Source: Streptomyces sp. NBC_01451 (GTDB lineage Bacteria > Actinomycetota > Actinomycetes > Streptomycetales > Streptomycetaceae). Taken from it: DNA of 64,000 bases. This document shows, piece by piece, positions 1 to 64,000 of this stretch (position 1 is its first letter; each line of letters starts with the position of its first letter). The notes under the pieces were generated by a model. It was not told the DNA's origin and ran no database searches. It saw only the letters and a list, made by a program, of their open reading frames with translations. The DNA is taken from NCBI RefSeq assembly GCF_036227485.1, contig NZ_CP109479.1:6386001-6450000 (forward strand). The letters are read 5' to 3'. Both the position numbers and the translations under genes were made by a program.

Positions 1-40
1 GTCATCGGAGCGGGGTGTGACCTGCTTCACATCGGTGACC

Positions 41-67
41 TGTCACGTGCGGTGCGGGTTGCTTGTC
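41..67 (+). promoter_or_regulatory. Candidate ECF41-type promoter
   Basis: A TGTCACG box at 41-47 is followed after exactly 16 nt by TGTC at 64-67. The ECF41 consensus, as I recall it, is TGTCACA-N16-CGTC, so this differs at one base in each element. It lies 50 nt upstream of an oxidoreductase gene, which is the kind of gene ECF41 factors control, and an ECF41 sigma gene follows that gene. No matching box was seen directly in front of the sigma gene. Confidence 0.6.
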
Positions 68-116
68 CCATGGGCGTCACCGGTACCGAAGCCGGTGCCC
101 GACCTTGGGAGACCCG

Positions 117-1295
117 ATGAACAAAGGCCACCGCATCGTCGTTCTCGGCGCCGGCTACACGGGCCTGTTCAGTGCCATCCGGCTGGCCCACCGCACCCGC
201 CGGACCGGCGTGATGATCACCCTGGTCAACCCCTCGGACAGGTTCGTCGAGCGACTGCGGATGCATCAGATCGCCGCGGGGCAGGAACTGGCCGACCACC
301 GGATCCCCGACCTGCTCGCCGGGACCGGCGTCACGTTCGTCCAGGGCGCCGCCACCGCCATCGACCCCGAGGCCCGGCAGATCACCGTCGACGGCGCCGA
401 GACCCTCGGCTACGACACGCTCGTCTACGCACTGGGCAGCTCGACCGACACCGGTAGGGTCCCCGGCGCCGACACCCAGGCGTTCACCCTCAACAACCCG
501 GAGACCGCCGGTCGGTTGGCCACGCGACTCACCGAGGTCGCCGCGTCCGGCGGCACGGTCACCGTCTGCGGCGGTGGCCTGACCGGCATCGAGGCGGCCA
601 CCGAGATCGCCGAGAGCCACCCCGGGCTGGGCGTCACGCTGATCAGCCTGGACGAGCCCGGCGGCATGATGGGCGCCAAGGCCCGCGCCTATCTCCACGG
701 CGCGCTGGACCGCCTCGGCGTCACCCTTGAGACCGGCGCCCGTGTCACCAAGGTGCTGCCCGACGCCGTCGAACTGGCCGACGGCAGGCTCGTCCGCTCC
801 GACGCGTGCCTGTGGACCACCGGCGTCAAGGTGTCGCCGCTCGCCGCCGACGCCGGGATCGCCACCGACGACCGTGGCCTCATCCTGGTCGACGCCACCC
901 TGCGTTCGGTTTCCCACCCGGAGATCCACGCCATCGGCGACGCCGCCGCCGTCCGGCTGGCCTGGGGACAGATCCACGGCACCTGCCAGAGCGGCCTGCC
1001 CACCGCCCAGTACACCGCCGACACCATCGCGCGGCTCGTACGCGGCAAGGCCGTCAAGCCGTTCCGCTTCGGCTACTTCCACCAGCCGGTCAGCCTCGGC
1101 CGCCGTGACGCCGTCATCCAGTTCACCAAGGCCGACGAAACCCCCCGCCGCACGCACCTCACCGGCCGGAGCGCCGCCGCGTACAAGGAGATGGTCAGCG
1201 GCAGCCCGCTCACGACCTACCGGTTCAGCAAGCGCATGAACGTCACCACCATCGTCTCCAAGGGCGGCCGGGCCACCCGCAAGCCCGCGGCATGA
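117..1295 (+). CDS. NAD(P)/FAD-dependent oxidoreductase (NDH-2-like)
   Basis: A 392-residue pyridine nucleotide-disulfide oxidoreductase fold protein. An N-terminal FAD-binding GAGYTG motif follows a beta strand at residues 5-15. A second Rossmann motif, GGGLTG, lies near residue 160 for NAD(P)H, and the family motif IGDAA near residue 280 contacts the flavin. It resembles NDH-2-type dehydrogenases but I see no obvious C-terminal membrane helix, so the electron acceptor is uncertain. The ATG at 117 has GGGAG 6-7 nt upstream; an upstream in-frame TTG at 63 has no ribosome binding site. An ECF41 sigma gene starts 72 nt downstream on the same strand. Oxidoreductases are one of the classic target classes of ECF41 factors, so this is probably the regulated gene. 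Confidence 0.88.
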   Translation: MNKGHRIVVLGAGYTGLFSAIRLAHRTRRTGVMITLVNPSDRFVERLRMHQIAAGQELADHRIPDLLAGTGVTFVQGAATAIDPEARQITVDGAETLGYDTLVYALGSSTDTGRVPGADTQAFTLNNPETAGRLATRLTEVAASGGTVTVCGGGLTGIEAATEIAESHPGLGVTLISLDEPGGMMGAKARAYLHGALDRLGVTLETGARVTKVLPDAVELADGRLVRSDACLWTTGVKVSPLAADAGIATDDRGLILVDATLRSVSHPEIHAIGDAAAVRLAWGQIHGTCQSGLPTAQYTADTIARLVRGKAVKPFRFGYFHQPVSLGRRDAVIQFTKADETPRRTHLTGRSAAAYKEMVSGSPLTTYRFSKRMNVTTIVSKGGRATRKPAA

Positions 1296-1367
1296 CGGGC
1301 GCGTCGGCAGTCGGCGCCATGATCCCGGACCTTGCCGCCCTGGTTTCGGTGCTGGCAGCATGAGCCG

Positions 1368-2261
1368 ATGGCCGACGCCAAGGACGAGCAGGACCCGTAC
1401 CTCGAACACCGCAGGCTGCTGTTCGCCACCGCCTACCGCATGCTGGGCAGCGTCACCGACGCCGAGGACGTCCTCCAGGACACCTGGCTGAGCTGGCGCA
1501 CCGCGGACCGCGACACGGTCCGCCACCCCAAGGCCTACCTGGTGCGCACGGTCACCAACCTCTCGCTGAACCGCCTCACCTCCGCACGGGCGACCCGCGA
1601 GACCTACGTCGGACCGTGGCTCCCCGAGCCCCTGCTGACCTCACCCGACATCGCCGCGGAGACCGAACTGGCCGACAGCGTCTCCACCGCGATGCTCGTC
1701 GTCCTGGAAACCCTCAGCCCCGTCGAACGCGCCGTCTTCCTGCTCCGCGAGGTCTTCGGCTACTCGCACGCCGAGATCGCCGAGACCCTCGAACGTCCCG
1801 AGCCGACGGTCCGCCAGATCGCCCACCGCGCACGCGCGCACGTCCAGGCCCGCCGCCCCCGCTTCGACGCCGACCAGGCCCGGCGCCGACAGGTCACCAC
1901 CCGGTTCATGGAGGCCTGCGCGGGCGGCGACCTGAACGCCGTCATGGAACTGCTCGCCCCCGAGGTCACCGCCTGGTCCGACGGCGGCGGCAAGGTGACC
2001 GCCGCCCGCCGCCCCCTCCACGGCACCGACCGCGTCGCGCGCTGGATCGTGGGGTTCCTGGCCAAGCCCGAACTGGCCGCCCTCACCATGGAGCCGGCTG
2101 TCATCAACGGCGAACTCGGCGTCCTGGCCACCCTCGCCGGACACACGGTCGGCGCCCTCTCGTTCGACCTCGCCGACGGCCGCATCCAGAACCTGCGCTT
2201 CCAGGTCAACCCCGAAAAGCTCAGCGGCCTGACCCCCGACAACAGTTTGGCGCGACCCTGA
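1368..2261 (+). CDS. ECF41-family RNA polymerase sigma factor (SigJ-like) with fused SnoaL-like domain
   Basis: A 297-residue extracytoplasmic function sigma factor. Region 2 (about residues 10-75) and region 4 (about 105-160, helix-turn-helix around AEIAETLERPEPTVRQ) are followed by a C-terminal SnoaL/NTF2-like domain of about 110 residues. It carries all three diagnostic ECF41 motifs: WLPEP in the linker, DGGGKV in the C-terminal domain, and NPEKL near the end (family form NPDKL). In ECF41 proteins the C-terminal domain replaces a separate anti-sigma factor and modulates activity. The ATG at 1368 gives the canonical start; an in-frame upstream start at 1332 would add 12 unlikely residues. 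It is probably cotranscribed with the upstream oxidoreductase. Confidence 0.93.
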   Translation: MADAKDEQDPYLEHRRLLFATAYRMLGSVTDAEDVLQDTWLSWRTADRDTVRHPKAYLVRTVTNLSLNRLTSARATRETYVGPWLPEPLLTSPDIAAETELADSVSTAMLVVLETLSPVERAVFLLREVFGYSHAEIAETLERPEPTVRQIAHRARAHVQARRPRFDADQARRRQVTTRFMEACAGGDLNAVMELLAPEVTAWSDGGGKVTAARRPLHGTDRVARWIVGFLAKPELAALTMEPAVINGELGVLATLAGHTVGALSFDLADGRIQNLRFQVNPEKLSGLTPDNSLARP

Positions 2262-2300
2262 AGCGTCCAGCGGCCTGTCGCCTACGACGCCGAAGAAGAT

Positions 2301-2347
2301 CCTCGTCTGCCCTCGTCTGCCCTCACCTGCCCTCACCTGCCCTCACC
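2301..2347. repeat. Tandem 10-bp repeat
   Basis: Four full copies and one partial copy of a CCTC(G/A)(T/C)CTGC-type 10-mer, in the 277-nt gap between the sigma gene and the next gene. The first two copies read CCTCGTCTGC and the next two CCTCACCTGC. Nothing else was recognised in this gap. Confidence 0.8.
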
Positions 2348-2538
2348 GGGACAGTCGTGACGACGTGGTCGTCCCACGCCGACCGCAGCCCCATGCCGCC
2401 GACAGCGCAGGTCGCACGGGCCAAATCCTTTTTGCAGACGGCCCCATTCCCTCGCGCGGACGGTTCCTTGCTGGCAGGCTCGGACACGTGACGTACGTAG
2501 TGACTGTGGACACCTGCATCCCGGAGGGAACTCGGGAG

Positions 2539-3672
2539 ATGGACCCGCTTCAGCGCGCCGGTGCCGTGGCGCTCATCGAGGACGGATTCGGCTCTGTCCG
2601 GGCCGTCGAAGGGCCCGACGGTGTGAAAGTCGATCTTCTGGACACCATGGTGGCCGTCCATCCCGGTGGTGCCCTTCTGAAGGTCGTCGTGGACGCTCCC
2701 GCACTGGAGGCCGCCGAGGAATCGGTGCAGGCACTCGTGGACGAACTGCTGGAGCGCTCGGAGCTGTTGGCCGACTGGACGATCGAGCGCTGCGAGGTCG
2801 AACTGCACCAGGATCTGGCCAGGGAGAGCCTTGAGGCAGCCGAGGGTCCGGATGTCCCGCCCGATGATCCCGCTGCCCGGAAGGCCCGGCACACCGACGG
2901 CCCAGCAGCCGAAGGCACCGAAGGGGGCTACGACGCCGAGGCGAAAGCCGCGGCGGTGCGAAGCCGGATGCTGGGGCTGGCGGACGAACTGCGCTCCTTC
3001 CCTCCGGTCATGTTCGGCGTGATCGACAACGAGGACGACGAGGACGACGAGGACGGCGAGAACGACGAGAACGACGAGAGGGAAAACAGCAATGACAGGT
3101 TCGCTGTCCCGCCGGAAAGCGCCAGACTTGCCGCCGGTGCCTTGGTCTACGCGACCGACATCCTGGTGGACGAGCTGTTCGAGGACGTGCAGATCCTGAC
3201 ACAGGAGGAGGCAAGCGTCGCGGAATGCGAGGGTCCCCTGTGGCACCTGGAGCGCCTTCCGGACCGGTACGCCCTCCAGTACGACGCCCGCTTCGCCCGT
3301 CGCTTCCTGGTGACGGTGATCGCCATGACCACCCGCTTCACCGATGGGAGCTTCGAACGACTCAGCTGCGTCGCCGAGGAACTCGCCCTGAGATTCCTCC
3401 TGAGCCAGGCGACCATGACCCTGGAGCTGTACGAGCTGCTCGACGACGACGTGTCCTCCGCCCTCGACGCGCTCGCCGGCAATGTCTACGAAGACATGGA
3501 CCACGAGTGGCTCTACGACGCCTCGATGGACGGGATCGGCGAAGCCTCCGGGAGCGCCGCGTTCGGAGTCGCGCCGATGGCACTCGATTCGTGGTTCACC
3601 CCGTTCGACGAGGGCAGTTGCGTCCATCCGTCCGCGTCGGACGAACCCGAACCCGAAGCGGCAGTGCAGTGA
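2539..3672 (+). CDS. Hypothetical acidic protein
   Basis: A 377-residue protein that I do not recognise. It is strongly acidic, with a low-complexity Asp/Glu/Asn stretch at about residues 161-186 that probably acts as a flexible linker between two helical halves. It has no signal peptide and no membrane segment. The second half is rich in Leu and Ala helices and acidic residues. The ATG at 2539 is preceded by GGAGGG with about 10 nt spacing. An in-frame GTG at 2488 would add 17 residues and cannot be excluded. Codon use is normal for the region. The downstream segment is decayed, so this gene stands alone. Confidence 0.7.
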   Translation: MDPLQRAGAVALIEDGFGSVRAVEGPDGVKVDLLDTMVAVHPGGALLKVVVDAPALEAAEESVQALVDELLERSELLADWTIERCEVELHQDLARESLEAAEGPDVPPDDPAARKARHTDGPAAEGTEGGYDAEAKAAAVRSRMLGLADELRSFPPVMFGVIDNEDDEDDEDGENDENDERENSNDRFAVPPESARLAAGALVYATDILVDELFEDVQILTQEEASVAECEGPLWHLERLPDRYALQYDARFARRFLVTVIAMTTRFTDGSFERLSCVAEELALRFLLSQATMTLELYELLDDDVSSALDALAGNVYEDMDHEWLYDASMDGIGEASGSAAFGVAPMALDSWFTPFDEGSCVHPSASDEPEPEAAVQ

Positions 3673-3845
3673 AGCTTTCCGTCGAGCAGGGGGCCTGAAG
3701 GCGCTGTCCTGCGTGCGGCCGACCTGCTGAGTTCGCCGGGCTGGCGGTTTGACGCTGTCGGACGCGCACTCTCCGCTTGCGAAGCCATGCCGCGCGGGTG
3801 GGATCAGCGGCTCCGCCCCGCCGTCCAGCAGCGGACGTATCCCAC

Positions 3846-3978
3846 TGCGGACGTATCCCGACTCTTCGGCGGCCTGGGCCGGTTCGACAGACGCGTGCAG
3901 GGCGTCCGCGGACGAGAAGCCCCCGCCGATGGGCGCCTGGTCCAGCACCGACAGACGCAGCGCCGTGGACGGCGCCAT
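3846..3978 (-). pseudogene. Truncated N-terminus of an LLM-class (luciferase-like) flavin monooxygenase
   Basis: The ATG at 3978, with a GAGAGGGG ribosome binding site, opens a frame whose first 44 residues match the start of MsnO8-type luciferase-like monooxygenases: a beta strand RLSVLDQAP, then an SADAL-type helix and EESGY. After residue 44 the family signature (normally GYHRYWVAEHH) is lost and the frame runs into unrelated sequence. A repeated CGGACGTATCCC occurs at the break point, consistent with a deletion between short repeats. I call this the 5' fragment of a dead gene. Confidence 0.6.
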
Positions 3979-3990
3979 GGGGAACCCCTC

Positions 3991-4607
3991 TCATTTCCCC
4001 GCCCGGGCGATGGCGGGCACGATCCGGTAGTCACGCTGGAGACCAGGTTGTGCAGGCCGCCGGCGGCGATGGCCCGCAGCGCGGGTACCTCGCGCGGGTA
4101 ACTCTGCCTCCGCCTGCTCGGGCGTGAACCCGTTCAAGGGCCAGTCGTGGGCGGTCGCGCCCCGCAGACAGGGTGGTGAAACCCGCCCCCGTAGTACGTC
4201 GGCGACGTGACCGTAGCGATCTCGGTCTCGCGCTGCTCCGGCCACGACAACGTCCAGGACGCTCCGAGGCCGCCGTCCCGGATGCGCCGGACCCCGGTCG
4301 CACCGGCCTCGCCCTCGCCGGAGAACAGAGCGACGAGGAACAGAGCGACGTCGAGCTCGTGTCCAAGACCTGCACGGCGTAGGGGGAGCAGTTCGACGGG
4401 CCGCCGGAAGTGCCGTTCCTTACCGGGGCGGGACACTGTGTCGCCGCCCTTGCCGTGGCTGCCGTCATGCAGGTCGGCGAAGTGCCGGGCCATTGCCGAC
4501 CGGTCATCCCACTCGGCTGCCTCGCGCCGAGGGTCGTCGAGGCGTCCGGAGGTGGAGGGCCGTGGGCAGGCGTCCGGCGGCTCGTACCGCCCGTCGTCAG
4601 TGCGCAC
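3991..4607 (-). pseudogene. Decayed ORF upstream of the LLM fragment
   Basis: Protein-like segments lie in different frames on the minus strand. From about 4607 down to 4134 one frame ends in YYGGGFHHPV. A second holds NGFTPEQAEAE. A third holds PREVPALRAIAAGG, and a last one holds DYRIVPAIARAGK, ending in TGA at 3991 just before the LLM fragment's start. At least two frameshifts would be needed to join them. The family is not recognised. The stretch 3673-3845 holds nothing else I can support. Confidence 0.4.
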
Positions 4608-6045
4608 TCGACCGGGCGCCGCGCAGGAACAGGGCGCTGGTGAGGGTGCCGAGGAGCACGATGGCGGCGTTCACAGCGATCGCGACCTTCAGACCGCCGA
4701 GGATGGCCGCGGCCCCGCTGCCTGTCATGGCAGCGCTGGTGATGGCGCTCATGATGGGCGTACCCATGGTGATGCCGACCTGCTGGGTCATGGTGGCGAG
4801 GCCGGTTGCCAGGCCCTGTTCGTGATCCGCGAGCCCCGACGTGGCGGTGACCATGAAGCCCACGATGACGAGCATGTTGCCGATGCCACCGGCGAAGGTG
4901 GCGACCAGCAGCAGCCACATCCACGAGCGGTCGTCACCGAGACCGAGCAGGGCGACGGTGAACACGGTCTGCAGGATGCCGCCCACGATCAGCGTCCGCC
5001 TGGTGCCGGTCTTCCCGATGACCCGCGGGGCCATGGAACCGCCCACGATCGTTCCGATGCCCAGGACGCCGAAGGACAGGCCGGCGGCGAGCGGGGAGAA
5101 GCCGAGCACCTCCTGGAGGTAGAGGGTCAGCAGGAAGACCAGCGAGGTCTCGGTGAGGAACGCGATCAGACCGGCGACGTTGCCCCAGGCCACGGAGCGT
5201 TTGCCGAGCACGCCGAGCGGGACCAGTGGCGCGGACACCTTGCGCTCGACGGCGTAGAACACGAGCAGCAGTGCCACGCCCGCCGCCAGCGGCAGCAGCG
5301 CGTCGGCCGAGCCCCAGCCCTTCTCGCCGGCCTGGGTGAGGCCGAGGACGATGGCCAGCAGGCCGAGCGTGACGCTGATGGCGCCGGGCAGGTCCAGCTC
5401 CGGACGCTTGTCGGGACGGGATTCCTTGATGACCGTCGGGGCGATGACCAGCACGGCGAGGGCGACGGGCACGTTGATGAAGAACGCCCAGCGCCACGAC
5501 AGCAGGTCGGTCAGCAGGCCGCCGAGGACGGCTCCGGTGGTGAACCCGGCGGACATCAACGCCCCGTTGAGCCCGAGCGCCTTCTCGCGCAGCGGACCCT
5601 CCGGAAACGAGGTCGTCAGGAGCGACAGCCCGGCCGGGGTGACGGCGGCGGTGGCCAGACCCTGGCAGACGCGGGCCGCGATCAGTACCTCCGGGCTCTG
5701 CGCCAGGCCGCCCGCAAGCGAGGCCGCGCCAAGGAGGACGAGGCCGCCGAGAAACAGCCGGCGACGGCCGAACAGGTCCGCGACCCGGCCGAAGAGCAGC
5801 GTGAAGCCGGCAGCGCACAGAGCGAACGAGGTGGCGATCCACTGCAGGTGCCCGAGCGAGAAGCCCAGGCCCTCACCGATCACAGGCAGTGCCACGTTCA
5901 GGATGGAGAAGTCCACGGCCAGCATGAACTGGGAGGCGAGCAGCAGCACCAGCACCAGCCGGAGTCCGGGTGTGAGCACGGTTGGCGCGGTGTCGGCGGC
6001 GGTGCCGGACGCGGTACCGGCAGCCTCCGAATCAGTGACAGACAT
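4597..6045 (-). CDS. MFS drug-efflux transporter (DHA2/EmrB-QacA type, about 14 TM)
   Basis: A 482-residue integral membrane protein with about 14 hydrophobic helices, which probably exports drugs or toxic metabolites by proton antiport. The first helix (LVLVLLLASQFMLAVD) and the motif A region GRVADLFGRRR between helices 2 and 3 are typical of the DHA2 family. The ATG at 6045 has an AAGGA box about 9 nt upstream. It is divergent from an XRE-type regulator at 6295, with a 249-nt shared intergenic region, the usual arrangement of a locally regulated efflux gene. Confidence 0.9.
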   Translation of the reverse strand: MSVTDSEAAGTASGTAADTAPTVLTPGLRLVLVLLLASQFMLAVDFSILNVALPVIGEGLGFSLGHLQWIATSFALCAAGFTLLFGRVADLFGRRRLFLGGLVLLGAASLAGGLAQSPEVLIAARVCQGLATAAVTPAGLSLLTTSFPEGPLREKALGLNGALMSAGFTTGAVLGGLLTDLLSWRWAFFINVPVALAVLVIAPTVIKESRPDKRPELDLPGAISVTLGLLAIVLGLTQAGEKGWGSADALLPLAAGVALLLVFYAVERKVSAPLVPLGVLGKRSVAWGNVAGLIAFLTETSLVFLLTLYLQEVLGFSPLAAGLSFGVLGIGTIVGGSMAPRVIGKTGTRRTLIVGGILQTVFTVALLGLGDDRSWMWLLLVATFAGGIGNMLVIVGFMVTATSGLADHEQGLATGLATMTQQVGITMGTPIMSAITSAAMTGSGAAAILGGLKVAIAVNAAIVLLGTLTSALFLRGARSSAH

Positions 6046-6294
6046 GACGTCGGGTCCTTTTCCTCAAGGTTCCTGATGGTTCCTGACACCCGCGCGCACT
6101 GGGTCGCATCACGCGCGGTTACGGAGAGGAGGCTCGTCGATGCCGGGACCGCCAGCCAGAACCCTGTCTCGCGCAGCCGGCGGGAGGGTAGTCATCGCAG
6201 GACCACCCTCACGGCCCCCGTCCCGCGGCACAGGTGGGCATGATGGGAAGTCAGTGGCCACGGCCTGCCGCACTCCGCCCACCTGGAGGCATGG

Positions 6295-7179
6295 ATGGAC
6301 GCCCCTTCCGAGCTGGGAGACTTCCTCAAGTCCCGCCGTGCCGCGCTGCGTCCCGAGGACGTCGGCATCACTCCGTACCCGAACCGCCGCCGGGTCACCG
6401 GCCTGCGCCGCGAGGAGCTGTCGATGCTCGCCGGTGTCAGCATCACCCACTACACCCGGCTCGAACAGGGGCGTGCCCTCAGTGCCTCCGACGGCGTGCT
6501 GGAGTCGATCGCGCGCATCCTGCGCCTGTCCGACGACGAGACGGCCCATCTGAAGAACCTCGCCCGCCCCGCCGTCGCGTCGTCCAGGCCGGCTCCGCCC
6601 CGGGTGGCACACGCCGACGCCTCGGTCCGGCAACTGCTGGCGGCCATGACCGACATACCGGCCCTCGTCCTGGACCGGCACAACGACGTCCTCGCCTGGA
6701 ACCGGATGGGGCACGCCCTGCTCGCCGGACACCTGGCGCCCGAGAGCCCGGACACCCCGGCGACCCGCCCCAACCTGACCCGGATGCTCTTTCTGGACGA
6801 GCAGTACCAGGAGTTGTTCACGAACTGGAACGAGGAGGCTCAACTCGGCGTGGCCTCCCTGCGCCTGGTCGCGGGCCAGCATCCCCACAACCGTGCCCTC
6901 GCGGAACTCATCGGCCAACTCACCATGAACTGCGACGAGTTCGCATCCCGCTGGGCCCGGCACCCGGTACGAACCTGTACGTCCGTGGTGAAGCACCTGC
7001 GCCATCCGATGGTCGGCGCGATGGACCTCAGCTTCGAGAACCTCGTCATCCCCGGCGCTTCTGGCCAGCGACTCATCGCTTACACGGCCGAGCCCGGCTC
7101 ACCGTCGGAGGCGGCGCTGCGGCTTCTCGGCAGCGTGACGGCTCCGGTGGTGGAGGACCCGACGACGGTACGCCGCTGA
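6295..7179 (+). CDS. XRE-family transcriptional regulator with MmyB-like ligand-binding domain
   Basis: A 294-residue regulator. The N-terminal helix-turn-helix (about residues 8-75) contains LRREELSMLAGVSITHYTRLEQG, typical of MmyB-like regulators. The remaining 200 residues form the MmyB-like PAS-related domain, which in this family is thought to bind hydrophobic ligands. The ATG at 6295 has GGAGG 5 nt upstream and is preferred over the ATG at 6291 in another frame. It is divergently oriented to the MFS gene, which it probably represses. Confidence 0.9.
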   Translation: MDAPSELGDFLKSRRAALRPEDVGITPYPNRRRVTGLRREELSMLAGVSITHYTRLEQGRALSASDGVLESIARILRLSDDETAHLKNLARPAVASSRPAPPRVAHADASVRQLLAAMTDIPALVLDRHNDVLAWNRMGHALLAGHLAPESPDTPATRPNLTRMLFLDEQYQELFTNWNEEAQLGVASLRLVAGQHPHNRALAELIGQLTMNCDEFASRWARHPVRTCTSVVKHLRHPMVGAMDLSFENLVIPGASGQRLIAYTAEPGSPSEAALRLLGSVTAPVVEDPTTVRR

Positions 7180-7249
7180 CGCCCTGCCGAAACCGCCACA
7201 GGGCGAGGCGAGGCTCCAACGGGTGCCAAGGCGTGGACGGGGAGTGGAG

Positions 7250-7560
7250 TGCCGTGGAAGACCTGGCTGGTGTGCCAGACGCGGTGGTCGGCCGGGGCAG
7301 GGGAACGCTTGGCTACGGGCCTATGAGCCGACGCCCCGCGAGGGCGACGACATGCTCGCGGGCGGGGAGGCTGTGCCCGACGAAGTGCCGGGAGACGAGG
7401 ATGCGGTGGCCGTCGTCGAAGAGTCTGTGGTGCAGCGAGCAGAGGCACAGCCCGTTGTCGATGTCGTCGGGTCCTCCGAAGGCCCCCCAACGTATGGGTG
7501 CCGCTTCGGAGGACCCAACCGGAACCGTGCCGATCCTGTGCCGCCGTAGCCGCAGAACGC
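7250..7560 (-). pseudogene. Decayed HNH endonuclease (ScoMcrA-like C-terminal domain)
   Basis: A minus-strand frame contains AAPIRWGAFGGPDDIDNG followed by LCLCSLHHRLFDDG, the HNH core seen in Streptomyces phosphorothioate-dependent restriction endonucleases (normally AAHIRWWAFGGPDxVDNG). The first HNH histidine is Pro here (codon CCC). The C-terminal tail, WHTSQVFHGTP, is in a different frame, so there is a frameshift. The N-terminal DNA-recognition domain is absent. It is therefore a non-functional remnant, just outside the left island repeat. Nothing else was recognised in 7180-7720. Confidence 0.65.
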
Positions 7561-7668
7561 GCACCCGCCAAAAGCCGTGCAGAACCGCTCTCAACCGGAC
7601 TGCCGCGCTCTCCACCAGGAAGTCGGTCCGGCCTCGCGCCGCCGCGCTATCGTGCCTACGGGCATAGC

Positions 7669-7685
7669 CCTGACCAGCAAAAACG
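7669..7685 (+). repeat. att-associated 17-bp block, left copy
   Basis: CCTGACCAGCAAAAACG is identical to 20419-20435. Here it lies 36 nt before the 48-bp direct repeat, on the chromosomal side of the island boundary. Confidence 0.8.
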
Positions 7686-7721
7686 TTCCCCGGAGGGAGG
7701 ATGCAAGCGACGTGCGTGCAG

Positions 7722-7769
7722 AGCGCCCCCGGCAGGACTCGAACCTGCGGCCAAGCGCTTAGAAGGCGC
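7722..7769 (-). repeat. Attachment-site repeat (partial tRNA-Arg 3' copy)
   Basis: 48 bp identical to 20462-20509. It covers the anticodon arm, variable loop, T arm and 3' acceptor strand of tRNA-Arg(TCT), but lacks the D arm and 5' acceptor strand, so it is not a functional tRNA. It marks the distal boundary of a tRNA-integrated element spanning about 7.72-20.5 kb. The interval 7770-8361 holds no gene that I can support. Confidence 0.88.
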
Positions 7770-8361
7770 TTGGCGAGGACATGGCTGCTGTGGCTTTGAC
7801 CTGCCCTTACGTAGCGCCCTTATGGGCCGTCAGTGAACCTTCCGGCATTTTCGGGAAGGCTCCGCAGGCCGCGGCTGCTGACGGGTGTCTGGATGGCCTG
7901 CGGGACACCTTTCGAACCTGGTCTATCAGGGTCGCCGTCTCTCCGGAGGCCAGCCGCACCGACAGATCGCAGGCGTCGGGATCGTCAGTGCGCCCACACG
8001 GAGCCCTGGCGAGCGCCGGAGCTTTAGGCACAGTGCGCGCTCAGGGTCCGTGAGCCGTCGTGGTGGGCGACGACCGACAGACGGCGCTGTTCCCGTGTCG
8101 TCGGGTCATGGCGCACGCCGATCCCCGGCAACGGCGTACTGCTCAGGCGTGGAGCACCTACGACTGCCCCCTGTCTGGTTTGGGTGTTACCTCGGACAGC
8201 TGTTGGTGCCACCCTAGCGAGCGTCTGCATTCGGCCACGGAAGTGCGGCCGAGGGCCAAGTGGGAGAATCCGCGTCCAGGGGGCCGAGGGTAACGGTCGC
8301 CGGGGGCGGCCGATGCCTCTCTCTCCGCCGGCACCCGGAAGGTCTGGAAGGAGACGTCAGC

Positions 8362-8799
8362 ATGATCGAGTGGGTGTCTCTCAGTACCGGGGCACGGCCC
8401 GTTCCCCGGCCGGTCGCCACGCCGCTGGTGTGGGCTGCGGCCTTCGGCGGTGCCCTGGCGCTCGGGGCGCTACTCAACACCCTCATAGGCACTGACCAGC
8501 CTGAACTCGCCCTGCTGGCGCTGTCCCTGCTGGCAGCCCTGCTGGGTCTGTGCGCCCGCTTCACCGCGGCCCCCGGTACGGCCGTGCTGTGCTGGTTTTT
8601 CCTCAACGGCTTCGGCATCCCGCCCGCGGGCACCCTCACCTGGGCCGGACACCGCGACACGTTCTGGCTCGCCTGCCTGCTCGCCGCAACTCTCGTGGGC
8701 ACGGCGCTGGCCCGCCTGCTCCATGCCCGCGCCGCCTACCGCCGTATCGCCGAGGGAGTCGTGGCGACAGAGCCGGGCGACCGGCCGCGCCACTTCTGA
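8362..8799 (+). CDS. Small multi-pass membrane protein
   Basis: 145 residues with four predicted membrane helices at roughly residues 20-40, 45-65, 70-90 and 100-120, and a short polar C-terminus. The arrangement resembles the four-helix DUF4118 sensor module of KdpD-like kinases but without a kinase domain; the function is unknown. The ATG at 8362 is preceded by AAGGAG with 8-nt spacing. It is the first intact gene inside the tRNA-Arg island. Confidence 0.72.
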   Translation: MIEWVSLSTGARPVPRPVATPLVWAAAFGGALALGALLNTLIGTDQPELALLALSLLAALLGLCARFTAAPGTAVLCWFFLNGFGIPPAGTLTWAGHRDTFWLACLLAATLVGTALARLLHARAAYRRIAEGVVATEPGDRPRHF

Positions 8800-8888
8800 C
8801 CTGCGTCTCGGGCGTACACGCAGAAACGGATGGGGCTGTCTCATCCGAAGGCGAGGTGCTGCGCCACCACCTGTTGTGCGTACTGCGG

Positions 8889-9190
8889 TCAGTGGCCGGC
8901 CCCGGTGAGTTCGCCGCTGAGGGTCTTGGGGATGCGGGCGCTGGGTTCGTGCAGGCCGATGATCTCGACGGTCTTGCCGCGCTGGGAGTACTTGGTCTCG
9001 ATGGCGTCGAGGGCGGCGACGGAGGAGGCGTCCCAGATGCGAGCGGCGGTCAGGTCGACGACCACATTGTCGGGGGCTCCCGCGTAGTCGAACTGGCCGA
9101 CGAGGTTGTTGGAGGAGGCGAAGAACAGCCAACTGTGCCCCGGTGACGGCCACCACTCGCGCGGCCAAGTTCGGCCAGCCTACGATGAGC
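8889..9190 (-). pseudogene. C-terminal STAS fragment of a SulP-family anion transporter
   Basis: On the minus strand a frame without a start codon reads SSNNLVGQFDY then DLTAARIWDASSVAALDAI and ends at TGA (8889-8891). This is the C-terminal STAS domain of SulP inorganic anion transporters. Upstream, VVAVTGAQL continues the domain but in another frame, giving a one-base frameshift at about 9134. No membrane part remains. It is a remnant, and 8800-9407 holds no other gene. Confidence 0.72.
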
Positions 9191-9407
9191 TGGCGCTGTA
9201 TCGCCCTGGCGATCTTGTCCTCTACCCTACTGTCCGGCGGGGGAACCATGGCCGGGTTGGGCTCTACACCCGCCGGCGTGACCGGCGCTTGCCGATACAG
9301 ATGCGCCACTGAGTGCTCGTGGCGGGGACCGAAGCCCCCGCTGGCGTGGGAACAACACGATGCGCGTCGGCATCCGCTGCGGCGTGCCGCACGGGAGGAA
9401 CGGGACG

Positions 9408-9620
9408 ATGAAGCAGAGGGTGGCGCGCTGGTGGCCCACGACACGATCGGTTCTCGCATGGTGGGTGTGTGTCACGCTCGTTCTGTGGCTGTTGGGCATG
9501 GCTCTCGGACAGCCTGCAGGGATCTTCCCCTGCGCTGCGTCCGCGGGGTTGCTGGTGGCGATCGGGGAAACGGGCGACTGGGTGCGACGGCGGTGGAATG
9601 CGCGCCGCCACGCCGGCTGA
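9408..9620 (+). CDS. Small membrane protein
   Basis: 70 residues with two hydrophobic segments (about residues 15-35 and 38-55) flanked by basic residues, ending in an Arg-rich tail. The ATG at 9408 has GGAGG 9 nt upstream; a farther in-frame ATG at 9360 has no ribosome binding site. Short proteins of this kind occur across Streptomyces, but I know no function. Confidence 0.6.
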   Translation: MKQRVARWWPTTRSVLAWWVCVTLVLWLLGMALGQPAGIFPCAASAGLLVAIGETGDWVRRRWNARRHAG

Positions 9621-9792
9621 GTCCCGGTAGCCCACGCCGCCCTTGAGCTTCCGGCGCCATCATTCCTGCGGTTCTCCATTGAGGCTGGGGTCCGCACTGT
9701 CGGTTTCCGGGAAGGTCGACGACCTTCCTTGGGCCGCTCTGTGTCAAGACTTCAGGGAGCGGGTCCGTATGCGTCGATGGCAACTCACACGC

Positions 9793-10089
9793 TCAAACCA
9801 TTGTTCCCGATGAGGCATGGCGATCTGCCTCATGCCTGTACTGGCGGCGTTTGCGGATTTCCCTGAGAGACAGAACAACGACCGCGAGGTTCAAGGGGAA
9901 GGCGACGGCGTTGGCCACTTGCGGGATGTCGAAGGCGCGCAGCGCGCTTGCTCCAGCAGCGATCAAAAAGAGTGCGAGCGGCAAGAACCTGCGCCATGTC
10001 GGAAGGTCCCGTGTCCGGGCGACCGTGACAGAGCACCACAGGGCGAGGCAGAAGAAGGCGATCCCGAAAGCAGCGACGGCGGGAACCAT
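9793..10089 (-). CDS. Three-TM membrane protein, candidate immunity protein for the Rhs toxin
   Basis: 98 residues with three membrane helices: about residues 4-24, 33-52 and 58-76. A basic, Arg-rich cytoplasmic tail follows. It starts 138 nt downstream of the Rhs gene on the same strand, the position where polymorphic toxin loci carry immunity genes. The ATG at 10089 has GGAG 9 nt upstream; a frame-compatible upstream ATG at 10182 would add 31 polar residues. The immunity role is inferred from position only, and I recognise no immunity family. Confidence 0.55.
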   Translation of the reverse strand: MVPAVAAFGIAFFCLALWCSVTVARTRDLPTWRRFLPLALFLIAAGASALRAFDIPQVANAVAFPLNLAVVVLSLREIRKRRQYRHEADRHASSGTMV

Positions 10090-10226
10090 GCGGGGCATCT
10101 CCACGAGGGAATCCGAGGCAAACGCGGTGGACGACGCAGCCTGCGGCTTTGCGGTTGGGACAGGGCGGGCGCTCCGCGACAATCGCCGCGGAGCGCCCGC
10201 CCCAAGGGCTATCAGTCAGGGCAGGT

Positions 10227-13200
10227 TCAGCCCTTGGTATAGACGATGCGGTAGCTGGACACATATCGCATGGATGTTCTTGTCCAGCTCCAGCCTCCGG
10301 TCCGAGTCCACTTGATCCCGGTCCACTTGATGCGGTAGGTCGTGCGGTCGCGGTAGGAGTACTGGTAGTGCGTTTCGAAGGTCGCAAGGATCTTCTGCCT
10401 GCCCCAGCCGTACCAGGCCGCGACCTTGCATTTGAAGATGTACTGCTTGCGGTAGCGGTACTGCCGCTTCCACGCGCTGATGGGAATCGGCCCGTAGTCA
10501 CCGCTCAGAATGTCCATGTACCAGTGCCAGTTGACGTTCTGCCAACCGCTGTAGCTCCACCGGGTGGTACGCAGAACTGTTGTGAAGCTGCGTCCGGTCC
10601 AGGCGTGCTTGGGCACGCGGCAGGTCGCGCAGCCGGTGACGTCCTCGTTGTTGACAGGGTCGGCGCACGCGTAGTCGTAGGCGTTGCAGCTACCACCCGG
10701 TACCGGGTCGGCCGACAGGAAACGGCCGGTCGACGGGTTGTACAGGCGGACACCCATCAGAGTAAGGCCCGTGAGGGTTTCCGTGGACCGGTGCATGCCG
10801 CCGTGCCACCCGTAGCGGATCGTGCTGGAGGTGTTGGTGCGGTTGCCGTACTCGTCGGTGGTGAGCACGGTGGGTGCCTGGCCAGCGATGGTGGGCAATT
10901 GCATCACCACGTCGCCGTGCAGGTTGACCAGTTGCAGCACGGGCGAGCCGGTCTTGGCGGTGGTGGCCACCAGTTGCCCGTCGAATCCGTTGACATTGCG
11001 GGTGACCGCGCCGGCGGCGTCCTCCACGGTCCAGCGCGGGGTGTCCGCGTCGGAGCTGTAGTGATTGACCTTGGACTGGGTCTGTGTCCAGGTGCCGGAG
11101 GCATTGGATTCCACGGTCCAGCCGCGGAAGCGCAGCTGGGAGTCGAGGGTCCAGGTCTGCCGCTGGTTGCCTGCGGTCTGCTGGCGCACCAGGTCGTTGG
11201 TGTAGTAGGCCAGCGTGGTGCCGGGGGCTGCTGTGGTGCGGCCGAAGGCGTCGTAGGTGTATCCGGAGTCGACCAGGCGGTCGGCGCTGTCGTAGGTGTG
11301 AGTGGTGATCGCGGCGCCGGTGGTGGTACAGGCCAGGCCAGGCTCGGCTGCCGCCGTGGCCAGGGTCTTGCGGTTGGCGTTCTTGTCGAGGGTGTAGCTG
11401 CGGGTGATGCAGACACCGTCGACGGTGTCGTCCTCCGCCCGGACGAGCCGGCCGGCCTTGTCGTACCGGTAGGTCTGGCTGGAGGTTTGGCCCAGCGAGC
11501 CGGTGTAGGAGGAGCGCTGGCCGTGGACGGTGGGGATAAGGGTTTCGGAGAAGAGCACCTCGCCGTCGCTGTCGCGGGTGTACGTCCGCTGCATCGCCAT
11601 GCCAGCCGGGTTGGTGCTCTGGCTCATGGTGTAGCCGCCCGGCAGCTTCTGGGAGCGCACCTGTCCGTCGGCGTCGTAGCGGACGCTGAACGCGCCGGCC
11701 ACGGAGTCCGTGATCGTCGTGGGCAGGCCGCGAGGGTCAACGCTCGTGTCGTACGCGTAGCTCGTACTGGAGGGCACGTTGTCGCTGACGAGGACGGCGT
11801 GACCCTCGGCGTCGTACTGGCTGGTGGTCACCCCTCCGTCCGCATCGGTGTAGGAAATGAGGCGGCCGAGCTTGTCGTACCCCTTTTTGACGGTTCCGCC
11901 GCCGGTGGAGGTGATCTCGGCCACCTTGCCGCTGACCGCGTCGTACGTTGTGGTGACTGCTGGGACGGCGGTTCCGGTGCCCCCGGTGATGGCCACGGTC
12001 TTCGCGCGGCCTGCGTCGTCGTATTCGGTGGTCTTGACCCGCGTGGTGCTGTTGGCGCTCTCCGACAGCTTGGAGGTTTCGCCCCACCGGTCGTACTCGG
12101 CGGTCGTGGTCACCAGTTGGGTCGGGTTGGAACCCCCGCCGGTGATCGCCGCGGCGGGCCGGGTGCGGCATACCTCGTCGGCCCATTCGGCCCGACCACC
12201 GCAGACACCGGTGCCGTCGCCGGTGTAGTAGTCCGTGATCAGCGTGCCGGCGTCGGATCCGGTGGAGACGGGCATGCTGCGGGTGATCTGTCTCCCTGCG
12301 GTGTCGTAGGTGGCCTTCTCGGTGATGGCCAGGCCGCCCGGGTCCTGGATGGTGCTGGTGGGCTCACCTACCACCCAGTCGTAGACGGTCTGGGTTATGC
12401 GGGCATCGGCCGTGAGCGTCGGCCAGTTGCGCGGCTGGCCACCTTCGGTGCGCTTGGTGACCTTGTCCGAGATGGTGGCCGTGCCGTCGGTGGGTCGGCC
12501 GTCGTCGTACTCGCTCACGGTACGGTGGCGCACGATCGCCTGGTCACCTGCGGCCAGCACCGTGGTGGTGCCGTCCTTCAACTCGGCGTCCAGAACAACC
12601 CGGTGCAACGGACCGAGCGTTTCCACCTCGCGGGAGCCGTCAGCGTTGTAGATGCCCCGGTTGGACAGCAGTTCGGCACGCTCCGCTGTCGGCAGGCCGA
12701 CAATCCCGAGGTCGGCCAGCTGGGCCTTGTCGGCGTCCGTGGTGCCCATCGCCAAATTGCGGTTGGCTGCGGACAGCTCGCGGACCGCGTTGCCGAACTG
12801 GTCGTACTCCGTGGTGGTGATGTTCTTGGCGGCATCCAGGGTGTTGGCTTCACGGCCGGAGGCGTTGAGGTAGTGCACCAACGCCCGCCCGTAGTCGCTC
12901 GCAGCAAGGGAGGCGCCGCTGTGTGAGGCAGGGACCGAGCCCGTGGGGAACACCGCGGTGGCGTCCGTGGGCGCGTCGAGCTGTCCCCAGGGCGCCACGT
13001 CGCCGGTGCCCATGGCTTGGGGGGCCTTGGTGCCGGTGAGCGGTACGCCGTACACGACGGACGTTTGAGCCGTGCCGCCGTCCAGTTCATCGGCGGAGCC
13101 GGCTTTCAATGTCGGGCGGGATGCCTTGAGCAGCATGCCGTCGCCGGACACGGGATCGGTGCCGACCTTGCCGTAACCGAACGTCCAGGCCAGCTGGCCC

Positions 13201-16200
13201 GGCGGCGTGAACTGGATGACGCGGCCGGCGGAGTCGTATACATACGTCGTCTTCAGCGCCGGGGTGACCCTGGGGTCCCAGGTCTCACGCAGGCGGCCGG
13301 CGTCGTCGTAGGTGTACTTCGCCACGCTCGTCGCGGTGGAGGCGGTAGTGCCGGGGGTGGTTGCCCACACCCGGATCTCGGACACCTGGTCCTTGACGTT
13401 CCCGAAGGTTGTGGCGGTGGCGGTGGTCGACGAGGCGTAGACGAACTCCAGGACGCGGCATCCTCTGGTGGCCGGATCGGCCTCGCAGGTTCCGAGAGTC
13501 ACCGCGCTGGTGGCGGCGATCACGCGCTTGGGACGGGCGAGGACCTTTCCGTCGACGGTGACTGCCTCGGGGATCACCTCGGTCGTCGAGTGGGCCTGGC
13601 CGTCCACCAGGGACCGGGAGACTGTCCAGGCGACGGCGGAGGAGGTGACCCGGCTGAAGGTGGTGACGTTACCCTCGGTGTCCGAAAGCGTGAAGTCGCC
13701 GCTGGTGAAGGTGCCTTTCAGGGTGAGGTCTTCAGAGCCCGGCTCGGGGATCCAGCCGGTTTTGGCCGAGTTGGCGGAGAAAGCGAACGTCTCTCCGCCG
13801 GCCGTAACGATGTCGAGCGAAGTCGCCGAGGTCTTCCGTAGCTCGGAATAGTCGGACTTCACGGCCTGCGCCGTAGTGCCGGCCACCCACTCCTTGCCGA
13901 AAATGGCCGCCTGCCCGTCCTGTGCCGCCCCGGCCTGTGGGATGCGGGAGGACGCGCTGCGGGTCACTGTCATGTCGAGCACGGAGACATCGGTGCCGGA
14001 CAGGGTGTAGTCGCCGGTGAGGAGGTTCAGCGAGCCGGGCCCGACCTCACTGGCGGCGGAACCGTCGGCATTTCGGTCCACTACGACGGACAGCGGCTGC
14101 GTCGCGCCGAGGGCCCCGTTGGGGCCGGTGAAGTCGGCCTTGATCTGGATCGATCCGTCCGGGTCGACGGTGTCTGTGGTGTTCCACACGAGCGCTGCGT
14201 TCTTGCCGCCCGCCAGAGGCACCGGCCAAGCCGTGAGCGCCGTCCCGCCGGAGGTGACGTTACCGACGGGGATCTTCACCCAGTCGTCGGCCTCGGACCG
14301 GCGCCAGGAGAAGGACACGGCGTCGTACTTGCCCGTCTCTGCCTCGGCGACCAGCGGAAGTCGGCGCGCCGTGCGCTCACCGTCGGACGGCTGGATGAAG
14401 CCCCCGGGGCCTGCGTGGAAGATGTACTCGGTGGGTTCGGACTTGTTGTCCGCCTTGTCGACGGACCGTACCTGCAGGGTCTGGGTGCCGTCCTTGGGCG
14501 GAGTGATGGAAAGTGACTTGTTCGCGGTGGACCCGCCGGTGGCAACTTTGGTCCAGGTCACCCCGTCCAGCGACCACTCCAACCAGTTGTGGTCGGCTGC
14601 GGGAGGCGTGACGGTGAAGGTGCCGGCCTGTCCTGTGCCCTTGACCCACTGGCTCGACGGGTAGTCGGTCGAGGTGATGTTCGTGGGGGCGGAGGGAGCC
14701 TTGGTGTCGACGGTGAACGTCTTCCATGCCGACCAGCCGACATTGAAGTGCGTCCCGTCGTACGGCGACGTACGGAACTTGTACGTCTTGCCGTCACTCA
14801 GCACGCCGGACGCGACCGTGACCTCGGCAACCTGGCCGGAGGGCACCCACGGGGAGACGAGGTACTCGCCGACCTTGGTGTCGGTCGCCGCGTCGCGCAC
14901 CTCGAACGTGCCGTTGACCTTGTCGCCGTTGGCGTCCACGAAGGTGTCACGCAGTGTGGGGGTCGTGGTGTCGACGACGTAAGTGCCGCCGTAGGAGAAG
15001 TACGGCGGTCCCGCCTCCTGCTTTGTGCCCGTGCGCGGTCGATAGTTGTAGTTCACCACGAGCTTCGGCGGGTTGGAGGCCGCGTTGGCGGAGTTGACCC
15101 GCTTCCACTGCGCGACGACCGACTCGCTGGTGGCCCGGATGCCCATATGGCCACGGGTGGCCTTGGCCGAGGCCCACTCCTGGACCAAGGCTGTCACATC
15201 GGCGTTGATCCACCCGTCGGGCTGCGCAGTGCAGTCGGCGTTGCCGCGGGTCTCGGTGGAGGTGGCCTTCTTCGCCGTCATCGTCGGACGGTTGGTCCAC
15301 CGGCTTGAGGTGGACGCCGCCGGGGACGACCAGACCTCCCACGGGTAGAGCTTGCAGTCGGTGTTGCCCGAGTGGAAGTTCCACAGGGACAGCTTCGCAT
15401 CCAGGACCAGCGCGTCCTGGATGGGCGAGGTGTTCCAGGAGACAAAGGACTGCGCCGTGCGCGGCGTGCCATCGGCGTTGGTGGTGCCCGGGTTGCCGAG
15501 GTCCAACTCGGTGTCGGCGGACCAGTCGACGGTCTCGCCCTGCTGGACGTAAGTGTCGAAAACGTTCGACAGCGAGGACGTGGACGGGTCGACGGTGACC
15601 GGGTACCTGGTCACCGGATCGGCGAGGAAGCCGGCGTCCGGGGTGACCACCAGGTCGACCGACGAGCCCTGCTTCACAACCTTCAGGCCGACCTTCGCCT
15701 TGTGGGTGTGCTCGCCTGACCGCTCGTCGACGGTGGAGTCCCACATCACCGGCGCGGGCATAACGGCCCGCTTCTTGTTCTTCTTGTCGGTGAACTGCAC
15801 ACTGCCGTCGGCGAGTTGCTTTACTTTCAAGCCCTTGGCCTTCAGCGGCAACGTATACGTGTAACCACCTGCGGTGGGCCGCTGTTTGATCTCCACGAAC
15901 TGCTCGAAGCCAGTGCGCGTTGCTTCGACGACCACGTCCGCGCCCGGAACGGCGTTGGCGTACTCAGCACGCGTCCCGTCGAGTGAGGGCTTCGGCAGGC
16001 CACCCTTCCACTGGAGGGTGATCTGCTGTTCCCCTTCGCCGAGCGTCACCAGGTCGGTCGCCTTGGCCTCGCGTGCGGCTTTCAGGGACGTGGCGGGGGT
16101 TCCGGTCTTGCCGGCCAGGCGCAGCCCGTCCGGGTGTGCTTTCGGCTCTACGCCGCCGGCGACCTCCTGCAACTCGACATCGACGTCGGTCCATTGGCCG

Positions 16201-16568
16201 TCCCGCTGGAACCGGATCGGCCCTGCCGCCAGCTCTGTGGTCAGACTGCCGTCCTTGTTGGCCCAGGTCGTCGACGTCTCGGTGCGCTCGCTCAGCGCCT
16301 CCACACGGTGCCCGGAGAGCCGGGCGGCAATGCGGGCCGAGGGTATGTCGTCGGCCTGCTTGACGATGGGCTTCTTCGGTTTGGCGGCCTTCACCTCAGG
16401 GCGCTGGCCAGGAAGGCTGAGGGCGACGACGTCGCCTGTATTGGCGACCACGAGGACCGACTCGGCGGCGAGTAGCATCGCGGCAACTGCCGCAATACGG
16501 GGCAAGGCACGTCTGCGGCGGTGGAAGGCCAGCACGGAACCCCGAATTCGAGGTGCGGCACGTCTCAT
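10227..16568 (-). CDS. Rhs/YD-repeat polymorphic toxin-like secreted protein with novel C-terminal domain
   Basis: A 2113-residue secreted or surface giant protein. It has an N-terminal Arg-rich signal peptide (hydrophobic core about residues 24-48) and a DNRLRE-like beta domain at about 330-505. FN3-like segments follow at about 590-700, and many YD repeats (YDxxGR type) run from about 1085 to 1940. The Rhs core motif NPSTGRFLSADP is at 1944-1955 and the DPVNNEDVTG boundary at 1970-1979. The last 134 residues are the variable tip. They have about 12 Trp, 14 Tyr and 24 Lys/Arg but only about 4 Asp/Glu, and match no toxin family I know. The start ATG has AAGGGA 8 nt upstream. A small membrane protein gene follows and a two-component system is divergent. 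Confidence 0.9.
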   Translation of the reverse strand: MRRAAPRIRGSVLAFHRRRRALPRIAAVAAMLLAAESVLVVANTGDVVALSLPGQRPEVKAAKPKKPIVKQADDIPSARIAARLSGHRVEALSERTETSTTWANKDGSLTTELAAGPIRFQRDGQWTDVDVELQEVAGGVEPKAHPDGLRLAGKTGTPATSLKAAREAKATDLVTLGEGEQQITLQWKGGLPKPSLDGTRAEYANAVPGADVVVEATRTGFEQFVEIKQRPTAGGYTYTLPLKAKGLKVKQLADGSVQFTDKKNKKRAVMPAPVMWDSTVDERSGEHTHKAKVGLKVVKQGSSVDLVVTPDAGFLADPVTRYPVTVDPSTSSLSNVFDTYVQQGETVDWSADTELDLGNPGTTNADGTPRTAQSFVSWNTSPIQDALVLDAKLSLWNFHSGNTDCKLYPWEVWSSPAASTSSRWTNRPTMTAKKATSTETRGNADCTAQPDGWINADVTALVQEWASAKATRGHMGIRATSESVVAQWKRVNSANAASNPPKLVVNYNYRPRTGTKQEAGPPYFSYGGTYVVDTTTPTLRDTFVDANGDKVNGTFEVRDAATDTKVGEYLVSPWVPSGQVAEVTVASGVLSDGKTYKFRTSPYDGTHFNVGWSAWKTFTVDTKAPSAPTNITSTDYPSSQWVKGTGQAGTFTVTPPAADHNWLEWSLDGVTWTKVATGGSTANKSLSITPPKDGTQTLQVRSVDKADNKSEPTEYIFHAGPGGFIQPSDGERTARRLPLVAEAETGKYDAVSFSWRRSEADDWVKIPVGNVTSGGTALTAWPVPLAGGKNAALVWNTTDTVDPDGSIQIKADFTGPNGALGATQPLSVVVDRNADGSAASEVGPGSLNLLTGDYTLSGTDVSVLDMTVTRSASSRIPQAGAAQDGQAAIFGKEWVAGTTAQAVKSDYSELRKTSATSLDIVTAGGETFAFSANSAKTGWIPEPGSEDLTLKGTFTSGDFTLSDTEGNVTTFSRVTSSAVAWTVSRSLVDGQAHSTTEVIPEAVTVDGKVLARPKRVIAATSAVTLGTCEADPATRGCRVLEFVYASSTTATATTFGNVKDQVSEIRVWATTPGTTASTATSVAKYTYDDAGRLRETWDPRVTPALKTTYVYDSAGRVIQFTPPGQLAWTFGYGKVGTDPVSGDGMLLKASRPTLKAGSADELDGGTAQTSVVYGVPLTGTKAPQAMGTGDVAPWGQLDAPTDATAVFPTGSVPASHSGASLAASDYGRALVHYLNASGREANTLDAAKNITTTEYDQFGNAVRELSAANRNLAMGTTDADKAQLADLGIVGLPTAERAELLSNRGIYNADGSREVETLGPLHRVVLDAELKDGTTTVLAAGDQAIVRHRTVSEYDDGRPTDGTATISDKVTKRTEGGQPRNWPTLTADARITQTVYDWVVGEPTSTIQDPGGLAITEKATYDTAGRQITRSMPVSTGSDAGTLITDYYTGDGTGVCGGRAEWADEVCRTRPAAAITGGGSNPTQLVTTTAEYDRWGETSKLSESANSTTRVKTTEYDDAGRAKTVAITGGTGTAVPAVTTTYDAVSGKVAEITSTGGGTVKKGYDKLGRLISYTDADGGVTTSQYDAEGHAVLVSDNVPSSTSYAYDTSVDPRGLPTTITDSVAGAFSVRYDADGQVRSQKLPGGYTMSQSTNPAGMAMQRTYTRDSDGEVLFSETLIPTVHGQRSSYTGSLGQTSSQTYRYDKAGRLVRAEDDTVDGVCITRSYTLDKNANRKTLATAAAEPGLACTTTGAAITTHTYDSADRLVDSGYTYDAFGRTTAAPGTTLAYYTNDLVRQQTAGNQRQTWTLDSQLRFRGWTVESNASGTWTQTQSKVNHYSSDADTPRWTVEDAAGAVTRNVNGFDGQLVATTAKTGSPVLQLVNLHGDVVMQLPTIAGQAPTVLTTDEYGNRTNTSSTIRYGWHGGMHRSTETLTGLTLMGVRLYNPSTGRFLSADPVPGGSCNAYDYACADPVNNEDVTGCATCRVPKHAWTGRSFTTVLRTTRWSYSGWQNVNWHWYMDILSGDYGPIPISAWKRQYRYRKQYIFKCKVAAWYGWGRQKILATFETHYQYSYRDRTTYRIKWTGIKWTRTGGWSWTRTSMRYVSSYRIVYTKG

Positions 16569-16760
16569 CGAATGACATCCCTTACAGATCAGGACATGCG
16601 GGCACCCGATCCGACCACTTCTGCCACCACAAAAGAGGTGAGATCTTCACCAATTCTGCGTACAACCCTTGTCCGGTCTGAGCGGTCAAAAACCCGGCGC
16701 AGGGGTATGCCCTCCATCAAGGTCAACCGAGGTCCAAGGTCACGAAGGTGGGGAGACTGT

Positions 16761-17924
16761 GTGAGGCTTCGTATGCGGGTGACTCAGGCGACCGGGATCG
16801 CATCCGTGTCCTTGACGGTCCTGGTCACGGGCTCGCTCGCATTGCTTGGCGCAGAGGTGCTGGCGCAGCCCGTGAGCAAGGGAACACTGGTCACCGGTTT
16901 CATCCTGATGATCCTGCTCCCCGCCGTGCTGCTCGGCCAATATGCGCCGCCTCCCTACCGTCTCCCCTACCGGTGGCGGTGGGGACTGCTCGCCTTGCAA
17001 GCGTTGCTCACCTACTTTCCGGTCCTCATTTTCGAGTACTCATGGCTCAGCCTCCTGGGCTTTCTCGCGGGCGCGGTACTGCTGACAGTGCCGCGTCCCG
17101 CTTCGATCGTCATCGCGGTCGCCGTGGCAGCCAGCGGCCCCCTGCTCGTGAACAGCAGTTTGGTGACCGCACAAGGCAGTGGCCTGAGTGTGCTGGTGTC
17201 CACGGTCATCACCGCCAGCAGCGTGTATGCAGTGGTCCACCTCGCCCTGCTCGCAGCGCGTCTTCAGACATCGCACAGTCAGGCGGCGCGGCTTGCGGAG
17301 CACCGTGAGCGGGCCCGCATGGCCCAGGACTTGCACGACCTAGTGGGTTCGTCTCTTGTCTCCATCGCCGTGCAGAGCGAAAGAGCGCTTGCTCGCACCG
17401 AGAGCAGCACACCGGGACACCGTGCCCTGAGAGAGATCGCGGTCCTGGCGCGACGCACCCATCAGGATATGCGGGGCGTCACCAGTCAGCGGGTCGCCGC
17501 CCATTTTCACACCGAACTTGCTTACGCTCAAAGCCTGTTGTCCCAGGCAGGGATCGCCACATGTACCGTCTTGCCACCCCGAATGAATCTCGCGGGGCCC
17601 ATAGCTCACTGCCTCAGTGCCGTTCTACGTGAAGGCATCGGAAACGTGCTCCAGCACAGCCAGGCATCGAGCTGCGAGATCGAGATGACAGCGCACGCCT
17701 CCCGCCTGTGCTTGACTATCGACAACGACGGCGCACCGCCCCGGGTGGGAGACCCTGGATCGGGCAGTGGACTGGCGAATTTGCGGTACCGGGTGCTGGC
17801 GCAGGGCGGCACGTTCGACGCACGCCCTTACGCCGGACACTTCGTCATCACCATTGAGCTGCCGCTAAATCCATCCGTGGCTTTCGGCGATGCGAATTGC
17901 GTCGATGAGGGTACGCGCGTGTAA
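16761..17924 (+). CDS. Two-component sensor histidine kinase (HisKA_3/NarL-type)
   Basis: 387 residues. Five or six N-terminal membrane helices (about residues 8-150) are followed by a HisKA_3 dimerisation region with the phospho-acceptor His192 in QDLHDLVG. A HATPase_c domain follows, with an N box near NVLQHS and a G box in GSGSGLANLRYR. It should phosphorylate the adjacent NarL-type regulator. The GTG at 16761 is chosen because GGTGGGGAG lies 6-7 nt upstream. It is divergent from the Rhs gene (193 nt apart), and its 3' end overlaps the regulator's 3' end by 60 nt. Confidence 0.88.
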   Translation: MRLRMRVTQATGIASVSLTVLVTGSLALLGAEVLAQPVSKGTLVTGFILMILLPAVLLGQYAPPPYRLPYRWRWGLLALQALLTYFPVLIFEYSWLSLLGFLAGAVLLTVPRPASIVIAVAVAASGPLLVNSSLVTAQGSGLSVLVSTVITASSVYAVVHLALLAARLQTSHSQAARLAEHRERARMAQDLHDLVGSSLVSIAVQSERALARTESSTPGHRALREIAVLARRTHQDMRGVTSQRVAAHFHTELAYAQSLLSQAGIATCTVLPPRMNLAGPIAHCLSAVLREGIGNVLQHSQASSCEIEMTAHASRLCLTIDNDGAPPRVGDPGSGSGLANLRYRVLAQGGTFDARPYAGHFVITIELPLNPSVAFGDANCVDEGTRV

Positions 17925-18467
17925 TTTCCCCACCGCGGCGGACAGACGGTTGCGCACCGTACCGACACTTAGAAAGAGATCCGCGGCTATCGATCGCGGG
18001 TCGGCTCCGCTCGCGGCCAAGCGGAGCACCTCCGCCTCACGCATCGTCAGCGGAGTGGCCGCCGCTGCCTCCTCCGCCAGCTCCGGAGGCTCAATCACCC
18101 GGCCGCCGACGCTGACCGTACGCACAGCCTGTGCGAGTTCCTGTACAGAGACGGACTTCAGTAAATACCCCGACGCTCCGGCATCGAGGGCGCGCCGGAC
18201 GTAACCGGCCCTGTCCATGGCAGTCAGCATCATCATCCGGCAGCCCGGCACCCGCCTCGGCAGCTCCCGCACCAAAGCCAACCCATCCATACCGGGCAAA
18301 TCAATGTCAAGGAGGGCCACGTCGGGTGAGGCGCCTCCCGCCATCTCCAGTGCCTCGTGTGCGTCGGCCGCACTACCCACAACCTCGATGCCGAACTCAC
18401 CGTCAAGGAGAGCGACCAGCCCCTCCCGGACCACTTGCATGTCTTCCACAACGAGCACCCTGATCAT
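17865..18467 (-). CDS. NarL/FixJ-family response regulator
   Basis: 200 residues. The receiver domain has the acidic pair at Glu8-Asp9 and the phospho-acceptor Asp54 in LLDIDLPG, with a conserved Lys in LLKS. The C-terminal LuxR-type helix-turn-helix contains LTMREAEVLRLAASG. The ATG at 18467 has GGAG about 9 nt upstream. It is tail-to-tail with the kinase, with the last 60 nt shared, which is unusual because cognate pairs are normally codirectional. It probably controls the divergent Rhs gene or nearby island genes; this is an inference from position. Confidence 0.88.
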   Translation of the reverse strand: MIRVLVVEDMQVVREGLVALLDGEFGIEVVGSAADAHEALEMAGGASPDVALLDIDLPGMDGLALVRELPRRVPGCRMMMLTAMDRAGYVRRALDAGASGYLLKSVSVQELAQAVRTVSVGGRVIEPPELAEEAAAATPLTMREAEVLRLAASGADPRSIAADLFLSVGTVRNRLSAAVGKLHARTLIDAIRIAESHGWI

Positions 18468-18502
18468 GAGCTGAATGCTCCGGTACGAATCCGGCCTGCG
18501 CA

Positions 18503-18885
18503 ATGCACCAACCTGGCCCTGCCGATGTGGCTGTACGTCGGGCCAGCGCGCAGTGGTTTCGGCTGACCGTGGCCCCAGGGACGCCAGGTGCGCGCGACGC
18601 CTTCCTCGCCCTACTACGGCCACTGCTGTTCGCCGCCGCCCTCGCCGTGGCCGCCCTGGTGTGTCTGCCGTCCTTCGTGCTCGGCCGGATCGCCGCCCGG
18701 ATCCTGCGGCTGGACGCCCTGGTGACCCTCTCTACGACCCTGGCCTGTGGCGTGAAGAACGGTCACACCACCGCGGTGGCTCTCAGCACGGGGCTGTTGA
18801 TCGTCGCCGTCCGTGTGCGCGACTCGCGTGTCAGGGCGCCCGTTCACCCTGGTCATCGGCGGCTGGGGCACACTGGTCGGGCTGA
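18503..18885 (+). pseudogene. Possible degraded membrane protein ORF
   Basis: One plus-strand frame has a hydrophobic pair of segments (LFAAALAVAALVCLPSFVLG, then LSTTLACG and LIVAVRVR). The continuation FTLVIGGWGTLVGLTRAQRV is in another frame after about 18835. This suggests a frameshifted fragment of a membrane protein of unknown family. There is no clear ribosome binding site. It ends just before the left inverted repeat of the IS. Confidence 0.3.
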
Positions 18886-18924
18886 CCCGTGCCCAACGTG
18901 TTCCTGGTTCGCCGAGGCATCTCT

Positions 18925-18948
18925 CTTCTTAGACGTCATCTCAATTGG
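18925..18948 (+). repeat. Left terminal inverted repeat of IS5-family element
   Basis: A 24-nt sequence beginning CTTCTTAGACGTCATCTCA. It pairs with the inverted copy at 20142-20165 with two mismatches. The two repeats bracket the transposase remnant and the ankyrin gene, 1241 bp in all. No target duplication was evident outside them. Confidence 0.65.
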
Positions 18949-19006
18949 TGATTGACAGTGGAGATAGTCGCTGGCAGATGGTGTGCGGTGACGGTTGAAT
19001 GCCTTG

Positions 19007-19342
19007 GTGAGTGACTACTGGGCGCCTGCCCATGATGCGGTCGAGCACGACAATGCGGAGGCTCTGGCCCGGTTACTGGCCGACGGCGCTGATCCCGACG
19101 AGGTCTTCGGCAACATGACGCTGCTGACGCACGCCATCGATGCCGAGGGCGACAGCTCCCTGCAGAGTGGTGAGCCGCTGACGGTTCACATCACTGCTGT
19201 ACTGCTGGCCTTCGGCGCTGACCCGGAGCTCGCGGATCCAGACGGTTGTACACCGCTGGACATGGCCGCCCAGAACGGACACGAGCTGGCGGTGAATCTG
19301 CTGCGGGCCCACATCAACCGGCGAGCCGCCGGTAGCAGATGA
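19007..19342 (+). CDS. Ankyrin-repeat protein inside the IS boundaries
   Basis: 111 residues with two ankyrin repeats, visible as LARLLADGADPDE and VLLAFGADPELADPDGCTPLDMAAQNGHE (split here into consecutive repeats), so a protein-protein interaction role is likely. The GTG at 19007 is the most plausible start; an in-frame TTG at 18995 is possible. The last residues, from about 19318, are encoded by IS-derived DNA and overlap the transposase 3' end, so the native C-terminus may have been replaced. It lies directly downstream of the left IS repeat, with no other gene between. Confidence 0.65.
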   Translation: MSDYWAPAHDAVEHDNAEALARLLADGADPDEVFGNMTLLTHAIDAEGDSSLQSGEPLTVHITAVLLAFGADPELADPDGCTPLDMAAQNGHELAVNLLRAHINRRAAGSR

Positions 19343-20123
19343 GGGTGCAAGCGATACTCGTGAAGGCGAGGAAGTGCTCAGCTTTGCGTTCGTAGCGGCG
19401 GTGGAGTCTGCGGCAGCCGACGAGCCAGGCCACTGACCGTTCTACGACCCAGCGGTGACGTCCCAGGCGGGTGGAGGACTCAACGCCGCGTCGGGCCAGA
19501 CGGTGCGTGATGCCCCGTTCGCGGAGCCATTGCCGCAGGTGGCGGTAGTCGTATCCCTTGTCGCCGTGCAGCTTGCCGGGCTTACGGCGGCGCGGCCCGC
19601 GTCGCGAGCGGATCGGCGGGATACCCCGCACGAGCGGCTCCAGGCCCTGGCTGTCGTGCATGTTCGCGCCCGAGATACCGACTGACAGTGGCAGACCGGT
19701 GCGCTCGGTGATCAAGTGGATCTTCGACCCGTACCTGCCGCGATCCACAGGATTCGGACCTGTCAGATCCCCCTTTTCATCGCCCTCATGTTCACCGAGT
19801 CGATCGCGCACCGCGACCAGTCCAGCTCGCCGCGGGACCCGAGCTCGTCGAGCACCAGGCGGTGGAGCTTGGCTCACACCCTGGCCTTCGTCCACTCGGT
19901 GAAGCGTCGGTGAGCCGTCGCGCCGGACGGCCCGAACGACGCGGTCGGCAACTGCTGCCACGTGCAGCCCGAGGTCGCCACGAAGACGATCGCGGCCAGC
20001 ACTTCGCGGTCGCCATGCCGACGTCGGCCCCCACCCTGGGGCCGTGACGGCGCCTCCGGAACCACCCGCTGGAACAACTCCCACAACTCATCCGGCACCA
20101 GCCGCTCAACGATCCTCACCACG
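19314..20123 (-). pseudogene. IS5-family DDE transposase, inactivated
   Basis: The N-terminal half (VERLVPDELWELFQRVV, then a TWQQLP-type segment) is interrupted by an in-frame TGA at 19874-19876, in place of the usual Trp codon after KARV. A second frame change is needed at the AAAAGGGGG run near 19775 to reach the C-terminal half. Such a run can be a programmed frameshift site in related IS groups, but the TGA is disabling. The C-terminal half keeps DDE features: AIDS, LHGDKGYD with the second Asp, and RHRWVVERSVAW with the Glu. It ends in CYRRLAG. Confidence 0.85.
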
Positions 20124-20141
20124 ACTGGCAGCTTACCCAGC

Positions 20142-20165
20142 CAAATGAGATGACTTCTAAGAAGG
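20142..20165 (-). repeat. Right terminal inverted repeat of IS5-family element
   Basis: The inverted copy of 18925-18948 (22 of 24 identical), located just upstream of the transposase start. The following stretch, 20166-20461, has no recognisable gene. Confidence 0.7.
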
Positions 20166-20247
20166 AGGAGGCGAGACTCATGGCGCCAAGGATGATCCGA
20201 CATGAGAGCCTCCTTCAACCTGAATGCCGATTTGCCCTCCTCTGGAA

Positions 20248-20279
20248 GGTCGTGACGGGGCGGTCGTCTCGTCACGACC
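20248..20279. terminator. Inverted repeat in island end
   Basis: GGTCGTGAC (20248-20256) and GTCACGACC (20271-20279) form a perfect 9-bp stem with a 14-nt loop. It lies in the otherwise gene-free 20166-20461 segment between the IS and the tRNA. It could be a terminator or an integrase arm or binding site; neither is proven. Confidence 0.4.
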
Positions 20280-20418
20280 GCAGAGAGACCGCACGGAAAC
20301 TTCGGGAAGAACACCCGCCGAGGACCGGATAAAGCCATCTCCAGCCGGACTGGCGACGGCTACGACAAGGGTACCGGCCGCACCCGAGCAACCACTCCAC
20401 GGGGCCCGGTAAACCATG

Positions 20419-20435
20419 CCTGACCAGCAAAAACG
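20419..20435 (+). repeat. att-associated 17-bp block, right copy
   Basis: CCTGACCAGCAAAAACG, identical to 7669-7685, lies 26 nt from the tRNA-Arg 3' end. It is followed by the palindrome-like GCCCTCCTGGAAGGAG. Here it is on the element side of the junction, while the left copy is on the chromosome side. Confidence 0.8.
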
Positions 20436-20461
20436 CCCTCCTGGAAGGAGAGCGGAGAAAA

Positions 20462-20509
20462 AGCGCCCCCGGCAGGACTCGAACCTGCGGCCAAGCGCTT
20501 AGAAGGCGC
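20462..20509 (-). repeat. Attachment-site repeat inside tRNA-Arg
   Basis: The 48-bp core shared with 7722-7769. It includes the 3' two thirds of the tRNA, as expected for a site-specific element that rebuilds the tRNA on integration. Confidence 0.88.
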
Positions 20510-20536
20510 CTGCTCTATCCACTGAGCTACGGGGGC
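20464..20536 (-). tRNA. tRNA-Arg (anticodon TCT)
   Basis: A 73-nt cloverleaf. The acceptor strand GCCCCCG pairs with CGGGGGC and the discriminator base is G. The D arm contains AGCTCAGTGGATAGAGC. The anticodon stem GGCGC/GCGCT has loop CTTCTAA, giving anticodon TCT. The T arm contains GGTTCGAGTCC. CCA is not encoded. It reads the rare AGA codon and serves as the insertion site of the island. Confidence 0.96.
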
Positions 20537-20632
20537 CGGGTGTGGTGGCCTCGGTCGTGGTCGGCCCGGGTGTGGGCTGGTCCCTGACGTTGCCGGGGAC
20601 AAGGATAGGGCTCCCGGGTCCTTGTCCTGGTT

Positions 20633-20671
20633 GCTTCACCTCCGTGGCTCAATGTGGAGGTTCAGTGAAGC
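20633..20671. other. Imperfect stem-loop in dynA leader region
   Basis: GCTTCACCTCC (20633-20643) can pair with GGAGGT...GTGAAGC (20656-20671) with a small bulge. It lies in the 323-nt gap between the tRNA and the first GTPase gene, which is less GC-rich than its surroundings. It could be a terminator or a leader structure. Confidence 0.35.
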
Positions 20672-20859
20672 GGTCCTGATAATCGCAGGCAGGTACGAAT
20701 CGTGCACCGCTTTTGCCGTCTCGCGCATCGGGTGTTGTGCACTCGTTATGCCTGGACTATGCCTACGTCCCAGTCATCCCTTCCGTCCCTTGTGTTCCGT
20801 CGGCGCGCAGGCATGCTCATATGCTTCAGAATTCCCCTAAAATTGGGCATTCTTCACAT

Positions 20860-22479
20860 GTGGTGACCTTGGACGTACGGCCTCAGCTGCTCGACGCACT
20901 TTCCGCCCTGCGCGACCGTGTCGCCGCCGCACGCTTCCCGCTGCCCCTGCCCGGGGCTCCACGCGCGCGTGCCAACCGCGACGAACTGCTCGCGCAACTC
21001 GACGACTACTTGGTGCCCCGCCTGAGGGAACCTGAAGCGCCCTTGCTCGCCGTTGTGGGCGGGTCCACCGGGGCCGGCAAGTCGACCCTCGTCAACTCCC
21101 TTGTGGGGCGCCGGGTCAGCGAGGCCGGCGTACTGCGGCCCACGACCCGGACTCCGGTGCTGGTCTGCCATCCCGAGGACCATCACTGGTTCAGCGGGAT
21201 GCGCGTACTGCCCGACCTCACGCGCGTGTGGGTGCCCCCACAGGAGCCGGGACAGGACCCGGTCGACGATCTGCTGCTCCCCGGCGAGGACGGGGCGCGG
21301 ATCCTGCGGGTCGAGACCGCCGAGAGCCTGCCGCGTGGCCTCGCCCTCCTCGACGCCCCCGACGTCGACTCCCTCATCGCCGACAACCGCGTCCTCGCCG
21401 CCGAACTCATCTGCGCCGCCGACATCTGGATCATGGTCACCACGGCCGCCCGGTACGCTGACGCCGTCCCCTGGCATCTCCTGCGCACCGCCAAGGACTA
21501 CCAGGCGTCCCTCGTCACCGTTCTCGACAGGGTGCCCCACCAGGTGGTGTCCGAGGTGTCCCGGCAGTACGGCGCCCTCCTCACCAAGGCCGGCCTCGGC
21601 GACGTACCGCGCTTCACGGTGCCCGAACTGCCCGAGTCCGCCTGGGGCGGTGGGCTTCTTCCAGCCACCGCGGTGGCGCCCCTGCGTGCCTGGCTCACCC
21701 AGCAGGTACAGGACCCGGCCAGCCGCCAGCAGGCCATGGCCCGTACGGCGTACGGCGTCCTGGACTCCCTCAAGTCCCGGATGCCCGAGCTGGCCGGCGC
21801 CGCCGCCGCGCAGTACTCGGCCGCCCTACGGCTCACCGCGGCTGTCGACGGGGCCTACGACAGCGAGCACGCGCGCGTACGGGGGCGGCTGCAGGCCGGT
21901 GCCGTCCTCGCCGGGGACGCGCTGAAGCGGTGGCGGGCCTTCCCGCTCGACTGCTCCGCGGGCGAACTCCTCGACGCCCTGGTGGAGAGCCTCTGTGCCC
22001 TCCTGCTCTGCTCCGTCACCGCCGCCGACGAACGCGTCGACGACGCCTGGCGCCGCGAACCCGCCGCCGACGCCCCGGAACTGACGGGCCGCGACCCGTC
22101 CCAGGAGAGCGTCGAACACCGTATCGGGATGGCCGTACGGCGCTGGCGGCGCGAGCTGGAGGAGTACGCCGAGGAGGAGCTGCGCGAGCTCGACAGGAGC
22201 GCCGCCACGGACGTAGAGGCGGTCGCCGCTCTCGTCGCCACCGCGCTGCTGGGCGGCCGGCGGGCCCGGTCCGCGGGCGAAGGGCTCGCCGAGCGCATCG
22301 GCGCCCACGGAGCCCTGCGGCTGCGTGACCGCGGCGGACGGCTCCTCACCGACCATCTGGACCGGGTCATGCACGCCGAACGCGAACGCCGCCTCGCCCC
22401 GCTCGATGCCCTCGACGTCCATCCGGAGCCCCAGGCCGAACTCATCGCCGCGCTGTCCGTACTGCAGAAGGAGAGGTGA
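20860..22479 (+). CDS. dynA: Dynamin-like GTPase (DynA-like, soluble partner)
   Basis: 539 residues. The P loop [10 protein letters not shown] is at about residues 66-75, the switch region contains [10 protein letters not shown], and a DAPDVDS motif replaces DxxG. Long helical regions rich in Ala, Arg and Glu follow, typical of bacterial dynamin-like proteins. In Streptomyces, DynA and DynB, made from one operon, stabilise FtsZ rings at sporulation septa. The gene pair, absence of clear membrane helices here and their presence in the next gene fit that system. The symbol is by resemblance. Start choice is weak: GTG at 20860 or 20863, or ATG at 20821, none with a good ribosome binding site, so a leaderless or atypical start is possible. 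Confidence 0.7.
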
Positions 22480-24623
22480 CCGCGGTGACCGCCGTCACTG
22501 ACCACGACCACCACGACGCCTCGGCCGAAAACGTGCCTCCACAGGAGGGCCTTTCCGACGGCGGCAAAGCCGACGAGAAGCGAGAGATGCAAGGGGAGCA
22601 GGAGAAGCAAGAGGAGGTGGACAAGGTGGACAAGGTAGAGAAGGCGGAGGAGACGGGGAAGGCGGAGCGGAACGAAGGATCGCAGAAGGGCCCGGAGAAG
22701 GGCCCGGAGAACGGCGGGGGGCCGGGCAGCGAGGGCGAGGCCCCCGGAAACGACGCCCCCGGGAAGACCGCTTCCGCCGCTGCCGCTGGCGAGGGAGACG
22801 GAAACGCAAACGGAGGCGGAGGCGGAGACGTCGACGTCGACGGAGCAGGCGGAGCCCCCCACGCGCGCGTGCCGTCCGGGCGTGTGGACGTTCGACCGGA
22901 GTCGGAGTCCTCCGGCGCCTGGGACGACGGTCTGATCGCCCGGCGCGTGTCCGAGACGGCGGACCCTCCCGTGCGCGAGCCGGTCGTCGAGACCCGGGTC
23001 TCCAGCAGCGTCACCCAGCCGGTGATGCCGCTCGCCTACGACGGGCCGCTGCGCTCGCGGCTCGACGCGCTCCGCGAGCTCGTGGGGCTGTCACGCACCC
23101 GGCTGGACAGTAAAACGCTAGCCGAGGCCGGCCGGGTCCTCGACGAGGCGGCGGCCCGGCGCAGGCTCTCCGGGCAGCACACCGTCGTCGCCATCGCGGG
23201 CGCCACCGGCAGCGGCAAGTCCCAGCTGTTCAACGCCCTCGCAGGGGTGGCCATTTCGGAGACCGGGGTACGCCGGCCGACCACCGCCATGCCCATCGCG
23301 TGCAGTTGGAGCGACGGCGCGGCGACCCTCATCGACCGGCTCGGCATCCCGGGACGGCTGCGTCGGCGCCCCTTGCAGAGCGCCGAGGCAGAGGCGCAAC
23401 TGCGCGGACTGGTCCTGGTCGACCTGCCCGACCACGACTCGGCGGCCGTCCAGCACCGCGAACAGGTGGACCGCGTACTGGCGCTGGTCGACGCGGTCAT
23501 CTGGGTCGTCGACCCGGAGAAGTACGCGGACGCCGTCCTCCACGAGCGCTATCTGCGGCCCATGGCCGGACACGCGGAGGTCATGTTCGTCGTCCTCAAC
23601 CAGGTTGACCGTCTCCCCGGGGAGGCCGCCGATCAGGTCCTCGACGACCTGCGGCGACTGCTCGACGAGGACGGCATCGCCCTGGGGGAGTACGGCGAAC
23701 CGGGCGCCACCGTCCTGGCGCTGTCCGCGCTCACCGGGGACGGCGTCGGCGAACTGCGCGAGGCGCTCGGACAGTTCGTGGGCGAACGCGGGGCCGCGGC
23801 CCGCCGGATCTCGGCCGACCTCGACGCCGCCGCGTGGCAACTGAGGCCCGTCTACGCCACCGGACGGCGCGCCGGACTGAGCGAGCGGGCCCGGGACGAG
23901 TTCTCCGACCGGCTCGCCGACGCGGTGGGCGCCACCGCCGCCGGCCAGGCCGCCGAACGCGTCTGGCTGCGCAACGCCAACCGCGCCTGCGGCACCCCGT
24001 GGCTGCGGCTGTGGCGGTGGTGCCAGGACCGGCGCGAATCCTCCACCGGCCGCTTCGCCGTACGTGAGCAGCCGGACGAGGAGGCCACGGCCCGTCAGCG
24101 TGTCGAGCAGGCGGTGCGTACGGTCGCGGAGCGGGCGTCGATCGGACTGCCCGCGCCATGGGCTCTGGCGGTGCGCGAGGCGGCCGTACGGGGAGCCCAG
24201 GGCCTGCCCGAAGCACTGGACGAGCTGGCGACACGGGCCGGAACGCCCTCGGGGAGACCGCCCCGGCCGGGCTGGTGGCCGGTCGCCGTGCTGGCGCAGG
24301 CGTCCATGACGATCCTTCAGATCGTCGGCGGGCTGTGGCTGGTGGCCCAGATCGTCGGCGTCATGGCGCCGAACCTGGGCGTTCCGGTGCTGCTGATGTC
24401 GGTGGGCATCGTCGGCGGTCCGGGCGTGGAGTGGAGCTGCAGACTGGCGGCCCGCGGCCCGGCCCGCCGGTACGGACTGGAGGCGGAACGGCGGCTGCGG
24501 GAAGCGGCGGCCGGCTGCGGCCGGGCCCGGGTACTGGATCCGGTGGCGGCGGAACTGCTGCGCTATCGCGAGGTGCGGGAGCAGTACGTGCGGGTCACCG
24601 GGGCTCGTGCGGTGGTGGGGTGA
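22476..24623 (+). CDS. dynB: Dynamin-like GTPase with C-terminal membrane helices (DynB-like)
   Basis: 715 residues. Residues about 15-125 are a low-complexity, charged and Gly-rich extension. The GTPase domain follows, with P loop [10 protein letters not shown] at about residue 241 and a DLPDHDS switch. Helices and two membrane segments lie near residues 608-660 ([19 protein letters not shown], then [13 protein letters not shown]). A membrane-anchored partner that recruits the soluble GTPase is the known DynB role. The GTG at 22476 overlaps the upstream stop (GTGA), implying translational coupling; GTG at 22485 is an alternative. YfjP-type GTPase is another possible annotation. Confidence 0.72.
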
Positions 24624-24718
24624 GCGAGGGAACCGGCAGGTCACAGGGGGCGAAACCCGGAGGAGTGACAGGAGGGTGACGGGAGAGGAAGACGCGGGTC
24701 CCCCGGACGGGTGACGGA

Positions 24719-24747
24719 GTTTTCCACAATCGGCCGGTGGTCCACAG
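24719..24747. promoter_or_regulatory. Two DnaA-box-like 9-mers upstream of ssbB
   Basis: TTTTCCACA (24719-24727) differs by one base from the Streptomyces DnaA box TTGTCCACA. GGTCCACAG lies nearby at about 24739-24747. Both are within the 325-nt gap before ssbB. Isolated boxes occur by chance, so this is only suggestive. The gap holds no gene that I can support. Confidence 0.3.
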
Positions 24748-24948
24748 GGCTCAGCGGGCTCGGACCGACGGATGCATTCTGGCTTCGCGGCGATCACGAC
24801 GGACGCGATCGGCGCGCGGCGGTGACCGGAGAGGCTCTCGTGGTCGGAGAGGTCCTCGCGGTCGCCGTGTCGGAGGCAGCCGTACGGGACGGGCCCGTAC
24901 GGGTATCCGCCCGGCGCGAGTGCGCCGGGACCGGGAGGGGTGGTTCGC

Positions 24949-25422
24949 GTGAACGAGACGATGGTGTGCGTGGTGGGCAATGTGGCGACGCAGCCGGTGT
25001 ACCGCGATCTTGCGTCGGGGGCGTCGGCGAGGTTCCGGCTCGCGGTGACCTCGCGCTACTGGGACCGCGAGAAGAGCACGTGGACGGACGGGCACACCAA
25101 CTTCTTCACGGTGTGGGCGAATCGAGCGCTCGCGACGAACGTCGGGGCGTCGCTGTCGTTGGGCGAACCGGTCATCGTGCAGGGCCGGTTGAAGGTGCGC
25201 ACGGAGATGCGCGACGGGCAGAGCCGGACGTCGGCGGACATCGAAGCGGTGGCGATCGGCCACGATCTCGCGCGGGGAACGTCGGCCTTCCGGCGCTCCG
25301 CCGGTCCGCCCAAGGGCGAGGCCGCGGCACCGCCCCGTCCCGAACCCAGTTGGGAGACACCGGTGGCCGACGAGGACGGCGCCGGGGCGCAAGAACGCCG
25401 GGAGCCCGCGGTGGTGACGTGA
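24949..25422 (+). CDS. ssbB: Single-stranded DNA-binding protein SsbB (paralogue)
   Basis: A 157-residue SSB with one OB fold (residues about 1-110), including NETMVCVVGNVATQP, the RFRLAVTSRYWDRE strand and ADIEAVAIGHDLARGT at the end. The Pro/Glu-rich tail ends in EPAVVT and lacks the acidic DDDIPF-like hexapeptide that recruits replication partners in SsbA. This matches S. coelicolor SsbB, which is linked to chromosome segregation during sporulation. The GTG at 24949 has GGGAGGGG 8 nt upstream; GTG at 24940 would overlap that site. Its neighbours are dynamin-like division proteins. Confidence 0.92.
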   Translation: MNETMVCVVGNVATQPVYRDLASGASARFRLAVTSRYWDREKSTWTDGHTNFFTVWANRALATNVGASLSLGEPVIVQGRLKVRTEMRDGQSRTSADIEAVAIGHDLARGTSAFRRSAGPPKGEAAAPPRPEPSWETPVADEDGAGAQERREPAVVT

Positions 25423-25428
25423 GGTGGG

Positions 25429-25466
25429 GCCGGTGACGTGACACCGGGCCGGTGACGTGACATCGG
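25429..25466. repeat. Tandem 19-bp repeat after ssbB
   Basis: GCCGGTGACGTGACACCGG (25429-25447) is directly followed by the same 19-mer with one change (25448-25466). Each contains TGACGTGACA. The function is unknown; binding-site duplication is one possibility. Confidence 0.75.
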
Positions 25467-25688
25467 TCTGCGGTCGGCGTCGGCCGGACTGAGGCTTATC
25501 GGTGGACTGACCGACATATGGATGATCTTGGCGATAACAATTCCGAGTCGGATCGGTTATCCGATGACAGGACTGGGAAGCGCGGTTCGCCACATCCCTA
25601 GGATGCCGGGCATAGCTCACGGGGCTTCTGATGCTGCTGGTGGGACCGCACCCCCCACGTCAACGAGTCCTGCTCGAAGGGGAATTCT

Positions 25689-27110
25689 GTGTTTTCTTCG
25701 TTCTCCGCGCTGTCCAGGCGCGGGCGAGCGGCGGCGGCCCGGCTCGCCGCCGCGACGATGGTGTCCGGTCTTGCCGTCACCGGCACGCTCGTCATCGCCG
25801 GTACGGCGGTCGCGGACGCGACCCCGCAGCAGCAGGGCGGGGCGACCGCCACCATAGGCGAGCTGAAGACGTACGGCGCGGCCGTCGTCCACGGTGACGA
25901 CGGGGACGAGCAGGTGTCCGCGGGCCTGTTCGAGATGTCCGTCGACAACGGCGGCATGCTCCAGACGTACTGCGTCGACCTGCACAACCCGACACAGAAG
26001 GACGCCAAGTACCAGGAGACCTCCTGGAGTGGCACCTCGCTGGGCGGCAACAAGGACGCGGGCCGGATCCGCTGGATCCTGCAGAACTCCTATCCGCAGG
26101 TGAACGACCTCGCGGCGCTGGCCGCCCGGGCGGGCGCGGCCGGTCTCACCGAGCAGGACGCGGCGGCGGGCACCCAGGTGGCCATCTGGCGCTACTCGGA
26201 CGGCGCGGACGTGGACGCCCTGGACCCGGAGGCCGAGAAGCTCGCCGACTACCTGGAGAAGAGCGCGCAGAACGTCGCGGAGCCCGACGCCTCGCTGACC
26301 CTCGACCCGCCCGCGGTCTCCGGCCACCCCGGTGAGCTGCTCGGACCGGTCACGGTGCACACCGACGCGGACAGCGTCACGGTGATACCGCCCGCCGACG
26401 CCGCGACGAGCGGGGTGCGGGTCGTCGACCAGGACGGCGAGGCCGTCACGTCCGCGGTCGACGGCGGCCAGGTGTTCTTCGAGGTGCCCGAGGACGCGCT
26501 GGACGGCTCGGCCGCGCTGAGCGTCCAGGCCTCGACCAGCGTGCCGGTCGGCCGCGCCTTCACCTCTGACAGCCGGAGCCAGACCCAGATCCTCGCCGGC
26601 TCCAGCGAGTCCACGGTCTCCGCGACGGCGTCCGCGAACTGGGCGGCCACCGGTCCCGTCCCCGCACTGTCGGCGCGGAAGAACTGCGCCAAGGACGGCG
26701 TGGACATCACGGCCACCAACAAGGGCGACGAGGCGTTCACCTTCCAGCTGATGGGCTTCGAGCACATCATCGCGGCCGGGGAGTCGCGGACGGTGACGAT
26801 CCCCTTGCAGGAGGACCAGCCGTACGACTTCACGATCCTGGGGCCGAACGGCTTCGACCAGCGGTTCGCGGGTGTCCTCGACTGCGAGACCCAGGGCAGC
26901 GCGGGCGGCGACGCCGTCCAGACCCTCAGCGAGCCCAGCCCGGCCCTGGCCGGCGGCACCCCCGCCACCGGCGTCAATCTTGCCGAGACCGGCAGTTCCA
27001 GTGCGACACCGATGATCGCGGGCATAGCGATCGTCCTGCTGGTGATCGGCGGCGGCGTGGTGCTCCTCGTCGGCAAGAAGGAGCAGCACGGGGCGGGCCC
27101 CCGGGCGTGA
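25689..27110 (+). CDS. LAETG-anchored surface protein with Cys-Gln thioester domain
   Basis: A 473-residue secreted protein. A signal peptide (cleavage near AVADA, about residue 41) is followed by a TQXA/thioester domain at about 50-185, with the reactive Cys in TYCVDLHNP (about residue 96) and the partner Gln in GTQVAIW (about residue 161). These form an internal isopeptide-like thioester used for covalent adhesion. Beta-sandwich segments follow, then LAETG, a membrane helix and KKEQ at the end. This is a class E sortase signal, as in Streptomyces LAETG proteins. The GTG at 25689 has GAAGGGG 6 nt upstream. Confidence 0.92.
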   Translation: MFSSFSALSRRGRAAAARLAAATMVSGLAVTGTLVIAGTAVADATPQQQGGATATIGELKTYGAAVVHGDDGDEQVSAGLFEMSVDNGGMLQTYCVDLHNPTQKDAKYQETSWSGTSLGGNKDAGRIRWILQNSYPQVNDLAALAARAGAAGLTEQDAAAGTQVAIWRYSDGADVDALDPEAEKLADYLEKSAQNVAEPDASLTLDPPAVSGHPGELLGPVTVHTDADSVTVIPPADAATSGVRVVDQDGEAVTSAVDGGQVFFEVPEDALDGSAALSVQASTSVPVGRAFTSDSRSQTQILAGSSESTVSATASANWAATGPVPALSARKNCAKDGVDITATNKGDEAFTFQLMGFEHIIAAGESRTVTIPLQEDQPYDFTILGPNGFDQRFAGVLDCETQGSAGGDAVQTLSEPSPALAGGTPATGVNLAETGSSSATPMIAGIAIVLLVIGGGVVLLVGKKEQHGAGPRA

Positions 27111-27175
27111 ACGCGAGAGACACCGCACCTTGACAACTCGACAGTGTGTGACCGCACGGTGACCCGCTGAACCAT

Positions 27176-27211
27176 GCGGCCCCGGCCCGTCCTCCAGGCG
27201 CCCGGGGCCGC
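27176..27211 (+). terminator. Stem-loop terminator after the surface protein gene
   Basis: GCGGCCCCGG (27176-27185) and CCGGGGCCGC (27202-27211) form a perfect 10-bp stem, 66 nt after the stop at 27110. A Rho-independent-like structure without a U tract is usual in Streptomyces. Confidence 0.65.
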
Positions 27212-27301
27212 TGACGTACTCGTTTCCCCGCAAGGGTGGCGGTACGGCAAGATGGGCTGTATCCCACCACTGCCAGATTTCAAGTTGCCGGACGGTTTCT
27301 C

Positions 27302-28966
<1,665 letters not shown>

Positions 28967-28972
28967 TCGATC

Positions 28973-29392
28973 TTGCGGCATACCTACCACTGCCCGCTGC
29001 GCTGGGCGGACATGGACGCGTACGGCCACGTCAACAACGTGGTCTTCCTCCGCTATCTGGAGGAAGCCCGTATCGACTTCCTGTTCCGCCCGGACAAGGA
29101 TTTCCAGCAGGGGTCCGTGGTGGCACGCCATGAGATCGACTACAAACGGCAGTTGGTCCACCGGCACACGCCCGTGGACATCGAGTTGTGGGTCACGGAG
29201 ATAAGAGCGGCGTCCTTCACGCTCACCTACGAGGTCAAGGACCCGGACCAGGTCTACGTCCAGGCCTCGACGGTCGTCGTGCCCTTCGACTTCGCGACGC
29301 AGCGCCCGCGCCGCATCACCTCCGAGGAACGGGAGTTCCTGGCGGAGTACATGGACGCGGACGACGCCGAGGGCGGGGCCGTCGCCGCATGA
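28973..29392 (+). CDS. Acyl-CoA thioesterase (hotdog fold, 4HBT-type)
   Basis: A 139-residue single hotdog domain with the catalytic-type motif RWADMDAYGHVNNVVFLRYLEE. The Asp in this motif is the usual active residue. It would hydrolyse acyl-CoA esters; the substrate is unknown. It starts with TTG at 28973, 6 nt after ettA, and shares an ATGA overlap with the next gene, so the three are an operon. Confidence 0.9.
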   Translation: MRHTYHCPLRWADMDAYGHVNNVVFLRYLEEARIDFLFRPDKDFQQGSVVARHEIDYKRQLVHRHTPVDIELWVTEIRAASFTLTYEVKDPDQVYVQASTVVVPFDFATQRPRRITSEEREFLAEYMDADDAEGGAVAA

Positions 29393-30081
29393 CGGTTCTG
29401 CATCTCGCCGACGAGGGGGAGGCGGCCGATCTCGCCGCCTTCCTCGCCCGGCTGCTCCACTACGACCGCGGGGCAGCGGTCCGCCTCCAGGCGGCCGGTA
29501 CCGCGCTCGCCGTGTTCGGGCGGCCCCCGTCCTTCGAGGTTCTCGCGATCCGCGCGGCCAGGCTCGCCAAGCCGTACGAGAACGGCCTGGCCGTCGCCCT
29601 CGACGTCACCGTGTCGGCCGGTGAGCTCCTGGAGACGGTCGACGAGCCGGCCGCCACCCTCACCGTCCCCGGGGCCGTCACCGGGCCGCCCTGGGCCGGG
29701 GTGCTGCCTCCGCGCGGCGGCTGGCGACCGGAGGCCGGCCTGCCCGGACCGGACGCGCTGCGCGCCATGGTCGCCGCGGCGGTCGCCGAATTCCGGGCCC
29801 GTACGCAGGAGTTGACGCCCGAGCTGCGTACCCGTGCCGAACTCGACCGGATCGGACGGGAGATCTGGTCCCGGACGGTGGGGGACACCCACCTGCCCGT
29901 ACGGGCCGTGCACGCGGCGCAGTCCCTGGGCTTCCTGCGGCCGGCCCAGGGTGCCCGGGCGTCCGGCGCGGCGCCGCTCGCGCTGGTCTCGTCGGGGCCC
30001 TGGCTGCGGCTGCGCACGCCGTACGGCTCGATCGTCGTACGCAGGGCGGGACTAGGGGCGCTGGACGTCAGCGTCCGCTGA
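29389..30081 (+). CDS. Conserved hypothetical protein, third gene of the ettA operon
   Basis: 230 residues, soluble and Ala/Leu/Arg-rich, with no recognised domain. It starts at an ATG overlapping the thioesterase stop (ATGA at 29389-29392), which indicates coupled translation. A helical segment at about residues 115-165 includes LRTRAELDRIGREIWSRTVG. I do not recognise the family. Confidence 0.75.
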   Translation: MTVLHLADEGEAADLAAFLARLLHYDRGAAVRLQAAGTALAVFGRPPSFEVLAIRAARLAKPYENGLAVALDVTVSAGELLETVDEPAATLTVPGAVTGPPWAGVLPPRGGWRPEAGLPGPDALRAMVAAAVAEFRARTQELTPELRTRAELDRIGREIWSRTVGDTHLPVRAVHAAQSLGFLRPAQGARASGAAPLALVSSGPWLRLRTPYGSIVVRRAGLGALDVSVR

Positions 30082-30088
30082 GAGCCGC

Positions 30089-30493
30089 TCAGCTCTCGGT
30101 GTTGACCATCGAGGCCGCCGCGTACGTCAGGTAGTTCCACAGCGTCCGCTCGTGTTCCTCGGACAGGCCGAGCTCCTCGACGGCGACGCGCATGTGCTTC
30201 AGCCACGCGTCGTGCGCGGCCCGGTCGACGGCGAAGGGGGCGTGGCGCATCCGCAGCCGGGGATGACCGCGGTTCTCGCTGTACGTCGTGGGGCCGCCCC
30301 AGTACTGGATCAGGAACAGCGTGAACCGCTCCTCGGCCGGGCCCAGGTCCTCCTCCGGGTACATGGGCCGCAGCAGCGGGTCCTCGGCGACACCCTCGTA
30401 GAACCGGTGCACGAGGCGCCGGAAGGTCTCCTCGCCACCGACCTGCTCGTAGAAGGTCTGCTCCTGAAGCGTGCCGCGCGGAATCTCGTTCAC
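30089..30493 (-). CDS. glbO: Truncated haemoglobin (group II, GlbO-like)
   Basis: 134 residues with the 2/2 globin fold. Features are FYEQVGGEETFRRLVHRFYEG at the start, the glycine-rich turn, the EYWGGP-like segment YWGGPTTYSE, the distal region, and a proximal His in RHAPFAV. It likely handles oxygen or nitric oxide chemistry. The GTG at 30493 is preceded by a weak GAGG. It is convergent with the ettA operon, ending 8 nt from it. Confidence 0.93.
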   Translation of the reverse strand: MNEIPRGTLQEQTFYEQVGGEETFRRLVHRFYEGVAEDPLLRPMYPEEDLGPAEERFTLFLIQYWGGPTTYSENRGHPRLRMRHAPFAVDRAAHDAWLKHMRVAVEELGLSEEHERTLWNYLTYAAASMVNTES

Positions 30494-30717
30494 GTCGGTT
30501 TGGCCTCACAAATGTCGCTCTGGTCGGCCCCAGGCTCTTTCTGCCGGGGGTCCGGGGGTTGTCCCCCGGAAGATGCAGCACCCCACCATGGTCTCAGACA
30601 AGGGGACCGAGGACTCAAGGCCTAGGACCGCCCCCTCCGGGTCGCGCCGAGCGGCCGGTTCCGTTCCGGCCGGTATCGGCGCTCGCGTCCCGGCCCGGGG
30701 CGCAGGACAGTGGACGT

Positions 30718-31713
30718 ATGAGCACGCACGCTGTCCACGAGGGCAGGGACGACGACCTCGACGACCTCGCCGCCTCGGCGCGGGCGGAGCTCGTGCGGGT
30801 GATCGGGGCGAGCGGGGCCTGGGACGGCGACCCCGTCTGGCGGGAGGCGTTCGAGGCGGTGCCGCGGCATCTGTTCGTGCCGTACTACTACGCCGGTGCC
30901 GTGTCCGGCCGTCAGCGGCTGTGGGGCGGCAGTCCCGACCCGCGCACGCGTGAGCGCTGGATGCGCGGCGCCTACACGGACGCGCCGCTCGCGACCCGGG
31001 TGCGCGACGGCGAGCTGGTCTCCTCCAGCAGCCAGCCCTCGCTCATGGCCCTGATGCTTGCCGAACTGGAGGTCGAGGACGGGCACAACGTGCTGGAGAT
31101 CGGTACCGGTACGGGATACAACGCGGCGCTGCTCGCCCACCGCCTCGGCGACGCGCTCGTCACGACGGTCGATCTCGACCCGGAGATCACCGAGTCGGCC
31201 CGTCGGCATCTGGCCGCCGCCGGACACCGCCCGGTGGTCGTCACCGGCGACGGCGCCCGGGGAGTGCCCGAGCGCGGCCCCTTCGACCGGATCATCGCGA
31301 CCTGCACGCTCAGCTCGGTCCCGCGCGCGTGGCTCGCCCAGTGCCGCCCCGGCGCCCGCGTCCTGACACCGTTCGCCACCGGCCTGGCCGCCCTCACCGT
31401 CGTCGATGCCGAGCACGCGGAGGGCCGCTTCCTGCACACGTCCGCCTATTTCGTGCCGTTGCGCGGGGGCAGTCGGCCGGGGCCCGCGGCCCCGTACCTG
31501 GGCGCGCTCCCGGCCCGGGCACGCGAGCACGAACTCCTCCGGTTCCTGATGGCGCTCACCCGGGGCACCCTCGACCCGCAGGAGGCGTACGCGCTGTGGG
31601 AGCACGAGGACCGGCCGGTGCGGGAGCGGTACGGGATCACCGTCAGCGGCGACCAGGAGTGGGCCTGGCTGGACGAACCCACCGGTCCGTACGCCTGGCC
31701 CCTGCCCGTCTGA
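30718..31713 (+). CDS. Protein-L-isoaspartate O-methyltransferase-like SAM methyltransferase
   Basis: 331 residues of the PCMT family. The N-terminal part contains VPRHLFVP, followed by a SAM-binding Rossmann core with VLEIGTGTGYNAALL at about residue 125 and VVVTGDGARGVPE. A C-terminal extension is typical of Streptomyces PCMT-like proteins, whose substrate is not known and may differ from isoaspartate. The ATG at 30718 has AGGA about 8 nt upstream. Confidence 0.88.
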   Translation: MSTHAVHEGRDDDLDDLAASARAELVRVIGASGAWDGDPVWREAFEAVPRHLFVPYYYAGAVSGRQRLWGGSPDPRTRERWMRGAYTDAPLATRVRDGELVSSSSQPSLMALMLAELEVEDGHNVLEIGTGTGYNAALLAHRLGDALVTTVDLDPEITESARRHLAAAGHRPVVVTGDGARGVPERGPFDRIIATCTLSSVPRAWLAQCRPGARVLTPFATGLAALTVVDAEHAEGRFLHTSAYFVPLRGGSRPGPAAPYLGALPARAREHELLRFLMALTRGTLDPQEAYALWEHEDRPVRERYGITVSGDQEWAWLDEPTGPYAWPLPV

Positions 31714-31755
31714 CAGCCCTGTTCCCGGCCCGTCTCGGCCCCGTCCCCGGCGGAC

Positions 31756-33135
31756 CTATCCCCGGCGGATCGTGATCGTCGTCCACGCGCCCACGTGCAC
31801 CCGGTCGCCGTCCTGCAGCGGTACGGGGACGAAGGGCTGGATGGGCTCCTCGGAGTTGTTGACCGTCGTGCCGTTCGTCGAGTTCTGGTCGACGACCGCC
31901 CAGCTGCCGTCGGGCTGCTGGACCAGCACCGCGTGCTGGTGCGAGACGCCCGGGTCCTCCGGCGGTACCGCCAGGTCGATGTCCGGGGACTCGCCCGTGG
32001 AGTGACGGCGACGGCCGATCGTGATCTGGTTGCCGGTGAGCGGGCGCCGCTGCTCCGGCGAGTACGCGGGCAGGTTCAGGCCCGCGGCCTCGGGGCCGGA
32101 GCGCTGCATCATCGCCATGAAGTACTCGCGGTCCGGGCCGATCGTGGCGGACCAGGTCAGCGGCTGCTGCCGGCCGTAACCGCCGCCGTGGGCGGGCGGG
32201 GCCTGGGTCGAGCCGGGCTGCGGATAGCCGTAGCCGCCGCCGGAGGGCGGGGGAGGCCCGGCCGGTCCGCCGGGACCACCGGAGGGCGGGGAGATGACCC
32301 AGTCGTCGTCACCGCCGCCGTAGCCGCCGCCGGGACCGGTCTGCGGACCACCGGGCCGGCCTGTCTCCTGCGGGAACGCGGGCGGGAAGGGCGGACCGGA
32401 CGGCTGGAACGCCTGCGGAGCGCCACCGGGCCCCTGCGGGCCGCCGGACTGCTGGTAGCCCTGGGGCCCGCCGGAGGTGGGAGGAGGACCGGACTGCTGG
32501 TATCCCTGCGATCCGCCGGGACCGCCGGGCTGGTAGCCCTGCGGCCCACCGGCGGACGTACCACCGGGACCACCGGGGCCACCGGGCGCGCCGGGGGTGG
32601 GACCCGGCGGCGGGGGGACCGGGCGGGACGGCTCGCTGCCGAAGGGCGGGATCGGTTCGGCGGGGCGGTTGATCTGCGACGGGCGCGAGCTCTGGTAGTC
32701 GAACCCGTCACCGCTGCCGTAGGACGGGCCGGGCGGCGGGGACGGGAACCGCTGGCCGGGGCCGGGCCCGCCGGGACCAGCGCCGTACCCCTGTCCCTGT
32801 CCCTGGCCCGGTCCGGGCGCGGGAGGGCGCGGGGCGGCCGGGGTGTACGAGGTCGCCGTGTTCGTCAGGAAGTTCCACCGGCACTCCTCGCAGAACGGAG
32901 CGCCTCCCTCACGCGGGGTGCGGCACTGTGGGCACAGCTCCTGCTCGGCGTCCGGTACGGCGGACAGGTGCGAGCGGCTGCCGGGCGCGCCGGTGGCGGA
33001 ACCCGGCGGCGGATAGCCGTAGCCGGGCGCCGGGGGTGGCGGCGGGGGCGGGGGCACGGCACCGGCCATGCGGTGACCGCAGACCTCGCACCAGTCGTCG
33101 GAACCCGACTGGTGTCCGTTCGGGCAGGTCGGCAT
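31756..33135 (-). CDS. FHA-domain protein with zinc ribbons
   Basis: 459 residues. Two N-terminal zinc-ribbon pairs, C-x2-GH...C-x2-C at about residues 4-22 and C-x2-C...C-x2-C at about 73-90, are followed by a long Pro/Gly-rich linker (about 95-340). The C-terminal FHA domain contains IGRRRHS and SHQHAVL with NSTNGT, and binds phosphothreonine. It probably reads kinase output of the upstream PknG. It is the last gene of the leftward operon. The ATG at 33135 has GAGAGGGGGAAG upstream. Confidence 0.92.
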   Translation of the reverse strand: MPTCPNGHQSGSDDWCEVCGHRMAGAVPPPPPPPPAPGYGYPPPGSATGAPGSRSHLSAVPDAEQELCPQCRTPREGGAPFCEECRWNFLTNTATSYTPAAPRPPAPGPGQGQGQGYGAGPGGPGPGQRFPSPPPGPSYGSGDGFDYQSSRPSQINRPAEPIPPFGSEPSRPVPPPPGPTPGAPGGPGGPGGTSAGGPQGYQPGGPGGSQGYQQSGPPPTSGGPQGYQQSGGPQGPGGAPQAFQPSGPPFPPAFPQETGRPGGPQTGPGGGYGGGDDDWVISPPSGGPGGPAGPPPPSGGGYGYPQPGSTQAPPAHGGGYGRQQPLTWSATIGPDREYFMAMMQRSGPEAAGLNLPAYSPEQRRPLTGNQITIGRRRHSTGESPDIDLAVPPEDPGVSHQHAVLVQQPDGSWAVVDQNSTNGTTVNNSEEPIQPFVPVPLQDGDRVHVGAWTTITIRRG

Positions 33136-33176
33136 GTCGGCGCTTCCCCCTCTCCTCTTCGCAACGTTTTGTTCGG

Positions 33177-34523
33177 TTACTTCTTTACACGAACAGTCTT
33201 TGTGGACCGTGTCTCGAGCGTCATCTCGTCGGCCTCTTCGACCTTCGCCTTCAGTCGCACAGTACCTGCCGCGGCGTCGACCACGTCCACCACCTTCGCA
33301 AGCAGTTTCGCAGTATCCGCGTTTCCGGAGGCACTGGCGAGCTGAACGGCCCTTCCCAGCTTGGCGGTTGCGCCGTCGACATCGCCCGCTTTGCGGGCAT
33401 CGAGTCCCTGCTGGATGACCTGTGCCAGTTCGGCCTGACCCGTGTAGTGCGCGACCTGCGGGTTGATCGACGTCGAGGCCGCCATGTCGTCGGTCCACAC
33501 GGCCCGTACGAGGCCCTGCGCGCCGAGGTTCTGGGCGCTGCCGTCGGGCTGCGGGATCACCAGGGAGACACGGGCGGCCAGCATCTCCTGGCCCAGGCCG
33601 GCGGAGGGCACCTCGACGCACACGTGGTAGTCGCGGGACTCGTCCCCCCAGGAGCCGGTGGGGTAGTCACCGGCGCGCGGCCCGGCCTCCGTGCGGCGGT
33701 CGGTCAGCTCCGCGACGGTGGGTGCCACCTGCTTGACGAACTTGATCTCCGTGCCGACCGGGGTCCACAGCCGCAGCGCGACGTCCGCGACCTCCTTGCC
33801 CATGGCCGTCTCCATCATCTGCGTGAAGTCGGCGGAGAGGCCGGCCGGGTCGGCGACGATGTCGGCGGTGCCCAGCAGCGCGGAGGCGATGGCGGTGACC
33901 TCCTTGACCTCCCAGTCGGTGCCCACGCCCCGCGCGTCGCAGGTGAAGCGGCCGGCGCAGGAGTCCAGGGCGGCCTTCAGGTCCTCCGGCGACTCGTGCT
34001 CGTTGCGGCCGTCGGTGAGCAGGATGCCGTGCCGGATGGCGACCTCGGACGAGGACAGCAGCCGGTCGGCGAGGCGCAGCCAGGTGCCGATGGCCGTGCC
34101 GCCGCCCGCGCTCAGCCGGCGCAGCGCCTGCTTGGCCTGCTCGCGGCTGGCGGCGTCGGCGACCGCGAGCCGCCCGCCGCCCGGATAGACCTCCTTGGCG
34201 ACGTGTGTGCCGCCGATCACCGTGAAGTGGACACCGTCGCGCACGGCGTCGATCGCGGCGGCCGTCGCCTCCCTGGCGCCCCGCATCTTGGTCGGCGGGT
34301 AGTCCATCGAGCCGGAGCAGTCGACCATGATCGCCACGGCCGCGTCCGGACCCCGGCCCGGTGAGTAGAGGTGGGGTGCCGGGACGCCGGTGCCGACCGT
34401 GCCGCCACCGGTCGCGGTGACCGTCACGATCGCGCTGACCTCACGGCCGCCGTCGGGCAGATACTCGTTCTGGTAGACGTCGACCGAGAACTGCGGCACG
34501 TTCGACTTCGAGAAATTGGCCAT
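33177..34523 (-). CDS. vWA-domain protein
   Basis: 448 residues with a von Willebrand factor A domain at about residues 60-230. It has a complete MIDAS site: DCSGSM, the Thr in GGGTAIG, and the Asp in LLTDGRNE. Beta and helical segments follow. It has no signal peptide, so it acts in the cytoplasm, probably as a Mg-dependent protein-binding scaffold in the PknG pathway. The ATG at 34523 has GAGGGGGAG upstream. Confidence 0.92.
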   Translation of the reverse strand: MANFSKSNVPQFSVDVYQNEYLPDGGREVSAIVTVTATGGGTVGTGVPAPHLYSPGRGPDAAVAIMVDCSGSMDYPPTKMRGAREATAAAIDAVRDGVHFTVIGGTHVAKEVYPGGGRLAVADAASREQAKQALRRLSAGGGTAIGTWLRLADRLLSSSEVAIRHGILLTDGRNEHESPEDLKAALDSCAGRFTCDARGVGTDWEVKEVTAIASALLGTADIVADPAGLSADFTQMMETAMGKEVADVALRLWTPVGTEIKFVKQVAPTVAELTDRRTEAGPRAGDYPTGSWGDESRDYHVCVEVPSAGLGQEMLAARVSLVIPQPDGSAQNLGAQGLVRAVWTDDMAASTSINPQVAHYTGQAELAQVIQQGLDARKAGDVDGATAKLGRAVQLASASGNADTAKLLAKVVDVVDAAAGTVRLKAKVEEADEMTLETRSTKTVRVKK

Positions 34524-34625
34524 GCGTGCTTCGCTCCCCCTCGAAAACCCCACATCCGTGGAGCAGTGACTGTATGCGGACCAGTCCCCTCCGGTCCTGC
34601 TGCGGACACCCCCGTGTCAGTGCCC

Positions 34626-36023
34626 TCAGGCCGATCCTGCCCCCTGCGACGGGGCGGGGAACGGCACGACGGCCACTGTTACGTTGTCGTGGCCCCCGCC
34701 GTCGAGAGCGTGGCCGACCAGGACCCGGGCGGCGTGCAGCGGGCGTGCGGCGGCGTCCGGCGGGAGAACCTCCGCCAGCTCGTCCGCGGCCTCCGCGTAG
34801 TTCCACAGCCCGTCCGTGCACACCACCACCACACCCGGCCGGTCCGGCTTGAAGGAAGCGGTGTGCGGCTCCAGCTCGTACGCGTCCGCGCCGAGCCAGC
34901 CCGTGATGGCGTGGGCGCGCTCGTCGGCGTACGCCTCCGCCTCGTTCATCAGGCCCGCGGCGACCATCTGCGCGGCCCACGAGTCGTCCTCGGTGAGCCG
35001 GGCGGGGGCGGTGGAGCGGTCCAGCGGGACCCAGTAGGCGCGGCTGTCGCCGACCCAGCCCACGACCAGGAGCGTCGGGGTGACCACGGAGCCCACCAGG
35101 GTGCAGGCCGGGGAGTTCTGGTGCGGGGCGTGCTCACGGGCCCCGCCGGGCTCGTCCGCCAGCGCGTTCACGGCGTGCGAGGCGGCGATGATCGCGTCGT
35201 GCATCGCCTGCTGCGGGTGGGTGCCCAGGGGCAGGGCCGCCATCAGGGAGTCGCCGGCCGCCCGGGACGCGGCGAGCGAGGCCTCGTCGGGGCGGGTCGC
35301 CGAGGAGACGCCGTCGCAGACGATCGCGACCAGCGCGGGCGCGCGGTCGGGCAACGTGGTGTGGGAGATCGCGTACGCGTCCTCGTTGCGGTGGTGGCGC
35401 AGGCCCCGGTCGGTGACCGCGGCGAGCGGGCCGACCTCGTCCTCCATGTGGTCGCGTTCGCGCGGCTGGGCGTGCCCGCAGTTCTCGCAGTAGCCGTCGG
35501 TGTCGACCCGGCCCGCCCGGCAGGCCACGCACACCTTGGTGCCGGCCGGGGGCGTCGCCGCCGCGGCGGGACGCGGGGCGGGCGCCTGGAGCGGGTACTC
35601 GTCGATCTCGCCGCCGGCGGGCCGGTCGAACCGTACGCCGGTGGCCGGGGAGACCGGCGATCCCGTGGGCGGCGGACCGGGCATCGGCGGCCGGCCGGGC
35701 ACCGGCGGGAGCGCGGTACCGCCCGAGTCGGTGCCCGGGAGGTCGGTGGCCAGGTGCATCGGCGCCGGGATGCCGGAACTGCTGGTCTCGGGTGCGTGGG
35801 GCCAGTCCACGGAAGCGGCCTCCGGAGGCGGGTGCGGCGCGGACGCGAGGGCGCCGCTCAGGGTGAGCGTCGGGGAGTCACCGGGACGCGGGGGGACGGC
35901 CGACAGGTCGTACCCGCACGCGCCGCAGAACCGGTCGCCCGATTCGAGCGGCTCCTCGCAGTTCGGGCACCGGGACAGTGCCGTCGGCTGGGGTGGCTGA
36001 GGTGGCTGTGGCATCTGGGACAT
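34626..36023 (-). CDS. PP2C-family Ser/Thr phosphatase with zinc ribbons
   Basis: 465 residues. N-terminal zinc ribbon CPNCEEPLESGDRFCGACG, Pro-rich linker, a second ribbon CVACRAGRVDTDGYCENCG near 165-190, then a PP2C domain at about 195-460. The PP2C motifs RNEDAY, VCDGVSSA, VGDSRAY and GHDNVTV carry the metal-binding Asp residues. It is the likely antagonist of the kinase immediately upstream: the kinase stop is 3 nt before this ATG, indicating tight coupling. Confidence 0.93.
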   Translation of the reverse strand: MSQMPQPPQPPQPTALSRCPNCEEPLESGDRFCGACGYDLSAVPPRPGDSPTLTLSGALASAPHPPPEAASVDWPHAPETSSSGIPAPMHLATDLPGTDSGGTALPPVPGRPPMPGPPPTGSPVSPATGVRFDRPAGGEIDEYPLQAPAPRPAAAATPPAGTKVCVACRAGRVDTDGYCENCGHAQPRERDHMEDEVGPLAAVTDRGLRHHRNEDAYAISHTTLPDRAPALVAIVCDGVSSATRPDEASLAASRAAGDSLMAALPLGTHPQQAMHDAIIAASHAVNALADEPGGAREHAPHQNSPACTLVGSVVTPTLLVVGWVGDSRAYWVPLDRSTAPARLTEDDSWAAQMVAAGLMNEAEAYADERAHAITGWLGADAYELEPHTASFKPDRPGVVVVCTDGLWNYAEAADELAEVLPPDAAARPLHAARVLVGHALDGGGHDNVTVAVVPFPAPSQGAGSA

Positions 36024-36026
36024 CAA

Positions 36027-38519
36027 CTACACCCACGTCCGGGGGCGGTAACGGTTGGCGCGTTCCACCAGGTCGATCCTCTCCTCGCCGCCCTGCGCGA
36101 GCCGGGCCAGCGTCCGGTACGAGCGTTCCAGCCCGAAGCGCAGACCACGCTCGTCCACGTCACTGCCGAGCAGCACCCGCCCCCCGACGGCAGGAGGGGC
36201 GGAACTCTGGCCATGGGAGAGTATCCAGTCCAGCGCGCAGCCGAGGACTTCCGCCGACAGCTGCTCGCGCCGGACCGCGTCCAGACCGTATCCGCCCAGG
36301 GCCTCCACCTGCCCGGCGGACGCGATCAGATCGTCCAGGAACGGCGCGTCGCCGACGACGGCTGTCCGCTGCCGCAGCCGCGCCCGTACGGCGGCCACGC
36401 GGGCCGCCGTGTAGTGGATCGAGGCCTCCGGAACGGACTCCAGCGTCGCCACGGCGCTGCGCCGGTCGCCCGCCGCCAACTGGACGCGGGCCAGCCCGAA
36501 AGCGGCGCTCACATAGCTCGGGTCGGTCGTCCACACCAGCCGGTAGTACTCGGCGGCGTTGTCGAGCTGCCCGAGCACCTCCGCGCACAGCCCGAGGGCC
36601 AGCTTGGGCGGACTCTCGCCCGGGAAGGCGTCGTAGATCGCGTCGAACGACAGCGCGGCGCCCTCGTGATCGCCCGTCACCAGCGCCGCCACGCCCCGGT
36701 ACCAGACCACCCGCCAGTCGTCGGGCCGGTCCTCCTCCAGTCTGACCAGCGACTCCAGGGCGGTAGCGGCGTCCCCGTTCTCCAGCCGGGCCCGTACCTC
36801 CCGCAGCCGTGTCTCGGTCGACTGGGCCGGCACCACCGCGAGGGCGGCGATCAGCTCCACGGCCGCCGACGCCAGCAGGCCCGCCAGGAAGCCCGCGTTG
36901 GGGTCGGTCGGGTCGACGCGGGGCACGGGCAGCGCGAGCGCGGCGGCACCGGCGTCGACGGCCTTGACGAGACGCGGGGCACCGGTGAGGAGCCTGGTGC
37001 TGCCACCGATGGCGGGAGCGGCCGGGGACGCGGACTTCTTCCGCGGCGCCGTCACCCGCGCCCCCAGCCGCGACACCTCCCCGTCCAGCACGTCGAACAG
37101 CTCCGAGTCCGTGACCTTCACCTCGGGCCCGAACAACGTCGACAGCGCGGGCCGGGCCTGCCCCGTCTGGAGCGACACGACCTCGCGCAGTACGCCCGTC
37201 AGCTGCTCGGACATCTCCTGCGCGGACGCGAACCGGCGGGCCGGGTCGGGGTCGGTGGCGCGGACCAGGAGCCGGTAGAACGACTCGTACTGGCGGAAGA
37301 CCTCGATGTGGTCGGGGTCGGGCAGGGAGTCCACGAACACGTTCGTGTAGCCCTGGAAGTCGAACGTCATGACGGCGAGCGTGCGCGCGACCGTGTACAG
37401 GTCGGACGCGACCGACGGGCCGACCTCCGCGACCTCCGGAGCCTGGTAGCCGACCGTGCCGTAGATGGCCGACTCGTCGTCGTCCATTCTGCGGACCGCG
37501 CCCATGTCGATCAGCTTCAGCTGGTCCTCGGTCTGGATCGCGTTGTCGACCTTGAAGTCGCAGTACAGCAGGTTGCGGCTGTGCAGATGGCCGAGGGCTT
37601 CGAGCGCCTCGATGCCGTACGCGCACGCCTGCTCCACCGGCAGCGGGTCCCGCTTCCCGGCCGCGGTGCGGCGGTCGTTGGCGATCTCCTTCAGCGACTT
37701 GCCGCCGACGTACTCCATGACGATGTAGCCGTCGAGGGAGCCCGTGCGCTGGTCGAGGTGCTCCACGAAGTTGTAGATCCGCACGATGTTGGCGTGCTCG
37801 ATCTCCGCGAGGAAGCGCCGCTCCGAGATCGCGGCGGCCATCGCGTCCTGGTCCCCGGTGTCCAGCAGGCCCTTGAGGACCACCCACCGGTCGGACACGG
37901 CCCGGTCCACGGCGAGGTAGACCCAGCCGAGGCCGCCGTGCGCCAGACAGCCCACCACCTCGTACTGGCCGTGCACGATGTCACCGGTCTGCAGCTTCGG
38001 CACGAACGAGTACGGGTGCCCGCACTTCGTGCAGAACCCCTCCGTGCGCCCCGGCCTGCCCTCGCCGCGCGCCCGCCCCACCGGCGCCCCGCAGTCGGAG
38101 CGCGAGCAGAACCGCTTGCGCTCGGGCACCTCCGGGTTCTCCAGCACCATCGCGCGCGGGTCGGGCCGCGGCACACCCGGCACCTCGACCAGGCCCGCAC
38201 CGAGCCGGCCGCGCCCGGTGGACCCGGCGGTCGAGCCCGAGCTGCGCACCGACACCGAACGGCCCGTCGACTTCCCCGACATGGACCGCGACAGCCGGCC
38301 GGAGACCGAGCGGCGGGACTGCGAGGACCGGGACGTGCGGGAGGTGCGGGCGGAAAGGGCGGACGCGCGGGAACTCGACGAGGACGCGCCGGCCAGGCCG
38401 CCGGCCGACACGACCGGCGCGAGTCCGCACGTGTCGCAGTACAGCTCACCGCCGCCCATGTCCTCGTAGGAGCCCTCGCAGTCGGGCCGCTGGCACTTCT
38501 GCTGTTCGGTTCCGGTCAT
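36027..38519 (-). CDS. pknG: Serine/threonine protein kinase PknG
   Basis: 830 residues. An N-terminal zinc ribbon (CQRPDCEG...CDTCG) and Ser/Arg-rich region precede a rubredoxin-like pair (CSRSDC...CTKCGHPY). The kinase domain lies at about 185-450, with a glycine loop GGLGWVY, Lys in VVLKGL, YCDFKVDN catalytic loop, and DMGA instead of DFG, as in PknG (DLGA there). The C-terminal TPR-like region is at about 570-750. Mycobacterial PknG regulates glutamate metabolism through OdhI/GarA-type FHA proteins. The ATG overlaps the upstream stop by one base (TGATG). Confidence 0.95.
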   Translation of the reverse strand: MTGTEQQKCQRPDCEGSYEDMGGGELYCDTCGLAPVVSAGGLAGASSSSSRASALSARTSRTSRSSQSRRSVSGRLSRSMSGKSTGRSVSVRSSGSTAGSTGRGRLGAGLVEVPGVPRPDPRAMVLENPEVPERKRFCSRSDCGAPVGRARGEGRPGRTEGFCTKCGHPYSFVPKLQTGDIVHGQYEVVGCLAHGGLGWVYLAVDRAVSDRWVVLKGLLDTGDQDAMAAAISERRFLAEIEHANIVRIYNFVEHLDQRTGSLDGYIVMEYVGGKSLKEIANDRRTAAGKRDPLPVEQACAYGIEALEALGHLHSRNLLYCDFKVDNAIQTEDQLKLIDMGAVRRMDDDESAIYGTVGYQAPEVAEVGPSVASDLYTVARTLAVMTFDFQGYTNVFVDSLPDPDHIEVFRQYESFYRLLVRATDPDPARRFASAQEMSEQLTGVLREVVSLQTGQARPALSTLFGPEVKVTDSELFDVLDGEVSRLGARVTAPRKKSASPAAPAIGGSTRLLTGAPRLVKAVDAGAAALALPVPRVDPTDPNAGFLAGLLASAAVELIAALAVVPAQSTETRLREVRARLENGDAATALESLVRLEEDRPDDWRVVWYRGVAALVTGDHEGAALSFDAIYDAFPGESPPKLALGLCAEVLGQLDNAAEYYRLVWTTDPSYVSAAFGLARVQLAAGDRRSAVATLESVPEASIHYTAARVAAVRARLRQRTAVVGDAPFLDDLIASAGQVEALGGYGLDAVRREQLSAEVLGCALDWILSHGQSSAPPAVGGRVLLGSDVDERGLRFGLERSYRTLARLAQGGEERIDLVERANRYRPRTWV

Positions 38520-39844
38520 CAGTAGTCCCCCCTCCGGTCACTGGGTCCGGCCTGGCCGGGCACCCGCGGGCCGCCGAAGTACTCGGCGGCGGCCTGCTGG
38601 TAGCGCAGCACGGCCTGCTCCGCGACCCGCAGGTCGCAGGGCGCGCTCCACAGCATGCGGCGCGCCGCGTCGTACCGCTCGATCAGCAGCGGGTCCTCCG
38701 CCAGACCGTGCCGGGCGACCTTCGCCCGGTACGCGTCGAGCCGGCCGCGCAGCTCCGCGCGGACCGCCAGCGGCTGCGTGACGGCCGTCAACGACTCGCG
38801 GGCGCGCATCAGTTCGTCCTCCGCCTTCGCCTCCAGCGACTCCAGGAGCGGCGAGAGACGATGCCACTGGGCGTGTCTGCGGTAGTCGGCGGCCGTCGCC
38901 AACTGCTCCTGCAAGGCCGTGGGCGGGCCGCTGACGGCGGGCACCTCCGACGCGGCGATCTTCGCCAGCACCTCACCGCGCGCGCTGCGCGCCTCGGCGA
39001 GGGTGCGGTCCGCGCGGGACAGCAGGTCGCGCAGCTTCACGAGCCTCGCCTCGGCGTCCTGGCGGACCGTCAGCACGGCGTCGATCTCCCGGCGTACGTC
39101 CTCCAGGGCGCGCGCCTCACGGTCGTACACCGTGGTGTCCGGACGGCCGCCGCCGGGCGCCGAACTGCCCTGCGCGGGCAGCCAGAACGCCAGCGGGTCG
39201 GAGATCACCCGCTCGCGCAGGGCCGTCAGGGTGCGGGTGATGCGCTCCAGGTCGTCGCCGGCCGGGTGCTCGCCGGGGCGTACGCCCACGGAGTGCGCCA
39301 GCTGGCGGGTGCGTTGCAGCTCCGCGGCCAGTAAATCTATCCGCGCGGGCAGGGCCGACCAGACCGCGTCGGCGGTGACGACCATGTCCAGCGAGGTCGC
39401 GTACAGCTCGTTCATCCGCTCCACCAGGGCGGCCAGCGAGTACTGGTGGCTGAGCTTCCCGGTGCCGTGCAGGGTGGCCGCGTTGGCGGTCGCCGTCGCG
39501 CTGCCCGCGACCGTGACGCACTCGCCGCGCAGCAGCTCCGTCAGCTCCACCAGGTCCTCGCGGCTGGACCAGCGGCGGCGCGAACGGATGTCACGGGCGG
39601 AGCGGTAGGTGTCCGAGTACGCGTCGAAGTACGCCCACAGCAGCGTGATCGACGCGTCGGTGGACGTCCAGCGTTCCTTGGTCGTGCCGGTGAGCTCGGC
39701 GCCTTCGAGGAGTCTGCGGCCCGCGTGGTCCTGGAGGGCGAGGAGCGAGGTCTCGATGGCCTCGTGCTCCGCGCCGAGCCGCGCCAGCGCACGGTCCACC
39801 TCGTCCCGGTCCATCACCGGCCCGGTGGCTCCCGTGACGCCCAT
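38519..39844 (-). CDS. Coiled-coil hypothetical protein of the PknG operon
   Basis: 441 residues, mostly alpha-helical and rich in Ala, Arg, Glu and Leu, with probable coiled coils. It has no signal peptide or membrane segment. I do not recognise a domain. Position between the GlnH-like and PknG genes, with a one-base overlap to pknG, points to a scaffold or adaptor in the pathway. The ATG at 39844 follows GAGGTGA; ATG at 39814 is less supported. Confidence 0.78.
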   Translation of the reverse strand: MGVTGATGPVMDRDEVDRALARLGAEHEAIETSLLALQDHAGRRLLEGAELTGTTKERWTSTDASITLLWAYFDAYSDTYRSARDIRSRRRWSSREDLVELTELLRGECVTVAGSATATANAATLHGTGKLSHQYSLAALVERMNELYATSLDMVVTADAVWSALPARIDLLAAELQRTRQLAHSVGVRPGEHPAGDDLERITRTLTALRERVISDPLAFWLPAQGSSAPGGGRPDTTVYDREARALEDVRREIDAVLTVRQDAEARLVKLRDLLSRADRTLAEARSARGEVLAKIAASEVPAVSGPPTALQEQLATAADYRRHAQWHRLSPLLESLEAKAEDELMRARESLTAVTQPLAVRAELRGRLDAYRAKVARHGLAEDPLLIERYDAARRMLWSAPCDLRVAEQAVLRYQQAAAEYFGGPRVPGQAGPSDRRGDY

Positions 39845-39903
39845 CGATCACCTCGACTACTCGTGTGGTTGGCTCGTTCGGTCGGCTTGTCGGTCGGTGA
39901 ACG

Positions 39904-40983
39904 TCACTTGTAGCGGGGCACCGGCGGCTTCGCCGACTCCGAGTCGCCGCCCAGGGTCGGCGACAGCCACTTGTCGTACGACGCCTGCCAGCCGCCGTCG
40001 TCGATGTACTGCTCCAGTATGCGATTGACCCGTGCCGCCAGGTCGTTCGCACCCTTCTTCACCGCCACGCCGTAGTAGTCGGTGGTGAACGTGTCGCCCT
40101 TCAGTTCCACCGTCGGGTCCTGTGCCGCCTGGCTCGCGGCGAGCGCGCCGTCGGTCACCACGGCGTCCACCTGGCCGAGCTGGAGCCGGACGAGGCAGTC
40201 GAGCTGGCTGGGGACGACCGTGCCGATGTCGGCGGTGGCGACCCCGGCCTTCTTCGCGGCCCGGTCCTTCTTCAGCTGTTCGAGCGCAGTGGAGCCGTCC
40301 GCCGAGCAGATCCGCTTGCCGGCGAGCGACTTGTCGTACCCCGTGATCGAGGACTTCTTGGGCGCGAGGACCTGCTGGCCGGTGAGGAAGTACGGGGCGG
40401 AGAACGCCACGTCGTCCAGGCGGGTACAAGTGATCGTCATCGTGCGGACGATCATGTCGACGCGGCCGTCCTTGATCGCCGGGATGCGCTGGTTGGTGGG
40501 GATGGCCTTGAACTTGACCGCGTCCTCGTCGCCGAGGATGTCCTTCGCGATCCGGTGGACCAGGTCGATGTCGAAGCCCTCCAGCTCCGCCGACTTGCCG
40601 CCGTTCGGATCGCGGTAGCCCCAGCGGTAGCTGTTCTGGTCGACACCGACGACGAGCCGCGGGTCCTTGCGGGCCTTGATCGCCGCGATCGTCTTCCCGT
40701 CCAGCGGGGACGGTTGCGGGCTCTGGTCCTGCGGGTTCCGGCACTCCGCCGCGGCGTTCGCCTGGATGCCCTCGGCGACCCCCTGGCCGCCCGTCTCCGG
40801 AGAGCCGCCGCCGTGCGACTGGGTCAGCGGGAGCAGCAGCGCGAAGGCCACCGCGAGGGCGCAGACGGCCGCCATCGCCCCCACACCGCCCCAGCCCCGC
40901 AGGCCGGCCCGTAGAGCCCGGAGACCGGCCCGCAGGACCTGGAGACCGGTGCGCGGACTCCGCGGAAGCCGCTGTGCGTTCAT
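39904..40983 (-). CDS. glnH: Amino-acid-binding periplasmic-type protein (GlnH-like) of the PknG pathway
   Basis: 359 residues. A hydrophobic anchor at about residues 33-60 is followed by a type II amino-acid-binding domain (SBP_bac_3), with VVGVDQNSYRWG, LEGFDIDLVHRIA and VDMIVRTMTIT characteristic of glutamate/aspartate-binding proteins. No ABC permease or ATPase genes adjoin it. In mycobacteria GlnH and GlnX sense amino acids and signal to PknG; the same three genes are here, so the role is transferred by analogy. Confidence 0.88.
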   Translation of the reverse strand: MNAQRLPRSPRTGLQVLRAGLRALRAGLRGWGGVGAMAAVCALAVAFALLLPLTQSHGGGSPETGGQGVAEGIQANAAAECRNPQDQSPQPSPLDGKTIAAIKARKDPRLVVGVDQNSYRWGYRDPNGGKSAELEGFDIDLVHRIAKDILGDEDAVKFKAIPTNQRIPAIKDGRVDMIVRTMTITCTRLDDVAFSAPYFLTGQQVLAPKKSSITGYDKSLAGKRICSADGSTALEQLKKDRAAKKAGVATADIGTVVPSQLDCLVRLQLGQVDAVVTDGALAASQAAQDPTVELKGDTFTTDYYGVAVKKGANDLAARVNRILEQYIDDGGWQASYDKWLSPTLGGDSESAKPPVPRYK

Positions 40984-41080
40984 CGTCCCGCCCCCTCTCA
41001 TCGCCCGAACTCCCTTGCCGCCGCACTCCCTTGTGCTGCTTCGAACCGCGTCCGTACTGTTCTTACCGCTTCGGACCGCA

Positions 41081-42529
41081 TCAGCGGTACTCCGACAGCC
41101 TGCGCCCGATGCCGAGCACCGCGCCCGCCGCGCCCAGCACGGCGAGGGCCGCGGCCCCCAGCGGGAGGCCGGTCATCGCGTCCCGGCCGTCCGTGGCCGA
41201 CTGCTGGAACTCCGTCTGCTCATGTCCGATCGCCGTCTTCAGCGCCTTGTCGACGTTGTCGAAGCACTCGCCGGTCGGCTTGTCGCTCTTGTCCCCTATG
41301 ACGCGGGCGAGGGCCTGCTGGAAGTCACCCGACTCGTACGCCGCCTGCGCCTCCTCGTGGCGCGACTTCCACTCCTCCATGCCGCCGACGGCCGACGCGA
41401 CCGGCTGCCTGCCCGCCTGGTCGTCGGCGAGCCGCTCGGCCTCGGTCAGCCCCTTGCCGAGCGTGCTCATGTCGCCCTCGAAGTCGTTGTCGTACGCGTC
41501 GACGACCTTGCCGTCGGCCAGTTCGACCGTCTCCGCGCCGCGCGCCACCAGCGTCAGGTTCTCGTTGCCGCGCGCCTTGAGGGAGGCGATGCGGGCGTCG
41601 TGCAGCACGTTCAGCGAACGGATGCCGTGGTCGTAGGAGTCGTTGAGCCCCGAGCGGGCGAAACTCTGCCCGGCGACCAGCCACAGCAGGACGATCGTCG
41701 CGGTGGCCGTCGCCGCCACCAGACCGTGGTTCAGCACCCGGTTCGTACGCCGGTAGTTGCGCCGCTGGGCCCAGACGAGGGCGCCGAGCACCGTGACGCC
41801 GAGACCGATCGCCGCCCACGGGTACGAGGTCGCGTCCGCGTAGTCGGAGCGCAGCCGCTGGTTCTCCTTGGCGTAGAGCTTCTCCGCCTGCGGGAGCATC
41901 TTGTCCTGCATCGTCTCGTTCGCCAGCCGCAGGTACGAGCCGCCGACGGGGAAGCCGAGCCGGTTGTTGGCGCGGGCCCGCTCGATGTAGCCCGTGTACT
42001 CCGACAGCAGCTTGTTGAGATCGGCGATGGTCGTCGCGGACTCGGAGTCCGGCTCGGAGTTGGTCGCGGCGGCGGAGAGTTTCGCGGCGGCGTTGCGGAT
42101 GTCCTCCTGGTAGCGCGCGCGGGAGGTCGCCGTCTCGTCACCGCCGGCCAGGAAGCCGCTGGAGGCGGCGGTGTTGGCGTCCGCGAGGGAGCTGTAGATG
42201 TCGGCGGCGGCCGAACTGAGGGGCTGGCTGTTGTGCAGCACGTCGTCCGCGGCGGACGAACGGTCGGTCATCTGCCACGCGGTGACGGCACCGAACGCGA
42301 CGACGAGCGCGGCGAGCAGGGCGCCGATGATCCGCAACCGCCCGGGCTCGGTGGTCGCGGCGGCCCGCAGCTGGTCGACGCCCTCGGCGAAGGCGGTGCG
42401 GCGCGGAGGCTGGGGGACACCGGGAGCAGGACCCCTGTCCGGCTGCGAGGGGATGGCGGGCAGGCCCGCCACGCCGGGCGGGTCCGGCGAGTTGGGCGCC
42501 GGTGGTGCCGCACTGCTCGTAGATGTCAC
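41081..42529 (-). CDS. glnX: GlnX-like membrane sensor
   Basis: 482 residues with four membrane helices at about 55-80, 230-250, 262-285 and 450-475, separating two extracytoplasmic helical regions. Topology and gene order (before GlnH-like and PknG) match the GlnX protein of actinobacteria. It likely transmits ligand binding by GlnH to cytoplasmic PknG. The GTG at 42529 has GGGGGAGG 5 nt upstream; a nearby in-frame ATG at 42550 lacks such a site. It is the first gene of the leftward operon. Confidence 0.82.
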   Translation of the reverse strand: MTSTSSAAPPAPNSPDPPGVAGLPAIPSQPDRGPAPGVPQPPRRTAFAEGVDQLRAAATTEPGRLRIIGALLAALVVAFGAVTAWQMTDRSSAADDVLHNSQPLSSAAADIYSSLADANTAASSGFLAGGDETATSRARYQEDIRNAAAKLSAAATNSEPDSESATTIADLNKLLSEYTGYIERARANNRLGFPVGGSYLRLANETMQDKMLPQAEKLYAKENQRLRSDYADATSYPWAAIGLGVTVLGALVWAQRRNYRRTNRVLNHGLVAATATATIVLLWLVAGQSFARSGLNDSYDHGIRSLNVLHDARIASLKARGNENLTLVARGAETVELADGKVVDAYDNDFEGDMSTLGKGLTEAERLADDQAGRQPVASAVGGMEEWKSRHEEAQAAYESGDFQQALARVIGDKSDKPTGECFDNVDKALKTAIGHEQTEFQQSATDGRDAMTGLPLGAAALAVLGAAGAVLGIGRRLSEYR

Positions 42530-42643
42530 TGTGACCTCCCCCATGGTCATCCGTCAGCGCCAGTATCGCCCCCGGCGCCGACAATCCGCACCGGCCTTGA
42601 CTGGATCTTGATCGGATCGCAGTACGGCCGCGTCGTGTCGCGG

Positions 42644-42709
42644 GGGGTGGTGTCGTGCCGGGGCGCGCTGCCATGCATTCGGACACATGCGCGCTCCCCG
42701 CACCACCCC
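42644..42709 (-). terminator. Long imperfect hairpin after csnK
   Basis: GGGGTGGTG (42644-42652) and CACCACCCC (42701-42709) form the base. Inner CGGGG-CGCGC and GCGCG-CTCCCC segments extend the stem with small bulges. It is in the 231-nt gap between csnK and glnX. It is the probable terminator of the csn operon, and the glnX promoter must lie in the rest of the gap. Confidence 0.5.
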
Positions 42710-42760
42710 TCTGCCCATGAATACGCCGGAGGAATCTGTTCGGTTCCCGTACGAAGCAGG

Positions 42761-43726
42761 TCAGACCTCGTAGAAGTGCCGTACGCGCGCGTGCACCTCC
42801 GCCGGGGCGTTCGTGTGATCCAGACCGAGCAGCGCCGCCCCCAGCACGGGCCGTGCCGTCACCACCCGGGCGAAGGCCTTGGGCGCCCGTGCGGCCAGCA
42901 GCTCGGTGATGCGGTCCGTCAGCCGGGGGTGCTGGGCCGCGAGGACACCTCCGCCCAGCAGAACGGGGGTCTCCTCTTCGAGGAGACCGAGGCGGCCCAG
43001 CGCGACCGCGGCCATGGCCACCACCTCGTCGGCCAGCCGGTCCACCAGCGCGCACGCCACCGGATCACCGTCCGCCGCCGTGGCGAACAGCACCGGTGTC
43101 AGCTCGTGGCGCCGGGCGTTGTCGACGCTCCCCAGGTGCAGGGCCTCGATCAGCGCGTACATGGAGGTGAGCCCGAAGTGGGCGGGCAGGGCGGACATCA
43201 GGGCAGTGGGGCCGCCCCGCCCGTCCTCCGCCCGCGCCGCGTGCCACATGGCCTCCTCCGCCAGGCCCCAGCCACCGCCCCAGTCGCCGGAGACCCGCCC
43301 CAGCGCGGGGAACCGGGCCGTGCGGCCGTCCGGGGTCATCCCCACGCAGTTGATGCCGGCGCCGCAGACGACGGCGACCCCGCGCGGCTCGGTGATCCCG
43401 GCCCGCAGGATCGCGAAGGTGTCGTTGCGTACGTCGACACTCGCGCCCCACGCGCGTGCGTGCAGCGCGGCGGCGAACTGCCGTTCCTCCACGGGGAAGT
43501 CGGCGTTCGCCAGACACGCCGAGACCCGGTCGACGGACGAGACCCCGGCGGCGCCGAACGCCTCGGCGACGGCGACGGCCAGCCCGGAGACCGCCGTGTC
43601 AAGACCGTCGGCCGGCGGCCGGAACCCCCCGCCCCGCGCGGTGGCCAGCACCTCCCCGTCGGCCGCGACCACCGCCACGTCGGTCTTGCTGTTGCCCGCG
43701 TCGATGGCGAGGACGTGTGCGGTCAT
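42761..43726 (-). CDS. csnK: BadF/BadG-type sugar kinase (CsnK-like)
   Basis: 321 residues of the BadF/BadG/BcrA/BcrD ATPase fold with the phosphate motif LAIDAGNSKTDVAV and the GAGINCVG, GGGWGL and LLGGGV glycine loops. The family includes N-acetylglucosamine kinases. In the chitosan locus it would phosphorylate glucosamine sugars taken up by CsnEFG. Its ATG overlaps the csnH stop (ATGA at 43723-43726). Confidence 0.88.
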   Translation of the reverse strand: MTAHVLAIDAGNSKTDVAVVAADGEVLATARGGGFRPPADGLDTAVSGLAVAVAEAFGAAGVSSVDRVSACLANADFPVEERQFAAALHARAWGASVDVRNDTFAILRAGITEPRGVAVVCGAGINCVGMTPDGRTARFPALGRVSGDWGGGWGLAEEAMWHAARAEDGRGGPTALMSALPAHFGLTSMYALIEALHLGSVDNARRHELTPVLFATAADGDPVACALVDRLADEVVAMAAVALGRLGLLEEETPVLLGGGVLAAQHPRLTDRITELLAARAPKAFARVVTARPVLGAALLGLDHTNAPAEVHARVRHFYEV

Positions 43727-44988
43727 GCCCACGCGAGATGCTCCCGGTTGTGCGCGATCAGGGTGTCGGTGAGGGTGTCGGCGTAGTCGTACTGGCCGAC
43801 GAGCGGATGCGCGAGCAGCGCCCGGAAGACCCGGTTGCGTCCGCCGTGCAGAGCGGCCTCCAGGGCCAGTTCCTCGTAGGCGGTGACGTTGGCGATCAGC
43901 CCCGCGTACAGCGGGTCGACGGCCGGGACGGCCAGCGGGGTCGCCCCCTGCCTGCCCACCGCGGCCTGCGTCTCGATGACCGCGTCGTCCGGGAGGAACG
44001 GCAGCGTTCCCCTGTTGTACGTGTTCACCACCTGGTAGGGACTGCCGCCCCCGCCCAGCAGCGACGCGGCCAGATCCACCGCCGCCTCCGAGTAGAAGGC
44101 GCCCCCGCGCTTCGCCAGCAGCTCCGGTTTCTCGTCCAGGGCCGGGTCGCCGTACATCCGCAGCAGCTCCTCCTCCATCGCGGCGACCTCGGCCGCCCGG
44201 GAGGGCTTGGTGCGCAGTTCCCGTACGACGTCGTCGTGGTCGTAGTAGTAGCGCAGGTAGTAGGAGGGGACCGTCTCCAGGCGGTCGAGGACGGAGCGCG
44301 GAAGACGGAGGTCGTCGGCGATCCGGTCGCCGTGTTCGGTGAGCAGCCGGGGGAGGACGTCCTCGCCCTCGGGGCCGCCCAGGCGGACGCCCGTCTCCCA
44401 GGTGAGGTGGTTGAGGCCCACGTGCTCCAGGTGGATGTCGGCCGGGCTCACCCCCAGCAGGGCGGCGAACTTCCGCTGGAAGCCGATCGCCACGTTGCAC
44501 AGGCCCACCGTCCTGTGGCCGGCCTCCAGCAGGGCGCGGGTGACGATGCCCACCGGGTTGGTGAAGTCGATGATCCAGGCGTCCGGGTTGGTGCGGCGGA
44601 CGCGCTCGGCGATGTCCAGGACGACCGGCACCGTGCGCAGCGCCTTGGCGAGGCCGCCCGCGCCGGTCGTCTCCTGGCCGACGCAGCCGCACTCCAGCGG
44701 CCAGGTCTCGTCCTGCTGCCGTGCCGCCTGGCCGCCGACGCGCAGCTGGAGCAGGACGGCGTCGGCGCCCTCGACGCCCTTGTCCAGGTCGTCGGTCGTG
44801 ACGATCCGCCCGGGGTGCCCCTGCTTGGCGAAGATCCGCCGGGCGAGCCCGCCGACCAGCTCCAGCCGCTCGGCGGCCGGGTCGACGAGCACCAGCTCCT
44901 CTATGGGCAGGGTGTCCCGCAACCGCGCGAAACCGTCGATGAGTTCGGGGGTGTAGGTCGATCCGCCGCCGACCACGGTGAGCTTCAC
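43723..44988 (-). CDS. csnH: GH4 6-phospho-beta-glucosidase/glucosaminidase (CsnH-like)
   Basis: 421 residues of the NAD-dependent GH4 family. The NAD-binding strand VVGGGSTYTPEL is at the N-terminus, and the Mn-binding Cys and His lie in CNVAIGF and GLNHLTW. It would cleave imported, phosphorylated glucosamine oligosaccharides intracellularly. The GTG at 44988 gives the usual VKLTVVGGG start; the ribosome binding site is weak. It follows csnG by 114 nt and overlaps csnK. Confidence 0.9.
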   Translation of the reverse strand: MKLTVVGGGSTYTPELIDGFARLRDTLPIEELVLVDPAAERLELVGGLARRIFAKQGHPGRIVTTDDLDKGVEGADAVLLQLRVGGQAARQQDETWPLECGCVGQETTGAGGLAKALRTVPVVLDIAERVRRTNPDAWIIDFTNPVGIVTRALLEAGHRTVGLCNVAIGFQRKFAALLGVSPADIHLEHVGLNHLTWETGVRLGGPEGEDVLPRLLTEHGDRIADDLRLPRSVLDRLETVPSYYLRYYYDHDDVVRELRTKPSRAAEVAAMEEELLRMYGDPALDEKPELLAKRGGAFYSEAAVDLAASLLGGGGSPYQVVNTYNRGTLPFLPDDAVIETQAAVGRQGATPLAVPAVDPLYAGLIANVTAYEELALEAALHGGRNRVFRALLAHPLVGQYDYADTLTDTLIAHNREHLAWA

Positions 44989-45102
44989 TGGGAGATACCT
45001 CGCTTCTGGACGCCGGGGACAGTGATCATTTGGCCGGGGGTCCGGCCCGCCGCGCAGCGGCAATGGGGAACAGCGCCCCCGGGGAGATGCCGCATGGAAG
45101 GA

Positions 45103-46014
45103 TCAACCCTTTACGCCGGTGAGAGTGACGCCCTCGACGAACGCCTTCTGCGCGAAGAAGAACACGAGGATCACGGGGGCCAGGACCAGCACGGTCGCGG
45201 CCATGGTGAGGTTCCAGTCGGTGTGGTGGGCGCCCTTGAAGGACTCCAGGCCGTAGGACAGGGTCCACGCGCCCGGGTTCTCGGAGGCGTAGATCTGGGG
45301 GCCGAAATAGTCGTTCCAGGCGTTGAAGAACTGGAAGAGGGCGATGGCGGCGATGCCGGGTTTCGCCATCGGCAGGATGACCTTCAGCAGGGTGCGCAGA
45401 TCGCCGCAGCCGTCCACCTTGGCCGCGTCCACGTACTCGTTGGGGATGGTCATCAGGAACTGGCGCAGCAGGAAGATCGAGAACGCGTCGCCGAACGCCA
45501 TCGGGATGATCATCGGCCACAGCGTGCCGGACAGGTCCAGCTGCTTCGCCCAGAACAGGTACATCGGGATGACGACCACCTGCGGAGGCAGCATCATCAT
45601 CGAGATCACCAGCATGAGCGTCAGGTTCCGGCCCCGGAAGCGGAACTTGGCCAGCGCGTACGCCACGGGCACGGACGACAGGACGGTCAGGACGGTCCCC
45701 AGTCCGGCGTAGATCAGGGTGTTCTTCCACCAGGTGAGGAAGCCGGGGGTGTCGAAGACCTTGCGGTAGTTGGACCATTCCCAGGTGTGCGGGATCAGGT
45801 CCCGGCTGAGTGCCTGCGAGTCGCTCATCAGCGAGGTCAGCAACACGAACACGAAGGGCAGGGTGAAGAAGAGGGCCGCCGCGACGCCGAGGGAGTGGAC
45901 CGCGATCCATTCCAGCAGCGCCCTGCGGCGGGCCGTGCGCTCGGCGGGCGAGGGTGCGGCCGGGGTCTTCGACTCCGCGGGGCGTTCCAGTACTTGGGCC
46001 ATGTCCTGGGCCAT
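45103..46014 (-). CDS. csnG: Carbohydrate ABC transporter permease (CsnG-like)
   Basis: 303 residues, MalG type, six membrane helices and an EAA-loop motif in YVDAAKVDGCG. The ATG at 46014 follows AGGTGA closely. A GTG at 46023 would overlap the csnF stop by 8 nt and is also possible. It forms the inner membrane channel with csnF. The shared ATPase is not encoded here and is probably a genomic MsiK, as usual for Streptomyces sugar importers. Confidence 0.9.
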   Translation of the reverse strand: MAQDMAQVLERPAESKTPAAPSPAERTARRRALLEWIAVHSLGVAAALFFTLPFVFVLLTSLMSDSQALSRDLIPHTWEWSNYRKVFDTPGFLTWWKNTLIYAGLGTVLTVLSSVPVAYALAKFRFRGRNLTLMLVISMMMLPPQVVVIPMYLFWAKQLDLSGTLWPMIIPMAFGDAFSIFLLRQFLMTIPNEYVDAAKVDGCGDLRTLLKVILPMAKPGIAAIALFQFFNAWNDYFGPQIYASENPGAWTLSYGLESFKGAHHTDWNLTMAATVLVLAPVILVFFFAQKAFVEGVTLTGVKG

Positions 46015-46015
46015 G

Positions 46016-46960
46016 TCAGTCACCTGCCTGGATGAGACCGCCCCGGCGCCGCATCAACAGCGCGGTGAACGCCATCGACAGGGCGAACAGCACCAGGGCG
46101 ACGACACAGGCGGAGCCGTAGTCGAAGCGCTGGAAGCCGAGGTTGTAGACGAGTTGGGGGAGGGTGAGGGTGGAGTACTCGGGGTAGCCGGGTTGGAAAC
46201 TGGTGCCCGCGCCCTGGATCACGCCCGAGGCGACCTTTCCGGCGACCAGTGGCTGTGTGTAGTACTGCATCGCCCCGATGACGCCGGTGACGACGGCGAA
46301 CATGATGATCGGCGAGATGTTCGGCAGCGTGACGTACCGGAACCGCTGCCAGGGCGTCGCGCCGTCCAGCTCGGCCGCCTCGTACTGCTCCCTCGGTACG
46401 TCGAGCAGCGCCGCCATGAAGATCACCATCAGGTCGCCGACGCCCCACAGGGCCAGCATGGTGAGCGCCGGCTTGGACCAGTTCGGGTCGTTGAACCAGC
46501 CCGGGGCCGGGATGCCGATGCTCTCCAGCATGGAGTTGACCGGTCCCGTACCGGGGTTGAGGAGGAACGCGAACGCCATGGTCGCGGCGACCGGCGGGGC
46601 GAGGTAGGGCAGGTAGAAGAGGGTGCGGAAGACACCCGTACCCGTCTTGATCTTCGTGATGAGCATGCCGATCCCGAGTCCGAACAGGACACGGAGGGTC
46701 ACCATGATCACGACCAGCCACAGGGTGTTGCGCAGGGCGGGCCAGAAGAAGGGGTAGGACTCGAAGACGTACTTCCAGTTCTTCGTCCCGCTCCAGGTCG
46801 GCGGCCTGAAGCCGTCGTAGTGCATGAACGAGAAGTAGACCGTCGAGATCATCGGGTACGCGAAGAAGACCGTGAAACCGATCAGCCAGGGCGAGAGGAA
46901 GGCGAGGGTGCGCAGCCGCGAACGGCGGTGTTTCGCCTTCAGGGTGTAGGTGGCGGCCAT
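46016..46960 (-). CDS. csnF: Carbohydrate ABC transporter permease (CsnF-like)
   Basis: 314 residues, MalF type, with six membrane helices and the EAA motif YEAAELDGATPWQRF. It starts at ATG 46960, two bases after the csnE stop, so the binding protein and permease are translationally linked. Confidence 0.9.
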   Translation of the reverse strand: MAATYTLKAKHRRSRLRTLAFLSPWLIGFTVFFAYPMISTVYFSFMHYDGFRPPTWSGTKNWKYVFESYPFFWPALRNTLWLVVIMVTLRVLFGLGIGMLITKIKTGTGVFRTLFYLPYLAPPVAATMAFAFLLNPGTGPVNSMLESIGIPAPGWFNDPNWSKPALTMLALWGVGDLMVIFMAALLDVPREQYEAAELDGATPWQRFRYVTLPNISPIIMFAVVTGVIGAMQYYTQPLVAGKVASGVIQGAGTSFQPGYPEYSTLTLPQLVYNLGFQRFDYGSACVVALVLFALSMAFTALLMRRRGGLIQAGD

Positions 46961-46962
46961 GG

Positions 46963-48300
46963 TTACTTCGCCTGCGCGATGTCCGTGTCGATCTGCGCCG
47001 CCGCCTTCTTCAGGCCCGCCTTCAGGTCGGTGACCTTGCCGCTCTCGTAGTCGTAGCCGAGCTGCTGGATGGTGGTGAGGTAGACGCCGCCGTTGACCGA
47101 GGCGGGCGAGGTGGACGAGTCGGGGTTCGCGGCGATGTCGAGGAAGGTCTTGAAGCGCGGGTCGTACTTCAGCTTCGGGGACTTCAGCGCGGCGAGCGTG
47201 GAGGGCACGTTGTGGATCGCGTTGGAGAAGCCGACCACCGCGTCCGTGTCGGTGGTGATGTACTTGACCAGTTCCCAGGCCGCGTTCTGCTTCTTGCTGG
47301 TGGCGGCGATACCCGCGATGGTGCCGGTGATGTAGCCCTTGCCGTACTGGTCGGCCTGGTCGTCGGGCACGGGCAGCGGGGCGACGCCGATCTCGAAGTC
47401 GGGCTTCGCGTCGAGCGCCATGCCCAGGCGCCACTCGCCGTCCAGCTGCATGGCCACCTGGCCGGTCTGGAAGGGGTGCTTGGGGCCCCACTCGTCACCG
47501 AGTCCTGAGCGGTACTTCTCCAGCTTCTTGAAGCCGCCGAGGTCGTCGACGAGCTTCTTCTGCACGGCGAACGCGTCGGCGACGGCCGGGTCGGTGGCGA
47601 TCGTCGACTTGCCTGCCTTGTCGAAGTACGTCGGCCCGAACTGGCCCATGTAGTGCTCGGTGGTCGTCTCCCAGCCGTGGTAGTTCGGCATGAAGCCGAG
47701 CTGGGAGTAGGTGTCGCCCTTGGCGATGGTCAGCTTCTTGGCGTCGGTCTCGAACTCGGACCAGGTCTTGGGCGGGCTGGTGATCCCGGCCGCCTTGAAG
47801 GCGGTCTTGTTGTAGTAGAGGCCGTAGGCGTCGCCGAGCAGCGGGACGGCGCAGCGGTTGCCGTCGTACTGGGTGTACTCGCTCATCGCCTTGGGGAAGG
47901 TCGTCGCCGGGTCGATGCCCGACTTCTCGAAGAGCGGGTTGAGGTCGACGAGCGCGCCCGACGAGCAGAACTTGCCGACGCCGTTGGTGGTGAACGACGA
48001 GATCACGTCGGGTGCCTTGCTGCCGCCCGCGCGCAGCGCCTGGTTGATCTTGTCGTCGGTCATGTTGCCGACGATGTTCACGTGGATGTTGGGGTGGGCC
48101 TTCTCGAAGCCGACGATCAGCGCCTTCACGCCCGCCACCTCGTTCGGCGCGCTCCAGGCGTGCCAGAAGGTGATGGTCGTGTCCTTGGAGGCGTCGTCGG
48201 TGGCGCCCGACGACGACTGGCCCGTACAGGCCGTGGCGAGGAGCGCCGTCGAGGCGGACACGGCGAGTGCGGCGGCGACTTTTCTTGATATTCCGGGCAT
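46963..48300 (-). CDS. csnE: Lipoprotein sugar-binding protein (CsnE-like)
   Basis: 445 residues. The lipoprotein signal has the lipobox LLATAC, with the acylated Cys at about residue 25. An SBP_bac_1 fold follows, including TTITFWHAWSAPNE and the Trp/Tyr-rich ligand region (MPNYHGWETTTEHYMG). It should bind glucosamine oligosaccharides outside the membrane. It starts 72 nt after the csnR stop, on the same strand. Confidence 0.92.
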   Translation of the reverse strand: MPGISRKVAAALAVSASTALLATACTGQSSSGATDDASKDTTITFWHAWSAPNEVAGVKALIVGFEKAHPNIHVNIVGNMTDDKINQALRAGGSKAPDVISSFTTNGVGKFCSSGALVDLNPLFEKSGIDPATTFPKAMSEYTQYDGNRCAVPLLGDAYGLYYNKTAFKAAGITSPPKTWSEFETDAKKLTIAKGDTYSQLGFMPNYHGWETTTEHYMGQFGPTYFDKAGKSTIATDPAVADAFAVQKKLVDDLGGFKKLEKYRSGLGDEWGPKHPFQTGQVAMQLDGEWRLGMALDAKPDFEIGVAPLPVPDDQADQYGKGYITGTIAGIAATSKKQNAAWELVKYITTDTDAVVGFSNAIHNVPSTLAALKSPKLKYDPRFKTFLDIAANPDSSTSPASVNGGVYLTTIQQLGYDYESGKVTDLKAGLKKAAAQIDTDIAQAK

Positions 48301-48372
48301 GGCGAGGTCTCCCAGGGAAGGGCGAAGCAGGGCACGGGACTGGTGAGGGGTGAATCAGGAAGTGGGGGTGGT

Positions 48373-49584
48373 TCAGCGGGAGGTGTCGAAGACCTCGTCG
48401 CGGGTGGTCACGAGGGCGCTTTCCAGCGCGCCCCGCAGCACGGGGTGTTCGCGTACGTCGCCCACGACCAGCCGGGGCCGGGCCGCGGCCAGTTCCTCCA
48501 GCTCGGCCTGGACCAGACCGCGCAGGGGTTCGCCGCCCGCGGTGAGGGAGGCGCCGCTGAGGACGACGAGTTCGGGGTCGAGGACGGAGACGAGCGAGGC
48601 CAGGCCGGTGGCCAGGCCTGTCGCGTACGTTTCGAGGAGCCGCCGGTGGGGCCCCGCGTTGATGTCGGCGGCCTGACCGACGAGGGCTGCGGCGACCTCG
48701 GCGTACGGGCCGTTCGGGACCGGGCTGATGCCCAGCTCGCGGGCGAGCCGGGGGATGACCTGCGAACCGGCCAGCTCCTGGTAGCCGCCGCTGCCCGCCC
48801 TGCTGACCTGCCGGACGAGGGGTGTGCCCGGCACGGGCAGGAAGCCGACCTCGCCGGCGCCGCCGGTCCAGCCGCGGTGCAGCCGGCCGCCGAGGACGAG
48901 CGCGGCACCGAGTCCGCCCTCGTTCCAGAGCAGTACGAAGTCGTCGTGCCCTCTGGCCGCGCCGAGCCGTTGTTCGGCGATGGCGACGAGGTTCACGTCG
49001 TTCTCGTACTCCACCGGCATCGGCAGCGCGGCGGCGAGTTCGTCGAGGAGGGCGGGGGAGTGCCAGCCCGGGAGGTGGGAGGCGTAGCGCAGCCGGCCGG
49101 TGCCCGGGTCGAAGGCGCCCGGCGTTCCGATGACCAGCCGCCTGAGGTCGGCCCGGGCCAGTCCGGCCGCCTTGACGGCGCCGTCCAGGGCGTCGGTGAC
49201 CTGTTGGACGACGGGCCTGGCGGGGCGTTTGCCGGGGGTGGGCAGCGCGTATTCGCCCACGGTCCGGCCGGTGATGTCGGCGACCGCGGCGAGGACGCGT
49301 TCGGGGGTGACGTCGAGCCCGGCGGCGTACGCGGCGGTCGCGTTGACCTCGTACAGCTGGGCGTTGGGGCCGGGTCGGCCCTCGGTGGTGCCGGTCGCCA
49401 GGACCAGTCCCGCCGCTTCCAGGCGGGCGAGGAGCTGTGAGGCGGTCGGCTTGGAGAGACCGGTGAGTTTGCCGATCCGGGTGCGGGACAGGGGCCCGTG
49501 CTCCAGGAGGAGGTCCAGGGCGGCCCGGTCGTTCATGGCGCGCAGGACGCGAGGGGTGCCGGGCGTGCCTGCGGTTCCTGCCAT
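48373..49584 (-). CDS. csnR: ROK-family regulator (CsnR-like) of the chitosan locus
   Basis: 403 residues. The N-terminal winged helix contains LSRTRIGKLTGLSKPTASQLLARLEAAGL. The ROK domain has VIGTPGAFDPGTGRLRYASHLPGW and GAGEVGFLPVPG but lacks the classical kinase Cys-rich motif, as regulators do. CsnR represses chitosanase and csn uptake genes and is released by glucosamine oligomers. The ATG at 49584 was chosen; the frame extends upstream without a better start. It heads the operon csnR-csnEFGHK. Confidence 0.92.
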   Translation of the reverse strand: MAGTAGTPGTPRVLRAMNDRAALDLLLEHGPLSRTRIGKLTGLSKPTASQLLARLEAAGLVLATGTTEGRPGPNAQLYEVNATAAYAAGLDVTPERVLAAVADITGRTVGEYALPTPGKRPARPVVQQVTDALDGAVKAAGLARADLRRLVIGTPGAFDPGTGRLRYASHLPGWHSPALLDELAAALPMPVEYENDVNLVAIAEQRLGAARGHDDFVLLWNEGGLGAALVLGGRLHRGWTGGAGEVGFLPVPGTPLVRQVSRAGSGGYQELAGSQVIPRLARELGISPVPNGPYAEVAAALVGQAADINAGPHRRLLETYATGLATGLASLVSVLDPELVVLSGASLTAGGEPLRGLVQAELEELAAARPRLVVGDVREHPVLRGALESALVTTRDEVFDTSR

Positions 49585-49637
49585 GGGTGACTGCACCTGC
49601 CTTTCCGGGTCCAGCTTTTCACAACCGTGATGACTGT

Positions 49638-49652
49638 TAGGAAGGTTTCCTA
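49638..49652. promoter_or_regulatory. Candidate CsnR operator
   Basis: TAGGAA-GGT-TTCCTA is a perfect 6-bp inverted repeat with a 3-nt spacer, 53 nt upstream of the csnR start, where an autoregulatory ROK site is expected. No second copy was seen in the 72-nt csnR-csnE gap, so the operon may be controlled from this single site. Confidence 0.6.
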
Positions 49653-49705
49653 TCGGATGGCGAGAAGATAGAACCGGACCAAGGGGGACGTCAAGGGGCA
49701 ATGAG

Positions 49706-49740
49706 AGAGGCGGCGCCCCCGAATCGGGGACGCCGCCTCT
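49706..49740 (-). terminator. Terminator of the mscS-like gene
   Basis: AGAGGCGGCG (49706-49715) and CGCCGCCTCT (49731-49740) form a perfect 10-bp stem with an inner CCCC/GGGG, 50 nt downstream of the stop at 49793 on the minus strand. Confidence 0.8.
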
Positions 49741-49792
49741 GTCGTAAGCCTGTTTCGTGACTCGTGACCGGCAGGACAGGGCCGGACAGGAC

Positions 49793-50902
49793 CTACCGGA
49801 CAGGCCGCGCCGGTGCGATCGGGGAGGCCGCCTCCGCCTGGGGGGAGGCGGAGTTGGAGTACACCGAGGGGGGCGCGACCGCTGCCGTCGGGTCCGGGGT
49901 CTCCTCCTCCGGGATGACCGTGGTGCCGCCGACGATGCGGATGCCCACCGCGTCCAGGGCCCGCTTGACCCGCCAGCGCAGCTCGCGCTCCACCGTCAGG
50001 GACTTGCCCGGCATCGTCTTCGCCGTGAGGCGGATCACCATCGAGTCCAGGAGGACGCTGTCCAGGCCCAGGCTCTCGATCGGGCCCCACAGCAGCTCGT
50101 TCCAGGGCTCTTCCCGGCTCATGTTCTCGCTGACCTCGGCGAGCGTCGCCTTCAGCTGGTCCAGGTCCACGTCCGCGCGGACGGTCACGTCGACGCCGGC
50201 CGTCGCCCAGCCCTGGGAGAGGTTGCCGATGCGCTTGACCTCGCCGTTGCGGACGTACCAGATCTCACCCTGGTCGCCGCGCAGCTTCGTCACGCGCAGG
50301 CCCACCTCGATCACCTCGCCCGAGGCCACCCCCGCGTCGATCGTGTCGCCGACGCCGTACTGGTCCTCCAGGATCATGAACACGCCGGAGAGGAAGTCCG
50401 TCACCAGGTTGCGGGCGCCGAAACCGATCGCCACGCCCGCGACACCGGCGGAGGCCAGCAGCGGCGCGAGATTGATCTGGAACGCGGAGAGGACCATCAG
50501 GGCCGCGGTGCCCAGGATGATGAAGCTCGCCACCGAGCGCAGCACGGAGCCGATCGCCTGGGAGCGCTGGCGGCGCCGCTCGACGTTGACCAGCAGGCTG
50601 CCCAGCGCCGTGCCGCCGGCCGGGCCGTCGGCCGCCTGGACCGTGCGGTTCATGCGGTCTATCAGCTTGGTGATCGCCCGCCGGACCGCCACTCTCAGCG
50701 CCACCGCGATCACCAGGATCAGCAGGACCTTGAGGCCGATCGCCAGCCAGGTGGACCAGTTCTGCTCGACCCAGCTGGCGGCGTTCGTCGCGCTCTCCTG
50801 GGCGTCCTGGAGCGACGGGACCAGTGCGGTCGGTGACTCCGAGGGAGTCGGCGACGGCGACGGTGACGAACCGGCGGCCAGTAGGACGGCGGGCAAGGAC
50901 AC
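49793..50902 (-). CDS. Small-conductance mechanosensitive channel (MscS family)
   Basis: 369 residues. N-terminal helices at about 50-70 and 118-140 precede the pore helix with ASAGVAGVAIGFGARNLVTDFLSG. A beta domain follows, and a C-terminal Pro/Ala-rich tail is longer than usual. It releases solutes under osmotic shock. The GTG at 50902 has GGAGG 9 nt upstream. It is divergent from the HNH gene at 51240. The gap 50903-51239 holds the promoters, with no other gene seen. Confidence 0.92.
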   Translation of the reverse strand: MSLPAVLLAAGSSPSPSPTPSESPTALVPSLQDAQESATNAASWVEQNWSTWLAIGLKVLLILVIAVALRVAVRRAITKLIDRMNRTVQAADGPAGGTALGSLLVNVERRRQRSQAIGSVLRSVASFIILGTAALMVLSAFQINLAPLLASAGVAGVAIGFGARNLVTDFLSGVFMILEDQYGVGDTIDAGVASGEVIEVGLRVTKLRGDQGEIWYVRNGEVKRIGNLSQGWATAGVDVTVRADVDLDQLKATLAEVSENMSREEPWNELLWGPIESLGLDSVLLDSMVIRLTAKTMPGKSLTVERELRWRVKRALDAVGIRIVGGTTVIPEEETPDPTAAVAPPSVYSNSASPQAEAASPIAPARPVR

Positions 50903-51239
50903 GGTGGGGTACCTCCAGAGCGGCCTGCCCCCGGTACGGATGGTTACGGCGGTCGGCTCGACGGTGAGCTCGTCATTCAGGTCACGGAAAGGTCACCGGA
51001 AGGGCAGATCCACCACACTAACGGGGCAACGTGAGCGGATCGGCGCCATGTTCGAGGGAGAGACCGTGCTCACCTGGGGATGAAGAGGGTGTGGTCCCGG
51101 GTCATGAACGCAAGGTGTGGTCGAAAACACTCCCAGCCCGTTACCGGGACGTGGTGGCGCTGCCGCCGGGCGAGAGGGGAGACTGGCTGCAGATCGTCCC
51201 GGCGCGAGCCACGTGCCGCCGACGCCCAAGGAGGCATCC

Positions 51240-51776
51240 GTGCCGCATGTCCTGGTACTCAACGCGTCGTACGAGCCACTCGGCGTCGTACCGCTCCGCC
51301 GCGCGCTCGTCCTCGTCCTGGAGAACAAGGCTGTCTCCCTGGAGGAGTCGGGCGCCTTCATGCACAGCGCGACCGTTACTGTCCCCGCACCCAGCGTGGT
51401 CCGGCTGAAGAGGTTCGTACGGGTCCCTTACCGGGGGCCCGTTCCACTGACCCGTAGGGCACTGTTCGCCCGCGACGGCGGCCGGTGCATGTACTGCGGC
51501 GCCGCCGCAACCAGCGTCGATCACGTCATCCCGCGCTCCCGCGGCGGTCAGCACCGCTGGGACAACGTGGTGGCGTCGTGCCGTCGCTGCAACCACACCA
51601 AGGCCGATCGCCATCTCTTCGAGATCGGCTGGCGGCTGCGCCACAAACCCGCCCCGCCCACTGGTCTCGCCTGGCGCATCATCGGCACCGGACACCGGGA
51701 CCCGCGCTGGCTGCCGTACCTGCAGCCGTACGGTGCCGACGACGCGATGGCCCGGATCGACGGCATCTCAGCCTGA
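51240..51776 (+). CDS. HNH endonuclease (McrA-like)
   Basis: 178 residues. After an N-terminal beta domain (VLVLNASYEPLGVVPLRRA), a zinc/HNH module contains RDGGRCMYCG, DHVIPRSRGG and CRRCNHTKADR, with the CxxC...CxxC pair and catalytic His-Asn-His. It is a widely conserved actinobacterial nuclease. The GTG at 51240 has AAGGAGG 5 nt upstream. Confidence 0.93.
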   Translation: MPHVLVLNASYEPLGVVPLRRALVLVLENKAVSLEESGAFMHSATVTVPAPSVVRLKRFVRVPYRGPVPLTRRALFARDGGRCMYCGAAATSVDHVIPRSRGGQHRWDNVVASCRRCNHTKADRHLFEIGWRLRHKPAPPTGLAWRIIGTGHRDPRWLPYLQPYGADDAMARIDGISA

Positions 51777-51870
51777 CATCCGGGCTTTCGTATACCTGAA
51801 TACGACCTGAATACGGCCTGAATACGGAGCACGCGAACACCTGTACGGATTTTCTGTACGGCACGGATGC

Positions 51871-51909
51871 GATCCGGCCCCGGGGACCCCCGTTCCCCGG
51901 GGCCGGATC
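51871..51909. terminator. Bidirectional terminator
   Basis: A perfect 16-bp stem (51871-51886 with 51894-51909) and 7-nt loop, between the HNH gene ending at 51776 and the minus-strand fragment ending at 51926. Confidence 0.85.
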
Positions 51910-51925
51910 ACTCATGCCCGGCCCC

Positions 51926-52170
51926 TCACACGTACCGCAGCTCCGCCGGACGCACCGAACGGCGCAGCAGCGGCAGTGACGTGGCCGCGGCCAGCAGACA
52001 GCACGTGTACACCGCCGGCGGCACCAGCAGCGCCGTGTACGGCACGGAGCGGCTGCCGTCGTGGGCGATTCCCGCGAACCAGCCGCCGATCAGCAGTCCC
52101 CCGCCACCCGCCAGCAGCACCGCCGGCGCCAGCGGCAGAGCCGTCTCCAGAAGCAGCGCCCGACCGAGGA
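51926..52170 (-). pseudogene. C-terminal remnant of an FtsX-like ABC permease
   Basis: The minus-strand frame ends in LLLETALPLAPAVLLAGGGG and LPLLRRSVRPAELRYV, the last two helices of FtsX/MacB-type permeases. The sequence before about 52170 is not permease-like, so the N-terminal part is gone. It is either a pseudogene or the 3' end of a deleted gene. 52171-52422 holds nothing else. Confidence 0.55.
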
Positions 52171-52422
52171 CCGGGGCGGTCCCGTACCCGCCGAACGTGC
52201 CCTGCGCGAGGAGGCCCACGAACGGGCAGTGCCCGGGCGGGGAGCGGTGGATGGCGGGAATGTGGTGGACCTCGGCCGGTGGGCGGTGGAAGAAACGCGG
52301 GATGGGAGCGGCGGTACCGTGGTTCGTCCGTTCACCTACGTCTGCGGTCGCGCCCAATGGGTAGGCCTGCGAAAGAAACCCGCCAACCGCCGTCTGCCGT
52401 CGTGCGCGACAAGGAGGCCTCC

Positions 52423-52638
52423 GTGGCCGTACCGGCCCACATCTTCAGCGCCGAGAGCGCCGCCGCCGAGGCGCCGCTCACCAGCGAGCCGCCGCTGCCC
52501 GCCGCCGAGCCCCTCACCAGCGAGCCGCCGCTCGCCGACACCGAGGCCATGACGAGCGAGCACGCCGACGCCGAGGCGGACCCCACAGGGCTGTACGAGG
52601 GTCCGGTCCCGGCGCTGTCGGACCTCGCGGGGCTGTAG
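52423..52638 (+). CDS. Small repeat-containing hypothetical protein upstream of malQ
   Basis: 71 residues, acidic and Ala/Pro/Glu-rich, with two copies of LTSEPPL and a related MTSEHA unit. It has no membrane segment or Cys. The GTG at 52423 has a perfect AAGGAGG 5 nt upstream, so it is probably translated. Its stop TAG directly abuts the malQ ATG, suggesting coupling. The function is unknown; a short regulatory or precursor-type peptide is possible. Confidence 0.6.
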   Translation: MAVPAHIFSAESAAAEAPLTSEPPLPAAEPLTSEPPLADTEAMTSEHADAEADPTGLYEGPVPALSDLAGL

Positions 52639-54768
52639 ATGTCCGTACACGGGCCGGCCGAACCCGCCGGCGGTCACGAGAGCGGGGAGAGCCGGGCCGG
52701 GGAACGGCTCGCGCTCGCCCGGCTCGCCGAGCTGCACGGCGTCGCCCCCTCCTTCAGCCCCTCCCCGGACCGGACGGTCGCCGCCTCCGACTCCGCGCTC
52801 GTCGCCGTACTGGCCGCGCTCGGCGTCGACGCCACGACCCCCGAGGCCGTCCGGGGCGCCCTCGCCGCCCGGGAACGGGAACTGGCGGCTCGGCTCCTGC
52901 CGCCCACGGTGGTGTGCGGCGCCGACGGTACGGCGAACGCGCTCGCCGCACTGCCCGAGGGCACGCGTCTGCACATCAGCACCGAACAGGGCGAGACCTG
53001 CGACTCCGTCGACCGGCTCCCGGCCGGGGTGCACGAGCTGGAGGCCGTCGCGCCCGACGGCCGGACCGCCCGCGCCCACCTCGTCGTCGCCCCGGCCCGG
53101 CTGCCCACGCCCGCCGGACGCTCGTACGGCCTCCTCGTCCAGCTCTACTCCCTCCTCTCCCGGCGCTCCTGGGGCATGGGCGACCTCGGTGACCTCGGTG
53201 AGCTGAGCGCCTGGGCCGGGCGGACGCTCGGAGCCGGATTCGTGCAGGTCAACCCGTTGCACGCGGCCGTTCCCGGGGCGCCGACCGACCCGTCGCCGTA
53301 CCGGCCGTCCTCCCGTCGCTTCCCCGACCCCGTGCATCTGCGGATCGAGGACATCCCCGAGTTCGCGTACATCGGGGAGGCCGGGGGCCGTGAGCGGGTG
53401 CGCGGGCTGCTGGAGCGGGCCGGGCGGCTGCGGGAGGCCGTGCTGGACAAGGACGAGCTGATCGACCGGGACGCCGTGTGGGAACTCAAGCGCGAGGCCC
53501 TGGAGCTGGTGTGTGCCGTACCGCTCGGCCCCGGGCGGCAGGCCGCCTACTCCGACTTCCTCGCGCGGGCCGGTGAGGCGCTGGAGGACCACGCCACCTG
53601 GTGTGCGCTTGCCGAGGTGCACGGCTCGGAGTGGTCGCGCTGGCCGGCCGGACTCCAGGATCCCCGGTCGGCCGAAACCGCCCGCGCCCGGGGCGAGTTG
53701 ATGGACCGCGTCGACTTCCACTGCCGTCTCGCCTGGCTCACCGACACCCAGCTCGCCGACGCGCAGCGGACGGCACGCGACGCGGGCATGCCGGTCGGGA
53801 TCGTGCACGACCTCGCCGTCGGAGTGCACCCGGGGGGCGCCGACGCCTGGGTGCAGCAGGAGTACTTCGCGGCCGGCATGTCGGTCGGCGCGCCCCCGGA
53901 CGCGTTCAACGCGCGCGGCCAGGACTGGGGCCTGCCGCCCTGGAGACCGGACCGCCTGGCCGAGTCCGGCTACGCCCCGTACCGCCAGCTCCTGAGATCC
54001 CTCTTCGGTTACGCGGGCGCCCTGCGCATCGACCATGTCATGGGCCTCTTCCGGCTCTGGTGGGTGCCCCAGGGGCTCGCGCCGACGGAGGGGGCGTACG
54101 TCCGGTACGACGCCGAGGCCATGCTCGCCGTCCTCGCGCTGGAGGCCTCGCGGGCCGGGGCGGTCGTGATCGGCGAGGACCTGGGGACCGTGGAGCCGGG
54201 CGTGCGGGAGACGCTGCACGAACGCGGAGTGCTCGGCACGTCCGTGCTGTGGTTCGAACGGGACTGGAACGGCGACGGACGCCCCCTGCCCCCCGACCAC
54301 TGGCGCGCCGACTGCCTCGCCACCGTCACCACCCACGACCTGCCGCCGACGGCCGCCCGCCTCACCGGCGACCACGTCGAACTCCGCGACCGGCTGGGCC
54401 TGTTGACCAACCCGTTGGCGCAGGAGCGGGCCGAGGCCGCCGCCGACACGAACGAGTGGCTGACCCTGCTCGCCCGCCTCGGCCTCCTGAGGGGAGGTGG
54501 CGGCGGTCTCTCGGAGGTGGAGGAGGAGGCCGAGATCCAGGCCGTCCACCGCTATCTCCTGCGCACCCCGGCCCGCATGATCGGCGTCTGGCTGCCGGAC
54601 GGCGTCGGCGACCGCCGCCCGCAGAACCTGCCGGGTACGTGGAACCAGTACCCGAACTGGCGGCTGCCCATCGCCGACGCGGCGGGCAGGCCGATGACGC
54701 TGGAGGAACTGGCGGGATCGGCGCGGCTGCGGGCGCTGATGGAGGTGCTGCGGGAGGGGACACCCTGA
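52639..54768 (+). CDS. malQ: 4-alpha-glucanotransferase (GH77)
   Basis: 709 residues. An N-terminal extra domain (about 1-165) is followed by the GH77 barrel, starting at YGLLVQLYSLLSRRSWGMGDLGDL. The catalytic residues sit in LRIDHVMG (nucleophile Asp), VIGEDLGTV (acid/base Glu) and TTHDLPPTA (Asp). It transfers malto-oligosaccharide segments in glycogen and maltose metabolism. The ATG follows the small upstream gene without a gap. Confidence 0.94.
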   Translation: MSVHGPAEPAGGHESGESRAGERLALARLAELHGVAPSFSPSPDRTVAASDSALVAVLAALGVDATTPEAVRGALAARERELAARLLPPTVVCGADGTANALAALPEGTRLHISTEQGETCDSVDRLPAGVHELEAVAPDGRTARAHLVVAPARLPTPAGRSYGLLVQLYSLLSRRSWGMGDLGDLGELSAWAGRTLGAGFVQVNPLHAAVPGAPTDPSPYRPSSRRFPDPVHLRIEDIPEFAYIGEAGGRERVRGLLERAGRLREAVLDKDELIDRDAVWELKREALELVCAVPLGPGRQAAYSDFLARAGEALEDHATWCALAEVHGSEWSRWPAGLQDPRSAETARARGELMDRVDFHCRLAWLTDTQLADAQRTARDAGMPVGIVHDLAVGVHPGGADAWVQQEYFAAGMSVGAPPDAFNARGQDWGLPPWRPDRLAESGYAPYRQLLRSLFGYAGALRIDHVMGLFRLWWVPQGLAPTEGAYVRYDAEAMLAVLALEASRAGAVVIGEDLGTVEPGVRETLHERGVLGTSVLWFERDWNGDGRPLPPDHWRADCLATVTTHDLPPTAARLTGDHVELRDRLGLLTNPLAQERAEAAADTNEWLTLLARLGLLRGGGGGLSEVEEEAEIQAVHRYLLRTPARMIGVWLPDGVGDRRPQNLPGTWNQYPNWRLPIADAAGRPMTLEELAGSARLRALMEVLREGTP

Positions 54769-54876
54769 GCGTTCCCCCGGCGCCGGCGGGTGCGCCGGGC
54801 CCTTCGCGGGGCGCCCGCACCCCTCATACGGCACCCCGGGCGCGCGGCCCCGCCGGGCGTTCGCTACTTTTGCACC

Positions 54877-55140
54877 GTGGACAAGACGAACGCCCTGCGC
54901 GCCGGTGCCCTGGTCGCCGGTACGACGCTGATGATGCTGCTCATGACGTCTCCCGCGCTCGCGCTCACCCGCGACGACGGTGACGACCCCGGCCATGGCC
55001 TGAGCGTCATCGAGACGCTGGGTCTCTATGTCGTTGCTCCCATCGGCCTGTTCGCGGTCATCGCGGGCCTGGTGATGGTCCTGGACAAGTCCTCCGACCG
55101 CGCCCCGAAGGCCGCCAAGCCCGCCAAGGCGAAGGCCTGA
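54877..55140 (+). CDS. Small secreted/membrane protein
   Basis: 87 residues with two hydrophobic segments (about 8-28, 50-68) and a Lys/Ala-rich tail KAAKPAKAKA. The first segment may be a signal anchor. The start is GTG at 54877 with no ribosome binding site. A TACTTT hexamer ends 6 nt before it, consistent with leaderless transcription from a -10 element. Confidence 0.65.
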   Translation: MDKTNALRAGALVAGTTLMMLLMTSPALALTRDDGDDPGHGLSVIETLGLYVVAPIGLFAVIAGLVMVLDKSSDRAPKAAKPAKAKA

Positions 55141-55174
55141 CCTACCGGGCCACCGCCTGACCCGACCTCTCGTT

Positions 55175-55228
55175 CCGAGGGCGCCGTTCCCGTCCCGCCA
55201 GTCATGGGGCCGGGAACGGCGCCCTCGG
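55175..55228. terminator. Bidirectional terminator
   Basis: An 18-nt perfect inverted repeat: CCGAGGGCGCCGTTCCCG (55175-55192) and its complement at 55211-55228, with an 18-nt loop. It sits between the small membrane protein gene and the convergent marR-like gene. Confidence 0.85.
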
Positions 55229-55235
55229 CGTGTTC

Positions 55236-55745
55236 TCAGCCCTCCGTCGCCGCCAGCAGCTCCCGCAGCAGGTCGGCCAGTTGGCCGGCCTTCCCGGCGT
55301 CGAGGGCGGCCAGGGCCTCCGTCTGGGCGGCGACGCCGACGCCGACGGCTGCGTCGATACGGCTCAGTCCCTCCTCGGTGAGAGTGACCTGGAGGCCCCG
55401 CCGGTCGTGCGGGTCGGGGGAGCGCCGCAGCAGCCCGGCCCGCTCCAGCTTGTCGAGGCGGCCGGTCATCCCGCCGGTGGTCAGCATCAGCGTCGACGAC
55501 AGCTGACGCGGCGAGAGCGTGTACGGCTCGCCGGCCCGGCGCAGGGTCGCGAGTACGTCGAACTCGCCGCGCGCGATCCCGAAGCGCGCGTACGCCTCCT
55601 CCAGCCGGTCGCCCATCGCGCGCGAGAGCCGGTAGACACGGCCGAAGATCTCCATGGCCGTGGTGTCGAGGTCGGGCCGTACCACCGCCCACTGGTCGAT
55701 GATCGCGTCGACGGGGTCCCTGTGCTGCGGCGGCTGTGCACTCAT
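55236..55745 (-). CDS. MarR-family regulator
   Basis: 169 residues with the winged helix LSSTLMLTTGGMTGRLDKLE and DRRGLQVTLTEEG wing. It is divergent from the EamA gene with 113 nt between them, a region containing nested palindromes. It likely represses the transporter and itself. Confidence 0.93.
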   Translation of the reverse strand: MSAQPPQHRDPVDAIIDQWAVVRPDLDTTAMEIFGRVYRLSRAMGDRLEEAYARFGIARGEFDVLATLRRAGEPYTLSPRQLSSTLMLTTGGMTGRLDKLERAGLLRRSPDPHDRRGLQVTLTEEGLSRIDAAVGVGVAAQTEALAALDAGKAGQLADLLRELLAATEG

Positions 55746-55790
55746 GCGCCGAGTATCGCCGAATACCGGGCCGAAGGGTCACTTACGAGA

Positions 55791-55829
55791 AAGTAGCTTG
55801 ACGGTAAGTCGCTTAGCGCTAAGCTACTT
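55791..55829. promoter_or_regulatory. MarR operator palindromes
   Basis: The outer repeat AAGTAGCTT (55791-55799) and AAGCTACTT (55821-55829) flank a perfect 14-bp palindrome GCTTAGCGCTAAGC (55811-55824), sharing its right arm. The site lies midway between the marR-like and EamA start codons. Confidence 0.8.
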
Positions 55830-55858
55830 ACTGCCGACCTACCTCGAAGGGCGCAGCC

Positions 55859-56860
55859 ATGGCCGCGAACCGTTCCACCCTCGTCCCCGTCATCGCCCTC
55901 ACCGCCCTGGCCCCCATCTCCTGGGGCACCACCTACGCGGTCACCACGGAGTTCCTCCCGCCCGACCGGCCGCTCTTCACCGCCCTCCTGCGTGCCCTGC
56001 CCGCGGGGCTCGTCCTGCTCGCGCTGACCCGGGTGCTGCCGCGCGGCGCCTGGTGGTGGAGGGCGACGGTCCTCGGCGCGCTGAACATCGGCGCCTTCTT
56101 CCCGCTGCTGTTCCTCTCCGCGTACCGGCTGCCGGGCGGCATGGCGGCGGTCGTCGGGTCGGTCGGCCCGCTGTTCGTCGCCGGGCTCGCGACGGCGCTC
56201 CTGGGCGAGCGTCCGACCGTACGCACCCTGCTCACCGGAGTCGCGGCGGCGCTCGGTGTCAGCCTGGTGGTCCTGAAGGCGGCCGGGGCGCTGGATGCCG
56301 TGGGCGTGCTGGCCGCCCTCGCCTCCACCGCGTCGATGTCGACGGGCACCGTACTGACGAAACGCTGGGGCCGTCCGGACGGCGTGGGCCCGCTCGCCCT
56401 CACCGGCTGGCAGCTCACCGCCGGCGGCCTGCTCGTCGCGCCCGTCGCCGTGCTCGTCGAGGGTGCTCCGCCCGCGCTGGACGGCCGGGCCGCCGCCGGG
56501 TACCTCTACCTCGCGCTGGCGAACACCGCGGTCGCGTACTGGCTCTGGTTCCGCGGCATCGGCCGGCTCACCGCGACCCAGGTCACCTTCCTCGGCCCGC
56601 TGTCCCCGCTGACCGCCGCGATCGTCGGCTGGGCAGCCCTCGGCCAGGCTCTGACACCGGTCCAACTGGCGGGCATGGGGCTGGCGTTCGGGGCGACGGT
56701 GGTGGGGCAGACGGGGGTGCGCCGGTCCGCTCCGGCGACGGCGACAGGTTCGGGTTCGGGTTCGGGGCCGACGCTGGAGCCGGGTTCGGGGACGAGGACG
56801 GAGTCCGGCCCCGCGGCGGGGAAGGGGCGGGTTCCTGTTCTGGCGTCACGCCGCTCCTGA
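55859..56860 (+). CDS. EamA/DMT-family transporter
   Basis: 333 residues with about ten membrane helices and the WGTTYAVTTEFLPP start typical of two-EamA-domain metabolite exporters. The last 40 residues are low-complexity Ser/Gly/Pro. The substrate is unknown. It is under the divergent MarR regulator. Confidence 0.9.
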   Translation: MAANRSTLVPVIALTALAPISWGTTYAVTTEFLPPDRPLFTALLRALPAGLVLLALTRVLPRGAWWWRATVLGALNIGAFFPLLFLSAYRLPGGMAAVVGSVGPLFVAGLATALLGERPTVRTLLTGVAAALGVSLVVLKAAGALDAVGVLAALASTASMSTGTVLTKRWGRPDGVGPLALTGWQLTAGGLLVAPVAVLVEGAPPALDGRAAAGYLYLALANTAVAYWLWFRGIGRLTATQVTFLGPLSPLTAAIVGWAALGQALTPVQLAGMGLAFGATVVGQTGVRRSAPATATGSGSGSGPTLEPGSGTRTESGPAAGKGRVPVLASRRS

Positions 56861-56935
56861 GCGCGTGTCGTCGCGCGGGTCTCCGCCGTTACCCGGGTGT
56901 TGGCGCATGGTTGTCCACCCGGAGGCCGATCGGAA

Positions 56936-57370
56936 GTGAGTGACTCCCGGGTTCCGGCGTGGGGACGGAAGCTGACCGTGCCGTGCCTGGCGTGCGGCAT
57001 CGCCACGCATCGGCACCGCACTCTTCGCCCCGACGGGGTGAACGGCTACCGGCCGCACGCCGGTCCCGACCCCGCCCGGCTCGTCGTCGGCGGGGAGCCG
57101 GAGCCGGAAGCGGCCTGGATCGCCCTGATCCCCGGGGACTATCCGGCCAGGCTCTTCACCGACGACGAGGTCTACCATCTGGCCGGCGGCATCGCCTGGC
57201 CGGGCCCTCACCACCGGGACTACGGCACCGCCAGGATCGTCCACGACGCCTGCTGTCCGACCCTCCACCGCACCCAGCCGGACACCAGCCGCGGCGCGGC
57301 CGAACTCTGGCGCGCCATGCGGCTGCGACTGGCCCGCGGCACAGGCGGTGGCGCCGGACGACGTGGATGA
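56936..57370 (+). CDS. DUF6083-like hypothetical protein
   Basis: 144 residues with a CLACG zinc-knuckle-like pair and the PGDYPARLFTDDEVYHLAGG segment typical of small Streptomyces DUF6083-type proteins. CCPTLHR follows later and could complete a metal site. The GTG at 56936 has GGAGG about 10 nt upstream. The function is unknown. Confidence 0.7.
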   Translation: MSDSRVPAWGRKLTVPCLACGIATHRHRTLRPDGVNGYRPHAGPDPARLVVGGEPEPEAAWIALIPGDYPARLFTDDEVYHLAGGIAWPGPHHRDYGTARIVHDACCPTLHRTQPDTSRGAAELWRAMRLRLARGTGGGAGRRG

Positions 57371-57562
57371 CGTGGAGACGTGGATGACGTACGACGCCGA
57401 CCAGCCGCGGGGAACGCCCGGCGTGGGGCGCGGGTCCGACCTCACGTTCCTGGGCGTGTTCGCGGGCGAGGGCGCCCGGGCGGCTCTGCACGCACCCCGG
57501 TGGACACGTGGACGCTTCGTCATCCGGGGACGACTCCCGTCGCCCGGCAGCCGGGGAAACGC

Positions 57563-57600
57563 CGAACGGCGCGTCCCGGTGGACCGGGGCGCGCCGTTCG
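57563..57600 (-). terminator. pepN terminator
   Basis: CGAACGGCGC and GCGCCGTTCG form a stem just downstream of the pepN stop (57623, minus strand). Confidence 0.8.
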
Positions 57601-57622
57601 GCGTGGGGCGACGATCTGCCGG

Positions 57623-60205
57623 TTACGAGGCCGCCGCGTCCGCCGCCTGTGCCCTGAGCGCGCGCTCGACGCCGGAACGGGACTCCGAGACGAGCCGCCG
57701 CAGGGCCGCGTTCGGCTCGGCGGCGGTCAGCCAGGCGTCCGTCTTCGCCAGGGTCTCCTGCGACACCTGGACGGCCGGGTAGAGGCCGACGGCGATCTGC
57801 TGGGCGATCTCGTGCGAGCGCGAGTCCCAGGCTTCCTTGACCACCGCGAAGTACTTGTCGGTGTACGGCTCCAGCAGCTCGCGCTGGTCGGTCTGGACGA
57901 AGCCGCCGATGACGGCCTCCTGGACGGCGTTCGGCAGCTTGTCGGACTCGATGACCGACGCCCAGGCCTCCGCCTTGGCCTCCGGGGTCGGCCGGGCGGC
58001 CCGGGCGGTGGCGGCGTGCCGCTCACCGGCGGCCGTCTTGTCCCGCTCGTACTCGCCCGCGATCTGGTCCTCGTCGAAGCGCCCGACGGCCGCCAGCCGC
58101 TGGACGAACGACCAGCGCAGCTCGGTGTCGACGGCCAGCCCCTCGATGGTCTGCGTGCCCTCCAGCAGGGCGTCCAGCAGGTCCAGCTGCTCCGGCGTAC
58201 GGGCCGTGGCCGCGAAGGCGCGGGCCCAGGCCAGCTGGTGGTCGGAGCCCGCCTCGGACGTCCGGAGGTGGGCCAGCGTGGCGTCCGTCCAGCGGGTCAG
58301 CAGGGTCTCGCGGGCGGCCGGGTCGGCGTACAGCTCGATCGCCAGCTTCACCTGCCGCTGGAGCGACTGCACGACGCCGATGTCCGACTCCTTGCCGATG
58401 CCCGACAGGACGAGGGAGAGGTAGTCGCGGGTGGCCAGTTCGGCGTCGCGGGTCATGTCCCAGGCGGAGGCCCAGCACAGCGCGCGCGGGAGGGAGGCCT
58501 CGAAGTCGCCCAGGTGCTCGGTGACGAACGCGAGGGAGTCGTCGTCGAGGCGGACCTTGGAGTACGACAGGTCGTCGTCGTTGAGCAGGATCACGGCCGG
58601 ACGGCGCCTGCCGACCAGCTGCGGTACGGCCGTCAGCTCGCCGTCGACGTCCAGCTCGATGCGCCCGGTCTCGTCGTCACGCAGCAGCTTGCCGCTCTCG
58701 TCGTCGAGGTCGTACAGACCGACGGCGATACGGTGCGGCCGGAGCGTGGGCTCACCCTTGGCACCGGCGGGCAGGGCGGGGGCCTCCTGGCGGATGGCGA
58801 AGGAGGTGATGACCCCGTCGGCGTCCGTCTCGATCTCCGGACGCAGGATGTTGATACCGGCCGTCTCCAGCCACGACTTCGACCACGCCTTCAGATCACG
58901 CCCGGAGGTCTCCTCCAGGGCGCCCAGCAGGTCGCTGAGCCGCGTGTTGCCGTACGCGTGCTGCTTGAAGTAGGCCTGCACGCCCGCGAAGAACGCGTCC
59001 ATGCCGACGTACGCGACGAGCTGCTTCAGTACGGAGGCGCCCTTGGCGTACGTGATGCCGTCGAAGTTGACGAGGACGTCGTCGAGGTCGCGGATCTCCG
59101 CCATGATCGGGTGGGTGGACGGCAGCTGGTCCTGGCGGTACGCCCACGTCTTCATGGAGTTGGCGAAGGTGGTCCAGGAGTGCGGCCAGCGCGAGCCGGG
59201 GGCGTACGCCTGGCAGGCGATGGAGGTGTAGGTGGCGAACGACTCGTTCAGCCACAGGTCGTTCCACCACTCCATGGTGACGAGGTCGCCGAACCACATG
59301 TGCGCCAGCTCGTGCAGGATCGTCTCGGCGCGCGTCTCGTACGCGGCGTCGGTGACCTTGGAGCGGAACACGTACTGGTCGCGGATGGTGACCGCGCCCG
59401 CGTTCTCCATGGCACCGGCGTTGAACTCGGGAACGAACAACTGGTCGTACTTCTTGAAGGGGTACGCGTAGTCGAACTTCTCCTGGAACCACTCGAAGCC
59501 CTGCCGGGTCACCGCGAAGATGGCGTCGGAGTCGAGGAACTCGGCGAGCGAGGGCCGGCAGTAGATGCCGAGCGGAACGGTCTGCCCGTCCGCCTCGTAC
59601 ACACTGTGGACCGAGTGGTACGGCCCGACGATGAGCGCGGTGATGTACGTGGAGATGCGCGGCGTCGGCTCGAAGCGCCAGACGTCGTCCTTCGGCTCGG
59701 GCGTCGGCGAGTTGGAGATGACGGTCCAGCCGGACGGCGCGGTCACCGTGAACTGGAAGGTCGCCTTGAGGTCCGGCTGCTCGAACGAGGCGAACACGCG
59801 CCGGGCGTCCGGCACCTCGAACTGGGTGTAGAGGTATGCCTGCTGGTCGACCGGGTCGACGAAGCGGTGCAGACCCTCACCGGTGTTGGTGTAGGCGCAG
59901 TCGGCGACGACGCGCAGCACGTTGCGGCCCGCCAGCAGTCCCGGCAGCGCGATCCGGGAGTCCTTGAAGACCTCGTCGGGGTCGAGCGCGTCCCCGTTGA
60001 GGGTGACCTCGCGTACGGTCGGGGCCACCAGGTCGATGAAGGACTCCGCGCCGGTCTCGGCGGAGTCGAAGCGCACTGTGGTCACGGACCTGTAGGTGCC
60101 GCCCTCCTGTGCGCCGGAGAGGTCGAGCTCGATCTCGTACGAGTCAACAGTGAGCAGCTTCGCCCGCGCTTGCGCCTCTTCGCGGGTCAGGTTTGTGCCA
60201 GGCAC
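57623..60205 (-). CDS. pepN: Aminopeptidase N (M1 family)
   Basis: 860 residues of the M1 zinc metallopeptidases. Exopeptidase motif GAMEN and zinc motif HELAHMWFGD with the downstream Glu in WLNESFA. An N-terminal saddle and C-terminal helical domain complete the family length. It trims N-terminal residues from peptides in the cytoplasm. The GTG at 60205 has GAGGAG 9 nt upstream; a farther frame extension is unlikely. Confidence 0.97.
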   Translation of the reverse strand: MPGTNLTREEAQARAKLLTVDSYEIELDLSGAQEGGTYRSVTTVRFDSAETGAESFIDLVAPTVREVTLNGDALDPDEVFKDSRIALPGLLAGRNVLRVVADCAYTNTGEGLHRFVDPVDQQAYLYTQFEVPDARRVFASFEQPDLKATFQFTVTAPSGWTVISNSPTPEPKDDVWRFEPTPRISTYITALIVGPYHSVHSVYEADGQTVPLGIYCRPSLAEFLDSDAIFAVTRQGFEWFQEKFDYAYPFKKYDQLFVPEFNAGAMENAGAVTIRDQYVFRSKVTDAAYETRAETILHELAHMWFGDLVTMEWWNDLWLNESFATYTSIACQAYAPGSRWPHSWTTFANSMKTWAYRQDQLPSTHPIMAEIRDLDDVLVNFDGITYAKGASVLKQLVAYVGMDAFFAGVQAYFKQHAYGNTRLSDLLGALEETSGRDLKAWSKSWLETAGINILRPEIETDADGVITSFAIRQEAPALPAGAKGEPTLRPHRIAVGLYDLDDESGKLLRDDETGRIELDVDGELTAVPQLVGRRRPAVILLNDDDLSYSKVRLDDDSLAFVTEHLGDFEASLPRALCWASAWDMTRDAELATRDYLSLVLSGIGKESDIGVVQSLQRQVKLAIELYADPAARETLLTRWTDATLAHLRTSEAGSDHQLAWARAFAATARTPEQLDLLDALLEGTQTIEGLAVDTELRWSFVQRLAAVGRFDEDQIAGEYERDKTAAGERHAATARAARPTPEAKAEAWASVIESDKLPNAVQEAVIGGFVQTDQRELLEPYTDKYFAVVKEAWDSRSHEIAQQIAVGLYPAVQVSQETLAKTDAWLTAAEPNAALRRLVSESRSGVERALRAQAADAAAS

Positions 60206-60453
60206 GCGGTCATCTCCTCGTATGTGTGGGTTGCGCCATCCTTCCATGGGATCCGCGGCCGACGCGATGTCCGTAACCCGCCGGTGAGCGCGGGTGGACC
60301 GGCGGTCCGCTGATCCCTGAGAGGGTGCCTTCTGCTGACGTTTCGGCGGGCCGGATGGTTCCGCTCCCCGGGGCTTCGCCTCGGTGCCGGCCGGCACCGT
60401 CCAGGCGCCGTCCGGCCGTCGAGGACGAGGCCGTTCAGGCCGACAGCGGGCGT

Positions 60454-60472
60454 CTGGGGGCGCAGCCCCCGG
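60454..60472 (-). terminator. asd terminator hairpin
   Basis: TGGGGGC-GCA-GCCCCCG forms the short hairpin common after Streptomyces genes, downstream of asd at 60527. It is followed by tandem GGACGGGAGG repeats at about 60479-60500. The rest of 60206-60526 carries the pepN promoter region. Confidence 0.6.
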
Positions 60473-60526
60473 GAACGGGAGGGGACGGGAGGGGACGGGC
60501 AGGGGCGGCGGGTGGGCGAAAAACGC

Positions 60527-61606
<1,080 letters not shown>

Positions 61607-61895
61607 TCATGCGTCCCACCCGGGGCAACCTGTCCAATCCTTTGCCCGGCATGCCCGAGGAATGGGACGGGACACGGGCCGCGCCCGGTTGCGATCGTCC
61701 GGCCGCACCCATCCCGAGCTGGAGAAACCCGCCCGCCGGGGAGCCTCGGGCGCAAGCTGTACGGACCCGGGCCGACCGGGGACGGGCGGGGCCCGGGTCT
61801 CGCTTCGGTAACGGTGTGACGTACGTCTCTGCTGCGGCCGAACGTTTCGGGCGCCCTCGGCGTCGTAGGGAAAACGCGGCGAGGGGGAGGGTGCT

Positions 61896-62426
61896 GTGCT
61901 GCGCAGAAAGGCCCGGCGCGTCCAGGAGGACGACCACGGCGACCCGCTGGACACGGCGCAGGAGCGCAGGGTCCGGGCGGTGCTCGCGCTCGGCGGTGTG
62001 CCGCAGGCGGACCTGCTGGACGGGGTACAGCAGGTCCGCCTGCGGCTGCTGGAACGCACCGCGAACGGACACGAGGCGCCGCGTGACGTGTCGGCGTGGG
62101 CGGCGGTCGTCGCCTCCAACCTCGCCATGGACTGGCACCGGGCCAAGCGCCGCCAGGAACGGCTGGGGGAGCGGCTCGCCTCCCTGCGCCAGCCGGTGGC
62201 CCACCCTTCCGGCGAGGAGACGAGCCTGCTCTCCCTGGCCGTCGCCCGGGGACTCGACGACCTGCCCGACCCCCAGCGCCAGGTGGTGGTCCTGCGTTTC
62301 TACGCCGACCTGCCGGTACGCGGGATCGCCGAGGAGCTGGGCATCCCGGAAGGCACGGTCAAGAGCAGGCTGCACACGGCGGTACGGGCACTGCGCGCCC
62401 GCCTGCACGAGGACGAGGTGGTGTGA
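61896..62426 (+). CDS. ECF-type RNA polymerase sigma factor
   Basis: 176 residues. Region 2 includes DGVQQVRLRLLER and AWAAVVASNLAMDWHR; region 4 has LPDPQRQVVVLRFYADLPVRGIAEELGIPEGTVKSRLH. It is preceded by GAGGGGGAGG at 5-6 nt. It is divergent from asd and coupled to the next gene (2-nt gap), so that gene is the likely anti-sigma or regulator. The upstream gap 61547-61895 shows no other gene. Confidence 0.9.
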   Translation: MLRRKARRVQEDDHGDPLDTAQERRVRAVLALGGVPQADLLDGVQQVRLRLLERTANGHEAPRDVSAWAAVVASNLAMDWHRAKRRQERLGERLASLRQPVAHPSGEETSLLSLAVARGLDDLPDPQRQVVVLRFYADLPVRGIAEELGIPEGTVKSRLHTAVRALRARLHEDEVV

Positions 62427-62427
62427 C

Positions 62428-63204
62428 ATGGCCGCCGAACACGACGGCGTGGACGCGTTGATGGCCGCGCTGACGGACGATCCGCTGCCCGAAGAGGCCC
62501 TCACGGACGCCGACTTCATGGCCGAGCACTGGTCGGCTGCGGCCGATGTGGCGCTGCTGCGCGAGCAGTTGGGGCTCATCGGGGGCGCCCTGGCGGCGCA
62601 GGAACGCACGTCGGCGGAATCGGAGGCGGTGCGAAAGCCTGTGCGCGAGTCGACGCGGAAGCCGGTCCGCGTCCCGCTGCGGGAACGGCCGTACTGGCGT
62701 CCGCTGCGCGCTCTCGCCCTCGGTGTAGCCGCCGTGACCGTCGTGGGGACCGCGTTCACGGGGGCGGTGTGGCTCGTCTCGCAGGCCGGGAAGGGGGTCG
62801 ACTCGGCGACTTCCTCGGCGGCCGACTCGAAGAGTGACGGCGGCGAGGGCGGAAAGGACGTGTCCGGCTCGGGCGCCCTGACCAGCCCGGGACACCTCGC
62901 CTGTGCCCGCCTGGTCGTCGAGGGCACGGTCACCGCCGTCGACCCCGGACCCGGTGCCGATCAGGACCGGGTCACCTTGCGCGTGACCCGGTACTACAAG
63001 CCGGACAAGGGCCCGGCCGAGGTGACGTTCGTGATGGACCAGGAGGCGGACCCCCGGCCGACCGTGGGCGACCACGCCCTGATCGCCATCCCGACGGGTG
63101 CCGCCTCCCCCGACACCTGGACCGTCGACGCGAAGGAGATCGCCGCGGAACGGGCCGGGATCACGGACGCGCTCCCCGAATCACGCACCCGGCCGTGCGA
63201 GTGA
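62428..63204 (+). CDS. Single-pass membrane protein, possible sigma-factor partner
   Basis: 258 residues. The cytoplasmic N-terminus (about 90 residues) is followed by one helix at about 92-115, then an extracytoplasmic beta-rich domain. The N-terminus lacks the HxxxCxxC zinc anti-sigma motif. Gene position and topology suggest an anti-sigma function, but the family is not recognised. Confidence 0.72.
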   Translation: MAAEHDGVDALMAALTDDPLPEEALTDADFMAEHWSAAADVALLREQLGLIGGALAAQERTSAESEAVRKPVRESTRKPVRVPLRERPYWRPLRALALGVAAVTVVGTAFTGAVWLVSQAGKGVDSATSSAADSKSDGGEGGKDVSGSGALTSPGHLACARLVVEGTVTAVDPGPGADQDRVTLRVTRYYKPDKGPAEVTFVMDQEADPRPTVGDHALIAIPTGAASPDTWTVDAKEIAAERAGITDALPESRTRPCE

Positions 63205-63236
63205 ACCGCGAGTCGGACAACGGGTGAACGGCAAAG

Positions 63237-63273
63237 GGGCGGGCGTCCGGTACCAGGTACCGGACGCCCGCCC
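63237..63273. terminator. Bidirectional terminator
   Basis: A perfect 18-bp inverted repeat (63237-63254 and 63256-63273) between the convergent sigma-partner gene and the protease fragment. Confidence 0.85.
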
Positions 63274-63290
63274 TGTGGTCGTGCCTACCG

Positions 63291-64000
63291 CTACGGCGTG
63301 ACCTTCTCGATCTTCACGTTGCCGATACCGGCGACCGTGCCGTGCGCGTTCACCAGGGACACCTGGCCGAAGAACTCACGGCCCGCCGGCGCGACCGCCG
63401 AGGCGACGATGTTGCCGGAGACGGTCGCCGAGGCGCCCGTGCCGAGCTTCACCGGGGCGTCGGAGACCTGGATGGAGCCCAGGGCGGACGAGTAGAAGAC
63501 GTCCTGGTAGTCGTAGGCCGTCGAGCCGGCCGGGACCGCGTAGCCGATGACCTCGACGGTGTACGTGCCGGCGGCGGGCGAGGCGATGGAGACCGCCTCC
63601 TCCGAGTCTCCGTCGGCGGAGGTGCCGACCGCGGTGCCGGCCGCGTTGTACACGACCAGGTCGAGGTCGGCGGCCGTGTCGGAGACGTTGCCGATGGCGA
63701 CGTCCAGGGACGCGGCGCCCGCGGGCACCTCGACCGTGGTCGTCTGGGTCTCGCCCTCGGCGATGGTCGGACGGGCGTTCAGCGCGGAGCCGAGCGGACC
63801 GCCGGCCAGCTTGCCGTCGACCGCGGCGAGGTTGTTCGTCACCTTCCAGGAGGCGGCGATCGGCGTGCCGACCTTGGCCTCGGGAACGGTCACGACGTCC
63901 GGGTCGAAGGTCGCGCCCAGGACGGTGGCGTCCAGCTTGTACGGGTTGTCGAGCAGCGGCGACGTACGGCGCGACTCGACCTCGACCTCCCAGACACCCG
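63291..64000 (-). CDS. C-terminal part of secreted S8-type serine peptidase (truncated by window)
   Basis: The minus-strand frame has no start inside the window and continues past 64000. It carries beta-sandwich repeats, VEVESRRTSPLLDNPYKLD near the edge, and TYTVEVIGYAVPAGSTAYDY. These are typical of the C-terminal domains of Streptomyces subtilisin-like proteases. The catalytic part lies outside the window, so the peptidase call is by resemblance only. Confidence 0.6.
   Translation of the reverse strand, partial: GVWEVEVESRRTSPLLDNPYKLDATVLGATFDPDVVTVPEAKVGTPIAASWKVTNNLAAVDGKLAGGPLGSALNARPTIAEGETQTTTVEVPAGAASLDVAIGNVSDTAADLDLVVYNAAGTAVGTSADGDSEEAVSIASPAAGTYTVEVIGYAVPAGSTAYDYQDVFYSSALGSIQVSDAPVKLGTGASATVSGNIVASAVAPAGREFFGQVSLVNAHGTVAGIGNVKIEKVTP

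Follow-up and report, generated by a model that had tools for sequence, protein, structure and literature searches.

WapA of Bacillus subtilis is a secreted polymorphic toxin with a DNRLRE domain and YD repeats, and the WapA tips described so far are tRNases with soluble immunity proteins. In the Rhs toxin Tse5, the tip is helical and hydrophobic. Tse5 is encoded by Pseudomonas aeruginosa and was reported to deliver a pore-forming fragment to the membrane (PMC10684867), and polymorphic toxins as a whole were surveyed in 2012 (PMC3482391). For the Tc toxins, a net positive cargo was reported to be necessary for translocation (PMC6868009), while another survey described pI as not critical for cargo release (PMC7861908).

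Here, we analyzed a window of 64,000 nucleotides (the whole stretch of DNA) from Streptomyces sp. NBC_01451, in which a long ORF encodes an Rhs protein ending in a short tip rich in aromatic residues, hereafter tip A (Table 1). Its layout appears to resemble that of WapA: a DNRLRE domain is followed by YD repeats, the Rhs-associated core, a short C-terminal tip and a downstream immunity-like gene.

Table 1. Features at and around the Rhs locus, numbered along the window
Feature	Window positions	Strand	Residues of the Rhs protein	Remarks
Two-helix (2TM) protein gene	9408-9620	plus		
Candidate immunity protein (3TM protein)	9793-10089	minus		98 aa from a Met conserved among relatives; three hydrophobic helices
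Strong RNA hairpin between tip stop and 3TM gene	10162..10203	minus		Terminator-like, without a U run
Rhs/YD-repeat protein	10227..16568	minus		ORF, 2113 aa
Signal-like stretch			N-terminal	Basic and hydrophobic; judged by eye
DNRLRE domain			338-506	
YD repeats			between DNRLRE domain and Rhs-associated core	
End of the Rhs-associated core	10632..10856	minus	1905-1979	Last residues DPVNNEDVTG; TIGR03696 to model position 75/76
Tip A	10230-10631 (stop 10227-10229)	minus	1980-2113	Toxin-like, 134 aa, Trp/Tyr-rich, net +20
Histidine kinase ORF	16521-18623	plus		
DDE transposase ORF	19314-20084	minus		

The tip and its relatives

Directly before the tip, the Rhs protein matches TIGR03696, TIGR01643 and PF05593 over cut-off in the Pfam and NCBIfam scans, and the motif DPVNNEDVTG (residues 1970-1979) marks the boundary. 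For the 134-residue tip behind this boundary, the sequence-only reading had estimated about 12 Trp and 14 Tyr, together with 24 Lys/Arg and only about 4 acidic residues, and our recount returned exactly these values (W 12, Y 14, F 3, K 9, R 15, H 3, D 3, E 1, C 3). Trp and Tyr thus amount to 26 residues in the tip, against at most 12 in any 134-residue segment of the 1979-residue core. The reading frame of the tip is real, since its GC content at codon position 3 is like that of the core (0.851 and 0.878) and its dN/dS ranges from 0.03 to 0.41 (15 pairs); at codon position 1, GC is 0.396 in the tip versus 0.603 in the core, the lower value being what the amino acids of the tip would give. Throughout tip, core and the neighboring 3TM gene, dN/dS stays below 0.45 (core 0.10-0.26 in the 10 computable pairs, five pairs with locus L032 not being computable; 3TM gene 0.14-0.43 in 10 pairs). 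A recent import of the tip was considered and rejected, as its codon-position-3 GC matches the core and the tip tracks the core inside its clade.

Searches of Pfam, NCBIfam, PADLOC and PDB sequences returned no family for the tip, whose composition the sequence-only reading had likewise matched to no toxin family, and a profile of 11 tips gave no named match to PDB sequences. An AB5-type binding subunit in NCBIfam was sub-threshold (E 0.13) and was rejected, and the nuclease and tRNase toxin families of Pfam, NCBIfam and PADLOC gave no tip match, leaving room for distant relations. When the tip region was searched against about 5.8 billion proteins, 15 of 33 candidates reached E <= 10, all named as Streptomyces DNRLRE proteins. 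Fourteen of them have the full tip, with identities of 67-96% in the tip and 69-94% in core segments; the other, P0015, keeps the first 19 tip residues followed by 12 unrelated residues to its end. A tip-length profile search added 12 further proteins (nine Streptomyces-named, three nameless), several of which are shortened or altered copies of the tip. A more divergent form of the tip, subfamily B or tip B, with 36% identity to that of the window in one alignment, occurs in genome G017 and in seven proteins (five Streptomyces-named, two nameless). All named relatives of the tip are from Streptomyces. The tip-A profile matched seven of 392 Streptomyces genomes, own genome included (six with tip A, one with tip B), and in the genomes of 100 relatives, again including its own, a match better than E 0.05 occurred only in its own genome and in G017. 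Across the 25 sequences of subfamilies A and B, C1, C4 and C68 (tip numbering) are invariant, as are several Trp/Tyr and some R, D, Q and K positions. The set has neither an invariant His nor an invariant Glu, which speaks against the common metal-dependent nucleases; one Glu is invariant inside subfamily A alone.

A membrane protein gene beside the tip

The 3TM protein is of integral membrane type with almost no soluble part, carries the conserved motifs PxWRRFxPL and ASxLRAxxIPxxANA, and has no Pfam or NCBIfam family over cut-off. Its gene lies directly 3' of the tip in eight of nine distinct tip-A loci, and no such gene was found in the 3.3 kb read at the tip-A locus L034. In four loci it is kept beside a shortened or frame-broken Rhs gene: in L032 the Rhs match is limited to residues 1732-2113, and in L077, L078 and L036 the Rhs gene is split over several frames or pieces. 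L031, L032, L077 and the window have the upstream flank of this gene in common. The 3TM gene is present in 30 of 392 Streptomyces genomes, versus seven for the tip profile; among 20 3TM loci inspected, six lie beside tip A, 13 lack any Rhs or tip match within 1.5 kb, and the last, L188, has a core remnant followed almost at once by the 3TM gene, a deletion having taken the tip and spared its neighbor. In another strain, the 171-amino-acid protein P0025 consists of tip A running directly into the 3TM protein. Tip B in G017 is followed by a different small membrane protein, named here the PGPGLP protein (near Pfam PGPGW, below cut-off), into which a tip-B remnant runs in P0032 of S. glaucescens.

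From these gene neighborhoods, the pairing of tip and 3TM gene appears well supported. The gene behaves like an immunity gene, as it is retained beside broken Rhs genes and after loss of the tip, and we infer that its product protects the producer, which makes it a candidate immunity protein. The sequence-only reading is thus supported in part: the tip is the variable end of a polymorphic Rhs protein, has no family match and stands beside an immunity-like gene. The hairpin preceding the 3TM gene has a z of -6.46 in the window and of -4.2 to -6.4 in five other loci, with none of 200 shuffles as stable; a comparable hairpin was obtained in all six loci folded, its stem sequence differing between loci, and may permit separate expression of the 3TM gene.

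The 2TM protein gene is convergent with the 3TM gene, and its product is 53% identical to that of the gene directly after tip A in L034. The family is present in 37 of 392 Streptomyces genomes, and it was rejected as a general second immunity partner, since the flanks read at the 19 other loci inspected contained neither an Rhs match nor the boundary motif. On the other side, the histidine kinase ORF is divergent from the Rhs gene, and its 3' end overlaps that of a convergent LuxR-type response regulator ORF (minus strand); the transposase ORF stands upstream of the Rhs gene, at a distance of about 2.7 kb. Elsewhere, in L078 and L044 (G204:C1:149750 and 8974274), a tip-A Rhs copy that is broken stands with its membrane gene at matching distances from the two ends of one contig and in opposite orientation, apparently inside terminal inverted repeats.

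Tip exchange and composition across the Rhs class

The core (residues 1561-1979) was matched in 97 of 392 Streptomyces genomes at E <= 1e-30, and the comparison of tips covers the loci read among these places. Cores at least 78% identical (window, G135, G236, G204, G353 and G106) all bear tip A, and cores at most 65% identical bear different tips in the loci read, except for G017:C339 (56%), whose tip B is a tip-A homologue on a separate core clade. In a tree of 42 cores, the 11 tip-A cores form one clade (100/100) and the four tip-B cores another (100/100), with the cores bearing other tips falling between them. These comparisons lead us to consider the tip stable inside a core clade and exchanged between clades, a statement that rests on the unbiased core list (six genomes) because the tip-A and tip-B cores in the tree were mostly picked by their tip. 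The sequence-only reading had suggested such a comparison of related strains, and near cores do keep tip A while remoter ones bear other tips; the conservation in step with the core that it had named as an argument against a toxin holds in the closest clade and not beyond it.

To describe the class, tips were taken from 27 of 30 core loci (L046-L075; L055, L062 and L069 gave no tip, and in L049 the second of two boundary motifs was used) and from 78 of 79 further stretches (L105 being too short). With tip B of G017 this made 106 tips, of which L136-L138, longer than 200 amino acids, were left out. The remaining 103 (<=200 aa, median 119 aa, a few boundaries being off by one or two residues) fell into 41 clusters, joined by BLASTP alone (1e-4 over 40% of length), so that distant kinship between clusters is possible. 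HHalign of the tip profile against the 40 other clusters gave no relation (best probability 1.35%), the positive control of A against B reaching 99.16%.

Each of the 41 cluster representatives has a net positive charge and no more than 7.6% acidic residues, and 102 of the 103 tips are net positive, one not. As controls we used the 12 other Rhs tips of the same genome (L167 and L170 being cut at the stretch end) and the C-termini of 17 mechanically chosen ORFs of the window. None of the 12 tips has 8% or fewer acidic residues over its last 130 residues; counted over whole tips, one does (L175, 7.2%), and their net charges range from -23 to +15. The medians of the representatives are W 5.6%, Y 5.7%, K+R 17.2%, D+E 2.8% and a net charge of +17.7 per 130 residues, compared with W 0.8%, Y 3.1%, K+R 9.2%, D+E 10.8% and -2.5 for the last 130 residues of the 12 control tips (Mann-Whitney p 1.8e-7 to 0.01, with clusters treated as independent and controls from one genome). 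The own genome has 16 Rhs-core matches, four of which belong to this class, their tips being net +7 to +20 with 2.0-3.5% acidic residues. Among the 41 representatives, the tip of the window exceeds 54% in K+R, 51% in acidic content and 63% in net charge; its only high value is W+Y, where it exceeds 93%. Of ten other class tips scanned in Pfam, one matched a family over cut-off (DUF6973) and one came close to another (Tox-URI2), and in NCBIfam none was over cut-off. L046-L160 show many short cationic tips on one Rhs carrier of Streptomyces; some of these tips have hydrophobic helices and a small membrane protein as partner, and others a soluble partner.

The composition, at first noted as unusual, is therefore shared by the tips of its class and is not diagnostic in itself. 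Since the basic charge is class-wide, it says little on nucleic acid, and reading it as a sign of nucleic-acid binding was rejected. A real, if tentative, possibility is a class-wide cargo rule, by which tips would be short, cationic, almost acid-free and Trp-rich whatever their fold or target: dozens of unrelated and largely uncatalogued toxins would have converged through shell packing or envelope crossing, with tips A and B as a new-fold beta-sheet membrane toxin among them.

Predicted fold, proposed action and known systems

AlphaFold2 models of tip A (25 sequences) reached a mean pLDDT of 69, with the first 30 residues almost all below 50. The predicted fold is mainly beta, strands of 24 and 23 residues forming a long hairpin followed by further strands; in 10-residue blocks, the long strands have a pLDDT of 65-92 (64-95 for A and B together). 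For tip B (21 sequences, largely overlapping), the same order of long strands was predicted with a mean pLDDT of 74, three of the five models reaching only 44-52. On the three long strands of tip A (two short strands being left out), one face has 13 Lys/Arg and 1 aromatic residue and the other 2 and 14, an arrangement that none of 5000 within-strand shuffles equaled; in tip B the faces have 10 and 2 versus 3 and 11, equaled by 54 of 5000 shuffles. Over whole tips, the beta-periodicity of hydrophobicity is mildly above shuffles (fractions 0.011-0.061 for A and 0.026-0.030 for B). No hydrophobic 19-residue window reached the threshold for a membrane-spanning helix in tips A or B, and neither showed the feature of helical pore-forming tips of the W-TIP or Tse5 kind. 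Foldseek and VIA searches with both models gave no significant match to solved structures (best Foldseek E 0.077). Beta pore-formers (MACPF/CDC, gasdermin) fill much of the top of the lists, without significance, next to BPI/SPLUNC-type lipid binders, cystatin-like proteins and others; in view of the E values, the query TM-scores shown (0.08-0.34) and the rmsd of the VIA pore-former rows (8.9-10.8), the resemblance was read as shared long-hairpin geometry only.

We consider it rather probable that the Rhs protein is a polymorphic toxin of the secreted, WapA-like kind, whose tip serves as toxin domain and acts on the membrane or envelope, with the 3TM protein guarding the producer; the action on the membrane or envelope is suggested by the membrane partner and by the predicted hairpin with its basic and aromatic faces. 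Streptomyces would use this toxin against related bacteria. The YD shell would bear the tip and free it after the DPVNxxDxxG boundary; once free, the tip is predicted to adopt a curved beta sheet around the long hairpin, cationic on one face and aromatic on the other, and could bind the anionic membrane of the target, or a membrane-bound envelope component, and then insert into or disrupt it. The producer would be shielded by the three-helix protein encoded just downstream, whose pairing with the tip is shown by genomics. That the tip forms a pore is a guess, and a doubtful one. Nucleic acid and membranes had been put forward earlier as possible binding partners, and the evidence leans to the latter.

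It is unlikely, in our view, that the toxin acts in the cytosol, for instance as a tRNase or nucleic-acid enzyme of the BECR kind whose charge would serve RNA binding and whose membrane partner would block entry and not the active domain. The net charge of +20, the Glu invariant in subfamily A and the one of ten other class tips that comes near Tox-URI2, a nuclease-type toxin family, below cut-off, would all suit such an enzyme, and some tRNases function without His or Glu; however, the partner is an integral membrane protein with hardly any soluble part, no nuclease family in Pfam, NCBIfam or PADLOC was matched, subfamilies A and B have no His or Glu invariant in common, and a charge found class-wide is uninformative on nucleic acid. 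A highly improbable reading would make the tip a non-toxic cap, an adhesion or carbohydrate-binding domain closing the Rhs shell, whose conservation with the core would be structural. Tip and core identity do run in parallel within the clade, and aromatic faces are frequent in sugar-binding domains, but related cores without tip A carry other tips instead, shortened or altered copies of the tip exist as separate proteins, and the membrane gene, needless for a cap, outlasts both breakage of the Rhs gene and loss of the tip.

The composition could also be a signature of delivery or packaging only, in a shell class needing cationic, acid-poor cargo as in Tc cocoons, and would then leave the target of the tip open. 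This would account for the contrast between all 41 clusters, net positive and at most 7.6% acidic, and the controls, with none of 12 at or below 8% (one of 12 over whole tips), and would be in line with the net positive charge reported to be needed in Tc cargo translocation (PMC6868009). We nevertheless regard it as distinctly unlikely, as it leaves the Trp/Tyr excess and the ordered basic and aromatic faces unexplained, and as pI was described as not critical for Tc cargo release (PMC7861908).

Should the membrane toxin reading be right, the known toxin/immunity pairs would gain an uncatalogued member that probably targets the membrane, and attention would be drawn to a group of short cationic tips that share one Streptomyces carrier and of which, in the sample scanned, few are catalogued. 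With the class-wide rule, the way in which a secreted Gram-positive Rhs shell brings its cargo into a neighboring cell would become open to testing. Among the literature matches listed, the titles and abstract openings contain no description of this tip/3TM pair or of a class-wide charge rule, subscription papers falling mostly outside this scope.

Compared with known systems, the locus differs from WapA in that its tip has a three-helix membrane partner and no family match. With Tse5 it would share the Rhs delivery of a membrane-acting tip, Tse5 however being delivered by a T6SS (PMC10684867). Unlike the tip of Tse5, that of the window has no hydrophobic helix and is predicted to be mainly beta. 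The TcB-TcC cocoon is similar in its encapsulating YD shell, exchangeable tip (the hypervariable region of TcC) and cationic cargo (PMC6868009, PMC7861908), but Tc toxins work with the TcA injector and their cargos were reported to need about 20 kDa or more (PMC6868009), against a median of 119 amino acids for the class tips. By its description, TspA/TsaI of Staphylococcus aureus, which uses type VII secretion, offers a further parallel as a secreted Gram-positive polymorphic toxin that depolarizes membranes (PMC9484751).
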